A stretch of DNA of 64,000 nucleotides, taken from contig JAUXNX010000001.1 of assembly GCA_030682575.1 (NCBI GenBank), positions 62,001 through 126,000 on the forward strand, in the 5' to 3' direction. Below the pieces are notes generated by a model. It was not told the DNA's origin. It saw only the letters and a program-made list of their open reading frames with translations, and searched no databases. Position numbers and translations under genes: made by a program. Shown piece after piece: positions 1 through 64,000 of this stretch (position 1 is its first letter; every line of letters starts with the position of its first letter). The stretch is from Gammaproteobacteria bacterium (lineage in GTDB: Bacteria > Pseudomonadota > Gammaproteobacteria > Pseudomonadales > Pseudohongiellaceae).

Positions 1-884
1 AGCACCTGACCACGCCGCACCATGTTGATGTTGTCGGAGATGAAGGCTTCGCTGTTCAGGCGCTGTAACGCCAGCATGGTCTGCTGCACAGAAACAGAAC
101 TGTCCGGACGAATCTGCAGCGCAATGCCCCACAGGGTATCGTTGGCACCAATAGTGATTGTCTCGGATGTTGACGCCAATGGCGTCCGTGTCGGTTCCGG
201 AACAGGTGCTGCCTCTGGCGCAGGGGCGGCCGCGAATCCAGCGGCCGCAGCTTCAACTACCGAGTCCAAGGCACTGCTGCCAGCGACTACCTCGTCGGGC
301 GCCACATCGGCGACAGTCGGCGATAAGGGTTCTGTGGGAGCCGCAAGGCGTACCGGAAAATCTGTCGACAATGATGAGGGTAGATATAAAGATTGCTGTT
401 CAACATCTTGATTGTTAATAATATTTTGAGGTGATGACTGCGACTGACTTTGAACAGCCTGCTGAATCGGCGCAGGCTGCGCGTTGGCTGCAAAGGATGG
501 CAAATCCAGAAGCACTGTGTGCTCGCTCAGGAGACGACCGCTGGGCCAGCTCGTTTCCAGTACGAAGCTCAAATAGGGTTCACGCACGGCATTTGCAGTA
601 CTCAGACGCACGTAGGCGCTGTTGCCAGCGGTTTCAACATTGAAGCGAATGGAATCAAGAAAGGACTCACGGTCAATCGAAAAGCGTGCAAAATCGTTTG
701 GGGAAGCAAGCTGCACAGTAATTTGATCGGGGCGCACCGCTCCCAATTGCAACAGAGCGATACGGGCTGCAAGTGGTTGATTGAGGGCGGACTCGACCAC
801 AATATCCCCAAGCCCGAGAGCCTTCACATGTGCGGCAGCAAACAGCACCACAGACGTGAACACCACCACCAGCTTTCTTACCAT
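1..884 (-). CDS. fimV: FimV-like polar hub / pilus assembly protein, N-terminal part
   Basis: About 294 codons of a gene that runs off the left edge of the window. Translation from the ATG at 884 gives a signal-peptide-like start (MVRKLVVVFTSVVLFAAAHV) followed by KALGLGDIVVESALNQPLAA, the mature N-terminus typical of FimV. A Pro/Ala/Glu-rich linker follows, then ANDTLWGIALQIRPD, a LysM-type segment near the cut end. FimV proteins are inner-membrane, peptidoglycan-binding polar organisers needed for type IV pili and twitching. An AGAAGGA ribosome-binding site lies about 7 bases before the ATG. The position downstream of asd matches the asd-fimV order of Pseudomonas. The transmembrane and cytoplasmic TPR part lies outside the window. 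Family identity is confident. Confidence 0.9.
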   Translation of the reverse strand, partial: MVRKLVVVFTSVVLFAAAHVKALGLGDIVVESALNQPLAARIALLQLGAVRPDQITVQLASPNDFARFSIDRESFLDSIRFNVETAGNSAYVRLSTANAVREPYLSFVLETSWPSGRLLSEHTVLLDLPSFAANAQPAPIQQAVQSQSQSSPQNIINNQDVEQQSLYLPSSLSTDFPVRLAAPTEPLSPTVADVAPDEVVAGSSALDSVVEAAAAGFAAAPAPEAAPVPEPTRTPLASTSETITIGANDTLWGIALQIRPDSSVSVQQTMLALQRLNSEAFISDNINMVRRGQV

Positions 885-958
885 AATCCATTCCTTCTAA
901 ATGGCTTCTTCCGCTGTCAGTCTTCGGCGCGGGAAGGGGTTGCGAACCTCAGAAAGCG

Positions 959-983
959 GTTTCGCAGCCAAAGGCTGCGAAAC
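959..983 (-). terminator. Hairpin between asd and fimV
   Basis: An 11-bp perfect stem (GTTTCGCAGCC / GGCTGCGAAAC) with a 3-base AAA loop, in the 137-bp gap after the asd stop. Read on the minus strand it is followed by only a weak T-containing stretch (CGCTTTCTG). It could be a terminator or attenuator separating asd from fimV, or an isolated repetitive palindrome. Confidence 0.5.
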
Positions 984-1021
984 TCTCAGAAATACGCTTC
1001 AATTGCGCGTGCAAGTATTCA

Positions 1022-2041
1022 TTATAAATAGTCTTTTATCAACACTTCGGCTATCTGGACAGAGTTCAGAGCAGCCCCTTTTCTAACGTTATCTGACACG
1101 ATCCACATATTCAGACCATTGGGATGAGATATGTCGGTACGAATGCGTCCAACCAGCACCGGATCCTTGCCTGCAGAGTCGCCTACCGCCGTCGGGTAAC
1201 CGCCTGGCTTGCGCTCATCCATCAGCACTACACCCGGAGCATTGGCCAGCAATGCCCGCACTTCTTCGACGCTGATTGGGCTGTGGGTCTCTATGTGGAC
1301 CGCTTCGGAGTGCCCATAGAACACTGGTACACGCACACAGGTCGCGTTGACCAGCACACTGTCATCACCAAGAATTTTCTTGGTCTCCCAGGACATTTTC
1401 ATCTCTTCTTTGGTATAGCCGTTGTCCAGAAATACGTCAATTTGCGGAAGGACATTGAACGCGATCTGCTTCGGATAGACACTGCAGGTCACTTCGCGGC
1501 CATTGAGCAGATCAGCAGTCTGCTTTGCCAGCTCCTCAATCGCTTCTTTCCCTGTGCCAGAAACTGCCTGGTAGGTAGCCACGTTGATACGTGCGATCCC
1601 CACCTTGTCATGAATCGGTTTAAGTGCCACCAGCATCTGAATAGTGGAGCAATTCGGATTGGCGATAATGTTGTGAGTCTTGTAGTCGGCAATCTTCTCC
1701 GGATTCACTTCAGGAACGACCAGAGGAATATCATCGACGTAACGGAACTGGGAGGTATTGTCGATGACGATGCAGCCCGCCTTTCCCGCCTTCGGAGCAT
1801 ATATGGCAGACACACTGGCACCAGCCGAAAACAGCCCGATAGGAGTTTGACTGAAATCGAAGTCAGCCAGATTCTGTACGGTCACGGGCTTGCCGCGAAA
1901 CATCACCTTGCTGCCCGCAGAGCGTTCACTCGCCAGCGGAAACAACTGATCCACAGGAAACTTTCTCTCTTCCAGAATGTTGATCAGCGCCTCGCCGACT
2001 GCGCCAGTTGCACCCACTATTGCCACGTTGTAAGTCTTCAT
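1022..2041 (-). CDS. asd: Aspartate-semialdehyde dehydrogenase
   Basis: 339 residues, the normal length for the family. The enzyme reduces aspartyl-4-phosphate to aspartate-4-semialdehyde with NADPH in the cytoplasm, the branch point to lysine/diaminopimelate, threonine and methionine. It has an N-terminal NADP-binding motif GATGAVG (residues 10-16), the catalytic cysteine in NPNCST (Cys131), a substrate-loop region TYQAVSGTGKEA, and the late motif HSEAVHIE. The start is ATG with the standard N-terminus MKTYNVAIVGATG. It lies 82 bases after leuD on the same strand and may be co-transcribed with leuC and leuD. In Pseudomonas leuB sits between leuD and asd, but here the gap is too short to hold it. 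Confidence 0.97.
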   Translation of the reverse strand: MKTYNVAIVGATGAVGEALINILEERKFPVDQLFPLASERSAGSKVMFRGKPVTVQNLADFDFSQTPIGLFSAGASVSAIYAPKAGKAGCIVIDNTSQFRYVDDIPLVVPEVNPEKIADYKTHNIIANPNCSTIQMLVALKPIHDKVGIARINVATYQAVSGTGKEAIEELAKQTADLLNGREVTCSVYPKQIAFNVLPQIDVFLDNGYTKEEMKMSWETKKILGDDSVLVNATCVRVPVFYGHSEAVHIETHSPISVEEVRALLANAPGVVLMDERKPGGYPTAVGDSAGKDPVLVGRIRTDISHPNGLNMWIVSDNVRKGAALNSVQIAEVLIKDYL

Positions 2042-2123
2042 CTACTCCATCCTGTCCTTAAACATTGAACGTTGTCTGTCACTGCACCGTCAGTGGGAAC
2101 AGGATTCGCCCCCACAGCCAATC

Positions 2124-2762
2124 TCAACCGAAGTACCAGGGAGACGTTTCTCGCCAGCCCTTCTCGAAAGTCTTGATCTCGCCTGCATCCTGCAAGGTAA
2201 TGCCGATGTCGTCCAGCCCGTTGAGAAGGCAATACTTGCGGAAGCTGTCCACGTTGAAAGGGATCGTCGCGCCAGATGGGCGAATGATGACCTGATTCTC
2301 CAAATCAACAGTGAGGGAATAACCTTCCTGCGCTTCCACTTCCACGAACAATTCATCTACAATTTTTCTATCAACAACAATGGGTAATATTCCATTCTTG
2401 AAGCAGTTGTTAAAAAATATGTCGGCATAACTGGGGGCAATGATAATGCGGAATCCATAGTCATCCAGTGCCCACGGTGCATGCTCGCGACTGGAGCCAC
2501 AGCCAAAATTCTCTCTGGCCAGCAGCACTGAGGCGCCCTTGTAGCGCGCCTTGTTCATGACGAAATCAGGGTTCAGCGGACGACCACTGTTATCTCTTCC
2601 AGGCTCTCCCTTGTCCAGATAACGATGTTCGTCAAACAGATTGACACCAAATCCGCTGCGTTTGATGGACTTCAAAAACTGCTTGGGAATGATGAAGTCG
2701 GTATCGACATTCGCTCTATCCAACGGCATCACCAAGCCAGATTGCATTGTGAACTTTCTCAT
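2124..2762 (-). CDS. leuD: 3-isopropylmalate dehydratase, small subunit
   Basis: About 212 residues from the ATG at 2762. A longer reading from a TTG at 2774 adds four residues but does not match the usual N-terminus, whereas [20 protein letters not shown] does. LeuD pairs with LeuC to isomerise 2-isopropylmalate to 3-isopropylmalate in leucine synthesis. Recognisable features are [15 protein letters not shown] near the N-terminus, the core [13 protein letters not shown] (swivelling domain, substrate recognition) and [12 protein letters not shown]. The gene follows leuC by about 50 bases on the same strand, as expected for a two-subunit enzyme. Identity is secure; only the start is adjusted. 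Confidence 0.96.
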
Positions 2763-2814
2763 TTTATTCACCAAAATTCATTTATATTCAAATATTTGCA
2801 ATACAACTCTCGAG

Positions 2815-4251
2815 TTATATATCAAGAGTGAGCAGAATGTCCCGCACGTCCACGAAGTGTCCGTGTACCGCCGCTGCAGCAGCCATCGCAGGGCTGACCA
2901 GGTGGGTACGACCCCCGAATCCCTGACGTCCTTCGAAGTTGCGGTTCGAGGTGGAGGCGCAATGCTTGCCTGCACCCAACTGGTCGGCGTTCATCGCCAG
3001 GCACATGGAGCAACCTGGCTCTCGCCATTCCAGACCAGCGTCGATGAAAATCTTGTCGAGGCCTTCTGCTTCAGCCTGTTTCTTCACCAGACCTGATCCT
3101 GGCACAACCAGCGCCATCTCGACGTTGGCAGCCACCTTGCGCCCCTTCACAACCGCAGCTGCGGCACGCAGATCCTCAATACGGGAATTGGTGCAGGAAC
3201 CTATGAAGACACAATCCAGCTTGATGTCAGTCATCTTGGTACCCGGTGTCAAACCCATGTACTTCAGTGCCTGCTTCATGTTTTCGCGACGGCTTGGGTC
3301 GGTTTCCTTGTCCGGATCGGGCACTTCGCCCGTAATAGGCGCCACCATCTCCGGCGAAGTTCCCCAGGTCACCTGGGGAATGATCTCGGCAGCATCGATG
3401 ACCACGACACGATCAAAGTGCGCATCGGCATCGCTGACCAAACCTTTCCACGCAGCAGCTGCCCTCTCCCACATCTCACCCTTGGGAGCAAACGGTCTAC
3501 CCTTGATGTAGTCCAGTGTGGTTTGATCGACAGCGATCAAGCCTGCGCGTGCTCCCGCCTCGATGGCCATATTGCACACAGTCATGCGACCTTCCATGCT
3601 CAGAGAGCGAATCGCCTCACCACCGAATTCAATGGTATAGCCAGTGCCACCTGCTGTGCCGATCTCACCAATTATCGCCAGCACGATATCTTTTGCTGTG
3701 ACGCCGGGATTCAGACGACCGTCGACGCGCACCAGCATATTCTTCATCTTGGTCTGCAACAGGCACTGGGTAGCCATGACATGCTCAACCTCGGAGGTGC
3801 CGATGCCGTGCGCAAGCGCACCGAGAGCACCATGAGTAGACGTATGGGAGTCGCCGCAGACGATAGTCATGCCAGGCAATGTCGCGCCCTGCTCCGGTCC
3901 AACAACGTGGACGATGCCCTGCCTTTCGTCATTCATGTCGAGTTCGAAAATACCGAACTCGCGGCAGTTGTCATCCAGCGTGGTCACCTGGATACGAGAA
4001 ATTGGATCACGAATGCCTTCCAGCCCCTGACGGCGCTCTTCCTTCGTGGTCGGAATGTTATGGTCCGGTGTCGCGAAATTCGACTCCGCACGCCACGGGC
4101 GACGACCTGCCAGACGCAGACCTTCGAATGCCTGCGGAGACGTCACCTCATGAATAAGCTGACGATCAATGTAAATGAGTGCAGTGCCGTCATCGCGCTG
4201 CTTGACCAGATGGGAGTCCCACAATTTGTCGTACAAGGTTTTACCAGACAT
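2815..4251 (-). CDS. leuC: 3-isopropylmalate dehydratase, large subunit
   Basis: About 478 residues from the ATG at 4251 ([16 protein letters not shown], the standard family start). An in-frame TTG at 4263 would add four residues. It is the iron-sulphur, aconitase-fold subunit of isopropylmalate isomerase. Visible motifs are [15 protein letters not shown], the cluster cysteine in [13 protein letters not shown], and the paired cluster cysteines in [10 protein letters not shown], which together ligate the [4Fe-4S] centre. It is the first gene of the leuC-leuD(-asd) run. A candidate promoter with an inverted repeat lies just upstream. Confidence 0.97.
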
Positions 4252-4290
4252 AAAAAGCACCAATCAACTGTGACGAAATGAAGTAGAAAA

Positions 4291-4318
4291 ACTATACCCT
4301 TTGGCTATCCATAACCAA
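4291..4318 (-). promoter_or_regulatory. Candidate leuC promoter with inverted repeat
   Basis: On the minus strand a -35-like TTGGTT (4318-4313) and a -10-like TATAGT (4296-4291) are separated by 16 bases, about 40 bases before the leuC start. TTTGG (4319-4315) and CCAAA (4304-4300) form an inverted repeat between the two elements, the kind of site a LysR-type activator might use. No regulator gene adjoins it. This is a pattern-based call with no experimental support. Confidence 0.35.
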
Positions 4319-4366
4319 AATGAAACTATTTTATCCATCGAATAAAAATCAGGAATGAGAAAGCGT

Positions 4367-5452
4367 TCAGATGACTGGAGTTCCTGAAACAACTCCCTGA
4401 TTCTGTGCCCGATGGCGCAGCAAGTGATCCATCAACACAATAGCCATCATGGCCTCGGCTATTGGCGTTGCTCGTATGCCAACACATGGATCATGACGCC
4501 CTGTTGTCACTACCTCGACAGCATTGCCATGAGTATCAATCGAGCGCCCTGGAATGCGCAGGCTGGAAGTCGGCTTCAGCGCGATGCTGGCAACAATGTC
4601 TTGCCCTGAAGAGATTCCGCCCAACACTCCACCGGCATTGTTGGAAAGGAAGCCTTGAGGGGTCATCTCGTCGCGGTGCTCGGTACCTTTCTGCTCTATG
4701 GCGGCAAACCCGGCTCCAATCTCCACGCCCTTCACAGCATTGATGCTCATCAGCGCATGGGCGATGTCCGCATCGAGGCGGTCGAAAATGGGTTCCCCCA
4801 GCCCGACCGGCACACCCGACGCCACTACATTGATACGAGCACCAATGGAGTTACCTTCCTTGCTCAACGCAGCCATGTAGGCTTCCATTTCAGGCACACA
4901 AGCTGCGTCGGGGCAGAAGAAGGGATTGCGATCCACTTCGTCCCAGTCGAAACCCTGAATTCTGATCGGTCCCAGTTGGCTCATGTAACCCCGGATCAGC
5001 ACACCGTGCTGTTCGGCCAGGTACTTCTTGGCGATTCCTCCTGCCGCAACGCGCATGGCGGTCTCACGGGCAGACGAGCGGCCGCCGCCACGATAGTCGC
5101 GGATACCGTATTTTTGCTGGTAGGTGTAATCGGCATGAGCAGGACGGAACTGATCCTTGATCTTGCTATAATCCTTGGAACGCTGGTCCGTGTTTTCGAT
5201 CAGGAGACCAATCGGCGTTCCGGTTGTCCGCCCCTCGAAAACGCCGGACAGAATACGAACCTGGTCGCCTTCCTGACGCTGAGTGGTGAAGCGTGAGGTG
5301 CCTGGCTTGCGGCGATCCAGATCCCTCTGCAGGTCATCTTCGCTCAGGAGCATCCCGGGCGGGCAACCGTCCACGATGCAGCCCAGCGCGGGGCCGTGGC
5401 TCTCACCAAAGCTGGTCACTGTGAAGAGCTTGCCAATCGTGTTTCCGGACAT
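4367..5452 (-). CDS. aroC: Chorismate synthase
   Basis: 361 residues. It catalyses the last step of the shikimate pathway, elimination of phosphate from 5-enolpyruvylshikimate-3-phosphate to chorismate, using reduced FMN. The N-terminus [20 protein letters not shown], the block [14 protein letters not shown]-like (here [29 protein letters not shown]) and the C-terminal [18 protein letters not shown] are the family signatures. GGTGAGGT precedes the ATG. The gene lies downstream of prmB on the same strand, the order also found in enterobacteria. The 155-base gap between them may hold its own promoter. Confidence 0.98.
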
Positions 5453-5607
5453 ACCTCACCTTTCGTGTGTCACTGATTCCGAGTGCCGCTACCATGTATT
5501 CCCGGAGGAATGCCCAAACCAATTGCTATGTATTTGTCGGGCTTGGTAAAAGGCGGCGAATTGTACACCAAAGCCCTGCTGGATACGACCCGCACAGGCG
5601 GATGCCG

Positions 5608-6498
5608 TCAGTTGAAGAGCTGGGTGCTGTCGAGCAGTTGTTGCCTCGTCAGCATGCATACGCCCTCCCCACCATTCGCAAATTCCAACCAAAGAAATGG
5701 CACATCCGGAAATCGGTTGGCGAGTGCATTCCAAGAGTAACCCACTTCCAGAATCAGGACGCCGCCCTCATTCAGGAAGGTCGCAGCCTTGCGCAATATC
5801 TTCACAGGGATGTCGAGTCCACCATCATCTGAAACAAGGCCAAGTTCCGGCTCGTGACGGTATTCCAGAGGCAATTCATCTACTTCTTCACGGGACACAT
5901 AAGGAGGATTGGTGACAATGAGGTCGTAACTTGTCTGTAATTGATCAAACAGATCCGACTGGATTACCGATACGCGTCCCTGTGCCTCGTGGCGTCGGAC
6001 GTTTTCACGCGCCAAAGCCAGTGCATCAACAGAGATATCGGCCAGGTCAATCTGTGCGGCAGGGAACGCTACTGCACAGGCGATCCCGATACATCCACTG
6101 CCTGTGCAAAGGTCCAGTATTTTCAGAGGCTCGTCAGACAGAAGCCCCACAAACCTGTCAGCGATCAACTCGGCAATAGGTGAACGCGGAATCAGTACCC
6201 TGCTGTCTACCCTGAAGGGTAATCCACCAAACCAAGCCTCTCCCACCAGATAGGCGACAGGAATATGTTCGTTGATGCGGCGATCCACCAGGGATGAGAT
6301 ACGCACTGCCTCTTCGACTGTGACAACTCGGGACATGACGCTGTCATCCTCCAGAAATGACAAACCGAGTGCGCTGAATACGAGGTAGACCGCTTCATCC
6401 CAGGAATTGTCTGTACCGTGCCCATAAAACAGATCGACTCGCTCGAAACGCTCGCTCGCGTCTTCGATACAGTCACGCAAAAGCAGTGTTGTCGTCAT
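5608..6498 (-). CDS. prmB: Ribosomal protein uL3 glutamine N5-methyltransferase
   Basis: About 296 residues from the ATG at 6498, which is preceded by AGGAAGG. A longer reading from a TTG at 6534 is less likely. PrmB methylates a glutamine of ribosomal protein L3 with S-adenosylmethionine. The sequence has the SAM motif ILDLCTGSGCIGIA and the catalytic NPPYVS motif that defines glutamine/adenine N-methyltransferases, preceded by RVLIPRSPIAELI. The paralogue prmC shares these motifs, but linkage to aroC and the N-terminal region favour PrmB. It is divergent from folE across about 140 bases. Confidence 0.93.
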   Translation of the reverse strand: MTTTLLLRDCIEDASERFERVDLFYGHGTDNSWDEAVYLVFSALGLSFLEDDSVMSRVVTVEEAVRISSLVDRRINEHIPVAYLVGEAWFGGLPFRVDSRVLIPRSPIAELIADRFVGLLSDEPLKILDLCTGSGCIGIACAVAFPAAQIDLADISVDALALARENVRRHEAQGRVSVIQSDLFDQLQTSYDLIVTNPPYVSREEVDELPLEYRHEPELGLVSDDGGLDIPVKILRKAATFLNEGGVLILEVGYSWNALANRFPDVPFLWLEFANGGEGVCMLTRQQLLDSTQLFN

Positions 6499-6639
6499 GT
6501 ACAGTCCGCCCTTCCTCATACAACCAGCCATCAATTCATGGTTTCTTCATGAAGGCAATCAGGAAAAATCACTTTACCGAACCCCGCTCAATATCGTACG
6601 TTAGGCGCCCATTCAACAGACAGGAAGCCCCGCATACCC

Positions 6640-7194
6640 ATGACCTCTCCAATGGAAAAAGCCTACCGGGACATCATCACCCACATCGGTGAGGATCTCA
6701 CGCGCCCAGGCCTGACAGACACACCTAAACGTGCCGCAAAAGCAATGGAGTTTCTGATGCGCGGCTACCGTCAGAACATTGATGAAGTCATCAATAACGC
6801 TCTGTTTCCGTCCAGTTCCGAAGAAATGGTAATCGTCAAGAACATCGAATTGTACTCCATGTGTGAACACCACATGCTGCCCTTTATTGGCAAGTGCCAT
6901 GTCGCCTACATCCCACGCGGCAAGGTTATCGGCCTGTCGAAAATCGCCAGAATTGTCGACGTATTCGCGCGCCGAATGCAGATTCAGGAAAATCTGACCA
7001 AGGAGATCGCCGAGACTATTGTCAGCAAGACTGGCGCCTCAGGGGCTGCCGTGATTATAGAAGCACAACATATGTGCATGATGATGCGGGGCGTTGAAAA
7101 GCAGAATTCCGTGATGACTACTTCGTGCATGCTCGGCGCATTCCGCAACAGCCAAAGTACTCGCAATGAGTTTTTGTCCCTGATCAGCAAGTAG
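6640..7194 (+). CDS. folE: GTP cyclohydrolase I
   Basis: 184 residues, normal for bacterial FolE. It converts GTP to 7,8-dihydroneopterin triphosphate, the first step of folate (and queuosine-type) pterin synthesis. Zinc ligands are visible: Cys75 and His78 in MCEHHMLPF and Cys146 in [11 protein letters not shown]. The motif [23 protein letters not shown] follows the first zinc site. AGGAAG lies about 12 bases before the ATG; a second in-frame ATG five codons in is a possible alternative. The gene is transcribed away from prmB and ends 10 bases before the convergent DUF4892 gene. Confidence 0.97.
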
Positions 7195-7204
7195 TCGCTG
7201 CTAC

Positions 7205-8128
7205 TTACTGCAGCACCAGTTCCACTCGTTCCCCACACGGACTCAGTCTGCAGGCAGGCGCAAGAGGGCCGACTCCCTGAGCACTGACTCTGCCCGCTTC
7301 AATACCGGCATCAGTCAACCGTGCCACAATGCCAGTCGCGCGCCGTGCTGATCTCTGCATCAACGTATTCAAGTCGCCCGGAGCGCGCAGATGCACCACC
7401 ACATACGCACGCAGCAGGGGATCACTACGCAGGGTATCAATCAGTAGACCGATGCCCGAATCCTCTATCAACTGATCCTGAGCATCGAATGCAAACCCCG
7501 GAAGAATGGCACTACCCTCCTGACGCAGTTTGAGCAACAGTGTCTCCGCAGTCGTAATCGGAAGCTCGACAGCCTGCTCGCGAATCTCCAATACATCCAG
7601 ATGCGCATAAACACTGCGATTACCGCGGGTAATCACATACACAGCGGCATAAGTCGTGACACCTTCATCAGTGTTGCCAAGCGTGGTTGCCAGGTAGAAC
7701 TGGTCAGTCTCAGGGCCGTAAAGTATGCGATTCGCAAAAATATCGTTGGCCCAGAAATTACTGCTGCCGCAACCGCGCCCCTGACAACGGAACAACTCCG
7801 CACCACCAGCAGCCAGCAATTGCTCTGCGAAATGTGCGAATACATCAGCGCCGGGGTATCCAGCAGGTATCTGATAGGTGATGCGGGTAAGATCACCCAG
7901 CACACGCTCCTCCCGGCCAGCAGTGACTCGACCGTTGACACGCTGCATCCGTCCGAGCGCAAGTCGGTAATTCGTTTCCCCCGCATTCTGATAATCAGCA
8001 ATGTGTGAACCCGGGAATCGAGCGACCCTCTCGTGATCGAACGATCCGGCTACATCTGCGCTGCTCTGAGCCCAGGCGGGCAAATTCGCCAGTGTCAACA
8101 ACAGGATCAGAAATGCTCGCCAATTCAT
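7205..8128 (-). CDS. DUF4892 domain protein, exported
   Basis: 307 residues with a clear signal peptide (MNWRAFLILLLTLANLPAWA, cleavage near AWA-QSS). The block VFAHFAEQLLAAGGAELFRC followed by GRGCGSSNFWANDIFANRILYG is characteristic of the DUF4892 family found in Pseudomonas and relatives. The C-terminal third (LIEDSGIGLLIDTLRSDPLLRAYVVVHLRAPG...VSAQGVGPLAP) resembles an OmpA-like peptidoglycan-associating fold. A periplasmic or outer-membrane-associated protein of unknown role is inferred. It lies 14 bases downstream of a small membrane protein gene and gpsA, probably one transcript. Confidence 0.75.
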   Translation of the reverse strand: MNWRAFLILLLTLANLPAWAQSSADVAGSFDHERVARFPGSHIADYQNAGETNYRLALGRMQRVNGRVTAGREERVLGDLTRITYQIPAGYPGADVFAHFAEQLLAAGGAELFRCQGRGCGSSNFWANDIFANRILYGPETDQFYLATTLGNTDEGVTTYAAVYVITRGNRSVYAHLDVLEIREQAVELPITTAETLLLKLRQEGSAILPGFAFDAQDQLIEDSGIGLLIDTLRSDPLLRAYVVVHLRAPGDLNTLMQRSARRATGIVARLTDAGIEAGRVSAQGVGPLAPACRLSPCGERVELVLQ

Positions 8129-8142
8129 GCGCTCTCCGGTAA

Positions 8143-8589
8143 TCAGACTTCCTCTCCCGCTTCCGAAACAGGAGGCATGCGCTTCTTCGTTGCCGGTTTG
8201 CGGGGAGCGCTGCGGGCACGCTTTGCTGCAGTAGTGTCCGCACCTTCCTGAACGTGAACCTTTACATCAATGTCTGCATTGGAATGGGCTTCAGACACCG
8301 GTTGCGTCACGTCGCCGCTTGCGGGGTATACAGCAAATGGAAATGGCTTCTCATCACTGTTGTACGTGAGAAACGCCAGAATCTGATTCACATAGATGGT
8401 CAAGTCCTTGCCGAGGCCTCGAAGGTTCTCATTATCACTGCCTGTCAACAGGCTGAAGAAGATTTGCGCCACCGTCAGCAACGTCAATATCAAAGCAACC
8501 ACGTAGAGGACCACAGCGAACACCACCATGAATGCCACACGGAACCATTGCGAGGGTTGTTTAAGGTTTTCCACAATATCGTCAGACAT
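8143..8589 (-). CDS. DUF4389 domain inner-membrane protein
   Basis: 148 residues. An amphipathic N-terminus leads into one long or two close membrane segments (FMVVFAVVLYVVALILTLLTVAQIFFSLLTG), then the conserved LRGLGKDLTIYVNQILAFLTYNSDEKPFPFAVYP block of DUF4389. The C-terminal 50 residues are a charged, Lys/Arg/Ala-rich tail (RARSAPRKPATKKR) likely in the cytoplasm. No molecular function is known for the family. Its start lies 2 bases beyond the gpsA stop, so translational coupling is likely. Confidence 0.75.
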   Translation of the reverse strand: MSDDIVENLKQPSQWFRVAFMVVFAVVLYVVALILTLLTVAQIFFSLLTGSDNENLRGLGKDLTIYVNQILAFLTYNSDEKPFPFAVYPASGDVTQPVSEAHSNADIDVKVHVQEGADTTAAKRARSAPRKPATKKRMPPVSEAGEEV

Positions 8590-8591
8590 CT

Positions 8592-9632
8592 CTACTCCTT
8601 GGTGTTCAATGTTTTGGTCTGATTGGCTTCGTACTCCACATCCAGTGCCTGCTCGCCAAGCATCAGTGAAGCGACAATCTGTTTGACTGAACTACCATTG
8701 TAGACAATCTGATAGAGACCATTCACAAGTGGCATATAGACACCCAGTTCATCCGCTTTCTCTTTTACCTGTTTGAGCGTATTGACCCCTTCCGCTACCT
8801 GACCGACTTCAGCGACAGCTTCTTCTATGTTCTTGCCCTGCCCCAGGGCGAGACCGATACGGAAATTGCGACTCAGCGGCGATGAGCAGGTCACCACCAG
8901 ATCGCCGACGCCGGATAACCCCAGAAAAGTCATCGGATCGGCGCCAATACGACGACCGAATCGGGCCATTTCGGTAAGACTGCGAGTCACCAGCATGCTG
9001 TTGGTATTGTGGCCCATGCCCATGGCAGAGGCCAGTCCAGCGATAATGGCATAGATATTCTTCAATGCGCCTCCCAACTCCACCCCGAACATATCATCAT
9101 TCGTATAGACGCGGAAATATTCGGACTTGAGCACCTTCTGCACCATCTCCCGTACAGAGGTATGCTGGCTCGCAATGACCGTGCCGGTCAGATTCTTTGC
9201 TGCGATCTCTTTCGCCAGATTGGGACCACTCAGCACCCCAATACGGGCCCCAGGTGCCTCCTGGTGGAGTACCTGGCTCATCATGTTGAATGTACCCGCT
9301 TCAATGCCTTTCGTGGTACTCACCAGCATGGCATCCGGGCGACTCCACTGCAGCATATCCTTGACCACTGTCCTGAAATAAGCGCTGGGCACTGCAACAA
9401 AAATCACTTCCGCATTGGCAACAGCCTTTTGCATGTCATGGTATGCCACGACATTTTCATGCAGGCGATATCCGGGCAGATACTGAGGATTCTCATGTAT
9501 CTGATTGACCTCCTCCACGAGCACCTCACTGCGCATCCAGAAGTTAACCAGGTACCCATTTTCCGCAATGATGTTGGCAATAACGGTACCAAAGCTGCCC
9601 CCTCCCAAAACGGAAACCGTGCTCATCGACAT
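8592..9632 (-). CDS. gpsA: Glycerol-3-phosphate dehydrogenase [NAD(P)+]
   Basis: 346 residues. It reduces dihydroxyacetone phosphate to sn-glycerol-3-phosphate for phospholipid synthesis. The N-terminal Rossmann motif is VLGGGSFGTVIA. The family blocks VSTTKGIE, VLSGPNLAKEI, and the catalytic-lysine region GALKNIYAIIAGLASAMGMGHNTNS with GLSGVGDLVVTC are all present. The start is ATG with AGGAG close before it. It is the first gene of a tight run with the DUF4389 and DUF4892 genes. Confidence 0.97.
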   Translation of the reverse strand: MSMSTVSVLGGGSFGTVIANIIAENGYLVNFWMRSEVLVEEVNQIHENPQYLPGYRLHENVVAYHDMQKAVANAEVIFVAVPSAYFRTVVKDMLQWSRPDAMLVSTTKGIEAGTFNMMSQVLHQEAPGARIGVLSGPNLAKEIAAKNLTGTVIASQHTSVREMVQKVLKSEYFRVYTNDDMFGVELGGALKNIYAIIAGLASAMGMGHNTNSMLVTRSLTEMARFGRRIGADPMTFLGLSGVGDLVVTCSSPLSRNFRIGLALGQGKNIEEAVAEVGQVAEGVNTLKQVKEKADELGVYMPLVNGLYQIVYNGSSVKQIVASLMLGEQALDVEYEANQTKTLNTKE

Positions 9633-9677
9633 ACTCCTGGCACTCCTCGTTGTTATTCCTGGTGTTGTGTAGCGGAC

Positions 9678-11075
9678 TTAAAATACACGATTCAATCCAT
9701 CCAGGGCGGCGATACGATAAGCCTCTGCCATGGTCGGATAATTGAACGTTGTGTTGAGGAAGTACTTCATGGTATTCGATTTCCCTTCCTGCAGCATGAT
9801 CGCCTGACCGATGTGTACAATTTCCGATGCCTGATCCCCAAAACAATGGATGCCAAGAATCTCCAGCGTTTCGAAGTGAAATAGAATTTTCAGCATTCCC
9901 ACCTGCTCACCGGTAATCTGACCACGAGCGGTGTTCTTGAAAAACGCTTTGCCTACTTCGTAAGGCACTTTCTCTTGTGTCAATTCACGCTCTGTCTTAC
10001 CCAGCGTGCTGATCTCGGGAATCGTGTAAATCCCTGAGGCAAAACGATCAATCTCGCGACAAGCAGCAGGATCAACGATGGCGTTGGAAGCCGCACGCCC
10101 CTGATCGTAGGACGCACTCGCCAGCGAAGGCCAGCCGATGACATCGCCTGCCGCATAAATGTTCTCTACTGATGTACGGTACTGTTTGTTCACCTCGAGC
10201 TGGCCGCGTGAATTAGGCTCCAGTCCCACTGCTTCCAGATTCAGTTGATCCGTGTTGCCTGTGCGCCCGTTTGCCCACAGTACAATGTCACTCTTGATGC
10301 GCTTGCCCGACTTGAGATGTGTGATCACGTGAGTATCGAAATACTCCAGCTTCTCGTACTCCTCATTATGTCGACTTCTCACACCCGCGTTGCGCAGGTG
10401 ATAGCTCAGTGCATCGGAAATTTCCCAATCGAGGAAGGAGAGCAGTGTGTCGGCCGGATTGATCAATTCTACTTTCGCACCCAGACCCCCAAAAATGGAG
10501 GCATACTCGCAGCCAATGACACCAGCACCAATCACGGTTACCTTGCGCGGTGAATTATCAAGTTGCAGGATGGTATCGCTATCGAATATTCGTGGATGGG
10601 AGAAATCCACATCGTCGGGGCGATAAGGGCGCGAACCAGTGGCGATAACAAAATGATCCGCCTGCAGCATTGGCCCCTTGCTACCCAACCGAATGGTGTT
10701 CCCGTCGATGAAACTGGCAATACCATGAAGAACATCGATACCGTTTTTTTCGTAATAGGCACTGTGCAGATAAACTTGATCATCTATCACACGCACAGCA
10801 TGTTCCATGATCTGCTGGAAGGTAGGTTTGCGCAACGTGGCGAATTCGCGCAACAATGGATTGCTGCTGAACTGCATGACCTGTTTGACGGATTGCCTCA
10901 GTGCCTTGGACGGAATGGTGCCCAGATGCGCACAGTTGCCACCGACTTTTTCGCGATCAGAGATCACTGCTACGCGTTTGCCCTTCTTTGCCGAGTTCAT
11001 GGCCGCCGACTCACCTGCGGGGCCACTGCCAATCACGATAATGTCGTACCGATTCCTGTGCGTCACTGCTGTCAA
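9678..11075 (-). CDS. sthA: Soluble pyridine nucleotide transhydrogenase
   Basis: About 465 residues. A flavoprotein that moves hydride between NADPH and NAD+ to balance the two pools. FAD motif [15 protein letters not shown] near the N-terminus; [16 protein letters not shown] replaces the usual redox CxxxxC disulphide of the family with a single cysteine, which is diagnostic of SthA rather than lipoamide dehydrogenase. A second dinucleotide motif [15 protein letters not shown] and the C-terminal dimerisation region with [15 protein letters not shown] follow. The start is ambiguous: TTG at 11075 is well placed after AAGGAG, while GTG at 11081 overlaps that site. It follows nqrM closely. Confidence 0.94.
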
Positions 11076-11087
11076 TTCCACTCCTTG

Positions 11088-11270
11088 TTACTGCTGCTTT
11101 TCATCACATTTGGCAGGATTGCCACCGCAGATATTGCAGCTCGAATCCACGCCGGCATTATTGAGTCCACCACACGAGCCCTTTAGCGGCTTTCGACCAA
11201 ACATGACACCTACTGCCATTCCGGCCACGACAGTGACGAGTAACAAAAATGTTGCGATCAATGTTGCCAT
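11088..11270 (-). CDS. nqrM: Na+-NQR maturation protein NqrM
   Basis: 60 residues: one N-terminal membrane segment (TLIATFLLLVTVVAGMAVGVMFG) and a cysteine motif, GRKPLKGSCGGLNNAGVDSS-CNICGGNPAKC, with four cysteines. This is the DUF539/NqrM signature. NqrM is known to be needed for iron delivery to the Fe site between the NqrD and NqrE subunits. Its place between apbE and sthA at the end of the nqr operon fits that role. Confidence 0.92.
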   Translation of the reverse strand: MATLIATFLLLVTVVAGMAVGVMFGRKPLKGSCGGLNNAGVDSSCNICGGNPAKCDEKQQ

Positions 11271-11295
11271 GTCTATAACTCACTTCCTGATTTGA

Positions 11296-12345
11296 TTACT
11301 GTTCCTGGAGATAATGGGTGAATCTGTCTGTATATCGATCATCGAAGCCATCACTGCCGGCGCGCTTGGTAATGAAGTAAGCCGCCAGATTCATACGCTG
11401 CGCCAGTTCAAACCCCTTGTCGGCCCCCATAACCATGAATGCTGTAGCCAGAGCGTCAGCACGGGCAGCCGAGTGGTCGATCACATAGACTCCAGCCAGA
11501 TTGTGAGTCACAGGTTTGCCTGTTACAGGATCGATTTCGTGTGAATAATGCACACCATCCTCTTCGAAATAATTTCGGTAGTCACCTGAACCTGCCACCG
11601 CAATCGACTCGCCGTTGGCATAGAAGATGTTGTGTATCTGGGGCACTGTGTCTACCGGTTTCTCGATGGCAGGAACCCAACTTTCATTTCCAGGCTTGTA
11701 GCCTTTGATACGCAATTCGCCTCCGACTTCAATGAAGTAGCTGGCGATCTCCAATGAATCGAAGTATTCGGCCAACTGATCGACTGCGTATCCCTTGGCT
11801 ATTCCGCTCAGATCCAAATAGACGTCTGCGGTCTTGATTAAAGTGGCATCCTGTAATTGCAGATTGCGATATCCCACACGGGCCAGCAGAGCCTGAATTT
11901 CGTCCTGTGTTGGAATGCGGGCTGTCGATCTTGCTTCCGGACCAAACCCCCATCGATTGACAAGTGGCCCCACAGTAACATCAAAGGCACCTCCGGTCAG
12001 CTCACTCATCTCGACTGCCAATCTCAATACCTCCGCCATCTCGCGGGAAAGTGGCAATTCTGTATTGACAGGGCTGGTGTTGAGGCGCGACAACTCCGAG
12101 TTCGGAACATATGTAGACATCTGCTCCCGATCGAGTCGAGTGAGGAGAACATGAATGGACTGTATGAACTCTTCAACTGGCAGTGCAGTCGGTAATTCCA
12201 CAATCTTGACGCTGTAGGTTGTCCCCATCGTCGTGCCGGCGAACTCGTACAGTTCCTGTGTGGCCGGAGCACGGGAATACCATGCTGCCGCAAGGACAAC
12301 GAGCAGCGCAATGGACAAACTGTAGCGTCGCAGAATTTCAGTCAT
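11296..12345 (-). CDS. apbE: FAD:protein FMN transferase
   Basis: About 349 residues from the ATG at 12345, with GAGG 7 bases before it. A longer reading to 12417 would overlap nqrF. ApbE attaches FMN covalently to threonines of NqrB and NqrC. An N-terminal membrane anchor (ALLVVLAAAWYSRA) suggests periplasm-facing action. Motifs are FAGTTMGTTYSVK, the GGAFDVTVGPLVNRWGFG block, LDLSGIAKGYAVDQLAEY, and the metal-binding C-terminal region HSHEIDPVTGKPV...ALATAFMVMG. It lies between nqrF and nqrM. Confidence 0.95.
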   Translation of the reverse strand: MTEILRRYSLSIALLVVLAAAWYSRAPATQELYEFAGTTMGTTYSVKIVELPTALPVEEFIQSIHVLLTRLDREQMSTYVPNSELSRLNTSPVNTELPLSREMAEVLRLAVEMSELTGGAFDVTVGPLVNRWGFGPEARSTARIPTQDEIQALLARVGYRNLQLQDATLIKTADVYLDLSGIAKGYAVDQLAEYFDSLEIASYFIEVGGELRIKGYKPGNESWVPAIEKPVDTVPQIHNIFYANGESIAVAGSGDYRNYFEEDGVHYSHEIDPVTGKPVTHNLAGVYVIDHSAARADALATAFMVMGADKGFELAQRMNLAAYFITKRAGSDGFDDRYTDRFTHYLQEQ

Positions 12346-12376
12346 CAGTGGCCTCGGCCGGAACTGAAACCGTGAA

Positions 12377-13606
12377 TCAGGAGAACTCATCCAGGGCGAT
12401 GTTCTCGTCCTCGACACCCAGATCCTTCAGCATCTTGATGACGGCCGCATTCATCATGGGCGGGCCGCACATGTAGTATTCGCAGTCTTCCGGTGCTGGA
12501 TGATCCTTCAGGTAGTTTTCATAAACCACGTTATGAATGAAGCCCTTCATGCCGGTCCAGTTGTCTTCGGGCTGCGGATCGGAGAGAGCCACGTGCCACT
12601 TGAAGTTTTCGTTCTCGGCCTGCAGCGTGTCGTAATCGTTCACGTAGAACATTTCCTTCAGGCTGCGTGCGCCATACCAGAAAGTGATCTTGCGTTTGGT
12701 CTTGATACGTCGCAGCTGATCGAAGATGTGAGAGCGCATCGGGGCCATGCCCGCACCACCGCCAATGAATACCATCTCTGCGCCAGTGTCCTTTGCGAAG
12801 AACTCGCCAAATGGACCGAACACCTTGATCTTGTCTCCCGGTTTCAAACTGAATACGTACGATGACATGACGCCAGGAGGGAAGATTGATTTGGGTGGAG
12901 GTGTCGCAATACGGATATTGAATTTGATGATGCCCTTCTCTTCCGGATAGTTCGCCATGGAGTAGGCACGAATGGTGGTTTTATCGCTCTTGGAGACGAG
13001 ATCGAGCAAACCAAACTTCACCCAGTCGCCACGGAATTTTTCGCCAATATCAAAATCCTTGTACTTGACTTCATGAGGGGGCACTTCAAGTTGAACATAA
13101 CCACCAGCACGAAAATCCACACTGTCACCATCTGGGATTTCGAGCACCAGCTCCTTGATGAAGGTCGCCACGTTGTCGTTCGACACAACAGTGCATTCCC
13201 ATTGCTTTACACCGAAAAATTCCGGCTCCACTTCGATCTTCATATCCTGCTTTACAGCGACCTGACAGGACAGACGCCAATGAGCCTTGGCTTCCCCCAT
13301 CGTGAAATGTCCCTGTTCTGTCGGCAGCATGGACCCGCCACCATCCAGCACCTGACATTTGCACTGCGCACAGGTACCGCCACCGCCACATGCAGATGAA
13401 AGGTAGATACCCGCATCAGCCAGCGTCGTCAGCAATTTGCCGCCAGCGGGCACAACAATTGATTTCGCCGGGTCACCATTGATTTCAATGCGCACATTAC
13501 CAGTGCTGACCAACTTGGCCCTGGCTGCCAGAATAAGCACGACGAGCACCATAACTACCATGGTGAACATGGCAACGCCGCCAACTATTGCTGCAATATC
13601 AATCAT
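12377..13606 (-). CDS. nqrF: Na+-translocating NADH:quinone reductase subunit F
   Basis: 409 residues. The electron-input subunit, it oxidises NADH via FAD and passes electrons to a [2Fe-2S] centre. It has one N-terminal membrane helix ([21 protein letters not shown]), a ferredoxin domain with the cluster cysteines in [17 protein letters not shown], an FAD-binding segment [12 protein letters not shown], and a C-terminal NADH-binding domain with [17 protein letters not shown] and [12 protein letters not shown]. It is the last structural gene of nqrABCDEF, 17 bases after nqrE. Confidence 0.98.
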
Positions 13607-13623
13607 TTCCTGAAACCCGTTAG

Positions 13624-14232
13624 CTACAGAGACAAACCACTGAACGACATGAAGCCCAGAGACATAAGACCGGTAGTAATAAAGGTGATACCAAGGCCAC
13701 GCAACCCTTCAGGCACGTCGCTGTATTTCAATTTTTCACGAATGCCCGCCAGTGCTGTAATCGCCAGCGCCCAGCCGATGCCCGCGCCGGCACCGTAAAC
13801 AACACTCTCAGTGAATACATAGCTGCGCTCCACCATGAACAGCGAAGCCCCCATGATCGCGCAGTTCACTGCGATCAGCGGCAGAAATACTCCGAGCGCG
13901 TTATAAAGGGAGGGCATATACTTGTCGAGAAACATCTCCAGCACCTGCACCACCGCTGCGATCACGCCGATGTAGCAAATGAAACCCAGAAAGCTCAGAT
14001 CGAGATCAGGCAGACCTATCCAGGCCAGAGCGCCATCCTTCAGCAGATAGGTAAAGAGCAGGTTGTTCAGCGGCACAGTAATCATCTGCACCACGATGAC
14101 CGCAATACCAAGTCCTATCGCTGTCTCTACCTTCTTGGACACAGCCAGAAAGGTACACATGCCCAGGAACATCTGCAAAGCCATGTTCTCCACGAAAATC
14201 GCACGTACCAGCAAGCTCAGATAATGTTCCAT
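13624..14232 (-). CDS. nqrE: Na+-translocating NADH:quinone reductase subunit E
   Basis: 202 residues with six predicted membrane segments, starting [20 protein letters not shown]. With NqrD it forms the inverted-symmetry membrane pair that holds the iron site (known for the family). The conserved cysteines in [11 protein letters not shown] and [11 protein letters not shown] correspond to the iron ligands described for NqrE. The start is directly adjacent to the nqrD stop. Confidence 0.97.
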
Positions 14233-14898
<666 letters not shown>

Positions 14899-14913
14899 CT
14901 TGATTCCGCCTTA

Positions 14914-15705
14914 TCAGCCTTCACTCAAGTTATTCAGGAATGGCCCAAAGCCATTGGGTCCGAGCCAGAACTCAATCATGTTGTCGACACCACGGCTGGT
15001 AAGGGAAGCTCCCGCGAGGCCATCGACTTCGTGAACGCCTTCTCCTCCGCCCTTCACTACACTAAGAGCGACATCACCGTCGGCATCATAGACCTGTTTT
15101 CCCGGCCATAACGCTTTCCAGCGTGGGTTATTGATTTCACCACCGAGGCCAGGGGTTTCTTTGTGGTCGTAAAAGCCAATCCCGTTGACCGTATTCCCAT
15201 CGCCGTCAAGAGCAAGATAACCATACATTGTGCCCCACAGCCCATAGCCGCTTACCGGCAGGACGATAGTCTCAAGAGAACCGTCACTTGCTTCCAGGGT
15301 ATAAACAGTCGCGTACTTCACGCGTCGCTTCAAATCAGCAACATCCAGATCTGCAGACAAGGCATCAGAGTATGCGGGGTCACTGAATACAGCGCGCTCG
15401 TCATATGTCGCAGGATCAATACGCAGTTCAGCAAGACGCTCGGCACTGAGCACTTCACCGGAATCCAGATCCACTACTTGTAGATTGAACCGCGAAAACA
15501 GCAGACCTATCTCGGCATTGCTATTGAGAGCCGGGTCAAACATTCCGGCTGCTATGAGAATGTTCTTGTTGCGATCAAGTAACTTGTTGCTGATCTGGAA
15601 TGGTTTGAGAATTACTGCTGCGCTGGAAATGAATACCGAGCAGATAACACACAAGATCAGCGCCACTTTGATAGTGCCGCCCACTGAATCCTTGTTAGAT
15701 GACAT
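14914..15705 (-). CDS. nqrC: Na+-translocating NADH:quinone reductase subunit C
   Basis: 263 residues. An N-terminal membrane anchor ([22 protein letters not shown]) is followed by a periplasmic FMN-binding domain. The covalent-FMN threonine lies in [15 protein letters not shown] near the C-terminus, matching the ApbE target pattern. It overlaps nqrB by 11 bases, consistent with translational coupling. Confidence 0.97.
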
Positions 15706-16906
15706 TGCGTGCAGCCCTCCGTTTGACGTTGGCGCGCACCACGACGAAGTCGATCAATGGCGCAAACAGATTGGCAAACAGGATCGCGAGCATCATCCCT
15801 TCTGGATAAGCAGGGTTCAGCACACGAATCATGACCACCATCACTCCGATCAAAATACCGAAGACCCACTTGCCGGTATTGGTCATAGCTGCGGAGACAG
15901 GATCCGTCGCCATGAACACCATGCCGAATGCAAAGCCGCCGAGTACCAGATGCCAGTACCAAGGTGTGGCGAAGAATGCATTGGTATCGGAACCGATCAT
16001 GTTGAGCAGGGTCGCGAATGCCGTCATGCCCAGGAACACACCGAGCATGATGCGCCATGACGCAATACGCGTGATCAGCAAAATCACAGCGCCAATCATG
16101 ATCGCCAAAGTCGATGTCTCACCAATGGAACCTTGTTCACGACCGATGAAGGCGTCCACCCAGGTCAGTTCTGACCCCGTAGCATTCAGAGCAGGCAGAC
16201 CAGCGGCCAATTGGCTCAACGATGTAGCACCACTGAATCCATCCACGGCAGTCCACACTGCATCACCCGACATCTGTGGTGCATAAGCAAAGAAGAGGAA
16301 AGCACGACCAGTCAGTGCCGGGTTCAGGAAATTCTTGCCAGTACCACCAAAGACTTCCTTGCCGACTACCACACCAAAGGTGATACCAAGCGCCGCCTGC
16401 CATAGCGGGATGTCAGGAGGCACAATCAGGGAAAAAAGTATGGAAGTGACGAAAAAACCTTCGTTGATCTCGTGCTTCCTGATCGTGGCAAAAAGCACTT
16501 CCCAGAAACCGCCAACGATGAAAACGACAGCATAGATGGGAATATAGTAGACGGCGCCATACCAGAAACAATCCCACACGCTGTTGGGATCATAGGAAGA
16601 CAACATTTCAATGAGGGGAGCGTGCCAGTCACCCGTTGTCGACAGCCCCATGTTCGCCATGGCAGTTGTGGACTGAAAGCCCAGGTTGTACATGCCGTAG
16701 AACATGGCCGGGAAAGCTGCGAACCAGACCGTAATCATGATGCGCTTCAAGTCGACGCCATCGCGCACGTGCGCACCTGCAACCGTCACCTTGCTCGGGC
16801 TGTAGAAAATGGTATCCACCGCCTCGTAAAGGGAGTACCACTTTTCATATCGACCGCCTTTCTCGAAATGCGGTGCCATGTCATCGAGTATTCTACGCAA
16901 ACCCAT
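15695..16906 (-). CDS. nqrB: Na+-translocating NADH:quinone reductase subunit B
   Basis: About 403 residues from the ATG at 16906 ([18 protein letters not shown], the family start). A GTG at 16921 overlapping the nqrA stop (TAGTG) has a better-placed GAGAG ribosome site and would add five residues. This multi-helix membrane subunit binds riboflavin, carries covalent FMN, and forms much of the sodium path. The FMN-threonine motif is [13 protein letters not shown]. Blocks [31 protein letters not shown] and [17 protein letters not shown] are typical. Confidence 0.97.
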
Positions 16907-16920
16907 AGTGTTTAAATCCA

Positions 16921-18279
16921 CTAACTCTCTTTTTCGATGCGGGACAGATTGTCGCGCAGGATTGGACCGTATTCATATTTACCAGGACAGACGTAGGTAC
17001 ACAGAGCCAGGTCTTCTTCATCCAGTTCGAGTCCACCCAGATTCTGTACTACTTCTATATCTCCCACGATCAATGCGCGCAGCAACTGTGTCGGCAGGAT
17101 GTCCAACGGCATGACTCGCTCATAGCTGCCTACCGGTACCATCGCGCGATTGCTGCCATTTGTGCTGGTGGTAAAAGCGAACTTGCGCTCCTTGAACAGG
17201 CCGGATATGTAAATACCCAGCGCGGAATGTCGATTGGCGCCAGGAGACAGATAACCAAACAAGGGGCGCTCACGACCTTCCAGAAGAACAGACACCTGCT
17301 GATGATAACGACCCAGATAATTCTCAACGCCGATGGCGGTACGACCTGACAAGACAGAGCCGGATATCACTCTATTCTCTCCAGCTATCAACTCGCCAGC
17401 CACCAACTCTTCAAGATGCGCTCCCAGGCGGGTTCTGATCAGCCGTGGATTCTGTACCTGAGGACCAGCCAGGGCGACAACGCGCTCCGTACTCAAATGT
17501 CCGCTGACGAAGAGCTTGCCGATGGCAATCACATCCTGATAATTGATTGACCAGACCTGCTTCTTGAGACTCACGGGATCAAGGAAATGAATGTGGGTGC
17601 CGGATAGACCAGCAGGGTGCGGCCCCGCAAACGATTCCACCTGCACATTGGCAGCAAGACCCTGTTGCTCGATGCCATCAAAACTGCCGTGCTTGCGGCA
17701 CAGATACAGCTTGTCCTCAGTCAGACGTGCCAGCAGGTTGATACCATGCAGAAAATCCGCTGAATTTTCACGGGCAATCAACTCAGGATCAGCGGCCAGT
17801 GGATTGGTGTCCATGGCATTGACAAAGATCGAGTGTGGCAACGCCTCAGGCGCAGGAACCTTGCTGAATGGACGGGTACGCAGAGCAGTCCAGAGTCCCG
17901 AACTGACGAGGTTTTCAACAACCTTTGCGCGTTCGAGCGTGGCGAATGCGGAAGGTTCGTAACGGGTAAAGGTGACCTGATCCTCATCGCCGCCTTCAAG
18001 ATCAATCACCAGGGAAAGGAACACTCTCCTGTCACCACGATTGATTTCACGAATCGTACCTGTACCGGGCGCGGTGAAAATGACACCGGGAGTCTTCTTG
18101 TCTTCAAACAGCGCCTGACCAAGCTTGACGCGATCCCCTTGCTTGACGAGCATCGTGGGCTTCATCCCCACGTAGTCCTGTCCAAGCAGGGCCACTGAGC
18201 GGACTTGCCGCGCGGCATCAATCTGCTGCTGCGGTGCCCCAACAATAGGTAAGTCCAGACCGCGGGTAATTTTGATCAT
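16921..18279 (-). CDS. nqrA: Na+-translocating NADH:quinone reductase subunit A
   Basis: 452 residues, first gene of the nqr operon. The N-terminus [18 protein letters not shown] and blocks HVGMKPTM-like ([21 protein letters not shown]), [18 protein letters not shown] and [16 protein letters not shown]-like ([19 protein letters not shown]) identify NqrA, the cytoplasmic, membrane-associated subunit implicated in quinone binding. The operon order A-B-C-D-E-F-apbE-nqrM-sthA indicates one unit for building and flavinylating the pump. The 239-base upstream gap presumably holds the promoter; no element was assigned there with confidence. Confidence 0.97.
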
Positions 18280-18467
18280 TCGCCAAGCCTAATAATTACT
18301 GGATAATCTAAAAACCGTTTAGCGATTCAAGCACAAATAACAACAAGCGCGGCACGCCACGGACAGTATCCACGGCAGGAATTCACTAACAAAGATTCTG
18401 ACTTCGGTAGATATCGCTTGAAACTATAGAGAACCGGCTGTTTGAGCGCGGCCGATTATAGAGACAA

Positions 18468-18509
18468 GAGGCTAGGTTTGCCACCGCTTTCTGTAGCAAA
18501 TCAGGCCTC
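18468..18509 (-). terminator. Imperfect hairpin after gap
   Basis: GAGGC..TTTGC at 18468-18481 and GCAAA..GCCTC at 18496-18509 form an interrupted stem just downstream of the gap stop codon, between gap and the nqr operon. No long T tract follows. It may end gap transcription, but the call is weak. Confidence 0.35.
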
Positions 18510-18518
18510 TGCGCTACC

Positions 18519-19985
18519 CTATTCTTCTATCGGGTAGAAGCGGTAATTCACACCAGCCATCTTGTAGACCATTCGAACTACCTGATTGCAATAGCCGAAT
18601 TCATTGTCATACCAGAGGTAAAGGACGCAGTTGTTGCCCTGCACGATTGTTGCGGTCGAGTCGACAATTGCCGCCTCTCGCGAGCCCACGAAATCGCTTG
18701 ATACTGCATCGGGAGCCTCTGTGTAGCTGATCTGATTCTGCAGATTGGAGTGTAGCGCGATCAGTCGCAGGAACTCGTTGAGCTCCTCCTTGCTGGTCGC
18801 CCTTTCCAGGTGCAGGCTCAGGATCGCCATGGAAACGTTGGGAATCGGCACGCGCACGGCATTTCCCGTCAGTTTGCCTTCCAACTCTGGAACTGCCTTG
18901 ACCACAGCCTTGGCTGCACCAGTTTCGGTCAGCACCATGTTCAGGGCAGCGCTGCGGCCGCGACGATTGCCTGTGTGGTAGTTGTCGATCAAATTCTGGT
19001 CATTGGTATAGGCATGCACAGTCTCGACATGGCCATGCACGATGCCGTACTTGTCGTTGATGACCTTCAGCACCGGAGCAATCGCATTGGTGGTACAGGA
19101 CGCCGCCGTGATGATCTTGTCATCCGGCTTGATCTGGTCGTGGTTGATGCCATAAACGATATTCTTGAGCGTGCCCTTGCCCGGAGCAGTCAGCACTACT
19201 TTGCTGGCGCCCTTGGCCTTGAGGTGCTGGGACAACCCTGCCTCGTCACGCCAGGTACCGGTGTTGTCGATGATCAGCGCGTTATCAATGCCATAGCGGG
19301 TGTAGTCAATCTCTTCAGGCTTGTTCGCATAGATCACCTTGATGACGTTGCCGTTGGCGATCAGACATTGATTCTCCTCGTCTATACGCACCGTTCCCTG
19401 GAACGCTCCGTGAACGGAATCAGAAGTAAAGAGACTGGCACGCTTCTCGAGATCTCCTTCCTTGCCAGGTCGAACCACAATGGCCTTCAGGCGCATCACT
19501 TCACCAGTGCTGGTGCGCTCAACCAGAAGCCTCGCGATCAGGCGGCCGATACGACCAAAGCCGTAAAGCACGATATCCTGAGACTTTTCGATAGGCTTGG
19601 TTTTCACACCCACCAGATAGCCCAGCTCACTCGCCACAAACTGCTCCACGGACGGAGCTGCGGCACCAAGTTGCTCCTGCAACTGCATCAACTTGACGGT
19701 AAGTTTACCCAGATCGATATGGACGTGCGCCAGATCCAGCTTGGCCAGCGCCATCAAAACAGGATGACTCTCGAACTCTGACATCTCGTTGCGTCCTACC
19801 TGACGAACGAAACGATGTGACTTCATGATGTTGGCAACAGAACGGTTATGCAGTGCACGCCCGTAGACAAAAATGCCGACATTGCGTTCGCTGTAAAGGC
19901 GACCGACGATCGGAATCATTTCTTGAGCGAGAGCCTCACGCTGTTTCCAATCACCAAAATAGTCATCCAAACTGGGTCGAGTCAC
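18519..19985 (-). CDS. Glyceraldehyde-3-phosphate dehydrogenase, long form
   Basis: About 488 residues, some 150 longer than classical GAPDH (about 335). The extra N-terminal domain (LDDYFGDWKQREALAQEMIPIVGRLYSERNV...) precedes the NAD-binding motif YGFGRIGRLIARLL. The catalytic cysteine is in ITAASCTTNAIAPVL, and the C-terminal YLWYDNEFGYCNQVVRM block is standard. This matches the Pseudomonas GAPDH paralogue located beside mfd. It converts glyceraldehyde-3-phosphate and 1,3-bisphosphoglycerate; a gluconeogenic bias is an inference. The start is uncertain: GTG at 19985 has AAGG 8 bases before it, and GTG at 19994 is also possible. Confidence 0.92.
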   Translation of the reverse strand: MTRPSLDDYFGDWKQREALAQEMIPIVGRLYSERNVGIFVYGRALHNRSVANIMKSHRFVRQVGRNEMSEFESHPVLMALAKLDLAHVHIDLGKLTVKLMQLQEQLGAAAPSVEQFVASELGYLVGVKTKPIEKSQDIVLYGFGRIGRLIARLLVERTSTGEVMRLKAIVVRPGKEGDLEKRASLFTSDSVHGAFQGTVRIDEENQCLIANGNVIKVIYANKPEEIDYTRYGIDNALIIDNTGTWRDEAGLSQHLKAKGASKVVLTAPGKGTLKNIVYGINHDQIKPDDKIITAASCTTNAIAPVLKVINDKYGIVHGHVETVHAYTNDQNLIDNYHTGNRRGRSAALNMVLTETGAAKAVVKAVPELEGKLTGNAVRVPIPNVSMAILSLHLERATSKEELNEFLRLIALHSNLQNQISYTEAPDAVSSDFVGSREAAIVDSTATIVQGNNCVLYLWYDNEFGYCNQVVRMVYKMAGVNYRFYPIEE

Positions 19986-20140
19986 TGGCGGCACCTTCAG
20001 AATCGCGGTTAATGAAGAAGGCCGGTATTATCTTTGGATTGCGATGACTGTGCAACCTCAGCCCGGCTGGAGGCTGCACAGTGCAATGCCAGAAACACAC
20101 AGGGCACGGTCACTTTTGTTCTGACAACGCAATATGATTT

Positions 20141-23100
20141 ATGCCAGAATTCACGCCCTCGAAAGTTCCTGTCAGCACGACAGTCAACAAACCCATGGCA
20201 AAAATCGACATCTTTGCACCAATCCTCCCCCATGAACCTGGCGACCTTCGTCGTTGGTCGGGTCTGCACGGCAGCAGTCTGAGCCTCGCTGTTGCCAACG
20301 TGGCCAAAGTGAGCGATGGCATCGTGGTACTGATCACCGCAAACACCGAAGAGGCTGAACTGGTACGTAGAGAATTGGGTTTTTTCTGTCCCGACCGCGA
20401 TGTCCTGCCGGTACATACACTTCCGGATTGGGAGACGCTGCCCTACGACAACTTCTCCGCGCATCAGGACATTGTCTCGGATAGACTCAACACGCTCTAC
20501 CACCTGCCCCTGTTGAAACGGGGCATCCTGATCGTACCCGTGACGAGTCTGATGCATCGCCTGACACCTCGCGATTACGTGGTGGGCAATAGTCTGATGC
20601 TGAAAGTCGGAACCCGGTTCGAGCCGGAGACAATGCGTCGCAACCTGCTGTCTGCTGGCTACCACTGTGTGGATTCGGTATACGAACACGGTGAGTTTGC
20701 CGTGCGCGGATCAATCATGGACATCTTTCCGATGGGCAGCGATATGCCCTATCGCATCGACTTGTTTGACGACGAGATTGAAACCCTGCGCACCTTCGAT
20801 CCCGAAAGCCAACGTTCACTGGAAAAAGTCAGGCAGGTGCAACTGCTCCCCGGCAAGGAATATCCAATGAACGAGGCAGGCATCAGCTTGTTCAGAAATA
20901 ATTTTCGCAACCGCTTCGATGTTGATCTGCGCCACGTCAGTGTCTATCAGGACATCAGCCAGGGGCTGCATTCCGCAGGCATTGAGTACTACCTGCCCCT
21001 GTTCTTTGAGCAATTGCAGAGTCTCTTCGACTATCTGCCGGAAAAGACACTGGTGCTGCGCAGTGGCGATCTCGATGCCTCAAGCCTGCGTTTCTGGAAT
21101 GACATCAAGGCACGCCATGAAGATCGTTGCCATGACCTTCATCGCCCAATACTGAAACCGTCCGAGCTGTTTCTGAGTCCCGATGAGGCGCTGGCAAGAC
21201 TGCGCGATTACCCATCCGTGGAACTTCAAACCCTGGCAATCGGGTCGCGGGCTGACATCGTCAATGTGGATGTACCACCGGAACTCAACGCTGGCGCGCA
21301 ACACAGCCCCTTGCCATCACTGCAGACTCTATTGACGAATCATCCCGACAGTCGTGTGCTGTTCTGCGCCGAAACTGCGGGGCGGCGTGAAAGCATGCTG
21401 GAGATGCTCAAGACTATCGGCATAACGCCCACTCCGGTGGAGTCCTGGCAGGCCTTCCTTGATAGTGACCAGCGCCTTAGCATAACCGTGGCACCGATTG
21501 ATCGCGGACTCTGTCTGCAGTTGCCTTTACATTTATTGATTACAGAGACTCAACTCTTCGGCCAGCGCGTTGCGCAACGACGCAGGCGTCGCAAGGTTCA
21601 GGACAATACCGAGTTCCTCATCAGGAATCTGACCGAGTTGCACATCGGTGCTGCAGTCGTTCATCTTGAACATGGCGTGGGCAGGTATCGCGGATTGCAA
21701 ACATTGACCATAGAAGGTCAGGAAACAGAATTCCTGACGCTTGAGTATGCGCGGGAAGCAAAACTCTACGTTCCAGTCTATTCGCTGCATTTGATCAGCC
21801 GCTACGGCGGTAGCGAACCGGAACTGGCACCGCTCAACCAACTCGGCAACGATCAATGGCAGAAGGCCAGAAGCAAGGCAGCCGAAAAAATCCGCGATGT
21901 GGCCGTCGAACTGCTGGACATCTACGCGCGCCGCGAGGCCCGCCAGGGTTTTCAATACCGCTGCACCGATATTGACTACGAGAATTTCGCTGCGAGCTTT
22001 CCGTTCGAGGAAACCGCAGACCAACAGGATGCCATCGCTGCGGTGATGCGCGACATGGGTTCCTCCCGCGCCATGGATCGACTGGTGTGTGGCGATGTCG
22101 GTTTCGGCAAGACAGAAGTGGCGATGCGCGCCGCATTCATCGCCGTGCAGAACAACAAACAGGTCGCCATTCTGGTGCCCACCACATTGCTCGCGCAGCA
22201 ACACTATGAAAGTTTCAAGGACCGATTCGCCGACTGGCCAGTCAGTGTTGATCTGATCTCGCGCTTTCGCTCGACAAAGCAGGTGCAGGACACTCTCGAC
22301 CGTATTCGCAGCGGCAAGGTCGATATAGTGGTAGGCACCCACAAATTGCTGCAGGACAATATTGTCTACAAGGATCTGGGGCTTCTCATCATCGACGAGG
22401 AACACCGCTTCGGTGTGCAACAAAAAGAAAAACTCAAAGCAATTCGTGCTGACGTTGACATCCTGACCCTCACTGCTACACCCATTCCCCGTACGCTGAA
22501 CATGGCGATGTCTGGCGTGCGCGATCTTTCGCTGATCGTCACCCCGCCTGCCAAGCGTTTATCAGTGAAGACCTTCATCCGCGAAAGCCAGGACAGCCTC
22601 ATCAAGGAAGCAGTATTGCGGGAGCTGTTGCGCGGGGGTCAGGTTTTCTATCTGCACAACGAAGTCAAAACAATCAACAAGACCGCAGAAGATTTGCAGG
22701 AACTGATTCCCGAGGCGCGTGTGTGCGTTGCGCACGGACAACTGCCCGAACGGGATCTTGAGCAGATCATGGCCGATTTCTACCACAAGCGTTACAACAT
22801 CCTGGTGTGCTCGACAATCATCGAGACCGGCATCGACATTCCCAGTGCAAATACCATCATCATGGATCGCGCTGACAAGCTGGGGCTCGCGCAATTGCAT
22901 CAGTTGCGTGGCCGAGTCGGTCGTTCACACCATCAGGCATATGCTTACCTGCTGACTCCTAACAAGAAAAATATGACTGCGGATGCAAGCAAGCGCATTG
23001 AAGCCATCAGCGCAGCAAGCACGCTGGGCGCGGGCTTCACGCTGGCGAGTCATGATCTGGAAATTCGTGGTGCCGGCGAAATCCTCGGGGAAGAGCAGAC

Positions 23101-23650
23101 GGGGCACATGCAGAAGATCGGCTTCACGCTTTATACGGAAATGCTCGACGAGGCGGTGAAGGCCATCCGCGAAGGACGCACTCCGAATATCGAGGCAAGC
23201 CTGCAGAATATCAGCGAGGTCAATCTGCGCATTCCGGCACTGATTCCTGAAGAATATCTACCCGACATTCATACGCGCCTGATCATGTACAAGCGCATCG
23301 CTGGGGCCAAGAATGACGAAGAAATTGGCGAACTGCAGGTGGAAATGATCGATCGATTTGGTTTGTTGCCAGATCAGACCAAACTGCTGTTCAAGCTCAC
23401 AGCCTTGCGTTTACGTGCGCAGAGTATGGGTATCAGCAAGATTGATGCGAATACCCAGACGGGCAAGCTGTCGTTCTCACAGACGACGCGAGTTGACCCG
23501 CGTTCTATCGTCCAACTGGTGCAGCAACAACCCAAGGTCTACAAGCTATCCGGCCCGACGCAGTTGCACTTCACCCACAACGCCGCCCCTGGCGACAAAC
23601 GCATCGAATTCATCAACGGTATGCTGGGGTTGTTGAAATTGGGTCAGTAG
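20141..23650 (+). CDS. mfd: Transcription-repair coupling factor
   Basis: 1169 residues. Mfd displaces stalled RNA polymerase and recruits UvrA for nucleotide-excision repair. The N-terminal UvrB-like module (LPDWETLPYDNFSAHQDIVSDR) is followed by the RNA-polymerase-interacting domain (HLEHGVGRYRGL) and the RecG-like helicase motor: Walker A region CGDVGFGKTEVAMRAAF, DEEHRFGVQQKEK, LTATPIPRTLNMAMSG, and ETGIDIPSANTII...QLRGRVGRSHHQAYAYLL. The C-terminal UvrA-interacting region follows. It is divergent from gap. No good ribosome site precedes the ATG at 20141; an in-frame ATG at 20195 is an alternative start. Confidence 0.97.
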   Translation: MPEFTPSKVPVSTTVNKPMAKIDIFAPILPHEPGDLRRWSGLHGSSLSLAVANVAKVSDGIVVLITANTEEAELVRRELGFFCPDRDVLPVHTLPDWETLPYDNFSAHQDIVSDRLNTLYHLPLLKRGILIVPVTSLMHRLTPRDYVVGNSLMLKVGTRFEPETMRRNLLSAGYHCVDSVYEHGEFAVRGSIMDIFPMGSDMPYRIDLFDDEIETLRTFDPESQRSLEKVRQVQLLPGKEYPMNEAGISLFRNNFRNRFDVDLRHVSVYQDISQGLHSAGIEYYLPLFFEQLQSLFDYLPEKTLVLRSGDLDASSLRFWNDIKARHEDRCHDLHRPILKPSELFLSPDEALARLRDYPSVELQTLAIGSRADIVNVDVPPELNAGAQHSPLPSLQTLLTNHPDSRVLFCAETAGRRESMLEMLKTIGITPTPVESWQAFLDSDQRLSITVAPIDRGLCLQLPLHLLITETQLFGQRVAQRRRRRKVQDNTEFLIRNLTELHIGAAVVHLEHGVGRYRGLQTLTIEGQETEFLTLEYAREAKLYVPVYSLHLISRYGGSEPELAPLNQLGNDQWQKARSKAAEKIRDVAVELLDIYARREARQGFQYRCTDIDYENFAASFPFEETADQQDAIAAVMRDMGSSRAMDRLVCGDVGFGKTEVAMRAAFIAVQNNKQVAILVPTTLLAQQHYESFKDRFADWPVSVDLISRFRSTKQVQDTLDRIRSGKVDIVVGTHKLLQDNIVYKDLGLLIIDEEHRFGVQQKEKLKAIRADVDILTLTATPIPRTLNMAMSGVRDLSLIVTPPAKRLSVKTFIRESQDSLIKEAVLRELLRGGQVFYLHNEVKTINKTAEDLQELIPEARVCVAHGQLPERDLEQIMADFYHKRYNILVCSTIIETGIDIPSANTIIMDRADKLGLAQLHQLRGRVGRSHHQAYAYLLTPNKKNMTADASKRIEAISAASTLGAGFTLASHDLEIRGAGEILGEEQTGHMQKIGFTLYTEMLDEAVKAIREGRTPNIEASLQNISEVNLRIPALIPEEYLPDIHTRLIMYKRIAGAKNDEEIGELQVEMIDRFGLLPDQTKLLFKLTALRLRAQSMGISKIDANTQTGKLSFSQTTRVDPRSIVQLVQQQPKVYKLSGPTQLHFTHNAAPGDKRIEFINGMLGLLKLGQ

Positions 23651-23733
23651 CTGAGCTCATCACGACTGGACAAACGTCCATAAACCCTTATTCTCTGGAC
23701 AGGCCACACCACCGGAAGACTTAGACCAACAAC

Positions 23734-24663
23734 ATGATCAGTACACGCCTCACCTCCAAGATATGTTTGTTCGTCATCAGCCTGGCGTTCACGCAGCCAA
23801 TCCTCGCTGCGGAGAATCCCACTGGGGAGCGCTGGTTTCAGGTGGAGATGACCCTCTTTACACACGAGAACAGTAATCTCGATATGGAAATCTGGTCGCC
23901 CACCAAACTCAGCCTGGGTTTTCCGGAGCGACTGCGGAAACTGCGCAAACTCAGCGACTTCCTGCAACTGGACGACTGGAGCATCCTGACTGGCGTCGTC
24001 CAACCTGTTGCCATCGCAGCATCCGCAATCCCCGCTGACGCGGTACCCTCCGCAATTACTCCCGTGCAGCCCCTCGTCGGACCACGGCCCTATGCTCCCG
24101 GGGAAAGTTTCCGCCTGCCGGATTTCGAACGCCAATCCTTCCTCGCACTGCTCGCCCAGGATCACGACTTCACAGGCAGCAATCGAGCCCTCTCGCAATC
24201 CTCTGCTTACCGCGTGTTGTTTCACAACGCCTGGCGTCAGCCCATGACACGGCGCAATGGCGCTACAGCTGTAGTGGTCAGCGGGGGTCGTACATATAAT
24301 CAAAGGAGTGAGCTCGAGGGTAGCGTATCTCTGTATTTCAATAACACAGAGGATCGTGTTGTTTTTGACAGCAATGTATGGCTAACCAGCTTCAGTGCAG
24401 CCCAGAGCTCTGAAGAGGACTGGTCGCTGCCGGTATTGCCCGCTGTAATGTTGGCGGCAAGCGCGGATGAAAATGCCGAGGCAGTCGAGTACCACATCAA
24501 TCGCATCATTCAGCTACGTCAGGTTCGCGATATGCGCAGCGGCGAATTCCACTATATCGATCACCCCGCCATGGGCATTCTGGTGCAGATCACGCCCTAT
24601 GTCGTTCCCGAAATTCCGGTTCCAGGGGTGGAGGAACTGGTCGATCCACTGCAGTTTCAATAA
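23734..24663 (+). CDS. csiV: CsiV-family periplasmic protein
   Basis: 309 residues with a signal peptide (ICLFVISLAFTQPILAAEN). RWFQVEMTLFTHEN just after cleavage and the late block VEGSVSLYFNN-like (SELEGSVSLYFNNTEDRVVFDSNVWL) with RDMRSGEFHYIDHPAMGILVQITPY fit the CsiV family (a putative peptidoglycan-binding protein first linked to SOS-type stress in Pseudomonas-related and marine bacteria). It lies 83 bases after mfd on the same strand, as in Pseudomonas. Its last codons overlap the convergent mtiP gene by 7 bases. Confidence 0.8.
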   Translation: MISTRLTSKICLFVISLAFTQPILAAENPTGERWFQVEMTLFTHENSNLDMEIWSPTKLSLGFPERLRKLRKLSDFLQLDDWSILTGVVQPVAIAASAIPADAVPSAITPVQPLVGPRPYAPGESFRLPDFERQSFLALLAQDHDFTGSNRALSQSSAYRVLFHNAWRQPMTRRNGATAVVVSGGRTYNQRSELEGSVSLYFNNTEDRVVFDSNVWLTSFSAAQSSEEDWSLPVLPAVMLAASADENAEAVEYHINRIIQLRQVRDMRSGEFHYIDHPAMGILVQITPYVVPEIPVPGVEELVDPLQFQ

Positions 24664-25397
24664 TCAGAAGCGTACTGTTGCACCGCCCGCTCGATCATCA
24701 TCAGCACAGAACCCATGCCGCCTTGCAACACTTCACCTATAGCTTCCATGGTGATGATGTCGTCGCTGAGTCCTGCTGCCCAGTTTACCGATAACGCAAT
24801 ACAGGCATAGGCGATGCCAATCTCTCGCGCCAGCGCGGCCTCAGGCAATCCTGTCATGCCGATCATGTCTGCGCCATCACGACGCAGGCGCTCCACTTCT
24901 GCCGCTGTCTCCAGACGAGGGCCCTGAGTGCACGCGTAGACGCCCTCCGGCCATAGCCGGAGATCACCTGCGCTGTGAATCAACAACTGACGCAGCGTTT
25001 CATCATAGGGGTGCGTGAAATCTATGTGGGTTACTGTATCGAGACCATCTGCAAAGAACGTGTGTTCACGCCCCCAGGTGTAATCGATGATCTGCTCCGG
25101 CACCGCCAGACGACCGGGCCCGGTCTCAGGATGAATGCCTCCCACTGCGTTGACACCTATCAATGCACGCACACCAATACTATGTAAGGCCCAGATGTTC
25201 GCCCGGTAATTGATCCTGTGCGGAGGTACCTTGTGCCCCTTGCCATGGCGAGGCAGAAAGGAGACATCAGTTCCATGCAACGTGCCCGTCACAATCTGCA
25301 CAGGTTTTTCATCGAAAGGGGTAATAATTTGTCGCGTCTGGACGCTATTAAGAAAAGACGGTTCACTAAGACCGGTACCGCCGATAATGCCAATCAT
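24657..25397 (-). CDS. S-methyl-5'-thioinosine phosphorylase
   Basis: 246 residues of the purine nucleoside phosphorylase / MTA phosphorylase family. Motifs are IGIIGGTGL at the N-terminus (phosphate site), FLPRHGKGHKVPPHRINYRANIWAL, YACTQGPRLETAAEVERL, and ADMIGMTGLPEAALARE. It is shorter than typical MTA phosphorylases. Together with its position after mfd and csiV, this matches the Pseudomonas enzyme that phosphorolyses methylthioinosine in polyamine-linked methylthioadenosine salvage. Substrate preference cannot be proven from sequence. Confidence 0.85.
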   Translation of the reverse strand: MIGIIGGTGLSEPSFLNSVQTRQIITPFDEKPVQIVTGTLHGTDVSFLPRHGKGHKVPPHRINYRANIWALHSIGVRALIGVNAVGGIHPETGPGRLAVPEQIIDYTWGREHTFFADGLDTVTHIDFTHPYDETLRQLLIHSAGDLRLWPEGVYACTQGPRLETAAEVERLRRDGADMIGMTGLPEAALAREIGIAYACIALSVNWAAGLSDDIITMEAIGEVLQGGMGSVLMMIERAVQQYASDY

Positions 25398-25483
25398 GCC
25401 GAGATCCTTGTTGCGTGAAACGATGGTATGAAACGATCATGTGAAAAACCAATGTGCAACATTATAGCCGTTGCTACAAACTA

Positions 25484-26662
25484 ATGAACCAACAAGACAA
25501 GGCCATTCACCATGACAGGAATCCATCGTTGAGCAACTCACAGGGTATGTCTGAGAAACCAAGCGATCGCGCCAGGGTCATCACCGTGAGTAGTGGAAAA
25601 GGCGGTGTCGGCAAGACCAACATCAGCGTCAACCTGGCCATCGCTCTCTCCGGAAAAGGATGCAGTGTCTGTGTCTTCGACGCAGATACGAGTCTCGCCA
25701 ACGTCAACATCCTACTGGATATACACCCTGTGCATACGCTCGAACATTTGCTGGAGGGCAGTCGCAATATCGACGAAATATTGGTAAAGGGACCCGGCGG
25801 CATCACGATAGTGCCTGCCGCATCGGGCATCGCGGAGTTCGCGAATCTCACTGTCGAACAGCAAAAAATTCTACTGGAGGCATTGACCAGACTGGAGCGT
25901 CGATTTGACTATCTCATTATCGATACAGCCGCAGGCATCAGTGAGAACGTCACAACATTCCTTCAGGCCACCGAGCACTGCCTGCTGATTGTGACACCGG
26001 AACCCACTTCCCTTACCGATGCCTTTGCATTGATGAAAGTGATGCACAAGCGTGGCTGTCAGGGCAGAATTCACATCCTTACCAATATGGTCGATAACTA
26101 CCTCAGCAGTGTGGATCTTTACAAGCGACTGTCAGGTGCATCGCTGCGCTATTTGCAGACTGATCTCAATTATCTGGGCTACATTCCCAGAGATGACTAC
26201 CTTCGTCTGTCCGTGCAAAGACAGATACCAGTGACGATTGGCTACCCGTCATCACAGGCCAGCTATCGATTTCACGCGCTGGCAGAAAGCATTGAAGGCA
26301 TTTATCGCGCTCAACCTGCCAGACGCTCTTTCAGTCTGTTCTGGCGCAAGATGTTGCTGAGCCGATTGAAAAAAGACCCGGGCACGTTGACAGTCACAGC
26401 ACCACGCAATGCACTTGAAAATTTCGGATCTCAGACTGCTGAGTCCCTGAAAGGAAAGGCAAGGTATCCGAAGGCACTCATTGTGAAAATGCAGCAGAAT
26501 CTTGTGCAGTTGGTCAAATCACGAACACTGTCGCCGGAAAGCATGAGAAGTCTGATGGCATCAGTCATCACTCAGATTGATCGCTACTATCCAGAGATCG
26601 ACGTACATGACCTGCAGCAAAGCCGTCCCACCAAAAGAAAGGCTGAACCTGTTGATGCTTAA
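25484..26662 (+). CDS. MinD/FlhG-type P-loop ATPase with C-terminal extension
   Basis: About 392 residues. Deviant Walker A SSGKGGVGKTNISVNLA, switch I region FDADTSLANVNILL and Walker B-like YLIIDTAAGISENV place it in the MinD/ParA/FlhG family of membrane- or pole-positioning ATPases. About 110 residues beyond the ATPase core (from PARRSFSLFWRKMLLSRL) form a basic, helical extension. FlhG/FleN homologues limit flagellar number, but no flagellar genes adjoin this one. The start is uncertain: GTG 25454, ATG 25484 or ATG 25547. The stop overlaps the next gene by 8 bases, so the two are probably coupled. Confidence 0.8.
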   Translation: MNQQDKAIHHDRNPSLSNSQGMSEKPSDRARVITVSSGKGGVGKTNISVNLAIALSGKGCSVCVFDADTSLANVNILLDIHPVHTLEHLLEGSRNIDEILVKGPGGITIVPAASGIAEFANLTVEQQKILLEALTRLERRFDYLIIDTAAGISENVTTFLQATEHCLLIVTPEPTSLTDAFALMKVMHKRGCQGRIHILTNMVDNYLSSVDLYKRLSGASLRYLQTDLNYLGYIPRDDYLRLSVQRQIPVTIGYPSSQASYRFHALAESIEGIYRAQPARRSFSLFWRKMLLSRLKKDPGTLTVTAPRNALENFGSQTAESLKGKARYPKALIVKMQQNLVQLVKSRTLSPESMRSLMASVITQIDRYYPEIDVHDLQQSRPTKRKAEPVDA

Positions 26663-26924
26663 TGAACTGATCGCTGCCTATGGCAGTCGTCTGCAGAGTT
26701 ACGAATTTCTGCTTGCCCGACTGGAGCAGGAAATGGCGTTCGCCCAGAATTCCGACTTCCTGCGTTTTTGTGAATGCGAGGCCAAGCGCCTGCAGGATCT
26801 GATTCAACTTTGTCAGCAGATATTGACTGACTTGAATGCTCTTGAGCACTCATTGGCGAATAACGAAAATCGGGAAAGAGCAGGAAAGAACCCTGGAGAA
26901 GAAGAGCCTCCTTCTCCAGGGTAA
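26655..26924 (+). CDS. Small helical protein of unknown function
   Basis: 89 residues from the ATG at 26655, inside the end of the MinD-like gene (8-base overlap). The sequence (LNELIAAYGSRLQSYEFLLARLEQEMAFAQ... EAKRLQDLIQLCQQILTDLNALEHSLAN) is heptad-like and probably a helical hairpin, comparable in size and shape to FlgN-type export chaperones, though no sequence signature is recognised. The last residues (NPGEEEPPSPG) are encoded by a perfect hairpin that also runs into the stop codon. Coupling suggests it works with the ATPase. Confidence 0.6.
   Translation: MLNELIAAYGSRLQSYEFLLARLEQEMAFAQNSDFLRFCECEAKRLQDLIQLCQQILTDLNALEHSLANNENRERAGKNPGEEEPPSPG
26890..26922 (+). terminator. Hairpin overlapping the 3' end of the small helical gene
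   Basis: ACCCTGGAGAAG (26890-26901) and CTTCTCCAGGGT (26911-26922) form a perfect 12-bp stem with a 9-base loop. The right arm ends in the first base of the TAA stop. The downstream sequence (AATACATTTCC) has only a short T run, so terminator strength is uncertain. Confidence 0.55.
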
Positions 26925-27245
26925 TACATTTCCAAGCGAGTCACTCAAGGCTTGGCGAGGAATATCCATGTTTACGGTTTCATTATGCTCCGCTTGATCC
27001 CTATGTCTACCTGCCCTTTCATAATTGGTCTCAAAAGTGGAATATGCTTCACAGAACACGCGGCATCTGGATGCTGAAACAGCCAATTCAACCATGAAAT
27101 CCCTATCATCACGCCAGGGTTCAAGCCCAATCAGAGGCATTGCCAAGGCAGGCATTCACGGTAGAATGTCTCGCGCTTGTGCCTTGGCGAGTCTGCACCG
27201 GCACCAACATGAATCTCGCCCTCAATCAATGAAGGACATCATCCA
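26925..27245. other. Intergenic region before the FkbM gene
   Basis: 321 bases without a supported gene. A short CCAAGC/GCTTGG inverted repeat (26932-26955) lies near the left end. The right end carries an AAGGA ribosome site for the following GTG start. A six-codon frame at the right end (ATG 27229, stop overlapping the GTG at 27246) could couple translation but is too short to call. A promoter is expected here; none was recognised clearly. Confidence 0.4.
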
Positions 27246-28190
27246 GTGAGTCTCAGCAGCAAACTCTGTCACTTGATCTGGCAGCAAAAGTGGCTCCCGC
27301 AGTCACTTGGCCGCCTTGCCTACAAACGCATGGCAAAAGCAGGCAGTGCCCCGGACCATGCATTCAGCAAAGATTTTTACGGTCTGACTTATCAGGGGAA
27401 CCTCAGCAACAATATCGACTTCAATATCTATTATTATGGCGCGTTCGAAAAACCCCTCCTCCATTTTTTGCGGGACACAATGGCCAGTCTGGCACCCAGA
27501 CAAGCTACCTTTATCGATATTGGTGCGAATGTCGGACAGCACTCTCTGTTCATGGCAGCCCATGGTTGTCACGTACATTCCTTCGAACCATTTGACAAGG
27601 TGCGCGAACGCCTGCAACTACAGATTGCCACCAACAGATTGAAGGATGTTCATGTTCACCCCGTAGGATTGAGTAACGAAAATGCGAAACTTCCCTTCTT
27701 TGCTCCTACGGGAAGAAATGTGGGAATAGGCTCCTTCGATGCGAGCACCACCAGCAAAGGCAATGTCAGTATTGGTGAACTCCAACTGGTAAGGGGTGAT
27801 GATTATTTCAAGACACAGAAGATCGAGTACATGGATCTGATGAAAATAGATGTGGAAGGATTCGAGAAGCTCGCACTGGATGGGCTCCGAGAAACCCTGC
27901 AAAGTGCAAGACCCATATTGGTGTGTGAGATAACTTACGGCAAAGAGCTGTCATTCAAATCCGTGGAAGAACTGCTCGCGTATCTGCCTTCCAATTACAA
28001 ACTTCTGACTTTTGATAAACGCAAGGAAGATGGTTCAAAGGCTCGGCGACGTGATGCAAAAGGCAGATACACTGGCGAGTATGTAATCGTGCCCTATAGA
28101 GGTTTACTCGATTCTGGCCAGGACGATGTCATCGCTTGCCCAAATGAAAAACTTGCCAGCCTGCCCCGTGTGAATACCCATCGGGGCTGA
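27246..28190 (+). CDS. FkbM family SAM-dependent methyltransferase
   Basis: 314 residues. The SAM-binding motif FIDIGANVGQHSLFMAAHG, the acidic motif VHSFEPF, and MDLMKIDVEGFEKLALDGLRETL define the FkbM methyltransferase family, which O-methylates sugars or small molecules, often in glycan gene clusters. GTG start with AAGGA 9 bases before it. It converges on a glycosyltransferase gene with 21 bases between stops, so the two may modify the same glycan, but they are not one operon. Confidence 0.85.
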   Translation: MSLSSKLCHLIWQQKWLPQSLGRLAYKRMAKAGSAPDHAFSKDFYGLTYQGNLSNNIDFNIYYYGAFEKPLLHFLRDTMASLAPRQATFIDIGANVGQHSLFMAAHGCHVHSFEPFDKVRERLQLQIATNRLKDVHVHPVGLSNENAKLPFFAPTGRNVGIGSFDASTTSKGNVSIGELQLVRGDDYFKTQKIEYMDLMKIDVEGFEKLALDGLRETLQSARPILVCEITYGKELSFKSVEELLAYLPSNYKLLTFDKRKEDGSKARRRDAKGRYTGEYVIVPYRGLLDSGQDDVIACPNEKLASLPRVNTHRG

Positions 28191-28211
28191 TTGCGAGAGA
28201 GTCCCGGAATT

Positions 28212-30278
28212 TCACCTTTCCCGCCCCATCCACATCCCCCAGAAAGCCTCTTCCAGGTCAGTTGAAAAACGCTCTGCATCGCACAAATTGGATGCAAGCA
28301 ACTGCCCCCTCAGGCCCTTTCTCAACTCAGCCAGAGCTTCAAGATTCGCTGCGAATCGAGACGCCTTCAGCACAAAGTCCATCTCATCCTCTGCTATCCA
28401 CTCATCCTGGCCAGTATTATGAGCAATGCTTTCGCCATTATGAGCAATGAAGCGATCGCCTTTACGAGTAAGAACCGGCACTCCCATCCACAATCCCTCG
28501 ACGCTTGTAGTCCCTCCAGGATAGGGAAACGGGTCCAGGGCTATATCAACATGATGGTAAGCTTGCAGATATTCGATACGATTCGAGCCTCCGTCAAGTA
28601 TCAAACGATCTTCCTGTATACCCCATGCCGCAAACCGATCAACTGTGGTCCCGACAATTCCTGGATCTGCCAGCTGTGCAGATTTCAAAAACAGTTTCGA
28701 TCCAGGAATCTGCTGCAAAACTCGCGACCAGAGTGCAACAACAGCATCATTCACTTTGCTCAAGTTATTGAAACAACCAAAACACACATACCCTTTGGAT
28801 AATGCAGGTAACTCGTTGACAACTACATCCTCTTCCGGAGGTGTAAAGCAAAGATAGGATTTCGGCATACGCCAGATGCTTTCCGTAAAATGTGACTCCT
28901 CGCCAGGAGGCGTCACATAAGGATCTCCGATAACGTAGTCGATCTGTGCCACACCTGTAGTGGCGAAATAACCCAACCATGTCGCCTGAACCGGCGCGGG
29001 TTTGCATGCGAACACTGGAAGACGATTGTGGGCAGTATGGCCTGAGAGATCTATCAGTATGTGAGGAGCAAGCTTGTGGATCATGCGGGCCGCCTCAGCA
29101 TCATCAAACTCCTGGAGTTCAATCCAGGACGAAAATAGCGGCTTGAGCTTGCGAGTATAGAGGTCGTCTCCATTGAAAGTGCTGAACGCGATCAGATCAA
29201 GATTCTTCCGGCTGAGCTTTTCCAATACAGAAAGCAAGAAATAAGCGACCGGATGTTGACGAAAATCTCCCGAAACAAATCCGACCCGCAGCATTTCCGG
29301 CTTGTCCTCACAAGACCAACGATCAAACCGTACTGGGCTGTACTGCTCAAACCGTGCTCCAAAGTGCCTGGCCTCTTCCAGACTCGCCAGTACACTGAGA
29401 CTTTCAACATAGTTGAGAGAGAATAACAAATTACTATGAGCTTGATGTAAACCAGGATCCAGTGCCAGTGCTGCGCGATAGCATCGCAAAGCATCGTCGA
29501 AACGGCCAAGGTTTTTCCAGGTATTACCAAGATTGCAATGTGCACCCGCCTGATCGGGCCGCAGGAGTAGCACAGCTGAATCAATGCACTGCGCATCCAG
29601 AAGTCGTCCCCCATTGCGATATAAATTCCCCAGATTTCCCATCGCCTGCCAGTGAGTCGGCTGCATTGATATAGCGCGAAGATAGCTTGATTCCGCCTCT
29701 TCCAATCTCTGCATCTTCTCAAGAAGCAGCCCAAGATTGTAATGACTCTCTGCGTAGTCCGGGCGAATTTCCACAGCGCGCCGAAAACTCAGAAGGGCTT
29801 CGTCATACTTGCCGATTTTCTGCAGAATGTTGCCAAGATTGTTGTGCGCCTGCACAAGTGAGGGAGCTTGATCGATTGCCTGACGATAGCAACTTATGGC
29901 CAGCTCATAATCGCCTTTGGCACCCAGCAACGTAGCCAGATTCATTATGGCTTGTGTGAAGTCAGGTTCGGATTGCAAGGCTTTTCGATAATGTTTCTCG
30001 GCTGCAGCCAGCTCTCCAAGATTCTGCAGTGCCAGCGCAAGATTACTGTGCGCCTCTGCATCTTCTGGCATTAACGCAACGCAATGTCTCAGCACCGGCA
30101 GAGCATCATGCCAGCGCCCCTGCTCTTGCAACGCTGCCCCCAAGGCACGCCAACCGATACTTGCTTGTGGAAACTCCTCTACGAGCTCTCTGGCAAGTTT
30201 TTCCAGCAAGGCAAACTGCCCAGCCTCATAGGCTTGATACAGTCTGGTGGTCACAGTCTGCGAAGGGGTACTGCCCAT
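28212..30278 (-). CDS. TPR-containing O-GlcNAc-transferase-like glycosyltransferase
   Basis: 688 residues. Residues about 10-310 are tandem tetratricopeptide repeats (e.g. AEAHSNLALALQNLGELAAAEKHYRKAL, VQAHNNLGNILQKIGKYDEALLSFRRAVEI). Residues about 340-685 form the GT41/SPINDLY catalytic region (LRVGFVSGDFRQHPVAYFLLSVLE, DILIDLSGHTAHNRLPVFACKPAPVQATWLGYFATTG, FNNLSKVNDAVVALWSRVL, DIALDPFPYPGGTTSVEGLWMGVPVLT). Bacterial members glycosylate flagellin, adhesins or other proteins. The start is ATG. It faces the FkbM gene convergently. Confidence 0.9.
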   Translation of the reverse strand: MGSTPSQTVTTRLYQAYEAGQFALLEKLARELVEEFPQASIGWRALGAALQEQGRWHDALPVLRHCVALMPEDAEAHSNLALALQNLGELAAAEKHYRKALQSEPDFTQAIMNLATLLGAKGDYELAISCYRQAIDQAPSLVQAHNNLGNILQKIGKYDEALLSFRRAVEIRPDYAESHYNLGLLLEKMQRLEEAESSYLRAISMQPTHWQAMGNLGNLYRNGGRLLDAQCIDSAVLLLRPDQAGAHCNLGNTWKNLGRFDDALRCYRAALALDPGLHQAHSNLLFSLNYVESLSVLASLEEARHFGARFEQYSPVRFDRWSCEDKPEMLRVGFVSGDFRQHPVAYFLLSVLEKLSRKNLDLIAFSTFNGDDLYTRKLKPLFSSWIELQEFDDAEAARMIHKLAPHILIDLSGHTAHNRLPVFACKPAPVQATWLGYFATTGVAQIDYVIGDPYVTPPGEESHFTESIWRMPKSYLCFTPPEEDVVVNELPALSKGYVCFGCFNNLSKVNDAVVALWSRVLQQIPGSKLFLKSAQLADPGIVGTTVDRFAAWGIQEDRLILDGGSNRIEYLQAYHHVDIALDPFPYPGGTTSVEGLWMGVPVLTRKGDRFIAHNGESIAHNTGQDEWIAEDEMDFVLKASRFAANLEALAELRKGLRGQLLASNLCDAERFSTDLEEAFWGMWMGRER

Positions 30279-30411
30279 GGCGGTTACTCATCGAATACAA
30301 AACGATCCTGCTCCGGAGCCACCATGGTATCAGTTGTTGCTTTTATCTGGACACAATCCACGTCATCACAACACATTGGAGACAATGTTCCCTGTTGAAT
30401 CCGGGAAATTA

Positions 30412-30488
<77 letters not shown>

Positions 30489-30580
30489 GGGGAAGTCGGA
30501 GCACCGTTTCGGAGAGAGCCAGTGTCCTGAAAGGCCAGTGACTTGAAAACAGTGATTTTAAAAATAGCGTCTCGGGAAAT

Positions 30581-30656
30581 TGGGGTGACCGATGGGGCTC
30601 GAACCCACGACAACCGGAGTCACAGTCCGGGGCTCTACCAACTGAGCTACGATCAC
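30581..30656 (-). tRNA. tRNA-His (anticodon GTG)
   Basis: 76 bases including CCA, with the extra G(-1) at 30657 opposite the C73 discriminator, the identity feature of tRNA-His. Acceptor GTGATCG pairs with CGGTCAC. The anticodon stem CCGGA/TCCGG encloses CTGTGAC, giving GTG. Confidence 0.96.
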
Positions 30657-30681
30657 CATTGAATCATTGTCTGTTTGGAGT

Positions 30682-30758
30682 TGGTCGGGGTAGAGAGATT
30701 CGAACTCCCGACATCCTGCTCCCAAAGCAGGCGCGCTACCAGACTGCGCTATACCCCG
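30682..30758 (-). tRNA. tRNA-Pro (anticodon TGG)
   Basis: 77 bases including CCA. It starts CGGGGTATAGCGC and ends CTACCCCGACCA. The anticodon loop TTTGGGA gives TGG. It is the first of three minus-strand tRNAs (Pro-His-Arg), probably one precursor transcript. Confidence 0.96.
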
Positions 30759-30760
30759 AT

Positions 30761-30783
30761 ACCCTGCAACGTAATTGCAGGGT
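30761..30783. terminator. Perfect hairpin between cysS and the tRNA cluster
   Basis: ACCCTGCAA (30761-30769) and TTGCAGGGT (30775-30783) with a 5-base loop. It lies 50 bases past the cysS stop and 3 bases before tRNA-Pro. Neither side has a T tract, so it may be a processing signal or weak terminator. Confidence 0.45.
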
Positions 30784-30833
30784 CGGCATAATACTCATGG
30801 CTCTCAGGGCAGTCAATCTCTGATTGCAATTTA

Positions 30834-32222
30834 TCAACGCTCAATGCGCCAACTGCTGCCGTCTGCAGTATCTTCCACGACAACCTTCATGGCTGCCAGT
30901 TTGTCACGAATCTGGTCAGCCAAAGCCCAGTCTTTATTGGAGCGGGCTTCACGCCGTTGCAGGATCAGCGAGTCGATTGCCGCCGCATCAACTTCCGTGC
31001 CTTCCTGATTCTGCAAATAGACATCTGGCTCGATCTGCAGAATTCCCAACACTCCGCCCAAGCGCTTGAGCAATCCGACCAACTGAGCCGCCTGCTCTGC
31101 ATTGCCTTGCTGCACGCGATTGATTTCGCGAGCAAGATCGAAAAGCACGCCCAGCGCTACAGGTGTATTGAAATCGTCATCCATGGCCCCACAGAAGGCT
31201 TTCTCGAAGCGGCTGTTAACCAGATCTCGCACGCCTTTCGTGTCAACACCGCGCATTGCATTATAGAAACGCTCAAGCGCTACAGCAGCCTGCCGCAAAC
31301 TTTGTTCAGAGTAATTGATGGGGCTGCGGTAGTGACTGGAAATCAGCAAATAGCGAATAACTTCACCGCTGTACTTTTTCAACACATCGCGCACAGTAAA
31401 GAAATTACCCAATGACTTGGACATCTTCTCGTTATCGACACGAACAGCACCGTTGTGCATCCAGATATTCGCGAACTGCTTGCCAGTAGCCGCCTCTGAC
31501 TGAGCGATTTCATTCTCGTGATGCGGAAACATCAGGTCAGAACCGCCACCGTGAATATCAAAACTGTCACCGAGGCAGCAGGTCGACATTGCGGAGCACT
31601 CGATGTGCCAACCTGGCCGACCATAGCCCCAAGGCGAATCCCAACCTACTTCATCATCGCTGGCCGACTTCCAGAGTGCAAAATCCCGCGGATCTCGCTT
31701 CAGCTCACCCACCTCGATTCTGGCTCCGGCCAGCAATTCTTCGGGGTTCTTGTTCGAGAGACGCCCATATCCAGTGAATTGGGATACTGAATAATACACA
31801 TCACCATTGGCAACCTTGTAGGCATACTCGGCGGCGATCAAGCGCTGGATCAATGCAATGATTTGTTCGATATGGCCGGTTGCGCGCGGCTCGATATCGG
31901 GGCGCAGCACCGAAAGCGAGGCCTCATCTTCGTGGGATGCCTGAATGAACCGCTCCGTAAGATCCGAGAACAACTCGTTGTTCTCTTCTGCGCGACGCAG
32001 GATCTTGTCATCGATATCCGTGATATTGCGTACATATGTCACCTGGTACCCACGGTGGCGCAAGAATCGCACAACAACATCAAAGGCGACAAACATGCGG
32101 GCATGACCGATATGACAGTAGTCATACGTCGTCACACCACAGACGTACATCTTTACCTTGCCACTTTCCAGTGGCACGAATTCTTCCTTGCGACGCGTGA
32201 GCGTGTTGTATATCTGTAGCAC
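30834..32222 (-). CDS. cysS: Cysteinyl-tRNA synthetase
   Basis: 462 residues of a class I aminoacyl-tRNA synthetase that charges tRNA-Cys. The zinc and substrate cysteine region MYVCGVTTYDYCHIGHAR includes the HIGH motif; further zinc ligands are in GWHIECSAMS and PHHENEIAQSEAATG, and the KMSKS loop is in EKMSKSLGNFFTVRD. GTG start, 8 bases after the glnS stop on the same strand, so the two synthetases form an operon leading toward the tRNA cluster. The gap to glnS is too small for a separate promoter. Confidence 0.97.
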   Translation of the reverse strand: MLQIYNTLTRRKEEFVPLESGKVKMYVCGVTTYDYCHIGHARMFVAFDVVVRFLRHRGYQVTYVRNITDIDDKILRRAEENNELFSDLTERFIQASHEDEASLSVLRPDIEPRATGHIEQIIALIQRLIAAEYAYKVANGDVYYSVSQFTGYGRLSNKNPEELLAGARIEVGELKRDPRDFALWKSASDDEVGWDSPWGYGRPGWHIECSAMSTCCLGDSFDIHGGGSDLMFPHHENEIAQSEAATGKQFANIWMHNGAVRVDNEKMSKSLGNFFTVRDVLKKYSGEVIRYLLISSHYRSPINYSEQSLRQAAVALERFYNAMRGVDTKGVRDLVNSRFEKAFCGAMDDDFNTPVALGVLFDLAREINRVQQGNAEQAAQLVGLLKRLGGVLGILQIEPDVYLQNQEGTEVDAAAIDSLILQRREARSNKDWALADQIRDKLAAMKVVVEDTADGSSWRIER

Positions 32223-32230
32223 TTATCTAC

Positions 32231-34012
32231 TCAACTTGAAATTTTCGCCCATGAATCTTTAAGGGTTACTGTGCGATTGAATACCATTTTCCCCGGAGTG
32301 GAATCGATTCTGTCCACGCAGAAATAACCCTCTCTTTCAAACTGGAAAACTGCTTCCGGTGCAGCACCTGCCAGACCGGGCTCTGCCTTGCATCCATGCA
32401 GCACTACCAGCGACTCCGGATTGAGACATTCCTTGTAGTCACCGATGCTCTTGTCGTCCGGGTTTTCTCTATTGAACAGGCGGTCATAAATCCTGACTTC
32501 CACATCTATTGCTTGAGATGCAGGCACCCAGTGAATCACACCCTGCACTTTTCGGCCTTGAGGATTGACACCCAGAGTTGCCGGATCGTAGGAGCACAAC
32601 AGCTCCACCGGTACGCCTGCCGCATCCTTGACCACCTTGTCACATCGAATCACATAGGCGCCGCGCAAGCGTACCTCTGTGCCAAGACTCAGACGCTTGT
32701 ACTGTGGCGGCGGCACCTCTTCGAAGTCGCTTGCATCTATATAGAGCTCCCTTCCAAAAGGCAGAATGCGCTTGCCCATCGATTCGTCCTTGGGGTGGCA
32801 GGCCAGTTCCAGAGACTCCACGCCATTCTCCGGGTAGTTGATCAACGTGATCTTGAGCGGCCGCAGCACACACATTGCTCGTGGTGCCACTTTATCCAGA
32901 TCATCCCGAATACTGTGCTCCAGCATGCCAACGTCAACCACCCCTTCGCTGCGACTTATACCCACCCGTTCGCAGAAATTGCGTACCGATGCCGGGGTAT
33001 AGCCGCGCCTGCGCAGTCCCGACAAGGTCGGCATGCGGGGGTCGTCCCAGCCATTGACGTAGTTCTGAGTAACCAACTCCTTGAGCTTTCTCTTGCTCAT
33101 CACGGTGTAATTGATGTTGAGCCTGGCAAATTCGATCTGCCGGGGCAGGACATATGACTCCAGTCCCTCCCCGCTATCGCTGGCAGCATGCAGGCTGCTC
33201 TTGTCCAGGTTCTGCAGAATCCAGTCATACAACGGACGATGGTCTTCGAATTCAAGTGTACACAATGAATGAGTAATGCATTCCATGGCGTCGGAAATGC
33301 AGTGTGCATAGTCGTACATGGGGTAGATAGGCCACTTGTTGCCGGTCTGATGATGTTCGACATGGCGGATTCTATAGATAACCGGATCGCGCATATTGAT
33401 ATTGGGTGAAGACATGTCAATTTTTGCACGCAAACTGTGCACGCCGTCCGCGAACTCCCCTGCTCGCATCCGAGTGAACAAATCAAGATTTTCCTCTATC
33501 GCTCTGTTGCGAAATGGACTGTCAATGCCCGGGCTTGTCAATGTGCCGCGATACTCTCTGGCTTGATCAGCTGTCAGACTGCATACATATGCTTTGCCCA
33601 TCCGAATTAGCTGCAATGCAAATTCGTAAAGCGCATCGAAATAACTCGATGCATACCGCACTTGGCCACTCCAATGAAAGCCCAACCACTCAATGTCTGC
33701 CTTGATTGAGTTGATGAATTCCTGACTCTCTTTCTCTGGATTGGTATCATCAAATCGCAAATTACAACGCCCATTGTTGTTCTCAGCAGTGCCGAAATTA
33801 AGGCAGATGGACTTGGCGTGACCGATATGTAAAAAGCCATTCGGCTCCGGGGGAAAGCGCGTCTGCACCCGTCCGTTGTGCTTGCCCGATTGCAGATCTT
33901 GCTCAATAATATGACGAATAAAATTCGAGGGCGCTGCGGCACCAGAGCCTGCAACGGGGCCTGTGACATTATCGTTGCTGCCATTTGGACGTGGGCTATC
34001 TGAAGATTTCAT
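32231..34012 (-). CDS. glnS: Glutaminyl-tRNA synthetase
   Basis: 593 residues. Class I synthetase: HIGH region [26 protein letters not shown]-like [11 protein letters not shown], and the glutamine-specific block [24 protein letters not shown]. The first 28 residues are an unusual Ser/Asn/Gly/Ala-rich leader before [11 protein letters not shown]. The C-terminal anticodon-binding beta-barrels are complete. ATG start, divergent from ppiB over about 100 bases. Confidence 0.97.
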
Positions 34013-34115
34013 ATCGTCGTTTCTACTTTCTCACAAGTTGCAAAGGACGTATTATAACTGCTTGATGTGTTTCTCATAAGAGGCGAGAGCCGCTTTCTAA
34101 CCAAGGTTGTGCGCA

Positions 34116-34652
34116 ATGATTGTCTTCAAAACGAATTATGGTGATATCACGATTGAGCTTGACTTTAAAAAAGCCCCTGTATCCTCTGCCAATTTTCTCG
34201 AATATGCGAAGAGCGGTTTTTATGACAACACCATTTTTCATCGTGTCATAGATAATTTCATGATCCAGGGCGGTGGCTTCGAGTCCGGACTTGTACAAAA
34301 AAGTAACGGCAAGCCAATCATCAACGAGGCAGACAATGGCTTACCCAACGCCGTCGGCACCGTTGCCATGGCTCGCACGTCCGACCCCCATTCGGCCACG
34401 GCACAGTTTTTCATCAATGTCAGCGACAACACTTTCCTGAACCACAAGAACAAGACACCACAGGGGTGGGGCTATGCCGTGTTCGGCAAGGTCACTGCAG
34501 GTATGGATGTGGTAAACAAGATCAAGCAGTGCCGCACCACGTCGAAATCAGGCCATCAGGACGTCCCGATTGACGAAATCATCATCACTTCCACTACTGT
34601 CAATTTGCCGGAATCTGCATCGCCAAAAGCCACCCCAGAAAGTAACAGCTGA
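34116..34652 (+). CDS. ppiB: Cyclophilin-type peptidyl-prolyl isomerase B
   Basis: 178 residues from the ATG at 34116, with CAAGG about 10 bases before it. An upstream TTG at 34107 is less likely. It lacks a signal peptide, so the cytoplasmic form. Cyclophilin motifs are [15 protein letters not shown] (catalytic Arg), [16 protein letters not shown], and [18 protein letters not shown]. It has a short Ser/Pro-rich tail after the core. The stop is 2 bases before lpxH, so the two are co-translated. Confidence 0.96.
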
Positions 34653-34654
34653 AA

Positions 34655-35410
34655 ATGTCGGATAACAAGAAGAGCCTGTTCATTTCAGATCTGCATCTGG
34701 ATTCCGACAATTCGGTGATCACGGCGAGCTTTTTGAACTTCCTCTCGACTCGGGCGGTTGGTTGCGAGTCCCTCTATATTCTGGGGGATCTGTTTGAGGT
34801 CTGGGTGGGCGACGACGATCACAATCATCTTACCGACACCGTTGCCAATGCACTTTCCGCCCTCTCTGCAGCAGGCAGCAGAGTCTACCTGATGCATGGC
34901 AATCGCGACTTTCTGCTTGGTTCTGACTATGCCGCTCGCTGCGGCGCCACCCTGCTTGAGGAGCCGGCGATCATCGACTGTCATGGGCAGCGCGTATTGC
35001 TGATTCACGGGGACAGCCTCTGCACCCGCGACACCGATTACATGAAGTTTCGCAAAATGGTGCGCTCCGAACGCTGGCAGAACGAATTTCTGGATAAATC
35101 CCTGGTCGAACGGCACATGATTGCACAGCAAGCCCGACAACAAAGCAAAGAACACAATAGCAACAAAGCGTCCGACATCATGGATGTTACCCATCAGGAA
35201 GTCCTGAATCTGCTCCACGAAAAGCAGGTCAATACGCTGGTACATGGCCACACCCACCGTCCGGCCGTACACACGATTCGTCTTCAGGACCCCATCAACG
35301 GCCACAACGAAGCAGTCCGAATAGTCCTGGGCAGTTGGGACAGCAAGGGATGGGTCCTGGAATTCACCGAAGCGGGATTCGATTTGAAGTATTTCCCTTT
35401 GCAGGGTTAA
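34655..35410 (+). CDS. lpxH: UDP-2,3-diacylglucosamine diphosphatase
   Basis: 251 residues. Hydrolyses UDP-2,3-diacylglucosamine to lipid X in lipid A synthesis at the inner membrane. Metallophosphoesterase motifs are in order: FISDLHLD, LGDLFEVWVGDDD, MHGNRDFLLG, IHGDSLCT, VHGHTHRPAVH. Length and motif spacing fit LpxH. It follows ppiB directly, the same order as in Pseudomonas. Confidence 0.96.
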   Translation: MSDNKKSLFISDLHLDSDNSVITASFLNFLSTRAVGCESLYILGDLFEVWVGDDDHNHLTDTVANALSALSAAGSRVYLMHGNRDFLLGSDYAARCGATLLEEPAIIDCHGQRVLLIHGDSLCTRDTDYMKFRKMVRSERWQNEFLDKSLVERHMIAQQARQQSKEHNSNKASDIMDVTHQEVLNLLHEKQVNTLVHGHTHRPAVHTIRLQDPINGHNEAVRIVLGSWDSKGWVLEFTEAGFDLKYFPLQG

Positions 35411-35420
35411 TCTGCAGCCG

Positions 35421-35882
35421 TCACGCCAGACTATCCACCCTTTGAAAATAGCGGGAGAAGTGCGCCGCGCACAGTACCAGCAACTCCTCATCTATCTGTT
35501 CCGCCAGCTCCTCAAGCGGAATCTGCTGGCAGTCCTGAGCCAGCATCACACCATAGTCGCCAGGAATCAGAGTCGCAATCGGCCCCTTCTTGAGAAGATT
35601 ATGCAGCCAGCAATACGGCGACACGGATGGATTCACGGGCAACTTGCAACGTTCCAGTCCTGATCTCAATTGATCCTCGGACATGATCACGAACTTGTCC
35701 TGCAATATCTGCACCGTCAGCGTTTCAATGCGACGCAGTACTGCTTCCTTTTCGCTTTCCGAGTACCCATTCCAACGAATGACTTCGAAGGCATAACGTT
35801 TGCAGCCACGGCATATCGCATCTCCGACAGAGGTTGTGGAGCAAATGCCAATGCAAGGTGTTCTGGTGGAGTTCGTATTCAA
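35421..35882 (-). CDS. DUF1289 family protein
   Basis: About 153 residues from TTG 35882; an alternative TTG at 35951 would give 176. The N-terminal cysteine motif PCIGICSTTSVGDAICRGCKRYAFEVIRWN is the DUF1289 signature (short Cys-rich, possibly metal-binding). The rest (YCWLHNLLKKGPIATLIPG... PLEELAEQIDEELLVLCAAHFSRYF) is the longer form seen in marine gammaproteobacteria. Function is unknown. It converges on lpxH, 10 bases apart. Confidence 0.75.
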   Translation of the reverse strand: MNTNSTRTPCIGICSTTSVGDAICRGCKRYAFEVIRWNGYSESEKEAVLRRIETLTVQILQDKFVIMSEDQLRSGLERCKLPVNPSVSPYCWLHNLLKKGPIATLIPGDYGVMLAQDCQQIPLEELAEQIDEELLVLCAAHFSRYFQRVDSLA

Positions 35883-36007
35883 TTGCTTGACCTTGGGCCT
35901 GAAATTACTGGTATCCAACTGGCGTGGGCACACTGGCCAATCAGCTTTCAACTGGAGTTATAGCGCCTGATCGCCTAAACTAGGCGCCCGATTTTATCAG
36001 CTTATCC

Positions 36008-36049
36008 AAACCCCGGCTGGGTTTTGATAGGGGTCAGTCCGCATTAATT
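36008..36049. repeat. Short hairpin followed by a GGGGTCAG-type half element
   Basis: AAACCC/GGGTTT (36008-36024) forms a short stem with a T following. It is followed by AGGGGTCAGTCCGCATTAAT, which begins like the left arm of the inverted repeat downstream of acnB (AAGGGGTCAG). It lies in the acnB leader, 40-80 bases before its start. It may be a fragment of a dispersed repeat, or a leader hairpin. Confidence 0.35.
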
Positions 36050-36085
36050 TAATCGACCTGCATACCACACGACGAGGGAAATACT

Positions 36086-38683
36086 GTGTTAGAAGCCTAC
36101 CGTAAACATGTTGCCGAGCGAGCTGCACAAGGCATCGTCCCCAAACCACTGGACGCCGAACAGGTGGCCGCACTGGTGGAGCTGCTGAAGAATCCTCCCA
36201 CGGGCGAAGATACTTTCATCCTCGACCTGATTTCCAACCGCGTCCCTGCAGGTGTAGACGAGGCAGCATACGTGAAGGCCGGCTTCCTTTCGGCAGTTGC
36301 CACTGGCGAAACCAGCTCTCCCATCATTGACAAGGCGCTTGCCACAAAGCTCCTCGGCACCATGCTGGGCGGCTACAACATCGTGACACTGGTGAAACTG
36401 CTGGATAATCCGGAACTCGCACCACTGGCTGCGAAGGAGCTATCACACACTCTGCTGATGTTCGATGCCTTCCATGATGTGGAAGAGCGCGCCAAGGCAG
36501 GCAATCCCCACGCGCAGAAACTGCTGCAGTCCTGGGCCGACGCCGAGTGGTTCACGGCCAAACCCGAGCTGCCCAAGACACTGACCGTCACCGTATTCAA
36601 GGTGCCAGGCGAGACCAATACCGACGACCTCTCCCCTGCCCAGGACGCTTGGTCACGCCCCGACATCCCGCTGCACGCACTGGCAATGTACAAGATGCCG
36701 CGTGAAGGCGTCACCAATGCCGCCGCACAGATCGCCGAATTGAAGAAGAAAGGTTTCCCGGTTGCTCTTGTTGGCGACGTGCTCGGTACCGGTTCATCAC
36801 GCAAGTCCGCCACCAACTCGGTGCTGTGGAACATCGGTAACGACATTCCTTATATTCCCAACAAGCGAGATGGCGGTGTGTGCATCGGCAGCAAGATTGC
36901 CCCGATCTTCTTCAACACCATGGAAGACGCAGGCGCGTTCCCGATCGAGTGTGACGTCGAGAAGATGAGCACTGGCGATGTGATCGACATCCACACCTAT
37001 GAAGGCAGGATCACCCGCCACGGCAGCAACGATGTGGTCTGTGACTTCACGCTGAAGACTGAAGTGCTGCTGGACGAAGTGCGCGCCGGTGGACGTATTC
37101 CCCTGATGATTGGCCGTGGCCTGACCGAGAAGGCGCGCGCCTCACTTGGTCTGCCCCCATCAAAGGTCTTCCGTCTGCCGTTCAATCCGGAAGTTTCCAA
37201 CAAAGGCTACACACTGGCCCAGAAGATGGTCGGCAAGGCCTGCGGCGTGAAGGGTGTGCGCCCCGGCAACTACTGCGAACCGAGGATGACCACCGTGGGT
37301 TCCCAGGACACTACTGGCCCGATGACCCGTGACGAACTGAAGGATCTGGCCTGCCTCGGCTTCTCTGCCGATCTGGTCATGCAGTCCTTCTGCCACACGG
37401 CTGCCTATCCGAAGCCGGTGGACATCGAGACTCAGCACACACTGCCAGACTTCATCCAGACCCGTGGCGGCGTTGCCCTGCGTCCGGGCGACGGCATCAT
37501 CCACTCGTGGTTGAACCGCATGCTGCTGCCTGACACAGTCGGCACCGGTGGCGACTCCCACACCCGCTTCCCGATTGGTATCTCCTTCCCGGCCGGCTCC
37601 GGTCTGGTGGCGTTTGCCGCTGCCACTGGTGTGATCCCGCTCGATATGCCCGAATCCGTGCTGATTCGCTTCAAGGGCGAGATGCAGCCCGGCATCACTT
37701 TGCGCGATCTCGTTAATGCGATTCCGTACGCGGCACTGCAGTCCGGCGACCTCACCGTCGAGAAGAAAGGCAAGAAGAACATCTTCTCCGGCCGCATTCT
37801 CGAGATCGAAGGTCTGCCGAATCTGAAAGTGGAACAGGCTTTCGAATTGTCCGATGCATCCGCAGAACGTTCCGCCGGTGGTTGCACCATCCGCCTGAAC
37901 AAGGAACCGATCATCGAGTACTTCAAGTCCAACATCACGCTGCTGCGCTGGATGATCAGCGAAGGCTACGGCGACGCCCGCACCCTCGAGCGTCGCGCCC
38001 GTGCGATGGAGGAATGGCTGAAGAATCCGGAGCTGTTGGAGCCCGATGCCGACGCCGAGTACTACAAGATCATCGAGATCGATCTGAACGAGATCAAGGA
38101 ACCCCTTCTGGCCTGTCCGAACGACCCGGACGACGTCAAGCCGCTGTCTGCCGTGCAGGGTACGAAGATCGACGAGGTGTTCATAGGCTCGTGCATGACC
38201 AACATCGGCCACTTCCGCGCTGCCAGTGAAGTGCTCAAGCAGGTGAAAGGTCCGATCCCGACACGTCTGTGGGTTTCACCCCCGACCAAGATGGACCAGC
38301 ACCAGTTGGTGGAAGAAGGCGTATACAGCGTGTTCGGCGTATCCGGTGCGCGTACCGAGATGCCAGGCTGTTCACTGTGCATGGGCAACCAGGCACGTGT
38401 AGCGCCGAACTCCACTGTCGTGTCCACCTCCACACGTAACTTCCCGAATCGTCTGGGCGAAGGCGCGAACGTGTTCCTGGCGTCATCCGAATTGGCGGCG
38501 GTCAGTTCCGTGCTGGGTCGTATTCCGACGATGGCCGAGTACATGGTGTACATGAAGAATGTGGACACGATGTCCGACCAGATCTACCGCTACCTGAACT
38601 TCAATGAGATCAAGTCGTACATGGAAGCGGCGGAGAACGCCAGGAACATTCCATTGGTCAACGTGCGAGAAGTCGCTGCCTGA
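36086..38683 (+). CDS. acnB: Aconitate hydratase B
   Basis: 865 residues. Main TCA-cycle aconitase of proteobacteria, interconverting citrate and isocitrate through a [4Fe-4S] cluster. The N-terminal helical HEAT-like domain ([21 protein letters not shown]) comes first, unlike AcnA, followed by the swivelling domain. Cluster cysteines are Cys703 in [12 protein letters not shown] and Cys762/Cys765 in [16 protein letters not shown] start with GAGGGAA before it. It is monocistronic by context and strongly biased to C/G-ending codons, as expected for a highly expressed gene. Confidence 0.98.
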
Positions 38684-38727
38684 TTCACTTATGCTTCCTT
38701 CCTGTAGAAGCAAGTTCTCTCCCATGA

Positions 38728-38778
38728 ATCAAGGGGTCAGGTACACATTTTTCCGAAATGTGTACCTGACCCCTTGAT
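38728..38778. repeat. Perfect 23-bp inverted repeat downstream of acnB
   Basis: Left arm 38728-38750 begins ATCAAGGGGTCAGG and right arm 38756-38778 is its exact complement, ending CCTGACCCCTTGAT; loop TTCCG. It is 45 bases after the acnB stop. The arm sequence GGGGTCAGGTACACATTT resembles dispersed palindromes (REP-like) common in gammaproteobacterial intergenic DNA. It could act as a bidirectional transcription stop or protect the acnB mRNA 3' end. Confidence 0.85.
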
Positions 38779-38881
38779 CCTTTGTGGTATCAGCCATTCA
38801 TATCAAGTCAACTGTCCTCAACCCGTACTGAACGGCCAGCATCCGGTGGACATCCTTCCTCCCGCCCTCTATCCTCAGCCT

Positions 38882-38907
38882 CAACACTGGTTTCCAACAC
38901 TGGTTTC
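38882..38907 (+). repeat. Tandem 13-bp duplication
   Basis: CAACACTGGTTTC occurs twice in direct tandem, followed by CAACAACAAG, 28 bases before the next start codon. Probably a slippage duplication in the leader; it ends upstream of the ACAGGAGACG ribosome site. Confidence 0.8.
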
Positions 38908-38934
38908 CAACAACAAGAACACAGGAGACGCACC

Positions 38935-41349
38935 ATGGCCTACTCCCTGATCGGCAAGGACTATACCCCGCCAGACATAGTCGCCAAACTTACCGGAGAC
39001 GCGAAATACGCCGAGGATTTCAAGGTCGACGGCATGGTGTTCTGCCGCCTGTTCACCAGCCCTATTCCCCATGCCCGCGTGATCAGTATCGATGCCTCGG
39101 AGGCTTTGAAATTGCCCGGCGTCGTAGGTGTCCTGACGGCCGATGATGTTCCCCGCCTGCCCGGTGTGGAACGGCAGATCCTCACCAACGAACCTGTGTA
39201 TGTCGGCGAACCGATCCTGGCCGTCGCCGCCGTTGACGAGCAGACGGCCGAAGACGCGATCGCACTGATCGTCATCAATTTCGAACGCCTGCCCTTTACT
39301 GTCGATCCCCTGACCAGCCTTCGTCCCGGTGGAGCCCATGCCCGCCTGGGTGGCAACGCCCCTGCCCCTCGCGTGGAGGGCAATCCAGACAGCTCTCCTG
39401 TCAAGGCTGTGCACTGGACGCGAGAGGAATTCGCTGCGCTGGACGCGGGACAACTGCCGCAAGGCGAAGCGTCGGTGGACTGGGTCTTCGGAGATGTCGA
39501 AAGTGGTTTCGCTCAGGCCGCCTATATTGTCGACGAGAGTTTCGTCACCGCCAGCAATGCCCACCACTCCATGGAACCTCGTTCGGCCATGTCCTACTGG
39601 GAAAACGGCAAGTGCTTCCTCTATGGTTCCAGCCAGAGTCAGAGCTTCCCCGTGCCGACCATCGCCTCCTACATCGGTATCCCACCGGATGATCTCGTCT
39701 TCATCGCCGAGTTCTGCGGTGGCGGTTTCGGGTCCAAAGGCAGCGGATATCCCTCAATGGTCATCCCGGCACACTTCGCGAAGAAGATCGGCAGACCAGT
39801 CATGATGCGCATCACCCGCGAAGAGGAATACTCCCTTGGTTCAGCCCGTCATGGCTTCCAGGGCCGCGCCAAAATGGGGTTTCGCGCCGACGGTCGACTG
39901 CTGGCTGTGGATCTCTACATCATTCAGGACAACGGCGGCAACGCAGGATTCTCCGACTGGACCTCCGCCGGTGAAGCCATGTCGCTGGTATACATGCCGG
40001 AGGCCATGCGCTTTCGCGGCATACCAGTATTCACCAACACGCCGACCAAGGGCGCGCAGCGCGGACCGGGACAGAATCAACTCGCCACCGCCATCGAACC
40101 ACTGCTGGACAAGGCGGCGCGTGAACTCGGCATCGACCCGCTCGCCATCCGCATCATCAATGCTCCCGGCAACGACGCCCTCTTTGGGGATTCGCAGGGT
40201 CCGGTGACCAGTGCCTATCTGGCCGAAGCCCTGCGCAAGGGCGCCGACACATTCGGTTGGGCAGAAAAATTCGCACAGAACGGCCAGCGCGTGGGCAATA
40301 GAATTCTCGGTGCCGGCGTCGGCCAGGCCTATCACTCCGCAGGCAGCAGTGGCTTTGATGGCCTCGTGCGCATCACGCCAGACGGGGTGCTGCACATCCA
40401 CACCGGTGTCGGTAATCTCGGCACCTACTCCTACTCCACCACCTCGCGCGTCGCTGCCGAGGTGCTGAAGTGCCGCTGGGAAAACTGCGTGGTCGAGCGC
40501 GGCGACAGCCGTCATCACCTGCCCTGGAACCTGGGTCAATTCGGCAGCAACACCTCGTTCACCATGACGCGCACCAACCATGTTGCTGCCATGGATGCGC
40601 TCGACAAGATGCTGCGCATCGCCGCCCTCGACCTGGGCGGTACGCCCGAGGAGTACGACATAGCTGACGAGCGCGTCTTCCTGCGCACGGACCCAACACG
40701 TTCTCTCAGCTACGCCGAGATTGCCCAGCGCGCCATCCTGCTGGGCGGGGAATTCAGCGGGCAGGTCGCGCCCGAAGGGATCAATGCCATGACGGCAGCT
40801 TCGGTAGCCGGTATAGCGGGTACGGGTCTCATTGGTGTGGCCCGTGACAATGTTCCGCGTCAGGGCACCGTCGCCGGACTCGCGGCCGGATTCGTACAGA
40901 TCGCGCTGGATCCGGAGACCGGCAAGTACGACATTCTCGATTACATGGGCGTCGCAGACTGCGGCACGATCCTGCATCCGCAGGGACTGGCCGCACAGAT
41001 GAAGAGCGCCGCCATCATGGGATTCGGACTGGCCGGTTTTGAACGCCACACCTACGACCCACAGAACGGACTGCCTGCCAACGTCTCTCTCCATCAGGCC
41101 AAGCCGCCCTCGTATATGGATGTTGGTGCTACGTACAACTGGGCCGCTGTGGAAATTGCCGATCCGCAGAACCCAGTTGGCGCCAAAGGGGTCGGGGAGC
41201 CCATTCAGGGATGTGCGGCAGCAGCCTTGGTATGTGCCATCTCCAATGCCATGGGCGGACATCTTTTCAATCGCGTGCCGGTGACGGCGGATATGATCAT
41301 CAATGTGGCGAAGGGGGATGTGTCGACAAACCTACGTACAAATACGTGA
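38935..41349 (+). CDS. Xanthine-dehydrogenase-family molybdopterin-binding subunit
   Basis: 804 residues from ATG 38935 (ACAGGAG before it). The N-terminal domain MAYSLIGKDYTPPDIVAKLTGDAKYAEDF leads to molybdopterin motifs FCGGGFGSKG, TKGAQRGPGQNQLATA and the catalytic-glutamate region GAKGVGEPIQG near the C-terminus. Members hydroxylate aldehydes or N-heterocycles with electrons passed to iron-sulphur and FAD partner subunits. No such partner gene adjoins it and there is no signal peptide, so it either uses subunits coded elsewhere or is a stranded subunit. Substrate unknown. Confidence 0.88.
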   Translation: MAYSLIGKDYTPPDIVAKLTGDAKYAEDFKVDGMVFCRLFTSPIPHARVISIDASEALKLPGVVGVLTADDVPRLPGVERQILTNEPVYVGEPILAVAAVDEQTAEDAIALIVINFERLPFTVDPLTSLRPGGAHARLGGNAPAPRVEGNPDSSPVKAVHWTREEFAALDAGQLPQGEASVDWVFGDVESGFAQAAYIVDESFVTASNAHHSMEPRSAMSYWENGKCFLYGSSQSQSFPVPTIASYIGIPPDDLVFIAEFCGGGFGSKGSGYPSMVIPAHFAKKIGRPVMMRITREEEYSLGSARHGFQGRAKMGFRADGRLLAVDLYIIQDNGGNAGFSDWTSAGEAMSLVYMPEAMRFRGIPVFTNTPTKGAQRGPGQNQLATAIEPLLDKAARELGIDPLAIRIINAPGNDALFGDSQGPVTSAYLAEALRKGADTFGWAEKFAQNGQRVGNRILGAGVGQAYHSAGSSGFDGLVRITPDGVLHIHTGVGNLGTYSYSTTSRVAAEVLKCRWENCVVERGDSRHHLPWNLGQFGSNTSFTMTRTNHVAAMDALDKMLRIAALDLGGTPEEYDIADERVFLRTDPTRSLSYAEIAQRAILLGGEFSGQVAPEGINAMTAASVAGIAGTGLIGVARDNVPRQGTVAGLAAGFVQIALDPETGKYDILDYMGVADCGTILHPQGLAAQMKSAAIMGFGLAGFERHTYDPQNGLPANVSLHQAKPPSYMDVGATYNWAAVEIADPQNPVGAKGVGEPIQGCAAAALVCAISNAMGGHLFNRVPVTADMIINVAKGDVSTNLRTNT

Positions 41350-41395
41350 GCCCCCTTTCACCAGAACGCCCGGATAATGTCCTGGCCAAGGCTGT

Positions 41396-41527
41396 ATGAA
41401 ATATTCGTCCGTAGATGATTTTCTGGTTTACGTCGCCGACTGCAATCCCGGACAGTCCGAGTTTCATCAGGCTGTCGCTGAAGAGATGGAAAGTCATTGG
41501 CCGTGTACCACCAAATTTCTCCCTTGA
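41396..41527 (+). pseudogene. 5' remnant of NADP-glutamate dehydrogenase (gdhA)
   Basis: 43 codons from ATG to TGA. The first 36 residues (MKYSSVDDFLVYVADCNPGQ, then SEFHQAVAEEMESHWP) match the N-terminus of bacterial GdhA, after which the frame diverges (CTTKFLP) and stops. A full enzyme is about 450 residues, so over 90 percent is missing. It lies between the molybdopterin subunit and a GntR-type regulator, at what looks like a deletion or insertion junction. Recognition rests on the N-terminal pattern only. Confidence 0.65.
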
Positions 41528-41557
41528 CATATCTGTTCCGACTGTCACACTACGGAT

Positions 41558-42037
41558 ATGACACCATTCAAGATAAAACTCGATCCCGGCAAAGCCATCT
41601 TCGACCAGGTTGTGTTCGCCGCCACCAAGGCCATCCTCGGCGGTGCGCTCAAGCCTGGTGAACCCTTCCCTTCTGTCCGCGTCATGGCGAAGGATCTCAA
41701 GATCCATCCCAACACCGCGCACAAGGTTGTGCAGCACCTCATTCAGGAACGCTGGCTCATTGCCAGTCCAGGGCGCGGCACTCTGGTAGCGACTCCTCCG
41801 AGAGCTCGCAGCGGCGATCGCAAGCGTCTGCTGAGCGATGAAGTCGAACAACTGGTTGTCGAAGCCCGTCGCGTAGGGGCCGGCCTCGATGAAGTGATCG
41901 AATCCGTGGAGTCCCACTGGAAGACCTTCGACACTCTCAAACCAGTCCCTGTGGGAGCGAGCCCTGCTCGCGATGAAACTCTCGAAATGCCTGCCAGGCC
42001 AGCCCCCAAAACCGGCTCCTCAGGAGGCCGAGAGTGA
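41558..42037 (+). CDS. GntR-family regulator, YtrA-like
   Basis: 159 residues. The winged helix-turn-helix (DQVVFAATKAILGGALKPGEPFPSVRVMAKDLKIHPNTAHKVVQHLIQERWL) is typical GntR/YtrA, which lack a large ligand domain and regulate the ABC transporter they sit with. The helical tail (LSDEVEQLVVEARRVGAGLDEVIESVESHW) fits dimerisation. The final about 25 codons contain a REP-like palindrome, so the C-terminus (PVGASPARDETLEMPARP) looks acquired. It overlaps the ATPase gene by 4 bases. Confidence 0.88.
   Translation: MTPFKIKLDPGKAIFDQVVFAATKAILGGALKPGEPFPSVRVMAKDLKIHPNTAHKVVQHLIQERWLIASPGRGTLVATPPRARSGDRKRLLSDEVEQLVVEARRVGAGLDEVIESVESHWKTFDTLKPVPVGASPARDETLEMPARPAPKTGSSGGRE
41948..41977. repeat. 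REP-like palindrome inside the GntR gene
   Basis: The stretch CCTGTGGGAGCGAGCCCTGC continues as TCGCGATGAA. GCGAGC and GCTCGC form a stem around CCT, and the GTGGGAGC...CGCGATG frame matches the REP consensus familiar from Pseudomonas intergenic DNA. It lies within coding sequence and is translated as part of the GntR tail. Confidence 0.7.
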
Positions 42038-42942
42038 TCATCGAAACCAACAACCTCTGCAAACGCTACGGCCGCGTAGAAGTGATCCGCAACCTGAATC
42101 TGCAGGTTCCGGAAGGTTCAGCTTTCGCCATGGTAGGCACCAATGGCGCCGGCAAGACCACCACCATGCGCACTCTGGTCAACATCATCCAACCTGACGT
42201 CGGCACCGCCACCGTGCTCGGCAAGAACAGTCGTTCCCTTACGCCGCATGATTTCACGCAGATCGGCTATGTATCGGAGAATCAGGTCCTCCCGGAACGA
42301 CTGACCGTCGGTCAGTACTTCGACTACCTGCGAGCCCTGTATTCCAACTGGGACCGCGCGCTGGAAAAATCCCTGCGCAGCAGAATGGATCTGCCGCCTG
42401 ATCGCGGCCTTGCCAAACTGTCCCACGGCATGCGCATGAAAACTGTGTTGGTGGCAGGTCTCGCATTTCGCCCGAAGCTGCTGATTCTGGATGAACCTCT
42501 GAGTGGAATGGATACACTGACCCGCGACGAAGTCGTGGAAGGATTACTGGATCAGGCCGATGAAACCACCATCCTGATTTCCTCTCACGAGCTGGCGGAG
42601 ATCGAAAATTTCACTACTCACATTGCCTTCATGGACGGCGGCATTCTCTACTTTCAGGAATCCATCGAATCACTGCGCTCCCGCTTTCGCGAAGTTCAGG
42701 TCACGCTTGCGGCGCGCAAGGATCTTCCGGCTCACATTCCCGAGAGTTGGTTGTTGCCGGAAATCAGTGGCCATTCCCTGCAATTCATCGAATCTGATTT
42801 TCAAACCCGTGAACTGTTGCACCAAAAACTCAGCGAACATTTCGGCGCCGTGCAGTTCGATGCGGAAGCCATGAGCCTTCGGGAGATCAGCAAGGTGCTG
42901 ATCAAGAAATCGCGCAGCATCAAGGTGGACGCGGCGGCATGA
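42034..42942 (+). CDS. ABC transporter ATP-binding protein
   Basis: 302 residues. Walker A VGTNGAGKTTTMRTL, signature LSHGMRMKTVLVAGLA (a variant LSxG), Walker B LLILDEPLSGMD, and H-loop ISSHELAEIE. The C-terminal about 80 residues are a regulatory extension as in export-type (ABC-2) ATPases. GTG start overlapping the regulator's stop (GTGA). With the following permease it forms a YtrA-type operon whose substrate cannot be told from sequence. Confidence 0.93.
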   Translation: MIIETNNLCKRYGRVEVIRNLNLQVPEGSAFAMVGTNGAGKTTTMRTLVNIIQPDVGTATVLGKNSRSLTPHDFTQIGYVSENQVLPERLTVGQYFDYLRALYSNWDRALEKSLRSRMDLPPDRGLAKLSHGMRMKTVLVAGLAFRPKLLILDEPLSGMDTLTRDEVVEGLLDQADETTILISSHELAEIENFTTHIAFMDGGILYFQESIESLRSRFREVQVTLAARKDLPAHIPESWLLPEISGHSLQFIESDFQTRELLHQKLSEHFGAVQFDAEAMSLREISKVLIKKSRSIKVDAAA

Positions 42943-45542
42943 AAGCAAACCTCAAGGTCATAGTGGCAATCGTCAGGAAGGACGTGCTCGGCCTGCTGCC
43001 CCTGGTGATCCTCGCCAGCGCGGTGTTTCTCCTGCAGCCACTCATCGCCAATCTGAACGCGATGGAGATTGGCGGCGACAGCGAGTTCTGGGCGTTGCTG
43101 CAAACCAATTTCTACTATCTCGGATATTTTCTCGGCGCATTGCTGATGATTTCGGTCGTGCAATTTGACCCCGCTTCCAGCCTGACCCACGACTGGCTGA
43201 CGCGACCCGTTTCCCGACTCGACTGGTTGCTTGCCAAGCTGCTGTTTCTGGTTGTGACGGTCTGCCTGCCGGTTATTCTGGCACGCTTCCTGATCAATCT
43301 GGGCAATGGCTACGGATTCGGACTGTCGCTGAGCTACGCAATGGCGGTGGAGAAGTTGCCAGGCATTCTGCCCGTACCACTGCTCTTTGCTGTTGCCATG
43401 CTGACGCCGACCCTGCGCAAAACCATCTTCCTGCTGATCATGGTCTTCATGGTTTTTCTGATTCCCGCGTGGAGCGTGACCCGCCCACTGTTGCAAATGA
43501 TCGGCATCGACCTTGGCACCGAGTCTGGCGGCCTGATGTGGATCGTCGGCCTCCCCATCACCATCACCGGACTGATCGGGTCTGGTGTCATCTATTGGCT
43601 GTTGTATTGCCGTCGCGAGCAAACTCGAGCCACTTTGACATTCTGGATCTGTGTGACTATCGGGTTCTTTTCCATCTATACCCCCACATGGTTGTACAAT
43701 TGGGATCGCGCCATCGCGATTCACAAGACAATGACGAACGGCGAGGATGAGTCGCTTGAGAATTCAGTCATCCTGCAGCCAGTGCAGGCCTGCTTTCCTG
43801 CAACTGTGGTTGGCAATGGCCAGGAAAATTCGCTCATGGTCCAGGCGGCATGGCAGGACCAGAATCTCATCGAAGCGGGTCCCGGAGCAGTGACGTTTGC
43901 CACCACGATCAGGTCCCGGGAGATGCTGTCGGAATGGTTCACGCCCGCCAATGGTAAACAGGAGATGAACGTGAATTGGCGCGTCAACCGCATCAGGGCG
44001 CGTGGCTGGTTCACTGCCGATTCGCTGAGTGAGGACGTGCCGTTGATTCGCTCTTACACTTCCGTTAATCGCTTCGCACCTGTCTCTGCGGTGGAAACCG
44101 ACTACTGGCTTGCCAGTGGTGATGTGGTTCAGCAGCTCGCCGCCGATCCTGCCGCGCGACTTGTTCTTGAGTACGATCTGGCACTGTTGTCACCCACGCC
44201 TTTCGAATTACAGACTGACGGGATTCGCAGGACGTTTCCGGGGCTGGGAAGCTGCAAGGCCGAGGTCAATCAGAATGCCAATACCATCGAAGTGGATTGC
44301 GTCAAACGGGGACCGCAGCCGGAATTGATCTCCGCAGAACTGATCGGCCTGGAAAGCAGTCGCTTCGACAGCACAAGTCAGCCGAGCCTGACCGCCGACT
44401 GGGTGGAAGCCCTCGGACGCAGACACTATGAGTTGACGCTGACCTCACCGAACCTGGTGGACAACTCCTCGATCCTGCTCACCGCCTGGAACGTGGAAAG
44501 AATTCTGGACAAGCAACTGGAGTTCGAAGGAATGTGGGGAGAGTCCGCAGCGATATGCCCTCCTCCAACCGACGAGCAGTACGTCGATGTCGAAAGTTCG
44601 AACTGGAGCGACAAGTCCCCTCATGAAGTGAGTTCCATTGCGGTTGAACGCGGGGTGCGCGTCGAGGTGCTGGACTGGCGAACGGGAGCGCACCCGGACG
44701 CGCCAACGTTGTTCCTGTTGCCGGGACTTGGCGCAACGGTGCATTCATACGACGAACTCGCCATCAAGCTGGCTGAAAAATACAATGTGGTCGGCATGAC
44801 CCGACGCGGCACGGGCGCCTCCAGCAAACCGGATCGTGGTTATGAGATCGAACGCCTGGCACAGGATGTTCTGCAGGTACTCGACACTCTGGAGATCGAA
44901 TCCCCCATTCTGGTCGGCCATTCGATTGCGGGCGAGGAACTGAGTTACCTCGGCGCGTATTTTCCCGAGCGCTTCAGGGGCCTGGTGTACCTCGATGCCG
45001 CCTATGATCGCGTAAGCAATGTCACCAACAAGAGATATCGGGCACTGAATTCCCAACTACCACCGGAGCCACCAATTCGCCCTTCCGAGACGACATCATA
45101 CGAGGCACTGACCCAGTACGCCCATCGCCTGGGCCGGCCACGCCATATCCCGGAAGGAGAAATCCTCGCCAGCTACGATCTGAGCACGGGACTTATCAAA
45201 CACGACTCGCTTTATCTGGATGCGATCATGATGGGACTGCGCGCGCCTGAATACAGCAGGATCACAATCCCGGCACTCGGCATTTATGCAGTGCCGGGCT
45301 CGCCTGCCGCACTGATGGAACCGTGGTACGCCAAGGACGACGCGATCATTCAAGACACTGTTGCAGAACTGTTCGAGTTGGACAGACAGCACAAGGCTGA
45401 ACAGATGGCACGCTTCGATTCCGAGATTCCTGATTCGGAAGTGCTGGCGATTGAGGATGGGAACCACTGGATTTTCCTCTCGCATGAACGGGAGGTGCTG
45501 GAGGCGATTGACAGGTTTGTGGGGGAGTCTGCCGGACTGTGA
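42939..45542 (+). CDS. ABC permease fused to an alpha/beta hydrolase
   Basis: 867 residues. Residues about 1-260 contain roughly six membrane helices typical of ABC-2 permeases (e.g. LLPLVILASAVFLLQPLIANL, FLLIMVFMVFLIPAWSV, LPITITGLIGSGVIYWLLYC). Residues about 260-570 are a soluble domain of unknown fold. Residues about 574-867 form an alpha/beta hydrolase: oxyanion region FLLPGLGATVHSYDEL, nucleophile elbow VGHSIAGEE (Ser662) and catalytic His843 in DGNHWIFLSHE. The ATG overlaps the ATPase gene by 4 bases. The reading frame is continuous over the joint. An anchored esterase fed by the transporter is one hypothesis. Confidence 0.85.
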   Translation: MKANLKVIVAIVRKDVLGLLPLVILASAVFLLQPLIANLNAMEIGGDSEFWALLQTNFYYLGYFLGALLMISVVQFDPASSLTHDWLTRPVSRLDWLLAKLLFLVVTVCLPVILARFLINLGNGYGFGLSLSYAMAVEKLPGILPVPLLFAVAMLTPTLRKTIFLLIMVFMVFLIPAWSVTRPLLQMIGIDLGTESGGLMWIVGLPITITGLIGSGVIYWLLYCRREQTRATLTFWICVTIGFFSIYTPTWLYNWDRAIAIHKTMTNGEDESLENSVILQPVQACFPATVVGNGQENSLMVQAAWQDQNLIEAGPGAVTFATTIRSREMLSEWFTPANGKQEMNVNWRVNRIRARGWFTADSLSEDVPLIRSYTSVNRFAPVSAVETDYWLASGDVVQQLAADPAARLVLEYDLALLSPTPFELQTDGIRRTFPGLGSCKAEVNQNANTIEVDCVKRGPQPELISAELIGLESSRFDSTSQPSLTADWVEALGRRHYELTLTSPNLVDNSSILLTAWNVERILDKQLEFEGMWGESAAICPPPTDEQYVDVESSNWSDKSPHEVSSIAVERGVRVEVLDWRTGAHPDAPTLFLLPGLGATVHSYDELAIKLAEKYNVVGMTRRGTGASSKPDRGYEIERLAQDVLQVLDTLEIESPILVGHSIAGEELSYLGAYFPERFRGLVYLDAAYDRVSNVTNKRYRALNSQLPPEPPIRPSETTSYEALTQYAHRLGRPRHIPEGEILASYDLSTGLIKHDSLYLDAIMMGLRAPEYSRITIPALGIYAVPGSPAALMEPWYAKDDAIIQDTVAELFELDRQHKAEQMARFDSEIPDSEVLAIEDGNHWIFLSHEREVLEAIDRFVGESAGL

Positions 45543-45543
45543 A

Positions 45544-45840
45544 AAAAAAATCAGTCGCGATGATCTGCCGGATCACCGCCCCGAAGGGTGGGCGCCACTG
45601 CATGCATGGCGAGTGCTGGGCCAACTGCGCAGTGAAACCGCTATTGCGCCGTTCATCGCTCACTTCGACAGACTCTGCCACAACGATGCTGCTCTCAGCG
45701 AACTCTCAATCGCCATCGGCTTGATCGGCCCTGCGGCCATTCCCGCACTCGCGCAGCATATGCTCGAATCGGACTCCGGCGAATTCAGCCGCGTCCTGGC
45801 ACTGGATTCGTTGTATGAAGTTGCACACCAGCACCCGAAC
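45544..45840 (+). pseudogene. Fragment of a HEAT-repeat protein gene
   Basis: About 99 codons with no proper start. The frame reads DDLPDHRPEGWAPLHAWRVL, SETAIAPFIAHFDRLC, IGLIGPAAIPALAQHMLE and [18 protein letters not shown], helical repeats of HEAT type. It begins immediately after the permease-hydrolase stop and loses sense near 45840 where the UPF0149 frame begins. Both ends look truncated. It is best read as a remnant rather than a gene. Confidence 0.5.
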
Positions 45841-45845
45841 ACCCA

Positions 45846-46379
45846 GTGTCGATCATGCCCTCTACCTGGCTACCCGCGTTGTGGGGCGGCGAGGACTACA
45901 TGCCGCAGTGGAAAAGCGAGTCTGAACTTATGGAGTTCACGGACGCGATGTATCACCACTACAACTACGTCATGGGCGACTTCCACAGCAACGACTACGA
46001 GCCGCTGTTCCTGCACAGCACCCTGGTGGTCACTGACGTCATGGTAGTAGACCACTGGTGCGAAGGATTTCTACGCGGCCTGGAATTGTGGGATGCACTT
46101 CAGCCTGAGGACAACCTGCAGCTCGAACACTGGATCGAACCCATTCGCTTCTTTGGCTCAGAAGTCGGAGATGCCCTGCGGATGGAAATGACGGAGGAAG
46201 AAATCATCGAGATGCAGCAACGCATTCAACCCAACGTGGTCCGCATTCGTCAGCACTTCTTCAAACCGGTGAAACGTGCCAGCACGACCGTGGTGAACAC
46301 ATCACCCAAGGTGGGGCGCAATGACCCGTGCTCCTGCGGCAGTGGGAAGAAGTACAAGAAGTGTTGTGGGTTGCATTGA
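45846..46379 (+). CDS. UPF0149/YecA-like SEC-C protein, N-terminally truncated
   Basis: 177 residues from GTG 45846 (or ATG 45855). [19 protein letters not shown] corresponds to the middle of the UPF0149 domain, normally preceded by about 70 residues that are missing here. In the same frame a TGA lies at 45816. The C-terminus [19 protein letters not shown] is a complete zinc-binding SEC-C motif. Whether it is expressed is unclear; it could be a decayed fusion with the preceding HEAT fragment. Confidence 0.6.
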
Positions 46380-46402
46380 CGTTGTAATAATCAGAAACCA
46401 TT

Positions 46403-47812
46403 TCATGAGAATCGGCCAGCGCTGCCAGCTCCACTGCCACATCTTCCCTTTTCGCTCAGATCCATCATCGCCCCTACCACCAGGCTGTAATCCATCCGCT
46501 CTCCCTGCCAAAGAGTGACTGCGGTATCTGCATCAATCCCCAATGCAATGCCATTGTGCTCACGCTCAATCGACAGCTCTTCCTCCACCGGATCGCTCAC
46601 ATCCGGAAACTGCTGCGGCAACGCGCGCGGGATTGCCTCCCCCTCTGGTGATCGGACTTCAAAGTGTCCCTGCATATTCTTCACGATCCCGTACTGTTCC
46701 TGATGCAGCAGCGTGTGGTGGTGCCGGCAGAGCAACACCAGGTTGTCGAGGCTGGTCCTGCCGCCGTCGCACCAGTGCCGCACGTGGTGCGCATCAACGA
46801 AACGTGATTCGCAGCAGCCCGGAAAAATGCATCCCTCGTCCCGCGCCATCAGCGCTCTGCGCAACGCGGGCGAAATCGTGCGCGTGCGCCGCCCCACATC
46901 CAGAACGTTTCCGCGGAAATCCTGCAGCATGGATTGCACGGTCGAATCGCACGACATCCGCCGCGCAGTGAGCGCAGAAATGTGAACGCGGGAGCCCGCG
47001 CACTCGATGGAGCATCCGGGATCGGAGTGTTGCGGGATCTGCGCAACATCTTCCCGCGATTCCGACCGCTCAACATGCACGATCACCTGTGCCTTCTCTG
47101 CACAGACCAATGGTTGAAGCCCATCCTCCCGCACCGACCGGGTCGCCTGCTCCGCCATGGCAACCAGCGCATCGGCGCGTTTCTGCGGAAATGTCTTTTG
47201 CGACAGATTTTGGCTCGGCGGCGGATTCATCGCCGCAACAAACGCGTTCAGCACGTTGACGAAAGTGGCGCCCTCCTCCGCCACCAGTCTTGCCCGAATC
47301 ACCAACATGCCATCGTCATCGAAGTGATAGCTGAGCTCGCGCCTCTCATAACTGTTTCTATCCTGCTGCACATCGCTGAGTCGCGACGCGCGGCGATACT
47401 TTCGCACGAGCTGCTCGACATGCTGAGCGGTACTGTAGCGAGCTACCTGCAACAACAGCGTTTCGTTCTGCGGCGTGGCGGAACGGGTCATGGCTCGCAC
47501 TTTGGAATAACTCAGCGCGCCGCTGCGAAACGCGGCGTCGATCTGCGGAAGCGATGCCAATGCTCTGGCCACCCTCACCTTCTCGCGCGCAGCACCCAGA
47601 TCAATTCCGCAGTAGTAATTGAGCCAGTGGGCGGGAGATTTCAGCCCGGCACCTGCCCAAGCTTCGCGTTCGACGAGTGCCGCCAGGAGTTTGAGAAAGC
47701 GATACTGAGCCGCATTGATATGGCCAGCGAGGCGCGTGAGTTCGTTGCCAAGAGCATCGTTGTCGGCGGGGATAAACGCATGGGAAAGGGTGTTGTCTGG
47801 GAGAGTGGACAT
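46403..47812 (-). CDS. DUF222-HNH endonuclease
   Basis: About 469 residues from the ATG at 47812, preceded by AGGAG. A GTG at 47845 would add 11. The N-terminal DUF222 (13E12-type) helical domain (ELTRLAGHINAAQYRFLKLLAALVER... HWLNYYCGIDLGAAREKVRVARAL) is joined to a C-terminal HNH nuclease (DAHHVRHWCDGGRTSLDNLVLLCRHHHTLLHQE). Zinc cysteines are in EGCIFPGCCESRF. A perfect LexA box sits 37 bases upstream of the start, so SOS induction is likely. Family functions are largely untested. Confidence 0.92.
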   Translation of the reverse strand: MSTLPDNTLSHAFIPADNDALGNELTRLAGHINAAQYRFLKLLAALVEREAWAGAGLKSPAHWLNYYCGIDLGAAREKVRVARALASLPQIDAAFRSGALSYSKVRAMTRSATPQNETLLLQVARYSTAQHVEQLVRKYRRASRLSDVQQDRNSYERRELSYHFDDDGMLVIRARLVAEEGATFVNVLNAFVAAMNPPPSQNLSQKTFPQKRADALVAMAEQATRSVREDGLQPLVCAEKAQVIVHVERSESREDVAQIPQHSDPGCSIECAGSRVHISALTARRMSCDSTVQSMLQDFRGNVLDVGRRTRTISPALRRALMARDEGCIFPGCCESRFVDAHHVRHWCDGGRTSLDNLVLLCRHHHTLLHQEQYGIVKNMQGHFEVRSPEGEAIPRALPQQFPDVSDPVEEELSIEREHNGIALGIDADTAVTLWQGERMDYSLVVGAMMDLSEKGRCGSGAGSAGRFS

Positions 47813-47848
47813 GGAGTTCTCCTGTGTGGGAAAGCTGGTATTCACAAT

Positions 47849-47868
47849 TACTGTATATGAATACAGTA
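47849..47868 (-). promoter_or_regulatory. LexA (SOS) box
   Basis: TACTGTATATGAATACAGTA: CTGT-N8-ACAG with the flanking TA/TA of the enterobacterial and Pseudomonas consensus. It lies 37-56 bases before the DUF222-HNH start codon. A TATACT -10-like hexamer overlaps its upstream edge on the minus strand (47870-47865), where bound LexA would block RNA polymerase. Confidence 0.85.
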
Positions 47869-48046
47869 TAGACCCATCTCTCTGATATCGCTAGTAAATC
47901 GGGCTATTTTCCTGCAGATTTCCGGGCCCGCTCAAGCATTCGCTTGAACACGACATAAGGGTCAAGTCTGCTTCCGGTTGCCCTCAGCGTATGCTCGTCA
48001 TTGACCCACGCGAACACAATTGTTCTGGCCCGGGTGTCTTACCCTG

Positions 48047-48424
48047 TCAATCCGCGCCCAACCTCTCCGCCAACAACGCCACCTGCAACTCCACCCGCTT
48101 CACCTCCCGCACAATCGACAACCGATTGAGCTCAAGGAAATACCACAGCCGCAACAGGCCCACGATGATGAACGACACCAGCAGCCCGGCGAGCCACTCC
48201 ACCTTGGCGCCCACGTCGGGCGTGGCGAGCATCTGCCAGGCGCAATACGCCGCCAGACTCAGGAACACCACCACCAGCAACATCACGAACATCACCGTGT
48301 AGCGAAACTGCCCCCTGAAGCTCAGCGCGATCAGCTTGAAGATGCCCCCATCGTCATCCGTGGCCGCAAGATCGTCCTTGCTGTTGCGCATCGCATCCAG
48401 AATTTTCTTGTTCAAGTCACTCAT
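48047..48424 (-). CDS. DUF6768 membrane protein
   Basis: 125 residues. Two membrane helices (YTVMFVMLLVVVFLSLAAYCAW and WLAGLLVSFIIVGLLRLWYFL) are followed by a cytoplasmic coiled segment LNRLSIVREVKRVELQVALL, the pattern of DUF6768. Such genes usually follow an ECF sigma factor. Here the 5' end overlaps the sigma gene by 8 bases. Possibly a small anti-sigma or a sigma-controlled membrane protein; the role is not known. Confidence 0.75.
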   Translation of the reverse strand: MSDLNKKILDAMRNSKDDLAATDDDGGIFKLIALSFRGQFRYTVMFVMLLVVVFLSLAAYCAWQMLATPDVGAKVEWLAGLLVSFIIVGLLRLWYFLELNRLSIVREVKRVELQVALLAERLGAD

Positions 48425-48965
48425 CGTTATCTCCCAGTAGTTTTCTCAGTTGTTGCCGTGCATGAAAAAGCCGTGATTTGACCGTGCCCTCCGCCAGCGC
48501 AAGCGTCTGGGAAATCTCCCGCACGCTCAGCCCCTCCAGATAGTGCAGGTGGACCACCTGATAGCCATCCCCGCCCAGTCCCGCCAGCAGGCTGTCGAGG
48601 TCCACATTCTCCGCTGGCGTTTCGTACACTGCCCCAGCGATCTCGGACTCCGTCTGCACCGCCTTGCCGAGCCGCCGCTGTCGCGTCACCTGACGGATAT
48701 GATCGACGGCCTTGCGATGCAGGATCTGATAGAGCCAGCCTATGAAAGCCGCAGGGTCTTTCACACGGCCCAGGTCCCTGCTCACGGCCTCCAGCGTGCT
48801 CTGCACCACATCCCTTGCGGCCTCATCATCGCCCAATTGACGCGCGGCGAAGCGCAGCAGCTTCGGGTAGCAGATACCCAGCAGCTGCTCGAAGGCATCC
48901 TTCTCGCCGAGTTGGGCGTTGAGGACCAGCCATTCGGTCAGGATTTGTTCAGGGTTTCTTTTCAT
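48417..48965 (-). CDS. ECF-type RNA polymerase sigma factor
   Basis: About 182 residues from the ATG at 48965 (MKRNPEQILTEWLVL matches homologues); the ATG at 49001 adds 12 but has AGGA directly abutting it. Region 2 (FEQLLGICYPKLLRFAARQLGDDEAARDVVQSTLEAVSRDL ... FIGWLYQILHRKAVDHIR) and region 4 (GYQVVHLHYLEGLSVREISQTLALAEGTVKSRLFHARQQLRKLL) are both complete. It controls the DUF6768 partner and unknown targets. Confidence 0.9.
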   Translation of the reverse strand: MKRNPEQILTEWLVLNAQLGEKDAFEQLLGICYPKLLRFAARQLGDDEAARDVVQSTLEAVSRDLGRVKDPAAFIGWLYQILHRKAVDHIRQVTRQRRLGKAVQTESEIAGAVYETPAENVDLDSLLAGLGGDGYQVVHLHYLEGLSVREISQTLALAEGTVKSRLFHARQQLRKLLGDNDE

Positions 48966-49113
48966 TGGGTATAGGTCGGTGGGGGAACCGAGTTGGTTCA
49001 TTCCTGTTGGGTTTCGTCCTTCACAAATGTCAGTCAGCTCGTGCGGCTCACAATTTTTGCGAGTGAAGTGATCAGAGTGCGCTTGAGCTGATCGAACAGC
49101 TTCGGAGTCGCGT

Positions 49114-49827
49114 TCAATTTGAGTTTGAAAGAAATCTTTGCAACGCCCGCACCCGCTGCCACACCACTGCTTTAGGAACAGTGACAGACATGACCTGCAT
49201 GCATCGATCCAACCAGCCGTCGCGATTCTGAAATCTCTCTATCGCGCGCGCGAGATCTGTACGAATCGATGTTCCATACGCTTTCTCCGTTTTCTCAACA
49301 GCCCTGCGCAAGATGTTCAACGGCAAATCCAGCATGGCAAGATCCAACAGATCACGATTGAACACACTGTCGTCCGCCCAACGATCGGAATTTGCCAGCA
49401 ACTTGCTGGCGGCCATATCTGCACGTGTCAGCGTTGCAACGCCACAGATCTCGTCTGCAAGCGTTGACACTTCCAGATCAATACGACCCTCCAGAACTAC
49501 TTCGAATTTAATCTTGTGCTCCGCCATCAATAGCACAGTTCTGATGCCGTACTGGTCGGCGCGAATATCGCGCACTGTTGTCAACGGTGCGGCATCATTT
49601 CTGACAATGGTGGCGAGTCCCGATGACGACGTAAGGAGTTGTCGTAAATTTCGGAAGCATTCAATGTCCGAAATCAGAAAGTCGATGTCGACAGATTCGC
49701 GATACTCGCCACAACGCAGAGCGATCGCCGTTCCGCCGCCGAAATAGCAGCGATTTTCTCGCAACAGTTCAGCATTCAACGAGAGAAGCACCTGTGCAAT
49801 GCGTTGATGGTGAGGGCGTTCAAACAT
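49114..49827 (-). CDS. AbiEii/AbiGii-type nucleotidyltransferase (toxin-like)
   Basis: About 237 residues from ATG 49827 (a TTG at 49845 is possible). The nucleotidyltransferase core is visible: CYFGGGTAIALRCGEYRESVDIDFLIS with the GGG-T and DxD metal-binding residues, and a later KFEVVLEG strand. RDLLDLAML and KLLANSDRW resemble the AbiEii family, toxins that modify nucleic acid or tRNA ends in abortive infection. It overlaps the upstream XRE gene by 8 bases, the standard antitoxin-then-toxin layout. Confidence 0.82.
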   Translation of the reverse strand: MFERPHHQRIAQVLLSLNAELLRENRCYFGGGTAIALRCGEYRESVDIDFLISDIECFRNLRQLLTSSSGLATIVRNDAAPLTTVRDIRADQYGIRTVLLMAEHKIKFEVVLEGRIDLEVSTLADEICGVATLTRADMAASKLLANSDRWADDSVFNRDLLDLAMLDLPLNILRRAVEKTEKAYGTSIRTDLARAIERFQNRDGWLDRCMQVMSVTVPKAVVWQRVRALQRFLSNSN

Positions 49828-50326
49828 GATGGGCAGATTTATCAAACGCCAATCGCAGTGCCGCTATCAGCTGCCGTTCGTGTGGCGACAGCGCCCCTTC
49901 ATCCAGGTGGCGCCAATTGCGCTCATAGATTCCCAGTGCCTCGACAGGCGTCAATGCATCAACGCCATGGATCTGCCAGGCCAACTGCTTGAGCTGCGGA
50001 TAGTCATCCAGCCGAACTCGCGCGGGCAACCAGCCTTCATGAACATTGTCCCGGGACGCCAGGGAATACTCCGGAGATTTTTCCTGAAGCTGGAATGGAA
50101 TGGTCAGGGTCAATCCCAGTGCTGCAGCTGCAGACAACCAGGCCCCCATCGTGACCGAAGGCTCTCCTTTCTCGATTCTGTGCCAGGTGACTCTGGACAT
50201 GCCTGCCGATTCTGATGCGACTACAGCGCTCACGCCCAGCGCTTTGCGCCGGGCGCGGATCTGTGCGCCCAGTGAGGTGGCGGCTTCTATCAGGTTCGGA
50301 GTTATTTCTGGGGATTTGGCTGGCAC
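49820..50326 (-). CDS. XRE-family helix-turn-helix antitoxin-like protein
   Basis: About 168 residues from GTG 50326 with GAGG 8 bases before it; TTG 50347 is an alternative but would lie within a few bases of the predicted transcript start. The helix-turn-helix is LGAQIRARRKALGVSAVVASESAGMSRVTWHRIEKGEPSVTMGAWLSAAAALGL. The C-terminal part (LKQLAWQIHGVDALTPVEALGIYERNWRHLDEGALSPHERQLI) probably binds the toxin. It likely represses its own promoter. Confidence 0.82.
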   Translation of the reverse strand: MPAKSPEITPNLIEAATSLGAQIRARRKALGVSAVVASESAGMSRVTWHRIEKGEPSVTMGAWLSAAAALGLTLTIPFQLQEKSPEYSLASRDNVHEGWLPARVRLDDYPQLKQLAWQIHGVDALTPVEALGIYERNWRHLDEGALSPHERQLIAALRLAFDKSAHHV

Positions 50327-50356
50327 GGGAGTAAACCTCGCCCTCAAATGACACTC

Positions 50357-50384
50357 ATTCTATTCAAAGTCTTACATTTGTCAA
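50357..50384 (-). promoter_or_regulatory. Predicted promoter of the XRE/AbiEii pair
   Basis: On the minus strand, TTGACA (50384-50379, consensus -35) and TAGAAT (50362-50357, one mismatch to the -10 consensus) are spaced by 16 bases. Transcription would start near 50350, leaving a short leader before GTG 50326. Confidence 0.6.
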
Positions 50385-50409
50385 TAATGAGAAACTAATT
50401 TTCGTTTCA

Positions 50410-50429
50410 GACGTTTCTGCAGAAACGTC
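50410..50429. repeat. 20-bp perfect palindrome, copy 1 of 3
   Basis: GACGTTTCTGCAGAAACGTC, immediately downstream of the first GNAT gene's stop codon. The same core recurs at 53280-53297 and 57677-57696, each time just past the 3' end of a GNAT copy. Confidence 0.9.
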
Positions 50430-50433
50430 CAGG

Positions 50434-50946
50434 CTACCCGCCATGGCCGGACAAACTCAAAGTCATGCTCCTCGACATGACACTCGCCCCGTTCGGCATC
50501 ACTTTCACTTTGGCACTCCCGCCATCCTGAAACTCAAACGACTCGTACAAGCGAATCGCTGCGTGGTTGGTTTCCAGAACGTCAAGCTCCATGCGCTTGA
50601 AACCGTAGCGAGCCGAATCTTCGATTGCGATGCGCATCAGGTCCCGACCCAGGCCCTGTCGCCTGTGTGGCGCAGCGATCTGAATTCCGAGATAGCCGGA
50701 CAGATCCGCATCTTCACCGCTGATTCCGCACATCGTTCCAGGGAATACCTCAACGACACCCAAAAGTGCCTCTCCGGACACGGCAACGAAATTCGGCATT
50801 TTCTCTGCGACGACTTTACGGACAACGTCAAGAATTCGCTCTTGCGTTGGTGGCGCGTTGGGGATGTAGATGCCTTCGGAATAGGTTTGGGTCCATAGAT
50901 TGTGGAAGGCGGGGATGTCGGAGGTGAGGATTCTTCGGATTCGCAT
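50434..50946 (-). CDS. GNAT-family N-acetyltransferase, copy 1
   Basis: 170 residues. The acetyl-CoA-binding motif is IAAPHRRQGLGRDLMRIAIEDSARYGFKRMELDVLETNHAAIRLYESFEF, with the preceding strand YLGIQI. The N-terminus is RRILTSDIPAFHNLWTQTYSEG. Substrate unknown; such genes may modify antibiotics, proteins or small molecules. It shares about 87 percent of residues with the copy at 53306-53815, and both are followed by the same palindrome. Confidence 0.9.
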   Translation of the reverse strand: MRIRRILTSDIPAFHNLWTQTYSEGIYIPNAPPTQERILDVVRKVVAEKMPNFVAVSGEALLGVVEVFPGTMCGISGEDADLSGYLGIQIAAPHRRQGLGRDLMRIAIEDSARYGFKRMELDVLETNHAAIRLYESFEFQDGGSAKVKVMPNGASVMSRSMTLSLSGHGG

Positions 50947-51128
50947 GGGTTTTGTTCTACAAGCACATCCATGGAAAATCTATAGCAATTTATATGCAGG
51001 TATATCCAGTTTTGACTATACATATGTTTACATGCCAGCCCCACTCTGCGACAGAGCTCCTCGGAAAGACAACTTCCTGAGTTCTGACAAAGCAAGGTTA
51101 CCAATTTCTCACAGACGGTTCATAGGAC

Positions 51129-51183
51129 TTGCTTTTCTGACTCGCTCCAGTACCATCTGTCCCGTGTCCTAGGACAGGGGACA
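51129..51183 (+). promoter_or_regulatory. Promoter with nested palindromic operator
   Basis: A -35-like TTGCTT (51129-51134) and -10-like TACCAT (51151-51156) spaced by 16 bases precede a 26-bp near-perfect palindrome at 51158-51183. TGTCCC and GGGACA form the outer arms and TGTCCTAGGACA is the core, with one G/G mismatch on each side of the core. Four TGTCC half-sites sit at even spacing. The site covers the expected transcript start 19 bases before the winged-helix gene, so autorepression is likely. Confidence 0.6.
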
Positions 51184-51201
51184 CCTCATAAAGGCAAACC
51201 C

Positions 51202-51852
51202 ATGAAAAGTCAAGACCTCGGATTGATGCTTAAATTGATCTGTATGCAGATGCAGGAACAGGAGTCCAAAGCCTTCAGGAAAGCGTGGCCGCATGACTGG
51301 CAGGACTGGGATGGCGGGCTTGCTGCCAATCAACAGGAGCTCTGGGAGTGGCACAATCCGTACTCCACAACGGCACGTGCAGCGCAATACAGTGCCCGCT
51401 CCCTGGAGCACGAAACGGGAATCAGCAAGTCACAGATAAGTCTGTCACTCAACCGCTGCACCGAGACGGGCCTGATCCGGATCGACCGCAATCTGGGAAT
51501 TCCCAGAGTCAACGCCAGGAACCTGTACCACTTCGTTGTGCATGGCCTGCGCTATGTCTTTCCTGCCAGGGCGGGCTCCTTGACTCGCGGAATTGCCACC
51601 TCATTCGGAGCTCCTGTCCTGCAGGGCAAGCTACATAGCGCAGGAGAATTTCAACTCGTGTGGCCTGATGCTGCCGGAAAGACGATGGGGCTTGCAGTTG
51701 AACCACTCTTCAGGAGCACAACATATGCAGTGAGGCGTGATCCGCAGCTTTATGCCTTCCTGGCGCTGCTGGATGCCATAAGACTGGGACAGCCCCGTGA
51801 AAGCAAACTTGCAGCCGACCTGTTGAAGGAACAAATGGAGTCTGAGCAATGA
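51202..51852 (+). CDS. Winged-helix protein, antitoxin/regulator-like
   Basis: 216 residues. The middle holds a helix-turn-helix with wing (ARSLEHETGISKSQISLSLNRCTETGLIRID). The C-terminal half (VWPDAAGKTMGLAVEPLFRSTTYAVRRDPQLYAFLALLDAIRLGQPRESKLAADLL) is a pattern seen in small regulators partnered with nucleotidyltransferases. It overlaps the next gene by 4 bases (ATGA). The likely role is repression of the operator just upstream and neutralisation of the nucleotidyltransferase. Inference from architecture and context. Confidence 0.7.
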   Translation: MKSQDLGLMLKLICMQMQEQESKAFRKAWPHDWQDWDGGLAANQQELWEWHNPYSTTARAAQYSARSLEHETGISKSQISLSLNRCTETGLIRIDRNLGIPRVNARNLYHFVVHGLRYVFPARAGSLTRGIATSFGAPVLQGKLHSAGEFQLVWPDAAGKTMGLAVEPLFRSTTYAVRRDPQLYAFLALLDAIRLGQPRESKLAADLLKEQMESEQ

Positions 51853-52559
51853 CTCCTCTGGATATTCAAATCGACATGCTCAAATGCGTAGCGAGAGCAC
51901 TCGGCCCTGATCTGCGAACACAGATGACGTTTGTCGGTGGATGTACCACAGGGCTACTGATCACGGATGACTTTACCCGCGAACAGGTTCGCAGCACCGA
52001 TGATGTGGACCTGATCGTCCATGTTATCGGTTATATGGGCTTCATGCAGATGCAAGAGCGCCTCAAGGCGGCTGGCTTTCAGATTGGCCCGTCCCCTGCG
52101 GGCGAACCCATGCCGATCTGCGCCATGACACTCGGTGCCCTGAGGGTGGACTTCATGCCAGACGACGAGAACATTCTCGGCTTCAGTAATCGGTGGTACC
52201 GCCAGGCCGTCGAAACGGCGACGGACCATCCTCTTGACCACGATCTCATCATCAAACTCGTCCATCCTGTGTACTTTCTTGCGACCAAGCTCGAAGCCTA
52301 CAAGCACCGAGGCAAAGGCGATGCCTTGGAAAGCCGCGATATCGAAGACATTCTCAATGTGGTCGATGGCAGGCTGGAATTGTTGGATGAAGTCTCAGCA
52401 GGCGCTGCCGATATCCGCCGGTACATCAGCGGGGAGATCTTGACTCTCATCCAGAACGATGATTTTGCCTATGCCGTGCAGAGCCAGTCCCGAGGCGACG
52501 GAAAGCGCGAAACATTACTGTTTGAGCGGCTGGAAAGCCTGGCAAGAGTTCATCACTGA
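51849..52559 (+). CDS. Nucleotidyltransferase, toxin-like
   Basis: 236 residues. FVGGCTTGLLI and STDDVDLIV supply the GG and DxD elements of the nucleotidyltransferase fold, and LGALRVDFMPDD supplies a third acidic residue. KLEAYKHRGKGDALESRDIEDILNVVDGR is the helical C-terminal region typical of AbiEii-like enzymes. It starts within the stop of the winged-helix gene and ends overlapping the next start by one base (TGATG), giving strict coupling. A type IV-like toxin role is inferred. Confidence 0.75.
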   Translation: MTPLDIQIDMLKCVARALGPDLRTQMTFVGGCTTGLLITDDFTREQVRSTDDVDLIVHVIGYMGFMQMQERLKAAGFQIGPSPAGEPMPICAMTLGALRVDFMPDDENILGFSNRWYRQAVETATDHPLDHDLIIKLVHPVYFLATKLEAYKHRGKGDALESRDIEDILNVVDGRLELLDEVSAGAADIRRYISGEILTLIQNDDFAYAVQSQSRGDGKRETLLFERLESLARVHH

Positions 52560-53242
52560 TGCATATCCATTGGAGGAGCCGACAGGGCAGGCAACGCATC
52601 AGTAACAACGACGCTGCCGCGATCTTCGTCAGCCAAGTGTCCACCATCGCAATGGTTATTGATGTCGCAGAAACAGGGCCCAATGGTCAGGCCCTTGCGA
52701 AACATTGGGCAACCACAATCGTCCAGAAGTCCTTCGCTCTACCTCACCCCATCACGGCGGAGCAGATGGTTGCGATCATGCGTGACGAACAACGCAGTCT
52801 CAGACATCACTACCTGCATGAGGTGGCCAGTTACAGTCTTGTGTGCATTGATCACGAGACCAATCACCTGCACGTCCTCAGCACGGGGGATTGTCTGGCT
52901 GGCCTTGGCAACAACATCGAGATGCCGCAGTGGATAAGTCACCCGCAGAACCTTGACCATCAGTATTCTTCAATGGATTCAAACCGGCACGCCAACGGCC
53001 GTCATCTGATCACAAGTAGTCTGAACGCTCGTCGATTCGATATGCCCTACACCACAAGTCTGTCACTCCTCCCAGATGCCATGGTTCTCCTTTCGTCCGA
53101 CGGTTACTGTGTAGAACATCTACAATCGGGTGGCAATTTCGATGAGCTTGACGATGACGCAAGCCTTCTGACGTTGACGCCAGGCTCGCGAGGCGTCGAT
53201 TCTGATACTGACTGCGAGAATCTGTTTATCCTCACCCGATGA
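52559..53242 (+). CDS. PP2C-like serine/threonine phosphatase, divergent
   Basis: 227 residues. The layout follows PP2C: HWRSRQGRQRISNNDAAAIF (R..N-D motif), a VaDG-like strand AMVIDVAETGPNG in which the usual Gly after Asp is Val, LHVLSTGDCLAGL (GD-R-like strand), MVLLSSDGYCVEHL (the SDG motif) and a degenerate DN-like end (DTDCENLFILTR). Several metal-binding acidic residues remain, so activity is plausible but not certain. It is the third gene of the coupled winged-helix/nucleotidyltransferase operon, an unusual companion. Confidence 0.7.
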   Translation: MHIHWRSRQGRQRISNNDAAAIFVSQVSTIAMVIDVAETGPNGQALAKHWATTIVQKSFALPHPITAEQMVAIMRDEQRSLRHHYLHEVASYSLVCIDHETNHLHVLSTGDCLAGLGNNIEMPQWISHPQNLDHQYSSMDSNRHANGRHLITSSLNARRFDMPYTTSLSLLPDAMVLLSSDGYCVEHLQSGGNFDELDDDASLLTLTPGSRGVDSDTDCENLFILTR

Positions 53243-53279
53243 TTGAAGAGAAACTCCTACTCCCAACCTCTCCGCAAAA

Positions 53280-53297
53280 ACGTTTCTGCAGAAACGT
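53280..53297. repeat. Palindrome, copy 2 of 3
   Basis: ACGTTTCTGCAGAAACGT (18 bp; outer G/C pair lost on the left). It lies 8 bases past the stop of GNAT copy 2. Confidence 0.88.
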
Positions 53298-53305
53298 CCA
53301 ACTTA

Positions 53306-53815
53306 CTAGCAATATCCGGAAAAATTCAAAGTCATGATCCTCGACATGACACTCGCCCCGTTCGGCATCACTTTCACTTTGGCACTCCCGCCATCCTGAA
53401 ATCCGAACGACTCGTACAAGCGAATCGCTGTGTGATTGGTTTCCAGAACGTGAAGCTCGATGCACTTGAAACCGTAGCGAGCCGAATCTTCGATTGCGAT
53501 ATGCATCAGCTCCCGCCCCAGGCCCTGTCGCCTGTGTGGCGCAGCGATCTGAATTCCGAGATAGCCGGACAGATCCGCATCTTCACCGCTGATTCCGCAC
53601 ATTGTTCCCGGGAATACCTCAACGATGCCCAGCAGAGATTCTCCGGACACGGCGACGAAATTCGGCATTTGCTTTGCGACGACTTTGCGGACAACTTCAA
53701 GTATTCGCTCTTGTGATGGTGGCGCGTTGGGGATGTATATGCCTTCGGAATAGGTTTGGGTCCATAGAGCGTGGAAGGCGGGGATGTCGGAGGTGTGGAT
53801 TCTGCGGATGTGCAT
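53306..53815 (-). CDS. GNAT-family N-acetyltransferase, copy 2
   Basis: 169 residues, differing from copy 1 at about 22 positions. The acetyl-CoA motif APHRRQGLGRELMHIAIEDSARYGFKCIELHVLETNHTAIRLYESFGF is intact. Nucleotide similarity extends into the palindrome and a little beyond the start codon, showing that the gene and its downstream palindrome were duplicated together. Confidence 0.9.
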   Translation of the reverse strand: MHIRRIHTSDIPAFHALWTQTYSEGIYIPNAPPSQERILEVVRKVVAKQMPNFVAVSGESLLGIVEVFPGTMCGISGEDADLSGYLGIQIAAPHRRQGLGRELMHIAIEDSARYGFKCIELHVLETNHTAIRLYESFGFQDGGSAKVKVMPNGASVMSRIMTLNFSGYC

Positions 53816-53859
53816 GGGTTTTGTTCAACGCTCTTCGAATAAATAGCTGAATCAGAATA

Positions 53860-54915
53860 TCACCGCATTTCACCATCCCCCAGATCTTTCCCTAGCTCCG
53901 CTTCAATCTCCTCCACACTGGGCAAGCTGGACTTCAGTTCATCCGGCAGCGCTTGGGTAAGCTGGTATTCCGAAATGCCGATGGGCTTCTGCATATCGGA
54001 AAGAGCATATTCGGCGATCAGCCCGTCTTTCTGTTTGCAGAGCAACAGGCCGATGCTGGGGTTGTCCTCTGGGGATTTCACTTGGCGGTCTACCGCTGTC
54101 AGGTAGAAGTTGAGTTTGCCTGCATGCTCCGGAGTGAACTCAGCGGTTTTCAGCTCGATGACCACATAACAGCGCAGTTTCAGATGATAGAACAATAGAT
54201 CGAGATAGAAGTCCTTTTCTCCTACGACCAGCGGCACCTGCCGGCCGACATAGGCAAAGCCAGCGCCGAGTTCCAACAGGAAGCGGGTCATGTGCTGCAC
54301 CAGACCTTTCTCAAGTTCCCGCTCATTGTGGTTCGTAGTCAGACTGAGAAAATCGAACATGTAGGGGTCTTTCAGGCTTTGCTGCGCCAGATCGGACTGC
54401 ACCGGCGGCAGGGTCTGTTCGAAATTGGTGATGGCCTTGCCGTCACGCTGATAGAGGCCGCTCTCCATGTGATGGATCAGGACGTTGCGGCTCCAGCCAT
54501 GCTGTAGGGTTTGACGTATGTAAAACAGCGCTTCTTCATGGCTGTGGCTCTTGCGGGCAATGACAATATTGTGGCCCCACGGGATCTGGGTTATTTGCGA
54601 AACAGGTTGTTTCGCGATTGCTGGTCCCGACCAAAAAATAACCCAGTGTCTGATCAGCTCCAGGTTGCGTTTGGAGAACCCCTTGATCTCCGGAAATTCC
54701 CGAGTCAAATCCTCGCTGAGCTGAGCCAGAAAGCCCTCACCCCAGTGGCTGGCCTCTTGCTTCTCCACAATATCGCTGCCCAGTTGCCAGTAGAACTCCA
54801 GCAGCGTGCTGTTCACCCGGGTAGCGGCTTTGAGCTGAGCTTGCAGAAATGATTGCTTGAGTTCTTTCAGCCAGCTTTTGTAACTCTCATCTGTCTTGAT
54901 GGCCAACTTGTTCAC
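53860..54915 (-). CDS. PDDEXK nuclease domain protein, YhcG/DUF1016 family
   Basis: 351 residues. The N-terminal DUF1016 region (KQSFLQAQLKAATRVNSTLLEFYWQLGSDIVEKQEASHWGEGFLAQLSEDLTREFPEIKGFSKRNLELIRHW) is followed by a PDDEXK-type nuclease domain (GEKDFYLDLLFYHLKLRCYVVIELKTAEFTPEHAGKLNFYLTAV) with the D...ExK residues. GTG start with GGAGAGG 6 bases before it. Members often sit near restriction-modification and mobile elements; their function is unsettled. Confidence 0.9.
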   Translation of the reverse strand: MNKLAIKTDESYKSWLKELKQSFLQAQLKAATRVNSTLLEFYWQLGSDIVEKQEASHWGEGFLAQLSEDLTREFPEIKGFSKRNLELIRHWVIFWSGPAIAKQPVSQITQIPWGHNIVIARKSHSHEEALFYIRQTLQHGWSRNVLIHHMESGLYQRDGKAITNFEQTLPPVQSDLAQQSLKDPYMFDFLSLTTNHNERELEKGLVQHMTRFLLELGAGFAYVGRQVPLVVGEKDFYLDLLFYHLKLRCYVVIELKTAEFTPEHAGKLNFYLTAVDRQVKSPEDNPSIGLLLCKQKDGLIAEYALSDMQKPIGISEYQLTQALPDELKSSLPSVEEIEAELGKDLGDGEMR

Positions 54916-55229
54916 GGCATCCTCTCCGTTAATCTCGATGTCACTTGCCGACCTCGAGCATTCGATCTCGCTCCTTCTTGATTGTGGCGACGCTTATGCC
55001 CGTTGAGCGAAGTATCAATCGAGTATAGAAGGTATTTTGAGGTTGGCTGTGTACCAGATCAACACAACCCCATGTTCCAATCTGATACAGCACATCAATC
55101 TTTCCCCGCGCCAGAATTCACAACATCCTGAATTCGTTGACGGTTTATGCTTGGTACATATGTTGCTCCTACCTTGACAGTCACCGGCTTCGCTTGCAGT
55201 CTGACCCAAAAGAAAAAGAGGCATACACC
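54916..55229. other. Intergenic region with a possible small remnant frame
   Basis: 314 bases. On the minus strand a 50-codon frame (GTG 55093 to TGA 54941) reads coherently (VLYQIGTWGCVDLV... LRSTGISVATIKKERDRMLE), as if the tail of a helix-turn-helix protein, but no family was recognised and it lacks a ribosome site. It may be a remnant left when the YhcG gene was inserted. The right end carries the AAGAGG ribosome site of the next gene. Confidence 0.3.
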
Positions 55230-57617
55230 TTGTACACGCTGAGGCAACTCTGGAGGCAGTTCCAGGCGGACAAGCTGTTCGCGCTGATCAATATCGCCGG
55301 ATTGACGCTCTCCATCAGTTGTTATCTGATCATCTTCATCTACGTCGGCTTCCACTATTCTTTCGACAAATTTCACCCCGACTCGGAACGGATCTATCGC
55401 CTTCTGAGCGTGAACACCAATCAGCCCGAAACAAGCGTCACTGGAATGGTCACCAATGCGCTGCTCCCCGCCATTCGCGCCGAGATTCCCGAAGTGGAGC
55501 TGGCCACCCGCTTTCAGCCCACAATTGACCTCACGGTCCGGGTAGACGACAAAGTCCACTTTCTCGACATGGCCTACCTCGTCGATGCGGATTTTTTCCG
55601 GATGTTCAATTTTCCGATCACTGCCGGTGTCGGTGGAGAGGCGATGGATGAACCCAATACGCTCATTCTGTCGCAATCATTTGCAGAAGAGTTATTCGGT
55701 GAAGAAGATCCCATAGGAAAAGTGGTACGTCTGTTCGACCGACGCGACATGCGCGTTGTCGGCATCATGGCGGACATGCCGGCAAACTCCCATCTGCAGG
55801 TGGACGCCGTAGCCTCGCTACGCCCCGATCCGGCGTGGTCCGAGGAAACAGCCGCCAATCTGGACTCATGGCTGAATATTTCGATGCATGCGTACTTCAA
55901 GCTCGCACCAGGGAGCGATCCGGAGATCGCGGAACAGAAGATCCAACAGCTGATGGCTGAACGGGAAGAGTCCGGATATATCTCTGCCGTCATACAGCCG
56001 CTGCACGACGCGCATCTGTATTCTTCTCATATCGCCTTCGGCGATGTAAGTGATGTCAGAGAGGACTATCGCAAGATCTTCATCCTGATTGCCATCGCCA
56101 TCCTTTTGCTGGCAATAGCCGTGTGCAATTACATCAACCTGACAACAGCCAAGTCTGTGGCCCGTACCCGCGAGATCGGTATACGCAAGGTCGTCGGGGC
56201 AAATCAGTCGCAACTGATAAAGCAATTCCTGGCCGAGTCATGCTGTTTGATCCTGGTCGCATGTCTGCTCAGCTTCGTGGTGATTGACCTGATTTCACCG
56301 TGGATGACAGTGGCGTCCATCGAAAACCCGATTCCTTATCTTTTCTCGAACCCCGGATTGATGGTGATCGCATTCGCTCTCCTCACAATCACCGGTCTGA
56401 TAGCGGGTTTATATCCCGCTCTCGTTTTGACCTCCCAGAAGACTGTCAGGGCAATCAAGGGAAACTACTCGAAATCAAAGAGGGGCAAACTGATCAGAAG
56501 AAGTCTGGTTGTTTTTCAATTCTTCATGTCGACAACAGTGATCATCTGGTTGCTCGCAATCAACGGCCAGATCGCTTTCCTGCAGAACCAATCGCTTGGC
56601 TTCAATCCCGAAGGCATCATTAACATGAGCTTCCCGGATCCATCCATGAGTGAGAGATACCCGGCCCTGGCCAGTGAACTGGAAGGGATTCCAGAAATCG
56701 AGTCCTTTACCAGCACAAGCTTCATGCCTGCCGGGGGCGGCTGGGGCAAGACAGGATTCGCGCCAATGGAAGGCCCTGTCGCAGGCGTCGAGACTGTCAT
56801 GAACCATGGCGCAGTGGATGCATCCTTCATCGAGACACTGCAGATGCGCATTATTCTGGGTGAAGATTTCAACGAAAATCTTGCAGACACTACGCTGAAT
56901 CCGGTCATTCTCAACGAGGCTGCGGTACGCGCCTTTCAGTGGGCAGACTCGCCCATCAACAAGACGCTTCGCAGTACCAGCGGTAGAGACTACGTTGTCG
57001 TGGGGGTAATAGAGCAGATTCATTTTGACGGGCTCATCAACGCGATTGAGCCTTTGATACTGCGGTACTCAACCATTCCCGGGTTCGTTGTCGCCAGCCG
57101 CTTCTCACCAAACACGATGGCAACCGGACTCGTCAAGTTGGAGCAGGCCTGGACGCAAATCTATCCTGAGTATCCCTTCACGTATCGGGTTTTGACGGAC
57201 AACGTTGCAGGGCTCCTGGAGGACGAGGTTGGGTTCGCCACGCAGCTTTTCCAGTTTGCCCTGATCGCGATCTTCATCGCTTGTCTGGGTTTGTACGGCC
57301 ATGCGACCTTCTCAGCCAATCAGGAAGCAAAGAACGTGGGCATTCACAAAGTCTTCGGCGCTTCCACCATTGATATCCTCAAGTTCATCAGCAAGGAGTA
57401 CGGCCTGCTTCTGCTGATCGCCAACGCGATCGCGTGGCCGGCTGGCTTTCTGCTGGTAGAACTCTGGCTATCCGGTTTTGCAGAACGGATTGATGCAGGA
57501 ATTGCGATCTATCTGCAGTCGATGCTGATTGTTGTGGTGGTCGCAGCGGTGACAATTGGCTCCAAGATCTGGGAAGTAGTTCGAGCGAATCCGGTTGAGG
57601 TGTTGAGGGATGAGTAA
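55230..57617 (+). CDS. MacB/FtsX-type ABC permease without ATPase
   Basis: About 795 residues from TTG 55230, which has AAGAGG 8 bases before it. Two FtsX-like halves: an N-terminal helix (ALINIAGLTLSISCYLIIFIYV), a large periplasmic domain, three helices (IFILIAIAILLLAIAVCNYINLTTAKSVARTREIGIRKVVGA, ...), then the same pattern again ending LVELWLSGF...IWEVVRANPVEVLRDE. REIGIRKVVGA and NVGIHKVFGA are the family's repeated coupling motifs. No ATP-binding gene is adjacent, so it depends on an ATPase elsewhere or is a stranded unit. Confidence 0.88.
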   Translation: MYTLRQLWRQFQADKLFALINIAGLTLSISCYLIIFIYVGFHYSFDKFHPDSERIYRLLSVNTNQPETSVTGMVTNALLPAIRAEIPEVELATRFQPTIDLTVRVDDKVHFLDMAYLVDADFFRMFNFPITAGVGGEAMDEPNTLILSQSFAEELFGEEDPIGKVVRLFDRRDMRVVGIMADMPANSHLQVDAVASLRPDPAWSEETAANLDSWLNISMHAYFKLAPGSDPEIAEQKIQQLMAEREESGYISAVIQPLHDAHLYSSHIAFGDVSDVREDYRKIFILIAIAILLLAIAVCNYINLTTAKSVARTREIGIRKVVGANQSQLIKQFLAESCCLILVACLLSFVVIDLISPWMTVASIENPIPYLFSNPGLMVIAFALLTITGLIAGLYPALVLTSQKTVRAIKGNYSKSKRGKLIRRSLVVFQFFMSTTVIIWLLAINGQIAFLQNQSLGFNPEGIINMSFPDPSMSERYPALASELEGIPEIESFTSTSFMPAGGGWGKTGFAPMEGPVAGVETVMNHGAVDASFIETLQMRIILGEDFNENLADTTLNPVILNEAAVRAFQWADSPINKTLRSTSGRDYVVVGVIEQIHFDGLINAIEPLILRYSTIPGFVVASRFSPNTMATGLVKLEQAWTQIYPEYPFTYRVLTDNVAGLLEDEVGFATQLFQFALIAIFIACLGLYGHATFSANQEAKNVGIHKVFGASTIDILKFISKEYGLLLLIANAIAWPAGFLLVELWLSGFAERIDAGIAIYLQSMLIVVVVAAVTIGSKIWEVVRANPVEVLRDE

Positions 57618-57676
57618 ACTGTTCTCCGTTATGGACGCGAAAAAAGTGAATGGGTTCAGTGCCGCATCGTAATTCA

Positions 57677-57696
57677 GACGTTTCTGCAGAAACGTC
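57677..57696. repeat. 20-bp perfect palindrome, copy 3 of 3
   Basis: GACGTTTCTGCAGAAACGTC, identical to copy 1, next to a decayed third GNAT copy. Confidence 0.9.
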
Positions 57697-57699
57697 CGG

Positions 57700-58020
57700 G
57701 CTTACTCCTACGCTTGAAACCTTAGAGAGCCGAATCTTCGATTGCGATACGCATCAGCTCCCGACCCAGGCCCTGTCGCCAGTGTGGCGCAGCGATCTTA
57801 ATTCTGAGATAGCCGGACAGATCCGCATCTTCACCGCTGATTCCACACATTGTTCCAGGGATACCTCGACGATGCCTAGAAGAGCTTCTCCGGTCACGGC
57901 ACCGAAACTCGGCATTTGCTCTGCAACGACTTTACGGAAACCTCAAGAATTCGCTCTTGCTTTGGTGGCGTATTGGGGATGTAAACGCCTCCGGCATAGG
58001 TTTCGGGCCACAGAGCGCAA
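57700..58020 (-). pseudogene. Decayed third GNAT copy
   Basis: On the minus strand from 58020 the sequence translates to ALWPETYAGGVYIPNTPPKQ and onward, matching residue 16 of the intact copies, then frameshifts and stops appear. The C-terminal third (from about the LDVLETNH region) is deleted so that the palindrome follows directly. The first 15 codons are missing where the methyltransferase gene begins to abut. This is a clear remnant. Confidence 0.85.
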
Positions 58021-58022
58021 TT

Positions 58023-59153
58023 TCATCTTGACTCAAGAACTAGAATAAGTTCGCTGATGTCTTTACGGGCATCGCGGCGTACGCCGTTACCGCCCATTGT
58101 GCTGAATCTAGATTTAACAACTGTTTCTTGAACGCGAAAATAATTCGAGGCAATCTCTTGAACTGTCCCTCCGCTTAGTCCATTACTGCACTCCCCCGCA
58201 GGGAAAGTAAATATTACTTTGCACCCTTGCGAAGCCAAGCTTGAGAGCAATGAATCAATAGCGGCGACGGACTCAGACTTCCTGCTAAACGCCGAGACGG
58301 GTCTCTCGTCTGAGGGCGGATATCTGCCAACACCACTTACTTCACTTGCGTAACCCCGCGAGATAGTTTCGAGCACATGATAGAATCTGCTGTAATGAAC
58401 TCCCGAATAAGGAGGATCAAGAAAAACCAAATCAGACTCATCCAATTTATCAGCAATATCCAATGCGTCGCTCACACGCACGTCACCCTGAACAGTTGCG
58501 TGTTTGTTGCAGATCGTCTCCAGCGCCCGACGGATATAAAGCTCTGGATCTTTTGACCAAGATTCAACAATAAACCTGATAGCAGTATTCGTTGGCTGAA
58601 AAGGCTGCGCTGTATGTCCTGGTGATGCAGCACATTGACTTGCGGCAATAGTAATTGCCGCCAAACACACTATTCTTTCCGATTTATTTTCCGGCAGAGA
58701 TTGCAAAAGCCTATCGAAGATAACTGCTTGTGCTGGGCTGTAGTAGTAGCCGCCGTATGAGTTGAAGATCACTCCTGCTTTCGTCTCAGAACTTAATTGT
58801 CGGCTATCCAGCACCCAAGCAACAGCGTCCTTAGCACCTTCGTGAATTGAAACAGCTCTTTTGTACAATGAACGCGAGCGAGCTCTTTTAGACTCAGGTT
58901 TCAACCACCTATCTGAAATTCTGTCCGGGTCAATCTTTCGCGTTCGACAAATCACGGAACCAGCGAGCGTGGTAGCATAGCTCTGCAAGTCAACTGCCAG
59001 CACTTTCTTTTGACAATTTATTGCAGAAAACCAGGAAACACTGCCGGCGCCACAGAATAGATCAACCACTCTAGCGCGATCCATGCAGTGAGTAGTAAGT
59101 AGCTCACCCAAGCCATTTTGCAACATCGTGCGCTTTGAGCCCATATACTTCAT
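58023..59153 (-). CDS. D12-class N6-adenine DNA methyltransferase
   Basis: About 376 residues from ATG 59153. Starts KYMGSKRTMLQNGLGELL, as Dam-type enzymes do. SAM motif I is VVDLFCGAGSVSWFSA and catalytic motif IV is DLVFLDPPYSGVHYSRFYHVLE (DPPY). A central helical region sits between them as in D12 enzymes. It overlaps the stop of the upstream gene by 4 bases (ATGA), so the three cassette genes are coupled. The sequence is clearly richer in A+T than the core genes, suggesting transfer. Confidence 0.9.
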   Translation of the reverse strand: MKYMGSKRTMLQNGLGELLTTHCMDRARVVDLFCGAGSVSWFSAINCQKKVLAVDLQSYATTLAGSVICRTRKIDPDRISDRWLKPESKRARSRSLYKRAVSIHEGAKDAVAWVLDSRQLSSETKAGVIFNSYGGYYYSPAQAVIFDRLLQSLPENKSERIVCLAAITIAASQCAASPGHTAQPFQPTNTAIRFIVESWSKDPELYIRRALETICNKHATVQGDVRVSDALDIADKLDESDLVFLDPPYSGVHYSRFYHVLETISRGYASEVSGVGRYPPSDERPVSAFSRKSESVAAIDSLLSSLASQGCKVIFTFPAGECSNGLSGGTVQEIASNYFRVQETVVKSRFSTMGGNGVRRDARKDISELILVLESR

Positions 59154-60511
59154 AGACCGACACCCCACAAACCAATTCGCTCAGTAGTACAAATTAAACT
59201 GAGAGAAAATGAATCCCGCTGCCACGAATTGAAGTGACTTGAAGGCTCTTGGGTAAGGTTATTCGCTCTAATATTTGAAATAGCATCTTCTACATCTTTC
59301 CACAGATCAATCATTTGAAACTCGTCATCCATATCATCACTGATTCCAGCATTCCTATTTATGGGCTCCCACCAGAATCTAAGATCAGCGCTTTCAAAAG
59401 TAGGTAAGTTCTTGAAAAGCATTTCACAACTGCCTGAAGCAACCCTTAGCAACATAAAAGCTCTCGCGAGCATTTGCTTGTTATGAGACGGGAGAGAAGG
59501 GTTTGGTTTACATCCAGCCTCATCAATTATGGTTTTTTTAGCTGAAGTCGTTTCCAACAAAAATTTTCTCCACTCCTCCGCAGGACTATCGCTAGGAGTT
59601 ACTTGATGCAACAACGCGTCAATAGTCCTTCCTAATAAGTCATTCTTACCCAACTCAGTCTTACCGTGAACTGCAACTAAAGTAGTGATAATACTCTTTC
59701 GAATAAGAATCTTATCAAGGTGTTCAAACCGAGCGCTTGATCTCGGCTCAGCTAACTCCCACAGATCATTTACAAAGGATATTGCTTGGGCGCTGGTTTC
59801 CGAGTTGGGCAACACGAATGCAGAAGGGTTGTAGCTAGCTTCATTTCTCAATTCTCGATCTTCAATCATTTGTGCAATATCTACCCCCCACTGAGTGAGC
59901 CACTTAGCGGCGATTGCCGTATGTGTCGCACTGGAGTTTCCTCCTAAGTGACGTAACCACTCCTGCAGAGGTAGGTCTCCTGCAACCACCAGTCGGTGCA
60001 GCGTCTTAACCGCCGCCGGGGATTTAGCCCAGATTGAGAACGCATCCCAAACAAACTGATGTGTGCCAATAGCAGGATCGGGGTGTCTTTGACTTATTAG
60101 ATTGCACTTTCGGTTCTTATCGATAACGTAATGCTGGTTATTGAAGGCCCCAATACCTTCCGATGCCAGAATTGCCATTGTTGCCCGCAATTCAGCGTAA
60201 TAGGCCAAGTGTCGAGTAGCTCCCACGTCCCCGCGCAGATAGGCGTGAATAGCCTTACCAATATATCGCCAACCATCAATGCAGTGAGTGACCGCTGAAC
60301 CAGCGATATACGTACCCATATCATTATTCAGTGGTGGCAGCCCAGCTTTCACTCTGGAGCGAATTCTTACGGCACACTTTTCACGATATATATTTCCAGT
60401 TCGCAACCATAGACCGGCTTTCCAATTGTTCTGAAGGAGTTGAAAATGGTGCTCAACTGCCGCTCTATCAGCATGAGTAAGTATGTGTTGATTCTTAGAG
60501 TTAAGCTTCAT
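59150..60511 (-). CDS. Unknown protein between the DGQHR and methyltransferase genes
   Basis: 453 residues; no family was recognised. It is largely helical, with no signal peptide or clear membrane helix. Recurrent features are a tryptophan-rich segment (NNWKAGLWLRTGNIYREK, CIDGWRYIGKAIHAYLRGD) and an acidic segment (ISDDMDDEFQMIDLWKDVEDAI). The start overlaps the stop of the DGQHR gene by 4 bases and its stop overlaps the methyltransferase by 4 bases. Operon logic suggests it works with both, but no function is assigned. Confidence 0.75.
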   Translation of the reverse strand: MKLNSKNQHILTHADRAAVEHHFQLLQNNWKAGLWLRTGNIYREKCAVRIRSRVKAGLPPLNNDMGTYIAGSAVTHCIDGWRYIGKAIHAYLRGDVGATRHLAYYAELRATMAILASEGIGAFNNQHYVIDKNRKCNLISQRHPDPAIGTHQFVWDAFSIWAKSPAAVKTLHRLVVAGDLPLQEWLRHLGGNSSATHTAIAAKWLTQWGVDIAQMIEDRELRNEASYNPSAFVLPNSETSAQAISFVNDLWELAEPRSSARFEHLDKILIRKSIITTLVAVHGKTELGKNDLLGRTIDALLHQVTPSDSPAEEWRKFLLETTSAKKTIIDEAGCKPNPSLPSHNKQMLARAFMLLRVASGSCEMLFKNLPTFESADLRFWWEPINRNAGISDDMDDEFQMIDLWKDVEDAISNIRANNLTQEPSSHFNSWQRDSFSLSLICTTERIGLWGVGL

Positions 60512-62028
60512 GCATAGCCCAGACTTTTCAGAACTAACTTAGCACTGGACCCCACCAAGTTATCTTCCTGAGATAAGAAAGCTAGGAGTTGCCTCCGTAA
60601 CTCTTTATATCCACCGCTTCCCCTGAAGGCCGCCTTCTTCAGTCTGTCGTCTTCAGATAACCCCGGCGCATCAGACGCTCGCCAGTCGAACTCGGCCAAT
60701 TGCTCTGTTACTTGCTCAATAAATTCACCTATTTGAGACTTCTTGAGACTCTTAAACGAGGATTTTATTTTCTCAATATCATCACTATTTTCCTCCGTGT
60801 CTCCCCATTCAGCGAGTCCTAATTCGTCAGCATTGACATAACAAAGATCGTTGATCGCATGGAGGAATACTCTTATGCCTTGATCTTGATTGATTAGTGT
60901 CTTACTTCCGTAGAATGCTGCATCCAGCCCCTCTTCTACATCCCCAGATTCTCTTAACGGATTCATCCATGCATGTTTGCTATTGGTTATATTTCTCTTC
61001 AGAGAATCACCCGCAAATATCACGAACGATGCTTGTTGAGTCCTGCTCCACGGCAAAGTTTGTTTGTGACTCCCGACTGGTGCTCCAAACAGTCCACCGA
61101 TTGTCACACGCTGCCCTTCCCAGCTCTTAATCAACGATGCCAAAAGAGATCTCACCCATGCAGCTTGAGAAACCATCCGCCCTCGCTGACCGGACTCCCC
61201 CAGCATGTTAATACGATGGAACCAAGGACTTGTGTTGGAGGACCAAAGCAAATCTACTATCTCTTGAGCTCGTGTCTCCCGATAGATCACATGTCCTTCG
61301 AATTTTTCCAACCAATCTTCGGTACGTAATAGGGGATACAAATCGAATGCCAGACTGGCATTGATTTTTTTTGGCTTAATATTGATGGTGTAGAAAAGAT
61401 AAGCCTGCCAGCTAATGTCTAGTCCGTTGAAAGCGACAACGGGTAGATGGTAGTTCTCCGAGGCATTCTCTTCGTCAAATGCCCACAGTCTGTGCTGACC
61501 GTCAATCACCTCCAGTGGTGGGATTTCGGCGGCCCGCCAATCCTTCCCAGTAAAATTCTCGGGAAAATGGATTCTAGATTGACCGTCATGTCCAACAAGA
61601 GTTACCAAGTCATGTTCTTCTACTTTTTTTCCACGTCTCTTATCATCTTTACCAAGAATATTTACAACCACTGCAGTTGGGAGCCAACCCGGCTTTTTTA
61701 GATCATCATATTTACCAGATTCTCGCTTTGCTTGACTGAGATCAGACCACGGATATCCATATTTGATGAAACTAGCAATCTCGTGTGAACGGTCTGGGTC
61801 ATGTCTGCGCTGTATTCCGTGCTCATCCCGACCTTTTTCTCTACCCTTGATACTACGCGGGTACACACCGCATAAGGCTCTTAGTTCTGATGCAGGGATG
61901 CTAAATAAGTAGAAAGCTCGTTCCGGCTGCCTTCTAAAATTATCGCTGTCCCAAGTTACATCGTTCCACTCATCGAGCCACTGGGGAACCTTGATTGCGG
62001 GCACTGACTTATCCACTTTAGATTTCAT
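60508..62028 (-). CDS. DGQHR domain protein, DndB/DpdB-like
   Basis: About 506 residues from ATG 62028, preceded by GGAGAG. An ATG at 62052 has no ribosome site. The defining motif PPLEVIDGQHRLWAFDEE lies near residue 175, as in DndB (a regulator of DNA phosphorothioation) and in DNA-deazaguanine clusters. LPVVAFNGLDISWQAYLFYTINIKPKKINASLAFDLYPLL is the following conserved region. It is the first gene of the three-gene cassette. Here it is paired with an adenine methyltransferase rather than Dnd or Dpd genes. Confidence 0.85.
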   Translation of the reverse strand: MKSKVDKSVPAIKVPQWLDEWNDVTWDSDNFRRQPERAFYLFSIPASELRALCGVYPRSIKGREKGRDEHGIQRRHDPDRSHEIASFIKYGYPWSDLSQAKRESGKYDDLKKPGWLPTAVVVNILGKDDKRRGKKVEEHDLVTLVGHDGQSRIHFPENFTGKDWRAAEIPPLEVIDGQHRLWAFDEENASENYHLPVVAFNGLDISWQAYLFYTINIKPKKINASLAFDLYPLLRTEDWLEKFEGHVIYRETRAQEIVDLLWSSNTSPWFHRINMLGESGQRGRMVSQAAWVRSLLASLIKSWEGQRVTIGGLFGAPVGSHKQTLPWSRTQQASFVIFAGDSLKRNITNSKHAWMNPLRESGDVEEGLDAAFYGSKTLINQDQGIRVFLHAINDLCYVNADELGLAEWGDTEENSDDIEKIKSSFKSLKKSQIGEFIEQVTEQLAEFDWRASDAPGLSEDDRLKKAAFRGSGGYKELRRQLLAFLSQEDNLVGSSAKLVLKSLGYA

Positions 62029-62458
62029 AATTTCTCTCCATGCTGAGTCCATTTAGCATATCCACAATTCAACTTTAGTTGCCTTCACTTCTCTTCCCCA
62101 CTGCGGCCAATCAAATCTAACTGGATTTGCCCCTACTTCGTTTAATCAATTGGTCTTGAGGTCGTTAGTTAATGCCCTCAAAAACAGGTATAGGGAGAAC
62201 TTAGAATAGATGATAAAAGTAAGAATTGCTCAATTGACTGCTGCATCTCTTCGAGGCCAGGCTGTACTAGACCTAGTTATTTTTCGCCTACCAAGGATCC
62301 TGTCCTGCTACTGGACGTATATGGTATTCGCTGGCAATTGGATAATACATCCCGTCCGACCTCACGATATCTCGAACGTGCGAAGCAAATTTTTCAGATT
62401 AGATCGTTGATTCTGATCAATAACCTGTCGCGATGTGCACCATTCGTACCCAGACTTT
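62029..62458. other. Intergenic boundary region of the cassette
   Basis: 430 bases, richer in A+T than the core DNA, between the cassette and pepN. A 66-codon plus-strand frame (62210-62410) and others exist but none has a good start site or recognisable sequence. The promoter for the DGQHR operon should lie at the left; no elements are clear. Confidence 0.4.
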
Positions 62459-64000
62459 TTACCTCAAACTCTTCCCCACCACCTCCCCCACATCCTTCGA
62501 CAACCCATCCTTCGCACTAACCCTCTCCAACGCCCCCCGCATCATCCCCTGCCTCCCCTCATCATACTTCCTCCACCGGGTCAGCGGAGTCACCAACCGC
62601 GAAGCAATCTGCGGATTCAACCCATCCAGCTCAATAATCCTGTCCGCCAGGAACCCATACCCCGCCCCCGACTTGTCATGAAACTGCACCGGATTCCCAT
62701 TGGCAAACGCGCTGATCAGCGCCCTCACCTTGTTCGGGTTCTTGATGTCGAAGGCTGGATGCTCCATCAACTTCGTTACACGGTCAAGCGTTCCCGGCAA
62801 GGTGCTGGTGGCCTGGACGCTGAACCACTGGTCGACGACCAGGGCTTCGTGCTGCCACTTGGCGTAGAAAGACTGCAGTGCCTGCTGGCGCAGGGGCTCG
62901 GCTTGTGGCATTTCGCTGTTGACGAACAGGCGCAGCGCGGCGCTGACGTCGGTCATGTTGTCGGCCTGCTCGTACTGTGCGTGGCAGGTCTGCAGCCATT
63001 GCGGGTCTTCGGTGCGCATCAGGTAGCTGAGGCTGACGTTCTTCAGGGCGCGGCGCGCGATGCCTGCCGCGTCTGCGGCGTAGGGTTCGGGTGTGGAGTT
63101 CATGTCGTACAGTGCTGCGAACTTGCTTGCCAGTGCTCTGGCCAGTGTGTTCGAAGCAAACTCTCGCACCGCATGAATCCCGGCCACGTCGATCTCGTCG
63201 GCGAGTTCGCTGAGGTAGGCTTCGGTGGGCAGGGTCAGGAGCTGGGCGACGGCTTCCTTGTCCTGTTCTTCGTCGCGCTCGGCCTTGTTGATGCTCATCT
63301 GCAGGATGCTGTCGAATGCGTCGATGACGCCCTGCTCCAGCGTGAGTTCGCGATTGGCCTGGTAGTCCTTGAGCAGGTCCTGCAGCACTTCCACGCCGAG
63401 CTGCTGCGCGGCGTTCCAGCGGTTGAAGCCGTCGGTGTCGTGTGCCATCAGGAAGAGCAGTTCTTCGCGTGTGTAGGCGACCTGGAGTTTTAGAGGTGCG
63501 GAGAAGCCGCGCAGCAACGAGGGCACTGGTGCGTGTTCGATGCCGGTGAAGACAAAGTGGTGCACCTTGTCCCTCACATCCAGCACACGCTCGTTGCGCG
63601 CTTCGCCAGGGTCTTCACCTTCGAGCAGCAGCGGCAGTTCGTTGCCATCGCGGTCCAGCAGCGCCATGCGCAGCGGAATGTGGAACGGTTGCTTGATGGG
63701 TTGTTCTGGCGTGGGCGGGCAGCTCTGTTCCACTGTCAGTTGATAGGTGGAGTATGAAGGGTCGAACTGGCCCCTTGCGCGCAGCACCGGTGTGCCGGCC
63801 TGGGAGTACCAGCGGCGGAACTGGGTGAGGTCGATGCTTCCTGCTTCTTCCATCGCTTTGACGAAGTCTTCCGTGGTGACGGCCTGGCCGTCGTGGCGTT
63901 TGAAGTAGAGATCGCTTCCTTTGCGGAAACGTTCTGGCCCGATCAGTTCGCGGATCATGCGCACGACTTCGGCGCCCTTCTCGTAGATGGTGACGGTGTA
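62459..64000 (-). CDS. pepN: Aminopeptidase N, C-terminal part
   Basis: 514 codons, open at the right edge. The frame at the edge begins YTVTIYEKGAEVVRMI, the segment with the transition-state-stabilising tyrosine of M1 metallopeptidases, so the HEXXH zinc site lies outside. The rest (FRRWYSQAGTPVLRA, LLFLMAHDTDGFNRWNAAQQL, and the C-terminal helical array to GALERVSAKDGLSKDVGEVVG) matches gammaproteobacterial PepN, which degrades cytoplasmic peptides from the N-terminus. Its GC-rich coding marks the return of core genome. Confidence 0.95.
   Translation of the reverse strand, partial: YTVTIYEKGAEVVRMIRELIGPERFRKGSDLYFKRHDGQAVTTEDFVKAMEEAGSIDLTQFRRWYSQAGTPVLRARGQFDPSYSTYQLTVEQSCPPTPEQPIKQPFHIPLRMALLDRDGNELPLLLEGEDPGEARNERVLDVRDKVHHFVFTGIEHAPVPSLLRGFSAPLKLQVAYTREELLFLMAHDTDGFNRWNAAQQLGVEVLQDLLKDYQANRELTLEQGVIDAFDSILQMSINKAERDEEQDKEAVAQLLTLPTEAYLSELADEIDVAGIHAVREFASNTLARALASKFAALYDMNSTPEPYAADAAGIARRALKNVSLSYLMRTEDPQWLQTCHAQYEQADNMTDVSAALRLFVNSEMPQAEPLRQQALQSFYAKWQHEALVVDQWFSVQATSTLPGTLDRVTKLMEHPAFDIKNPNKVRALISAFANGNPVQFHDKSGAGYGFLADRIIELDGLNPQIASRLVTPLTRWRKYDEGRQGMMRGALERVSAKDGLSKDVGEVVGKSLR

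Follow-up and report, generated by a model that had tools for sequence, protein, structure and literature searches.

What does a DGQHR-domain protein do outside the Dnd and Dpd systems, when it is encoded beside a protein without a named family and an adenine methyltransferase? The question is raised by three adjacent genes on a gammaproteobacterial contig (JAUXNX010000001.1), in a stretch of 64,000 nucleotides that was analysed as a whole and is referred to here as the window. A preliminary description had read these genes as a DGQHR protein, an unrecognised 453-residue protein and a D12 methyltransferase, coupled by 4-base overlaps, and had proposed a distinct DNA-modification or anti-phage system. 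The three proteins are termed D, X and M below.

Gene layout and the three proteins

All three ORFs were found on the minus strand, in the order D, X, M, and both junctions are ATGA overlaps (Table 1), which confirms the described composition and coupling. For D, the ATG retained in Table 1 and the second in-frame ATG at 62028 are equally plausible starts, and the relatives leave the choice undecided, as the matches that reach the N-terminus of D start at residues 3 to 17. The mechanically called ORF of M begins at GTG 59168 (381 aa). The two 2-kb blocks of the cassette have a GC content of 46.0 and 46.5%, against 52.6 and 56.8% in the adjacent blocks.

Table 1. Coordinates of the cassette genes and their junctions in the window
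Feature	Position	Strand	Remarks
D: DGQHR-domain protein	60508..62052	-	514 aa from ATG 62052
X: helical protein without named family	59150..60511	-	453 aa
M: D12-class N6-adenine DNA methyltransferase	58023..59153	-	376 aa from ATG 59153; motif DPPY
ATGA overlap, D/X junction	60508..60511	-	read from sequence
ATGA overlap, X/M junction	59150..59153	-	read from sequence

D passes the DGQHR model TIGR03187 (81.9 bits, E 6.5e-23, cut-off 58.85), and D184, G185, Q186, H187 and R188 are invariant in an alignment of 58 rows. Besides this DGQHR motif (184-188), D contains a QR pair (81-82) and an FxxxN motif (220-224), as given for DndB/DGQHR proteins in the accessible part of PMC4619093. The match to the Pfam DndB family PF14072 reaches 24.6 bits, below the cut-off of 29.1, and that to DpdB (NF041060) is weak (E 0.0011, 17.9 bits, cut-off 300). 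In the structural model, the N-terminal half of D (about residues 45-250) looks ParB/Srx-like and the C-terminal half is helical. The top ten rows of a fold search with this model are all ParB, PadC or Noc proteins, and the N-terminal half is predicted to adopt a ParB-like fold. A sequence search of the PDB with D found no convincing relative.

M passes the D12 family PF02086 (57.5 bits, E 2.2e-15, cut-off 22) and matches the PADLOC type II methyltransferase model PDLC03257 (E 1.5e-18), the match spanning residues 4-379 in the 381-aa ORF. Residues D246, P247, P248 and Y249 are invariant in 39 rows. A profile of M gave a weak match to Dam in the PDB (E 5e-5), where the single M sequence found no relative.

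X remained unrecognised: at E <= 1 it matched nothing in Pfam, PADLOC or NCBIfam, and its PHROG matches were weak (best E 0.002). A sequence search of the PDB with X found no convincing relative either, and scans of the genome and viral contigs with the single sequence found none. No nuclease family was matched by D or X in Pfam, PADLOC, NCBIfam and PHROG, the members of the X family having also been scanned; in particular, X matched no known restriction enzyme in the libraries searched, a match that by the preliminary description would have refuted its proposal. Unrelated weak matches of scattered single members of the X family (best E 0.0013) were taken as chance. Structure prediction, suggested in the same description, gave a confident, helical model of X; its best fold match, a Roquin ROQ/HEPN region, is weak. 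In an alignment of 61 rows (A4), H76, W81, H101, Y104, Y105, L108, R109, T150, H151, D211, R222, Y227, W251 and R350 are invariant.

The accessible text of PMC3710099 gives the HEPN RNase motif as Rx4-6H. The segment R222-N-x-x-S-Y227 of X has the spacing and the polar neighbour of this motif. The motif itself is absent: R222 is followed after four residues by Y227, which is a tyrosine in 74 of 74 rows. HEPN families lacking the motif histidine and possessing another N-terminal histidine are described in the same text. No HEPN family of Pfam matched any of 61 X members at E <= 0.05, and when X was compared by profile with one sequence of YaaC, a HEPN-like protein, the probability came out at 0.25%. 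PF18737, searched in two genomes, matched nowhere and is uninformative as a test. Because the model is helical, the Rx4Y segment and histidines are invariant, and the best, though weak, structural match is to a region with an HEPN domain in it, X is more likely to be an HEPN-like nuclease or nucleic-acid-binding effector, as judged from the predicted structure, than a classical PD-(D/E)XK restriction enzyme.

A conserved D-X pair with an exchangeable methylase

Relatives were collected with D and with X. With X as the only query, two of the 369 genomes searched from its class gave a match, the window's genome being one of the two; five plasmid records also matched, one from Rhizobium and four from Zymomonas. 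In the two plasmid records that were opened, the genes for a DGQHR protein, X and an adenine methylase follow one another in that order. An alignment of three D proteins drew 59 loci on genome contigs and 10 on viral contigs. These 69 were extended to a set of 73 by the window copy, the two loci on plasmids and L002, which came from the class search. The trio, whose absence elsewhere would by the preliminary description have refuted its proposal, recurs in plasmid, genome and viral-contig loci.

D is present in 72 and X in 71 of the 73 loci; the exceptions are L002, which lacks D, L058, which ends at a contig edge, and L060, in which D is truncated. X lies downstream of D on the same strand in 67 of the 69 loci drawn by D. 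An additional ORF separates D and X in L072, and both are fragments in L063. As the same order is kept in relatives whose D proteins are mostly 40-56% identical, the arrangement of D and X is not due to chance. In the reverse direction, a search with X yielded 13 viral loci, all of them with D; the contigs of 8 were in the set already, and the other 5 (L104-L108) are new and divergent.

Methylase partners were sought with four profiles within 3 kb of D or X in the 73 loci, and one Dam-like, one PF01555 and one MT-A70 representative were checked against Pfam. A methylase of one of three clear kinds was found in 62 loci: 41, among them the window and L002, have a long D12 enzyme, 16 have a shorter D12 enzyme that is Dam-like, and the remaining 5 have an enzyme of the PF01555 (N6_N4) family, encoded upstream of D. 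The two D12 groups are divergent, yet belong to one Pfam family. In most loci with measured gaps, the three genes overlap or lie almost end to end. An MT-A70 enzyme, present in L026, L056 and L057, was set aside as a partner because D is broken in these three loci and the L057 copy adjoins a BglII-type endonuclease.

No methylase was found by the four profiles in the remaining 8 loci. Two of them lack X (L058 and L060) and three are limited by contig ends (L007, L031 and L036). The other three, L010, L020 and L021, look like true exceptions, in which an intact D-X pair stands without a methylase of the kinds profiled. Eight genomes, those of the six loci with X but no nearby methylase plus those of L026 and L056, were searched for a D12 methylase elsewhere; 7 of the 8 have one, compared with 4 of 14 control genomes. 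Those of L007, L010, L020 and L031 match the Dam-like profile.

The distances of D and X agree over 65 loci (Spearman 0.65), with none of 999 permutations as high. For the 39 loci with a long M, the correlations are 0.67 for D-X, 0.45 for X-M and 0.31 for D-M. The partner label changes 13 times over five labels on quick trees of D (66 rows) and of D and X combined (65 rows), and 6 times among the three clear kinds on a quick D+X tree of 58 rows. Since the distances of D and X track each other and the quick tree calls for 6 changes of partner kind, D-X is the stable core and the methylase a swappable partner.

Among relatives the cassette is scarce. D was detected in only one of 57 genomes, that of the window itself, and the other 13 members of the genus gave no match. 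When 398 genomes sampled from the phylum were searched, two contained X; D, at E <= 1e-30, turned up in these two alone and is split over two frames in one of them. The loci nevertheless span many phyla and include plasmids, viral contigs and a single archaeal record, although many are metagenome-assembled, so that single taxonomic assignments may be wrong, and the viral contigs of the collection used can be prophages. With 2 of 398 genomes on the one hand and so many carriers on the other, the cassette is rare but widespread, and such patchiness is to be expected if it is mobile. The low GC content of the window copy points the same way.

Defence genes are carried by P2-like prophages close to their portal, terminase and capsid region. 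On the viral contig L108, the trio adjoins genes for a portal, a terminase and a capsid protein of P2 type. The L107 contig has an integrase gene next to D-X and a Dam-like gene, and the contig of L106 also carries a Prim-Pol gene. No relative of X or D was found in the phages collection. An empty site was sought by comparing positions 50000-64000 of the window with 7 regions from relatives by blastn; none was shown, because the matches were confined to the gene at 62459-63964, which presumably encodes an aminopeptidase-like protein.

Comparison with known systems

The window's genome, labelled 100% complete, gave no match to dndC (TIGR03183), a search in which no control genome exceeded the cut-off. 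The only dpdA match in it is partial and scores 18.9 bits, where the cut-off is 200; again no control exceeded the cut-off, and E. coli, one of the controls, also matches below it. With no dndC match and no dpdA above the cut-off, the cassette looks unlike an ordinary Dnd or Dpd system. D shares with DndB (PF14072) and DGQHR proteins (TIGR03187) the DGQHR domain, the QR pair and the FxxxN motif; it differs from DndB in its score below the PF14072 cut-off, in a genome without a dndC match and in its partners, X and a methylase. To DpdB (NF041060) it is weakly similar, in a host genome without dpdA above the cut-off.

Type IV systems of the GmrSD/BrxU kind combine a ParB/Srx DUF262 domain with an HNH domain. 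The cassette differs from them in being linked to a DNA methylase, and neither DUF262 nor HNH DUF1524 was matched by the three proteins in Pfam at E <= 1. With type II restriction-modification systems that have a D12/Dam-type methylase, it shares an adjacent methylase matching type II methylase models; in place of a recognisable restriction endonuclease it has two conserved proteins.

The closest precedent seen is in the 2013 survey PMC3710099, where MAE_28990, one of the HEPN families, is described as 'In operon with a ParB nuclease and DNA methylase genes'. The reported make-up of ParB, HEPN and DNA methylase is comparable to that proposed for D-X-M. As compared by description, X differs in the absence of an HEPN Pfam match among its 61 members and in having Rx4Y for Rx4-6H. 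The accessible part of PMC8432527 deals with other restriction-modification systems of Zymomonas ZM4, none of which is the D-X-M cassette. No published description of the cassette was found in one open-access literature collection.

Possible functions of the cassette

The conserved D-X pair, its adjacent exchangeable methylase and its patchy, mobile distribution are best accounted for, as far as sequence can tell, by a DNA-modification-linked and probably anti-phage cassette. More specifically, there is an even chance that it is a mobile, restriction-modification-like defence cassette in which M provides self-marking, D acts as sensor and X as effector. M, by the homology of its class, would methylate adenine at a specific site of the host DNA. 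D, with its probable ParB/Srx-like half, would be a nucleotide-dependent sensor or clamp that inspects incoming DNA; a bacterial DndB-like protein is reported to bind ATP and GTP (PMC12704722, accessible part). X, presumably HEPN-like, would be licensed by D when the mark of M is absent, D-X thereby forming the restricting arm.

Counting against this restriction-modification-like reading are the three intact D-X loci without a nearby methylase, the weak fold match of X, the lack of relatives in the phages collection and the neighbourhood of the cassette. To examine the latter, neighbours were compared with PADLOC at E <= 1e-15, 95 of the 174 near ones and 94 of the 184 far ones. The near ones matched 16 families and the far ones 58 (25 of them listed), with at most two members each in the rows listed. 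The near neighbours scanned are no richer in PADLOC matches than the far ones, and there is thus no gradient of defence genes toward the cassette. The initial proposal of a distinct DNA-modification or anti-phage system is partly supported, by the recurrence of the trio and by X matching no known restriction enzyme in the libraries searched, but the neighbourhood of the cassette lends no support to defence.

In a somewhat unlikely variant, the cassette would be a methylation-gated immune system of a new class, in which D is a ParB-type nucleotide switch that is freed when the self methyl mark is absent and triggers a divergent HEPN-like X, the methylase being a plug-in. As the methylase has been replaced repeatedly (6 changes), D-X would read methylation via the partner or at a shared site, and this without a fixed site-specific cleavage. 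If the effector acted on RNA, D-X would be a methylation-restrained, toxin-like pair with an HEPN-type RNase as the executioner of an abortive defence. This is the RNA version of the restriction-modification-like reading. It is improbable: the Roquin region is the best, though weak, row of the fold search, the HEPN spacing and polar neighbour are retained, and X has the invariant H101 and H151, families without the motif histidine but with another N-terminal one being described in PMC3710099 (accessible part), but the catalytic histidine is a tyrosine in every row, and neither the comparison with one YaaC sequence nor the HEPN families of Pfam relate X to HEPN proteins.

D-X could also be a modification machine in which, as has been proposed for DpdB in Dpd, D uses a nucleotide to help X; X would then add or extend a modification at the adenine that M methylates or at a base next to it (hypermodification). 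DpdB, a DGQHR relative, is described in the accessible part of PMC12839542 as an ATPase of ParB-like type that drives the insertion of the base in Dpd, and also as dispensable in some Dpd clusters. The invariant H, D, R and Y residues of X would fit an enzyme, and self-protection is also plausible for the copies on viral contigs. The partner methylases are of distinct kinds, PF01555 included, to which a single modification chemistry is harder to fit, and X matches no known modification-enzyme family in the libraries searched; we consider this reading unlikely. Slightly more doubtful still is that D is a regulator and that D-X tunes the nearby orphan methylase, as a module of epigenetic regulation or element maintenance without restriction. 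DndB is indeed reported, in the accessible parts of PMC10853773 and PMC12704722, to be an ATP-dependent repressor of dnd, and the close spacing of D, X and M would suit such a unit. Regulation agrees poorly, however, with the five loci where a methylase of another family lies upstream of D and with L107, where the methylase is on the opposite strand, and two large, conserved proteins whose distances follow each other more closely than those of the methylase would be a heavy apparatus for repression.

Whichever reading holds, D-X offers a defined two-protein core for testing what DGQHR proteins do apart from Dnd and Dpd, and X represents a conserved family of about 450 residues, nameless in the libraries searched, with invariant residues suited to mutagenesis. 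If D-X restricts, the question becomes how a single conserved core could cooperate with methylases of different kinds. Clustering of the neighbouring genes, done to look for a fourth member of the cassette, revealed none with a constant position. Apart from the cassette genes, the most frequent cluster occurs in 8 loci, at varied places, and DUF4357 proteins follow M in L013 and L022.

Neighbours of individual D-X loci

Genes for a PRTase-CE/wHTH protein and a reverse transcriptase, perhaps a retron- or DRT-like neighbour, lie at locus L021 directly 5' of a pair encoding the DGQHR-domain protein (D) and the 453-residue helical protein (X). No methylase was found within 3 kb of this pair with four profiles. 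At L057, where the D gene is split, two genes precede D and X: the first encodes an MT-A70 methylase, the next a restriction endonuclease of BglII type (Pfam PF09195, E 8.2e-44). The protein encoded after the methylase on the Rhizobium plasmid (503 residues) had no Pfam match at E <= 0.001, and no cluster partner among the other neighbours when neighbour proteins were clustered.

Methylase relatives on viral contigs

L117, L118 and L119, on viral contigs, carry genes related more distantly to the long D12 methylase; neither D nor X was detected within the stretches fetched. L118 carries two such genes, adjoining each other.

Coordinates of the features
Feature	Location	Strand
Distant D12 methylase relatives	L117:7908-9143	
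	L118:7944-10687	
	L119:7920-9290	
503-residue protein, plasmid pRt932	L003:12484-13995	same as methylase
PRTase-CE/wHTH, reverse transcriptase	L021:790-3395	
MT-A70 methylase, endonuclease	L057:555-1918	
Three-tRNA-gene cluster (Arg, His, Pro)	window 30412-30758	minus
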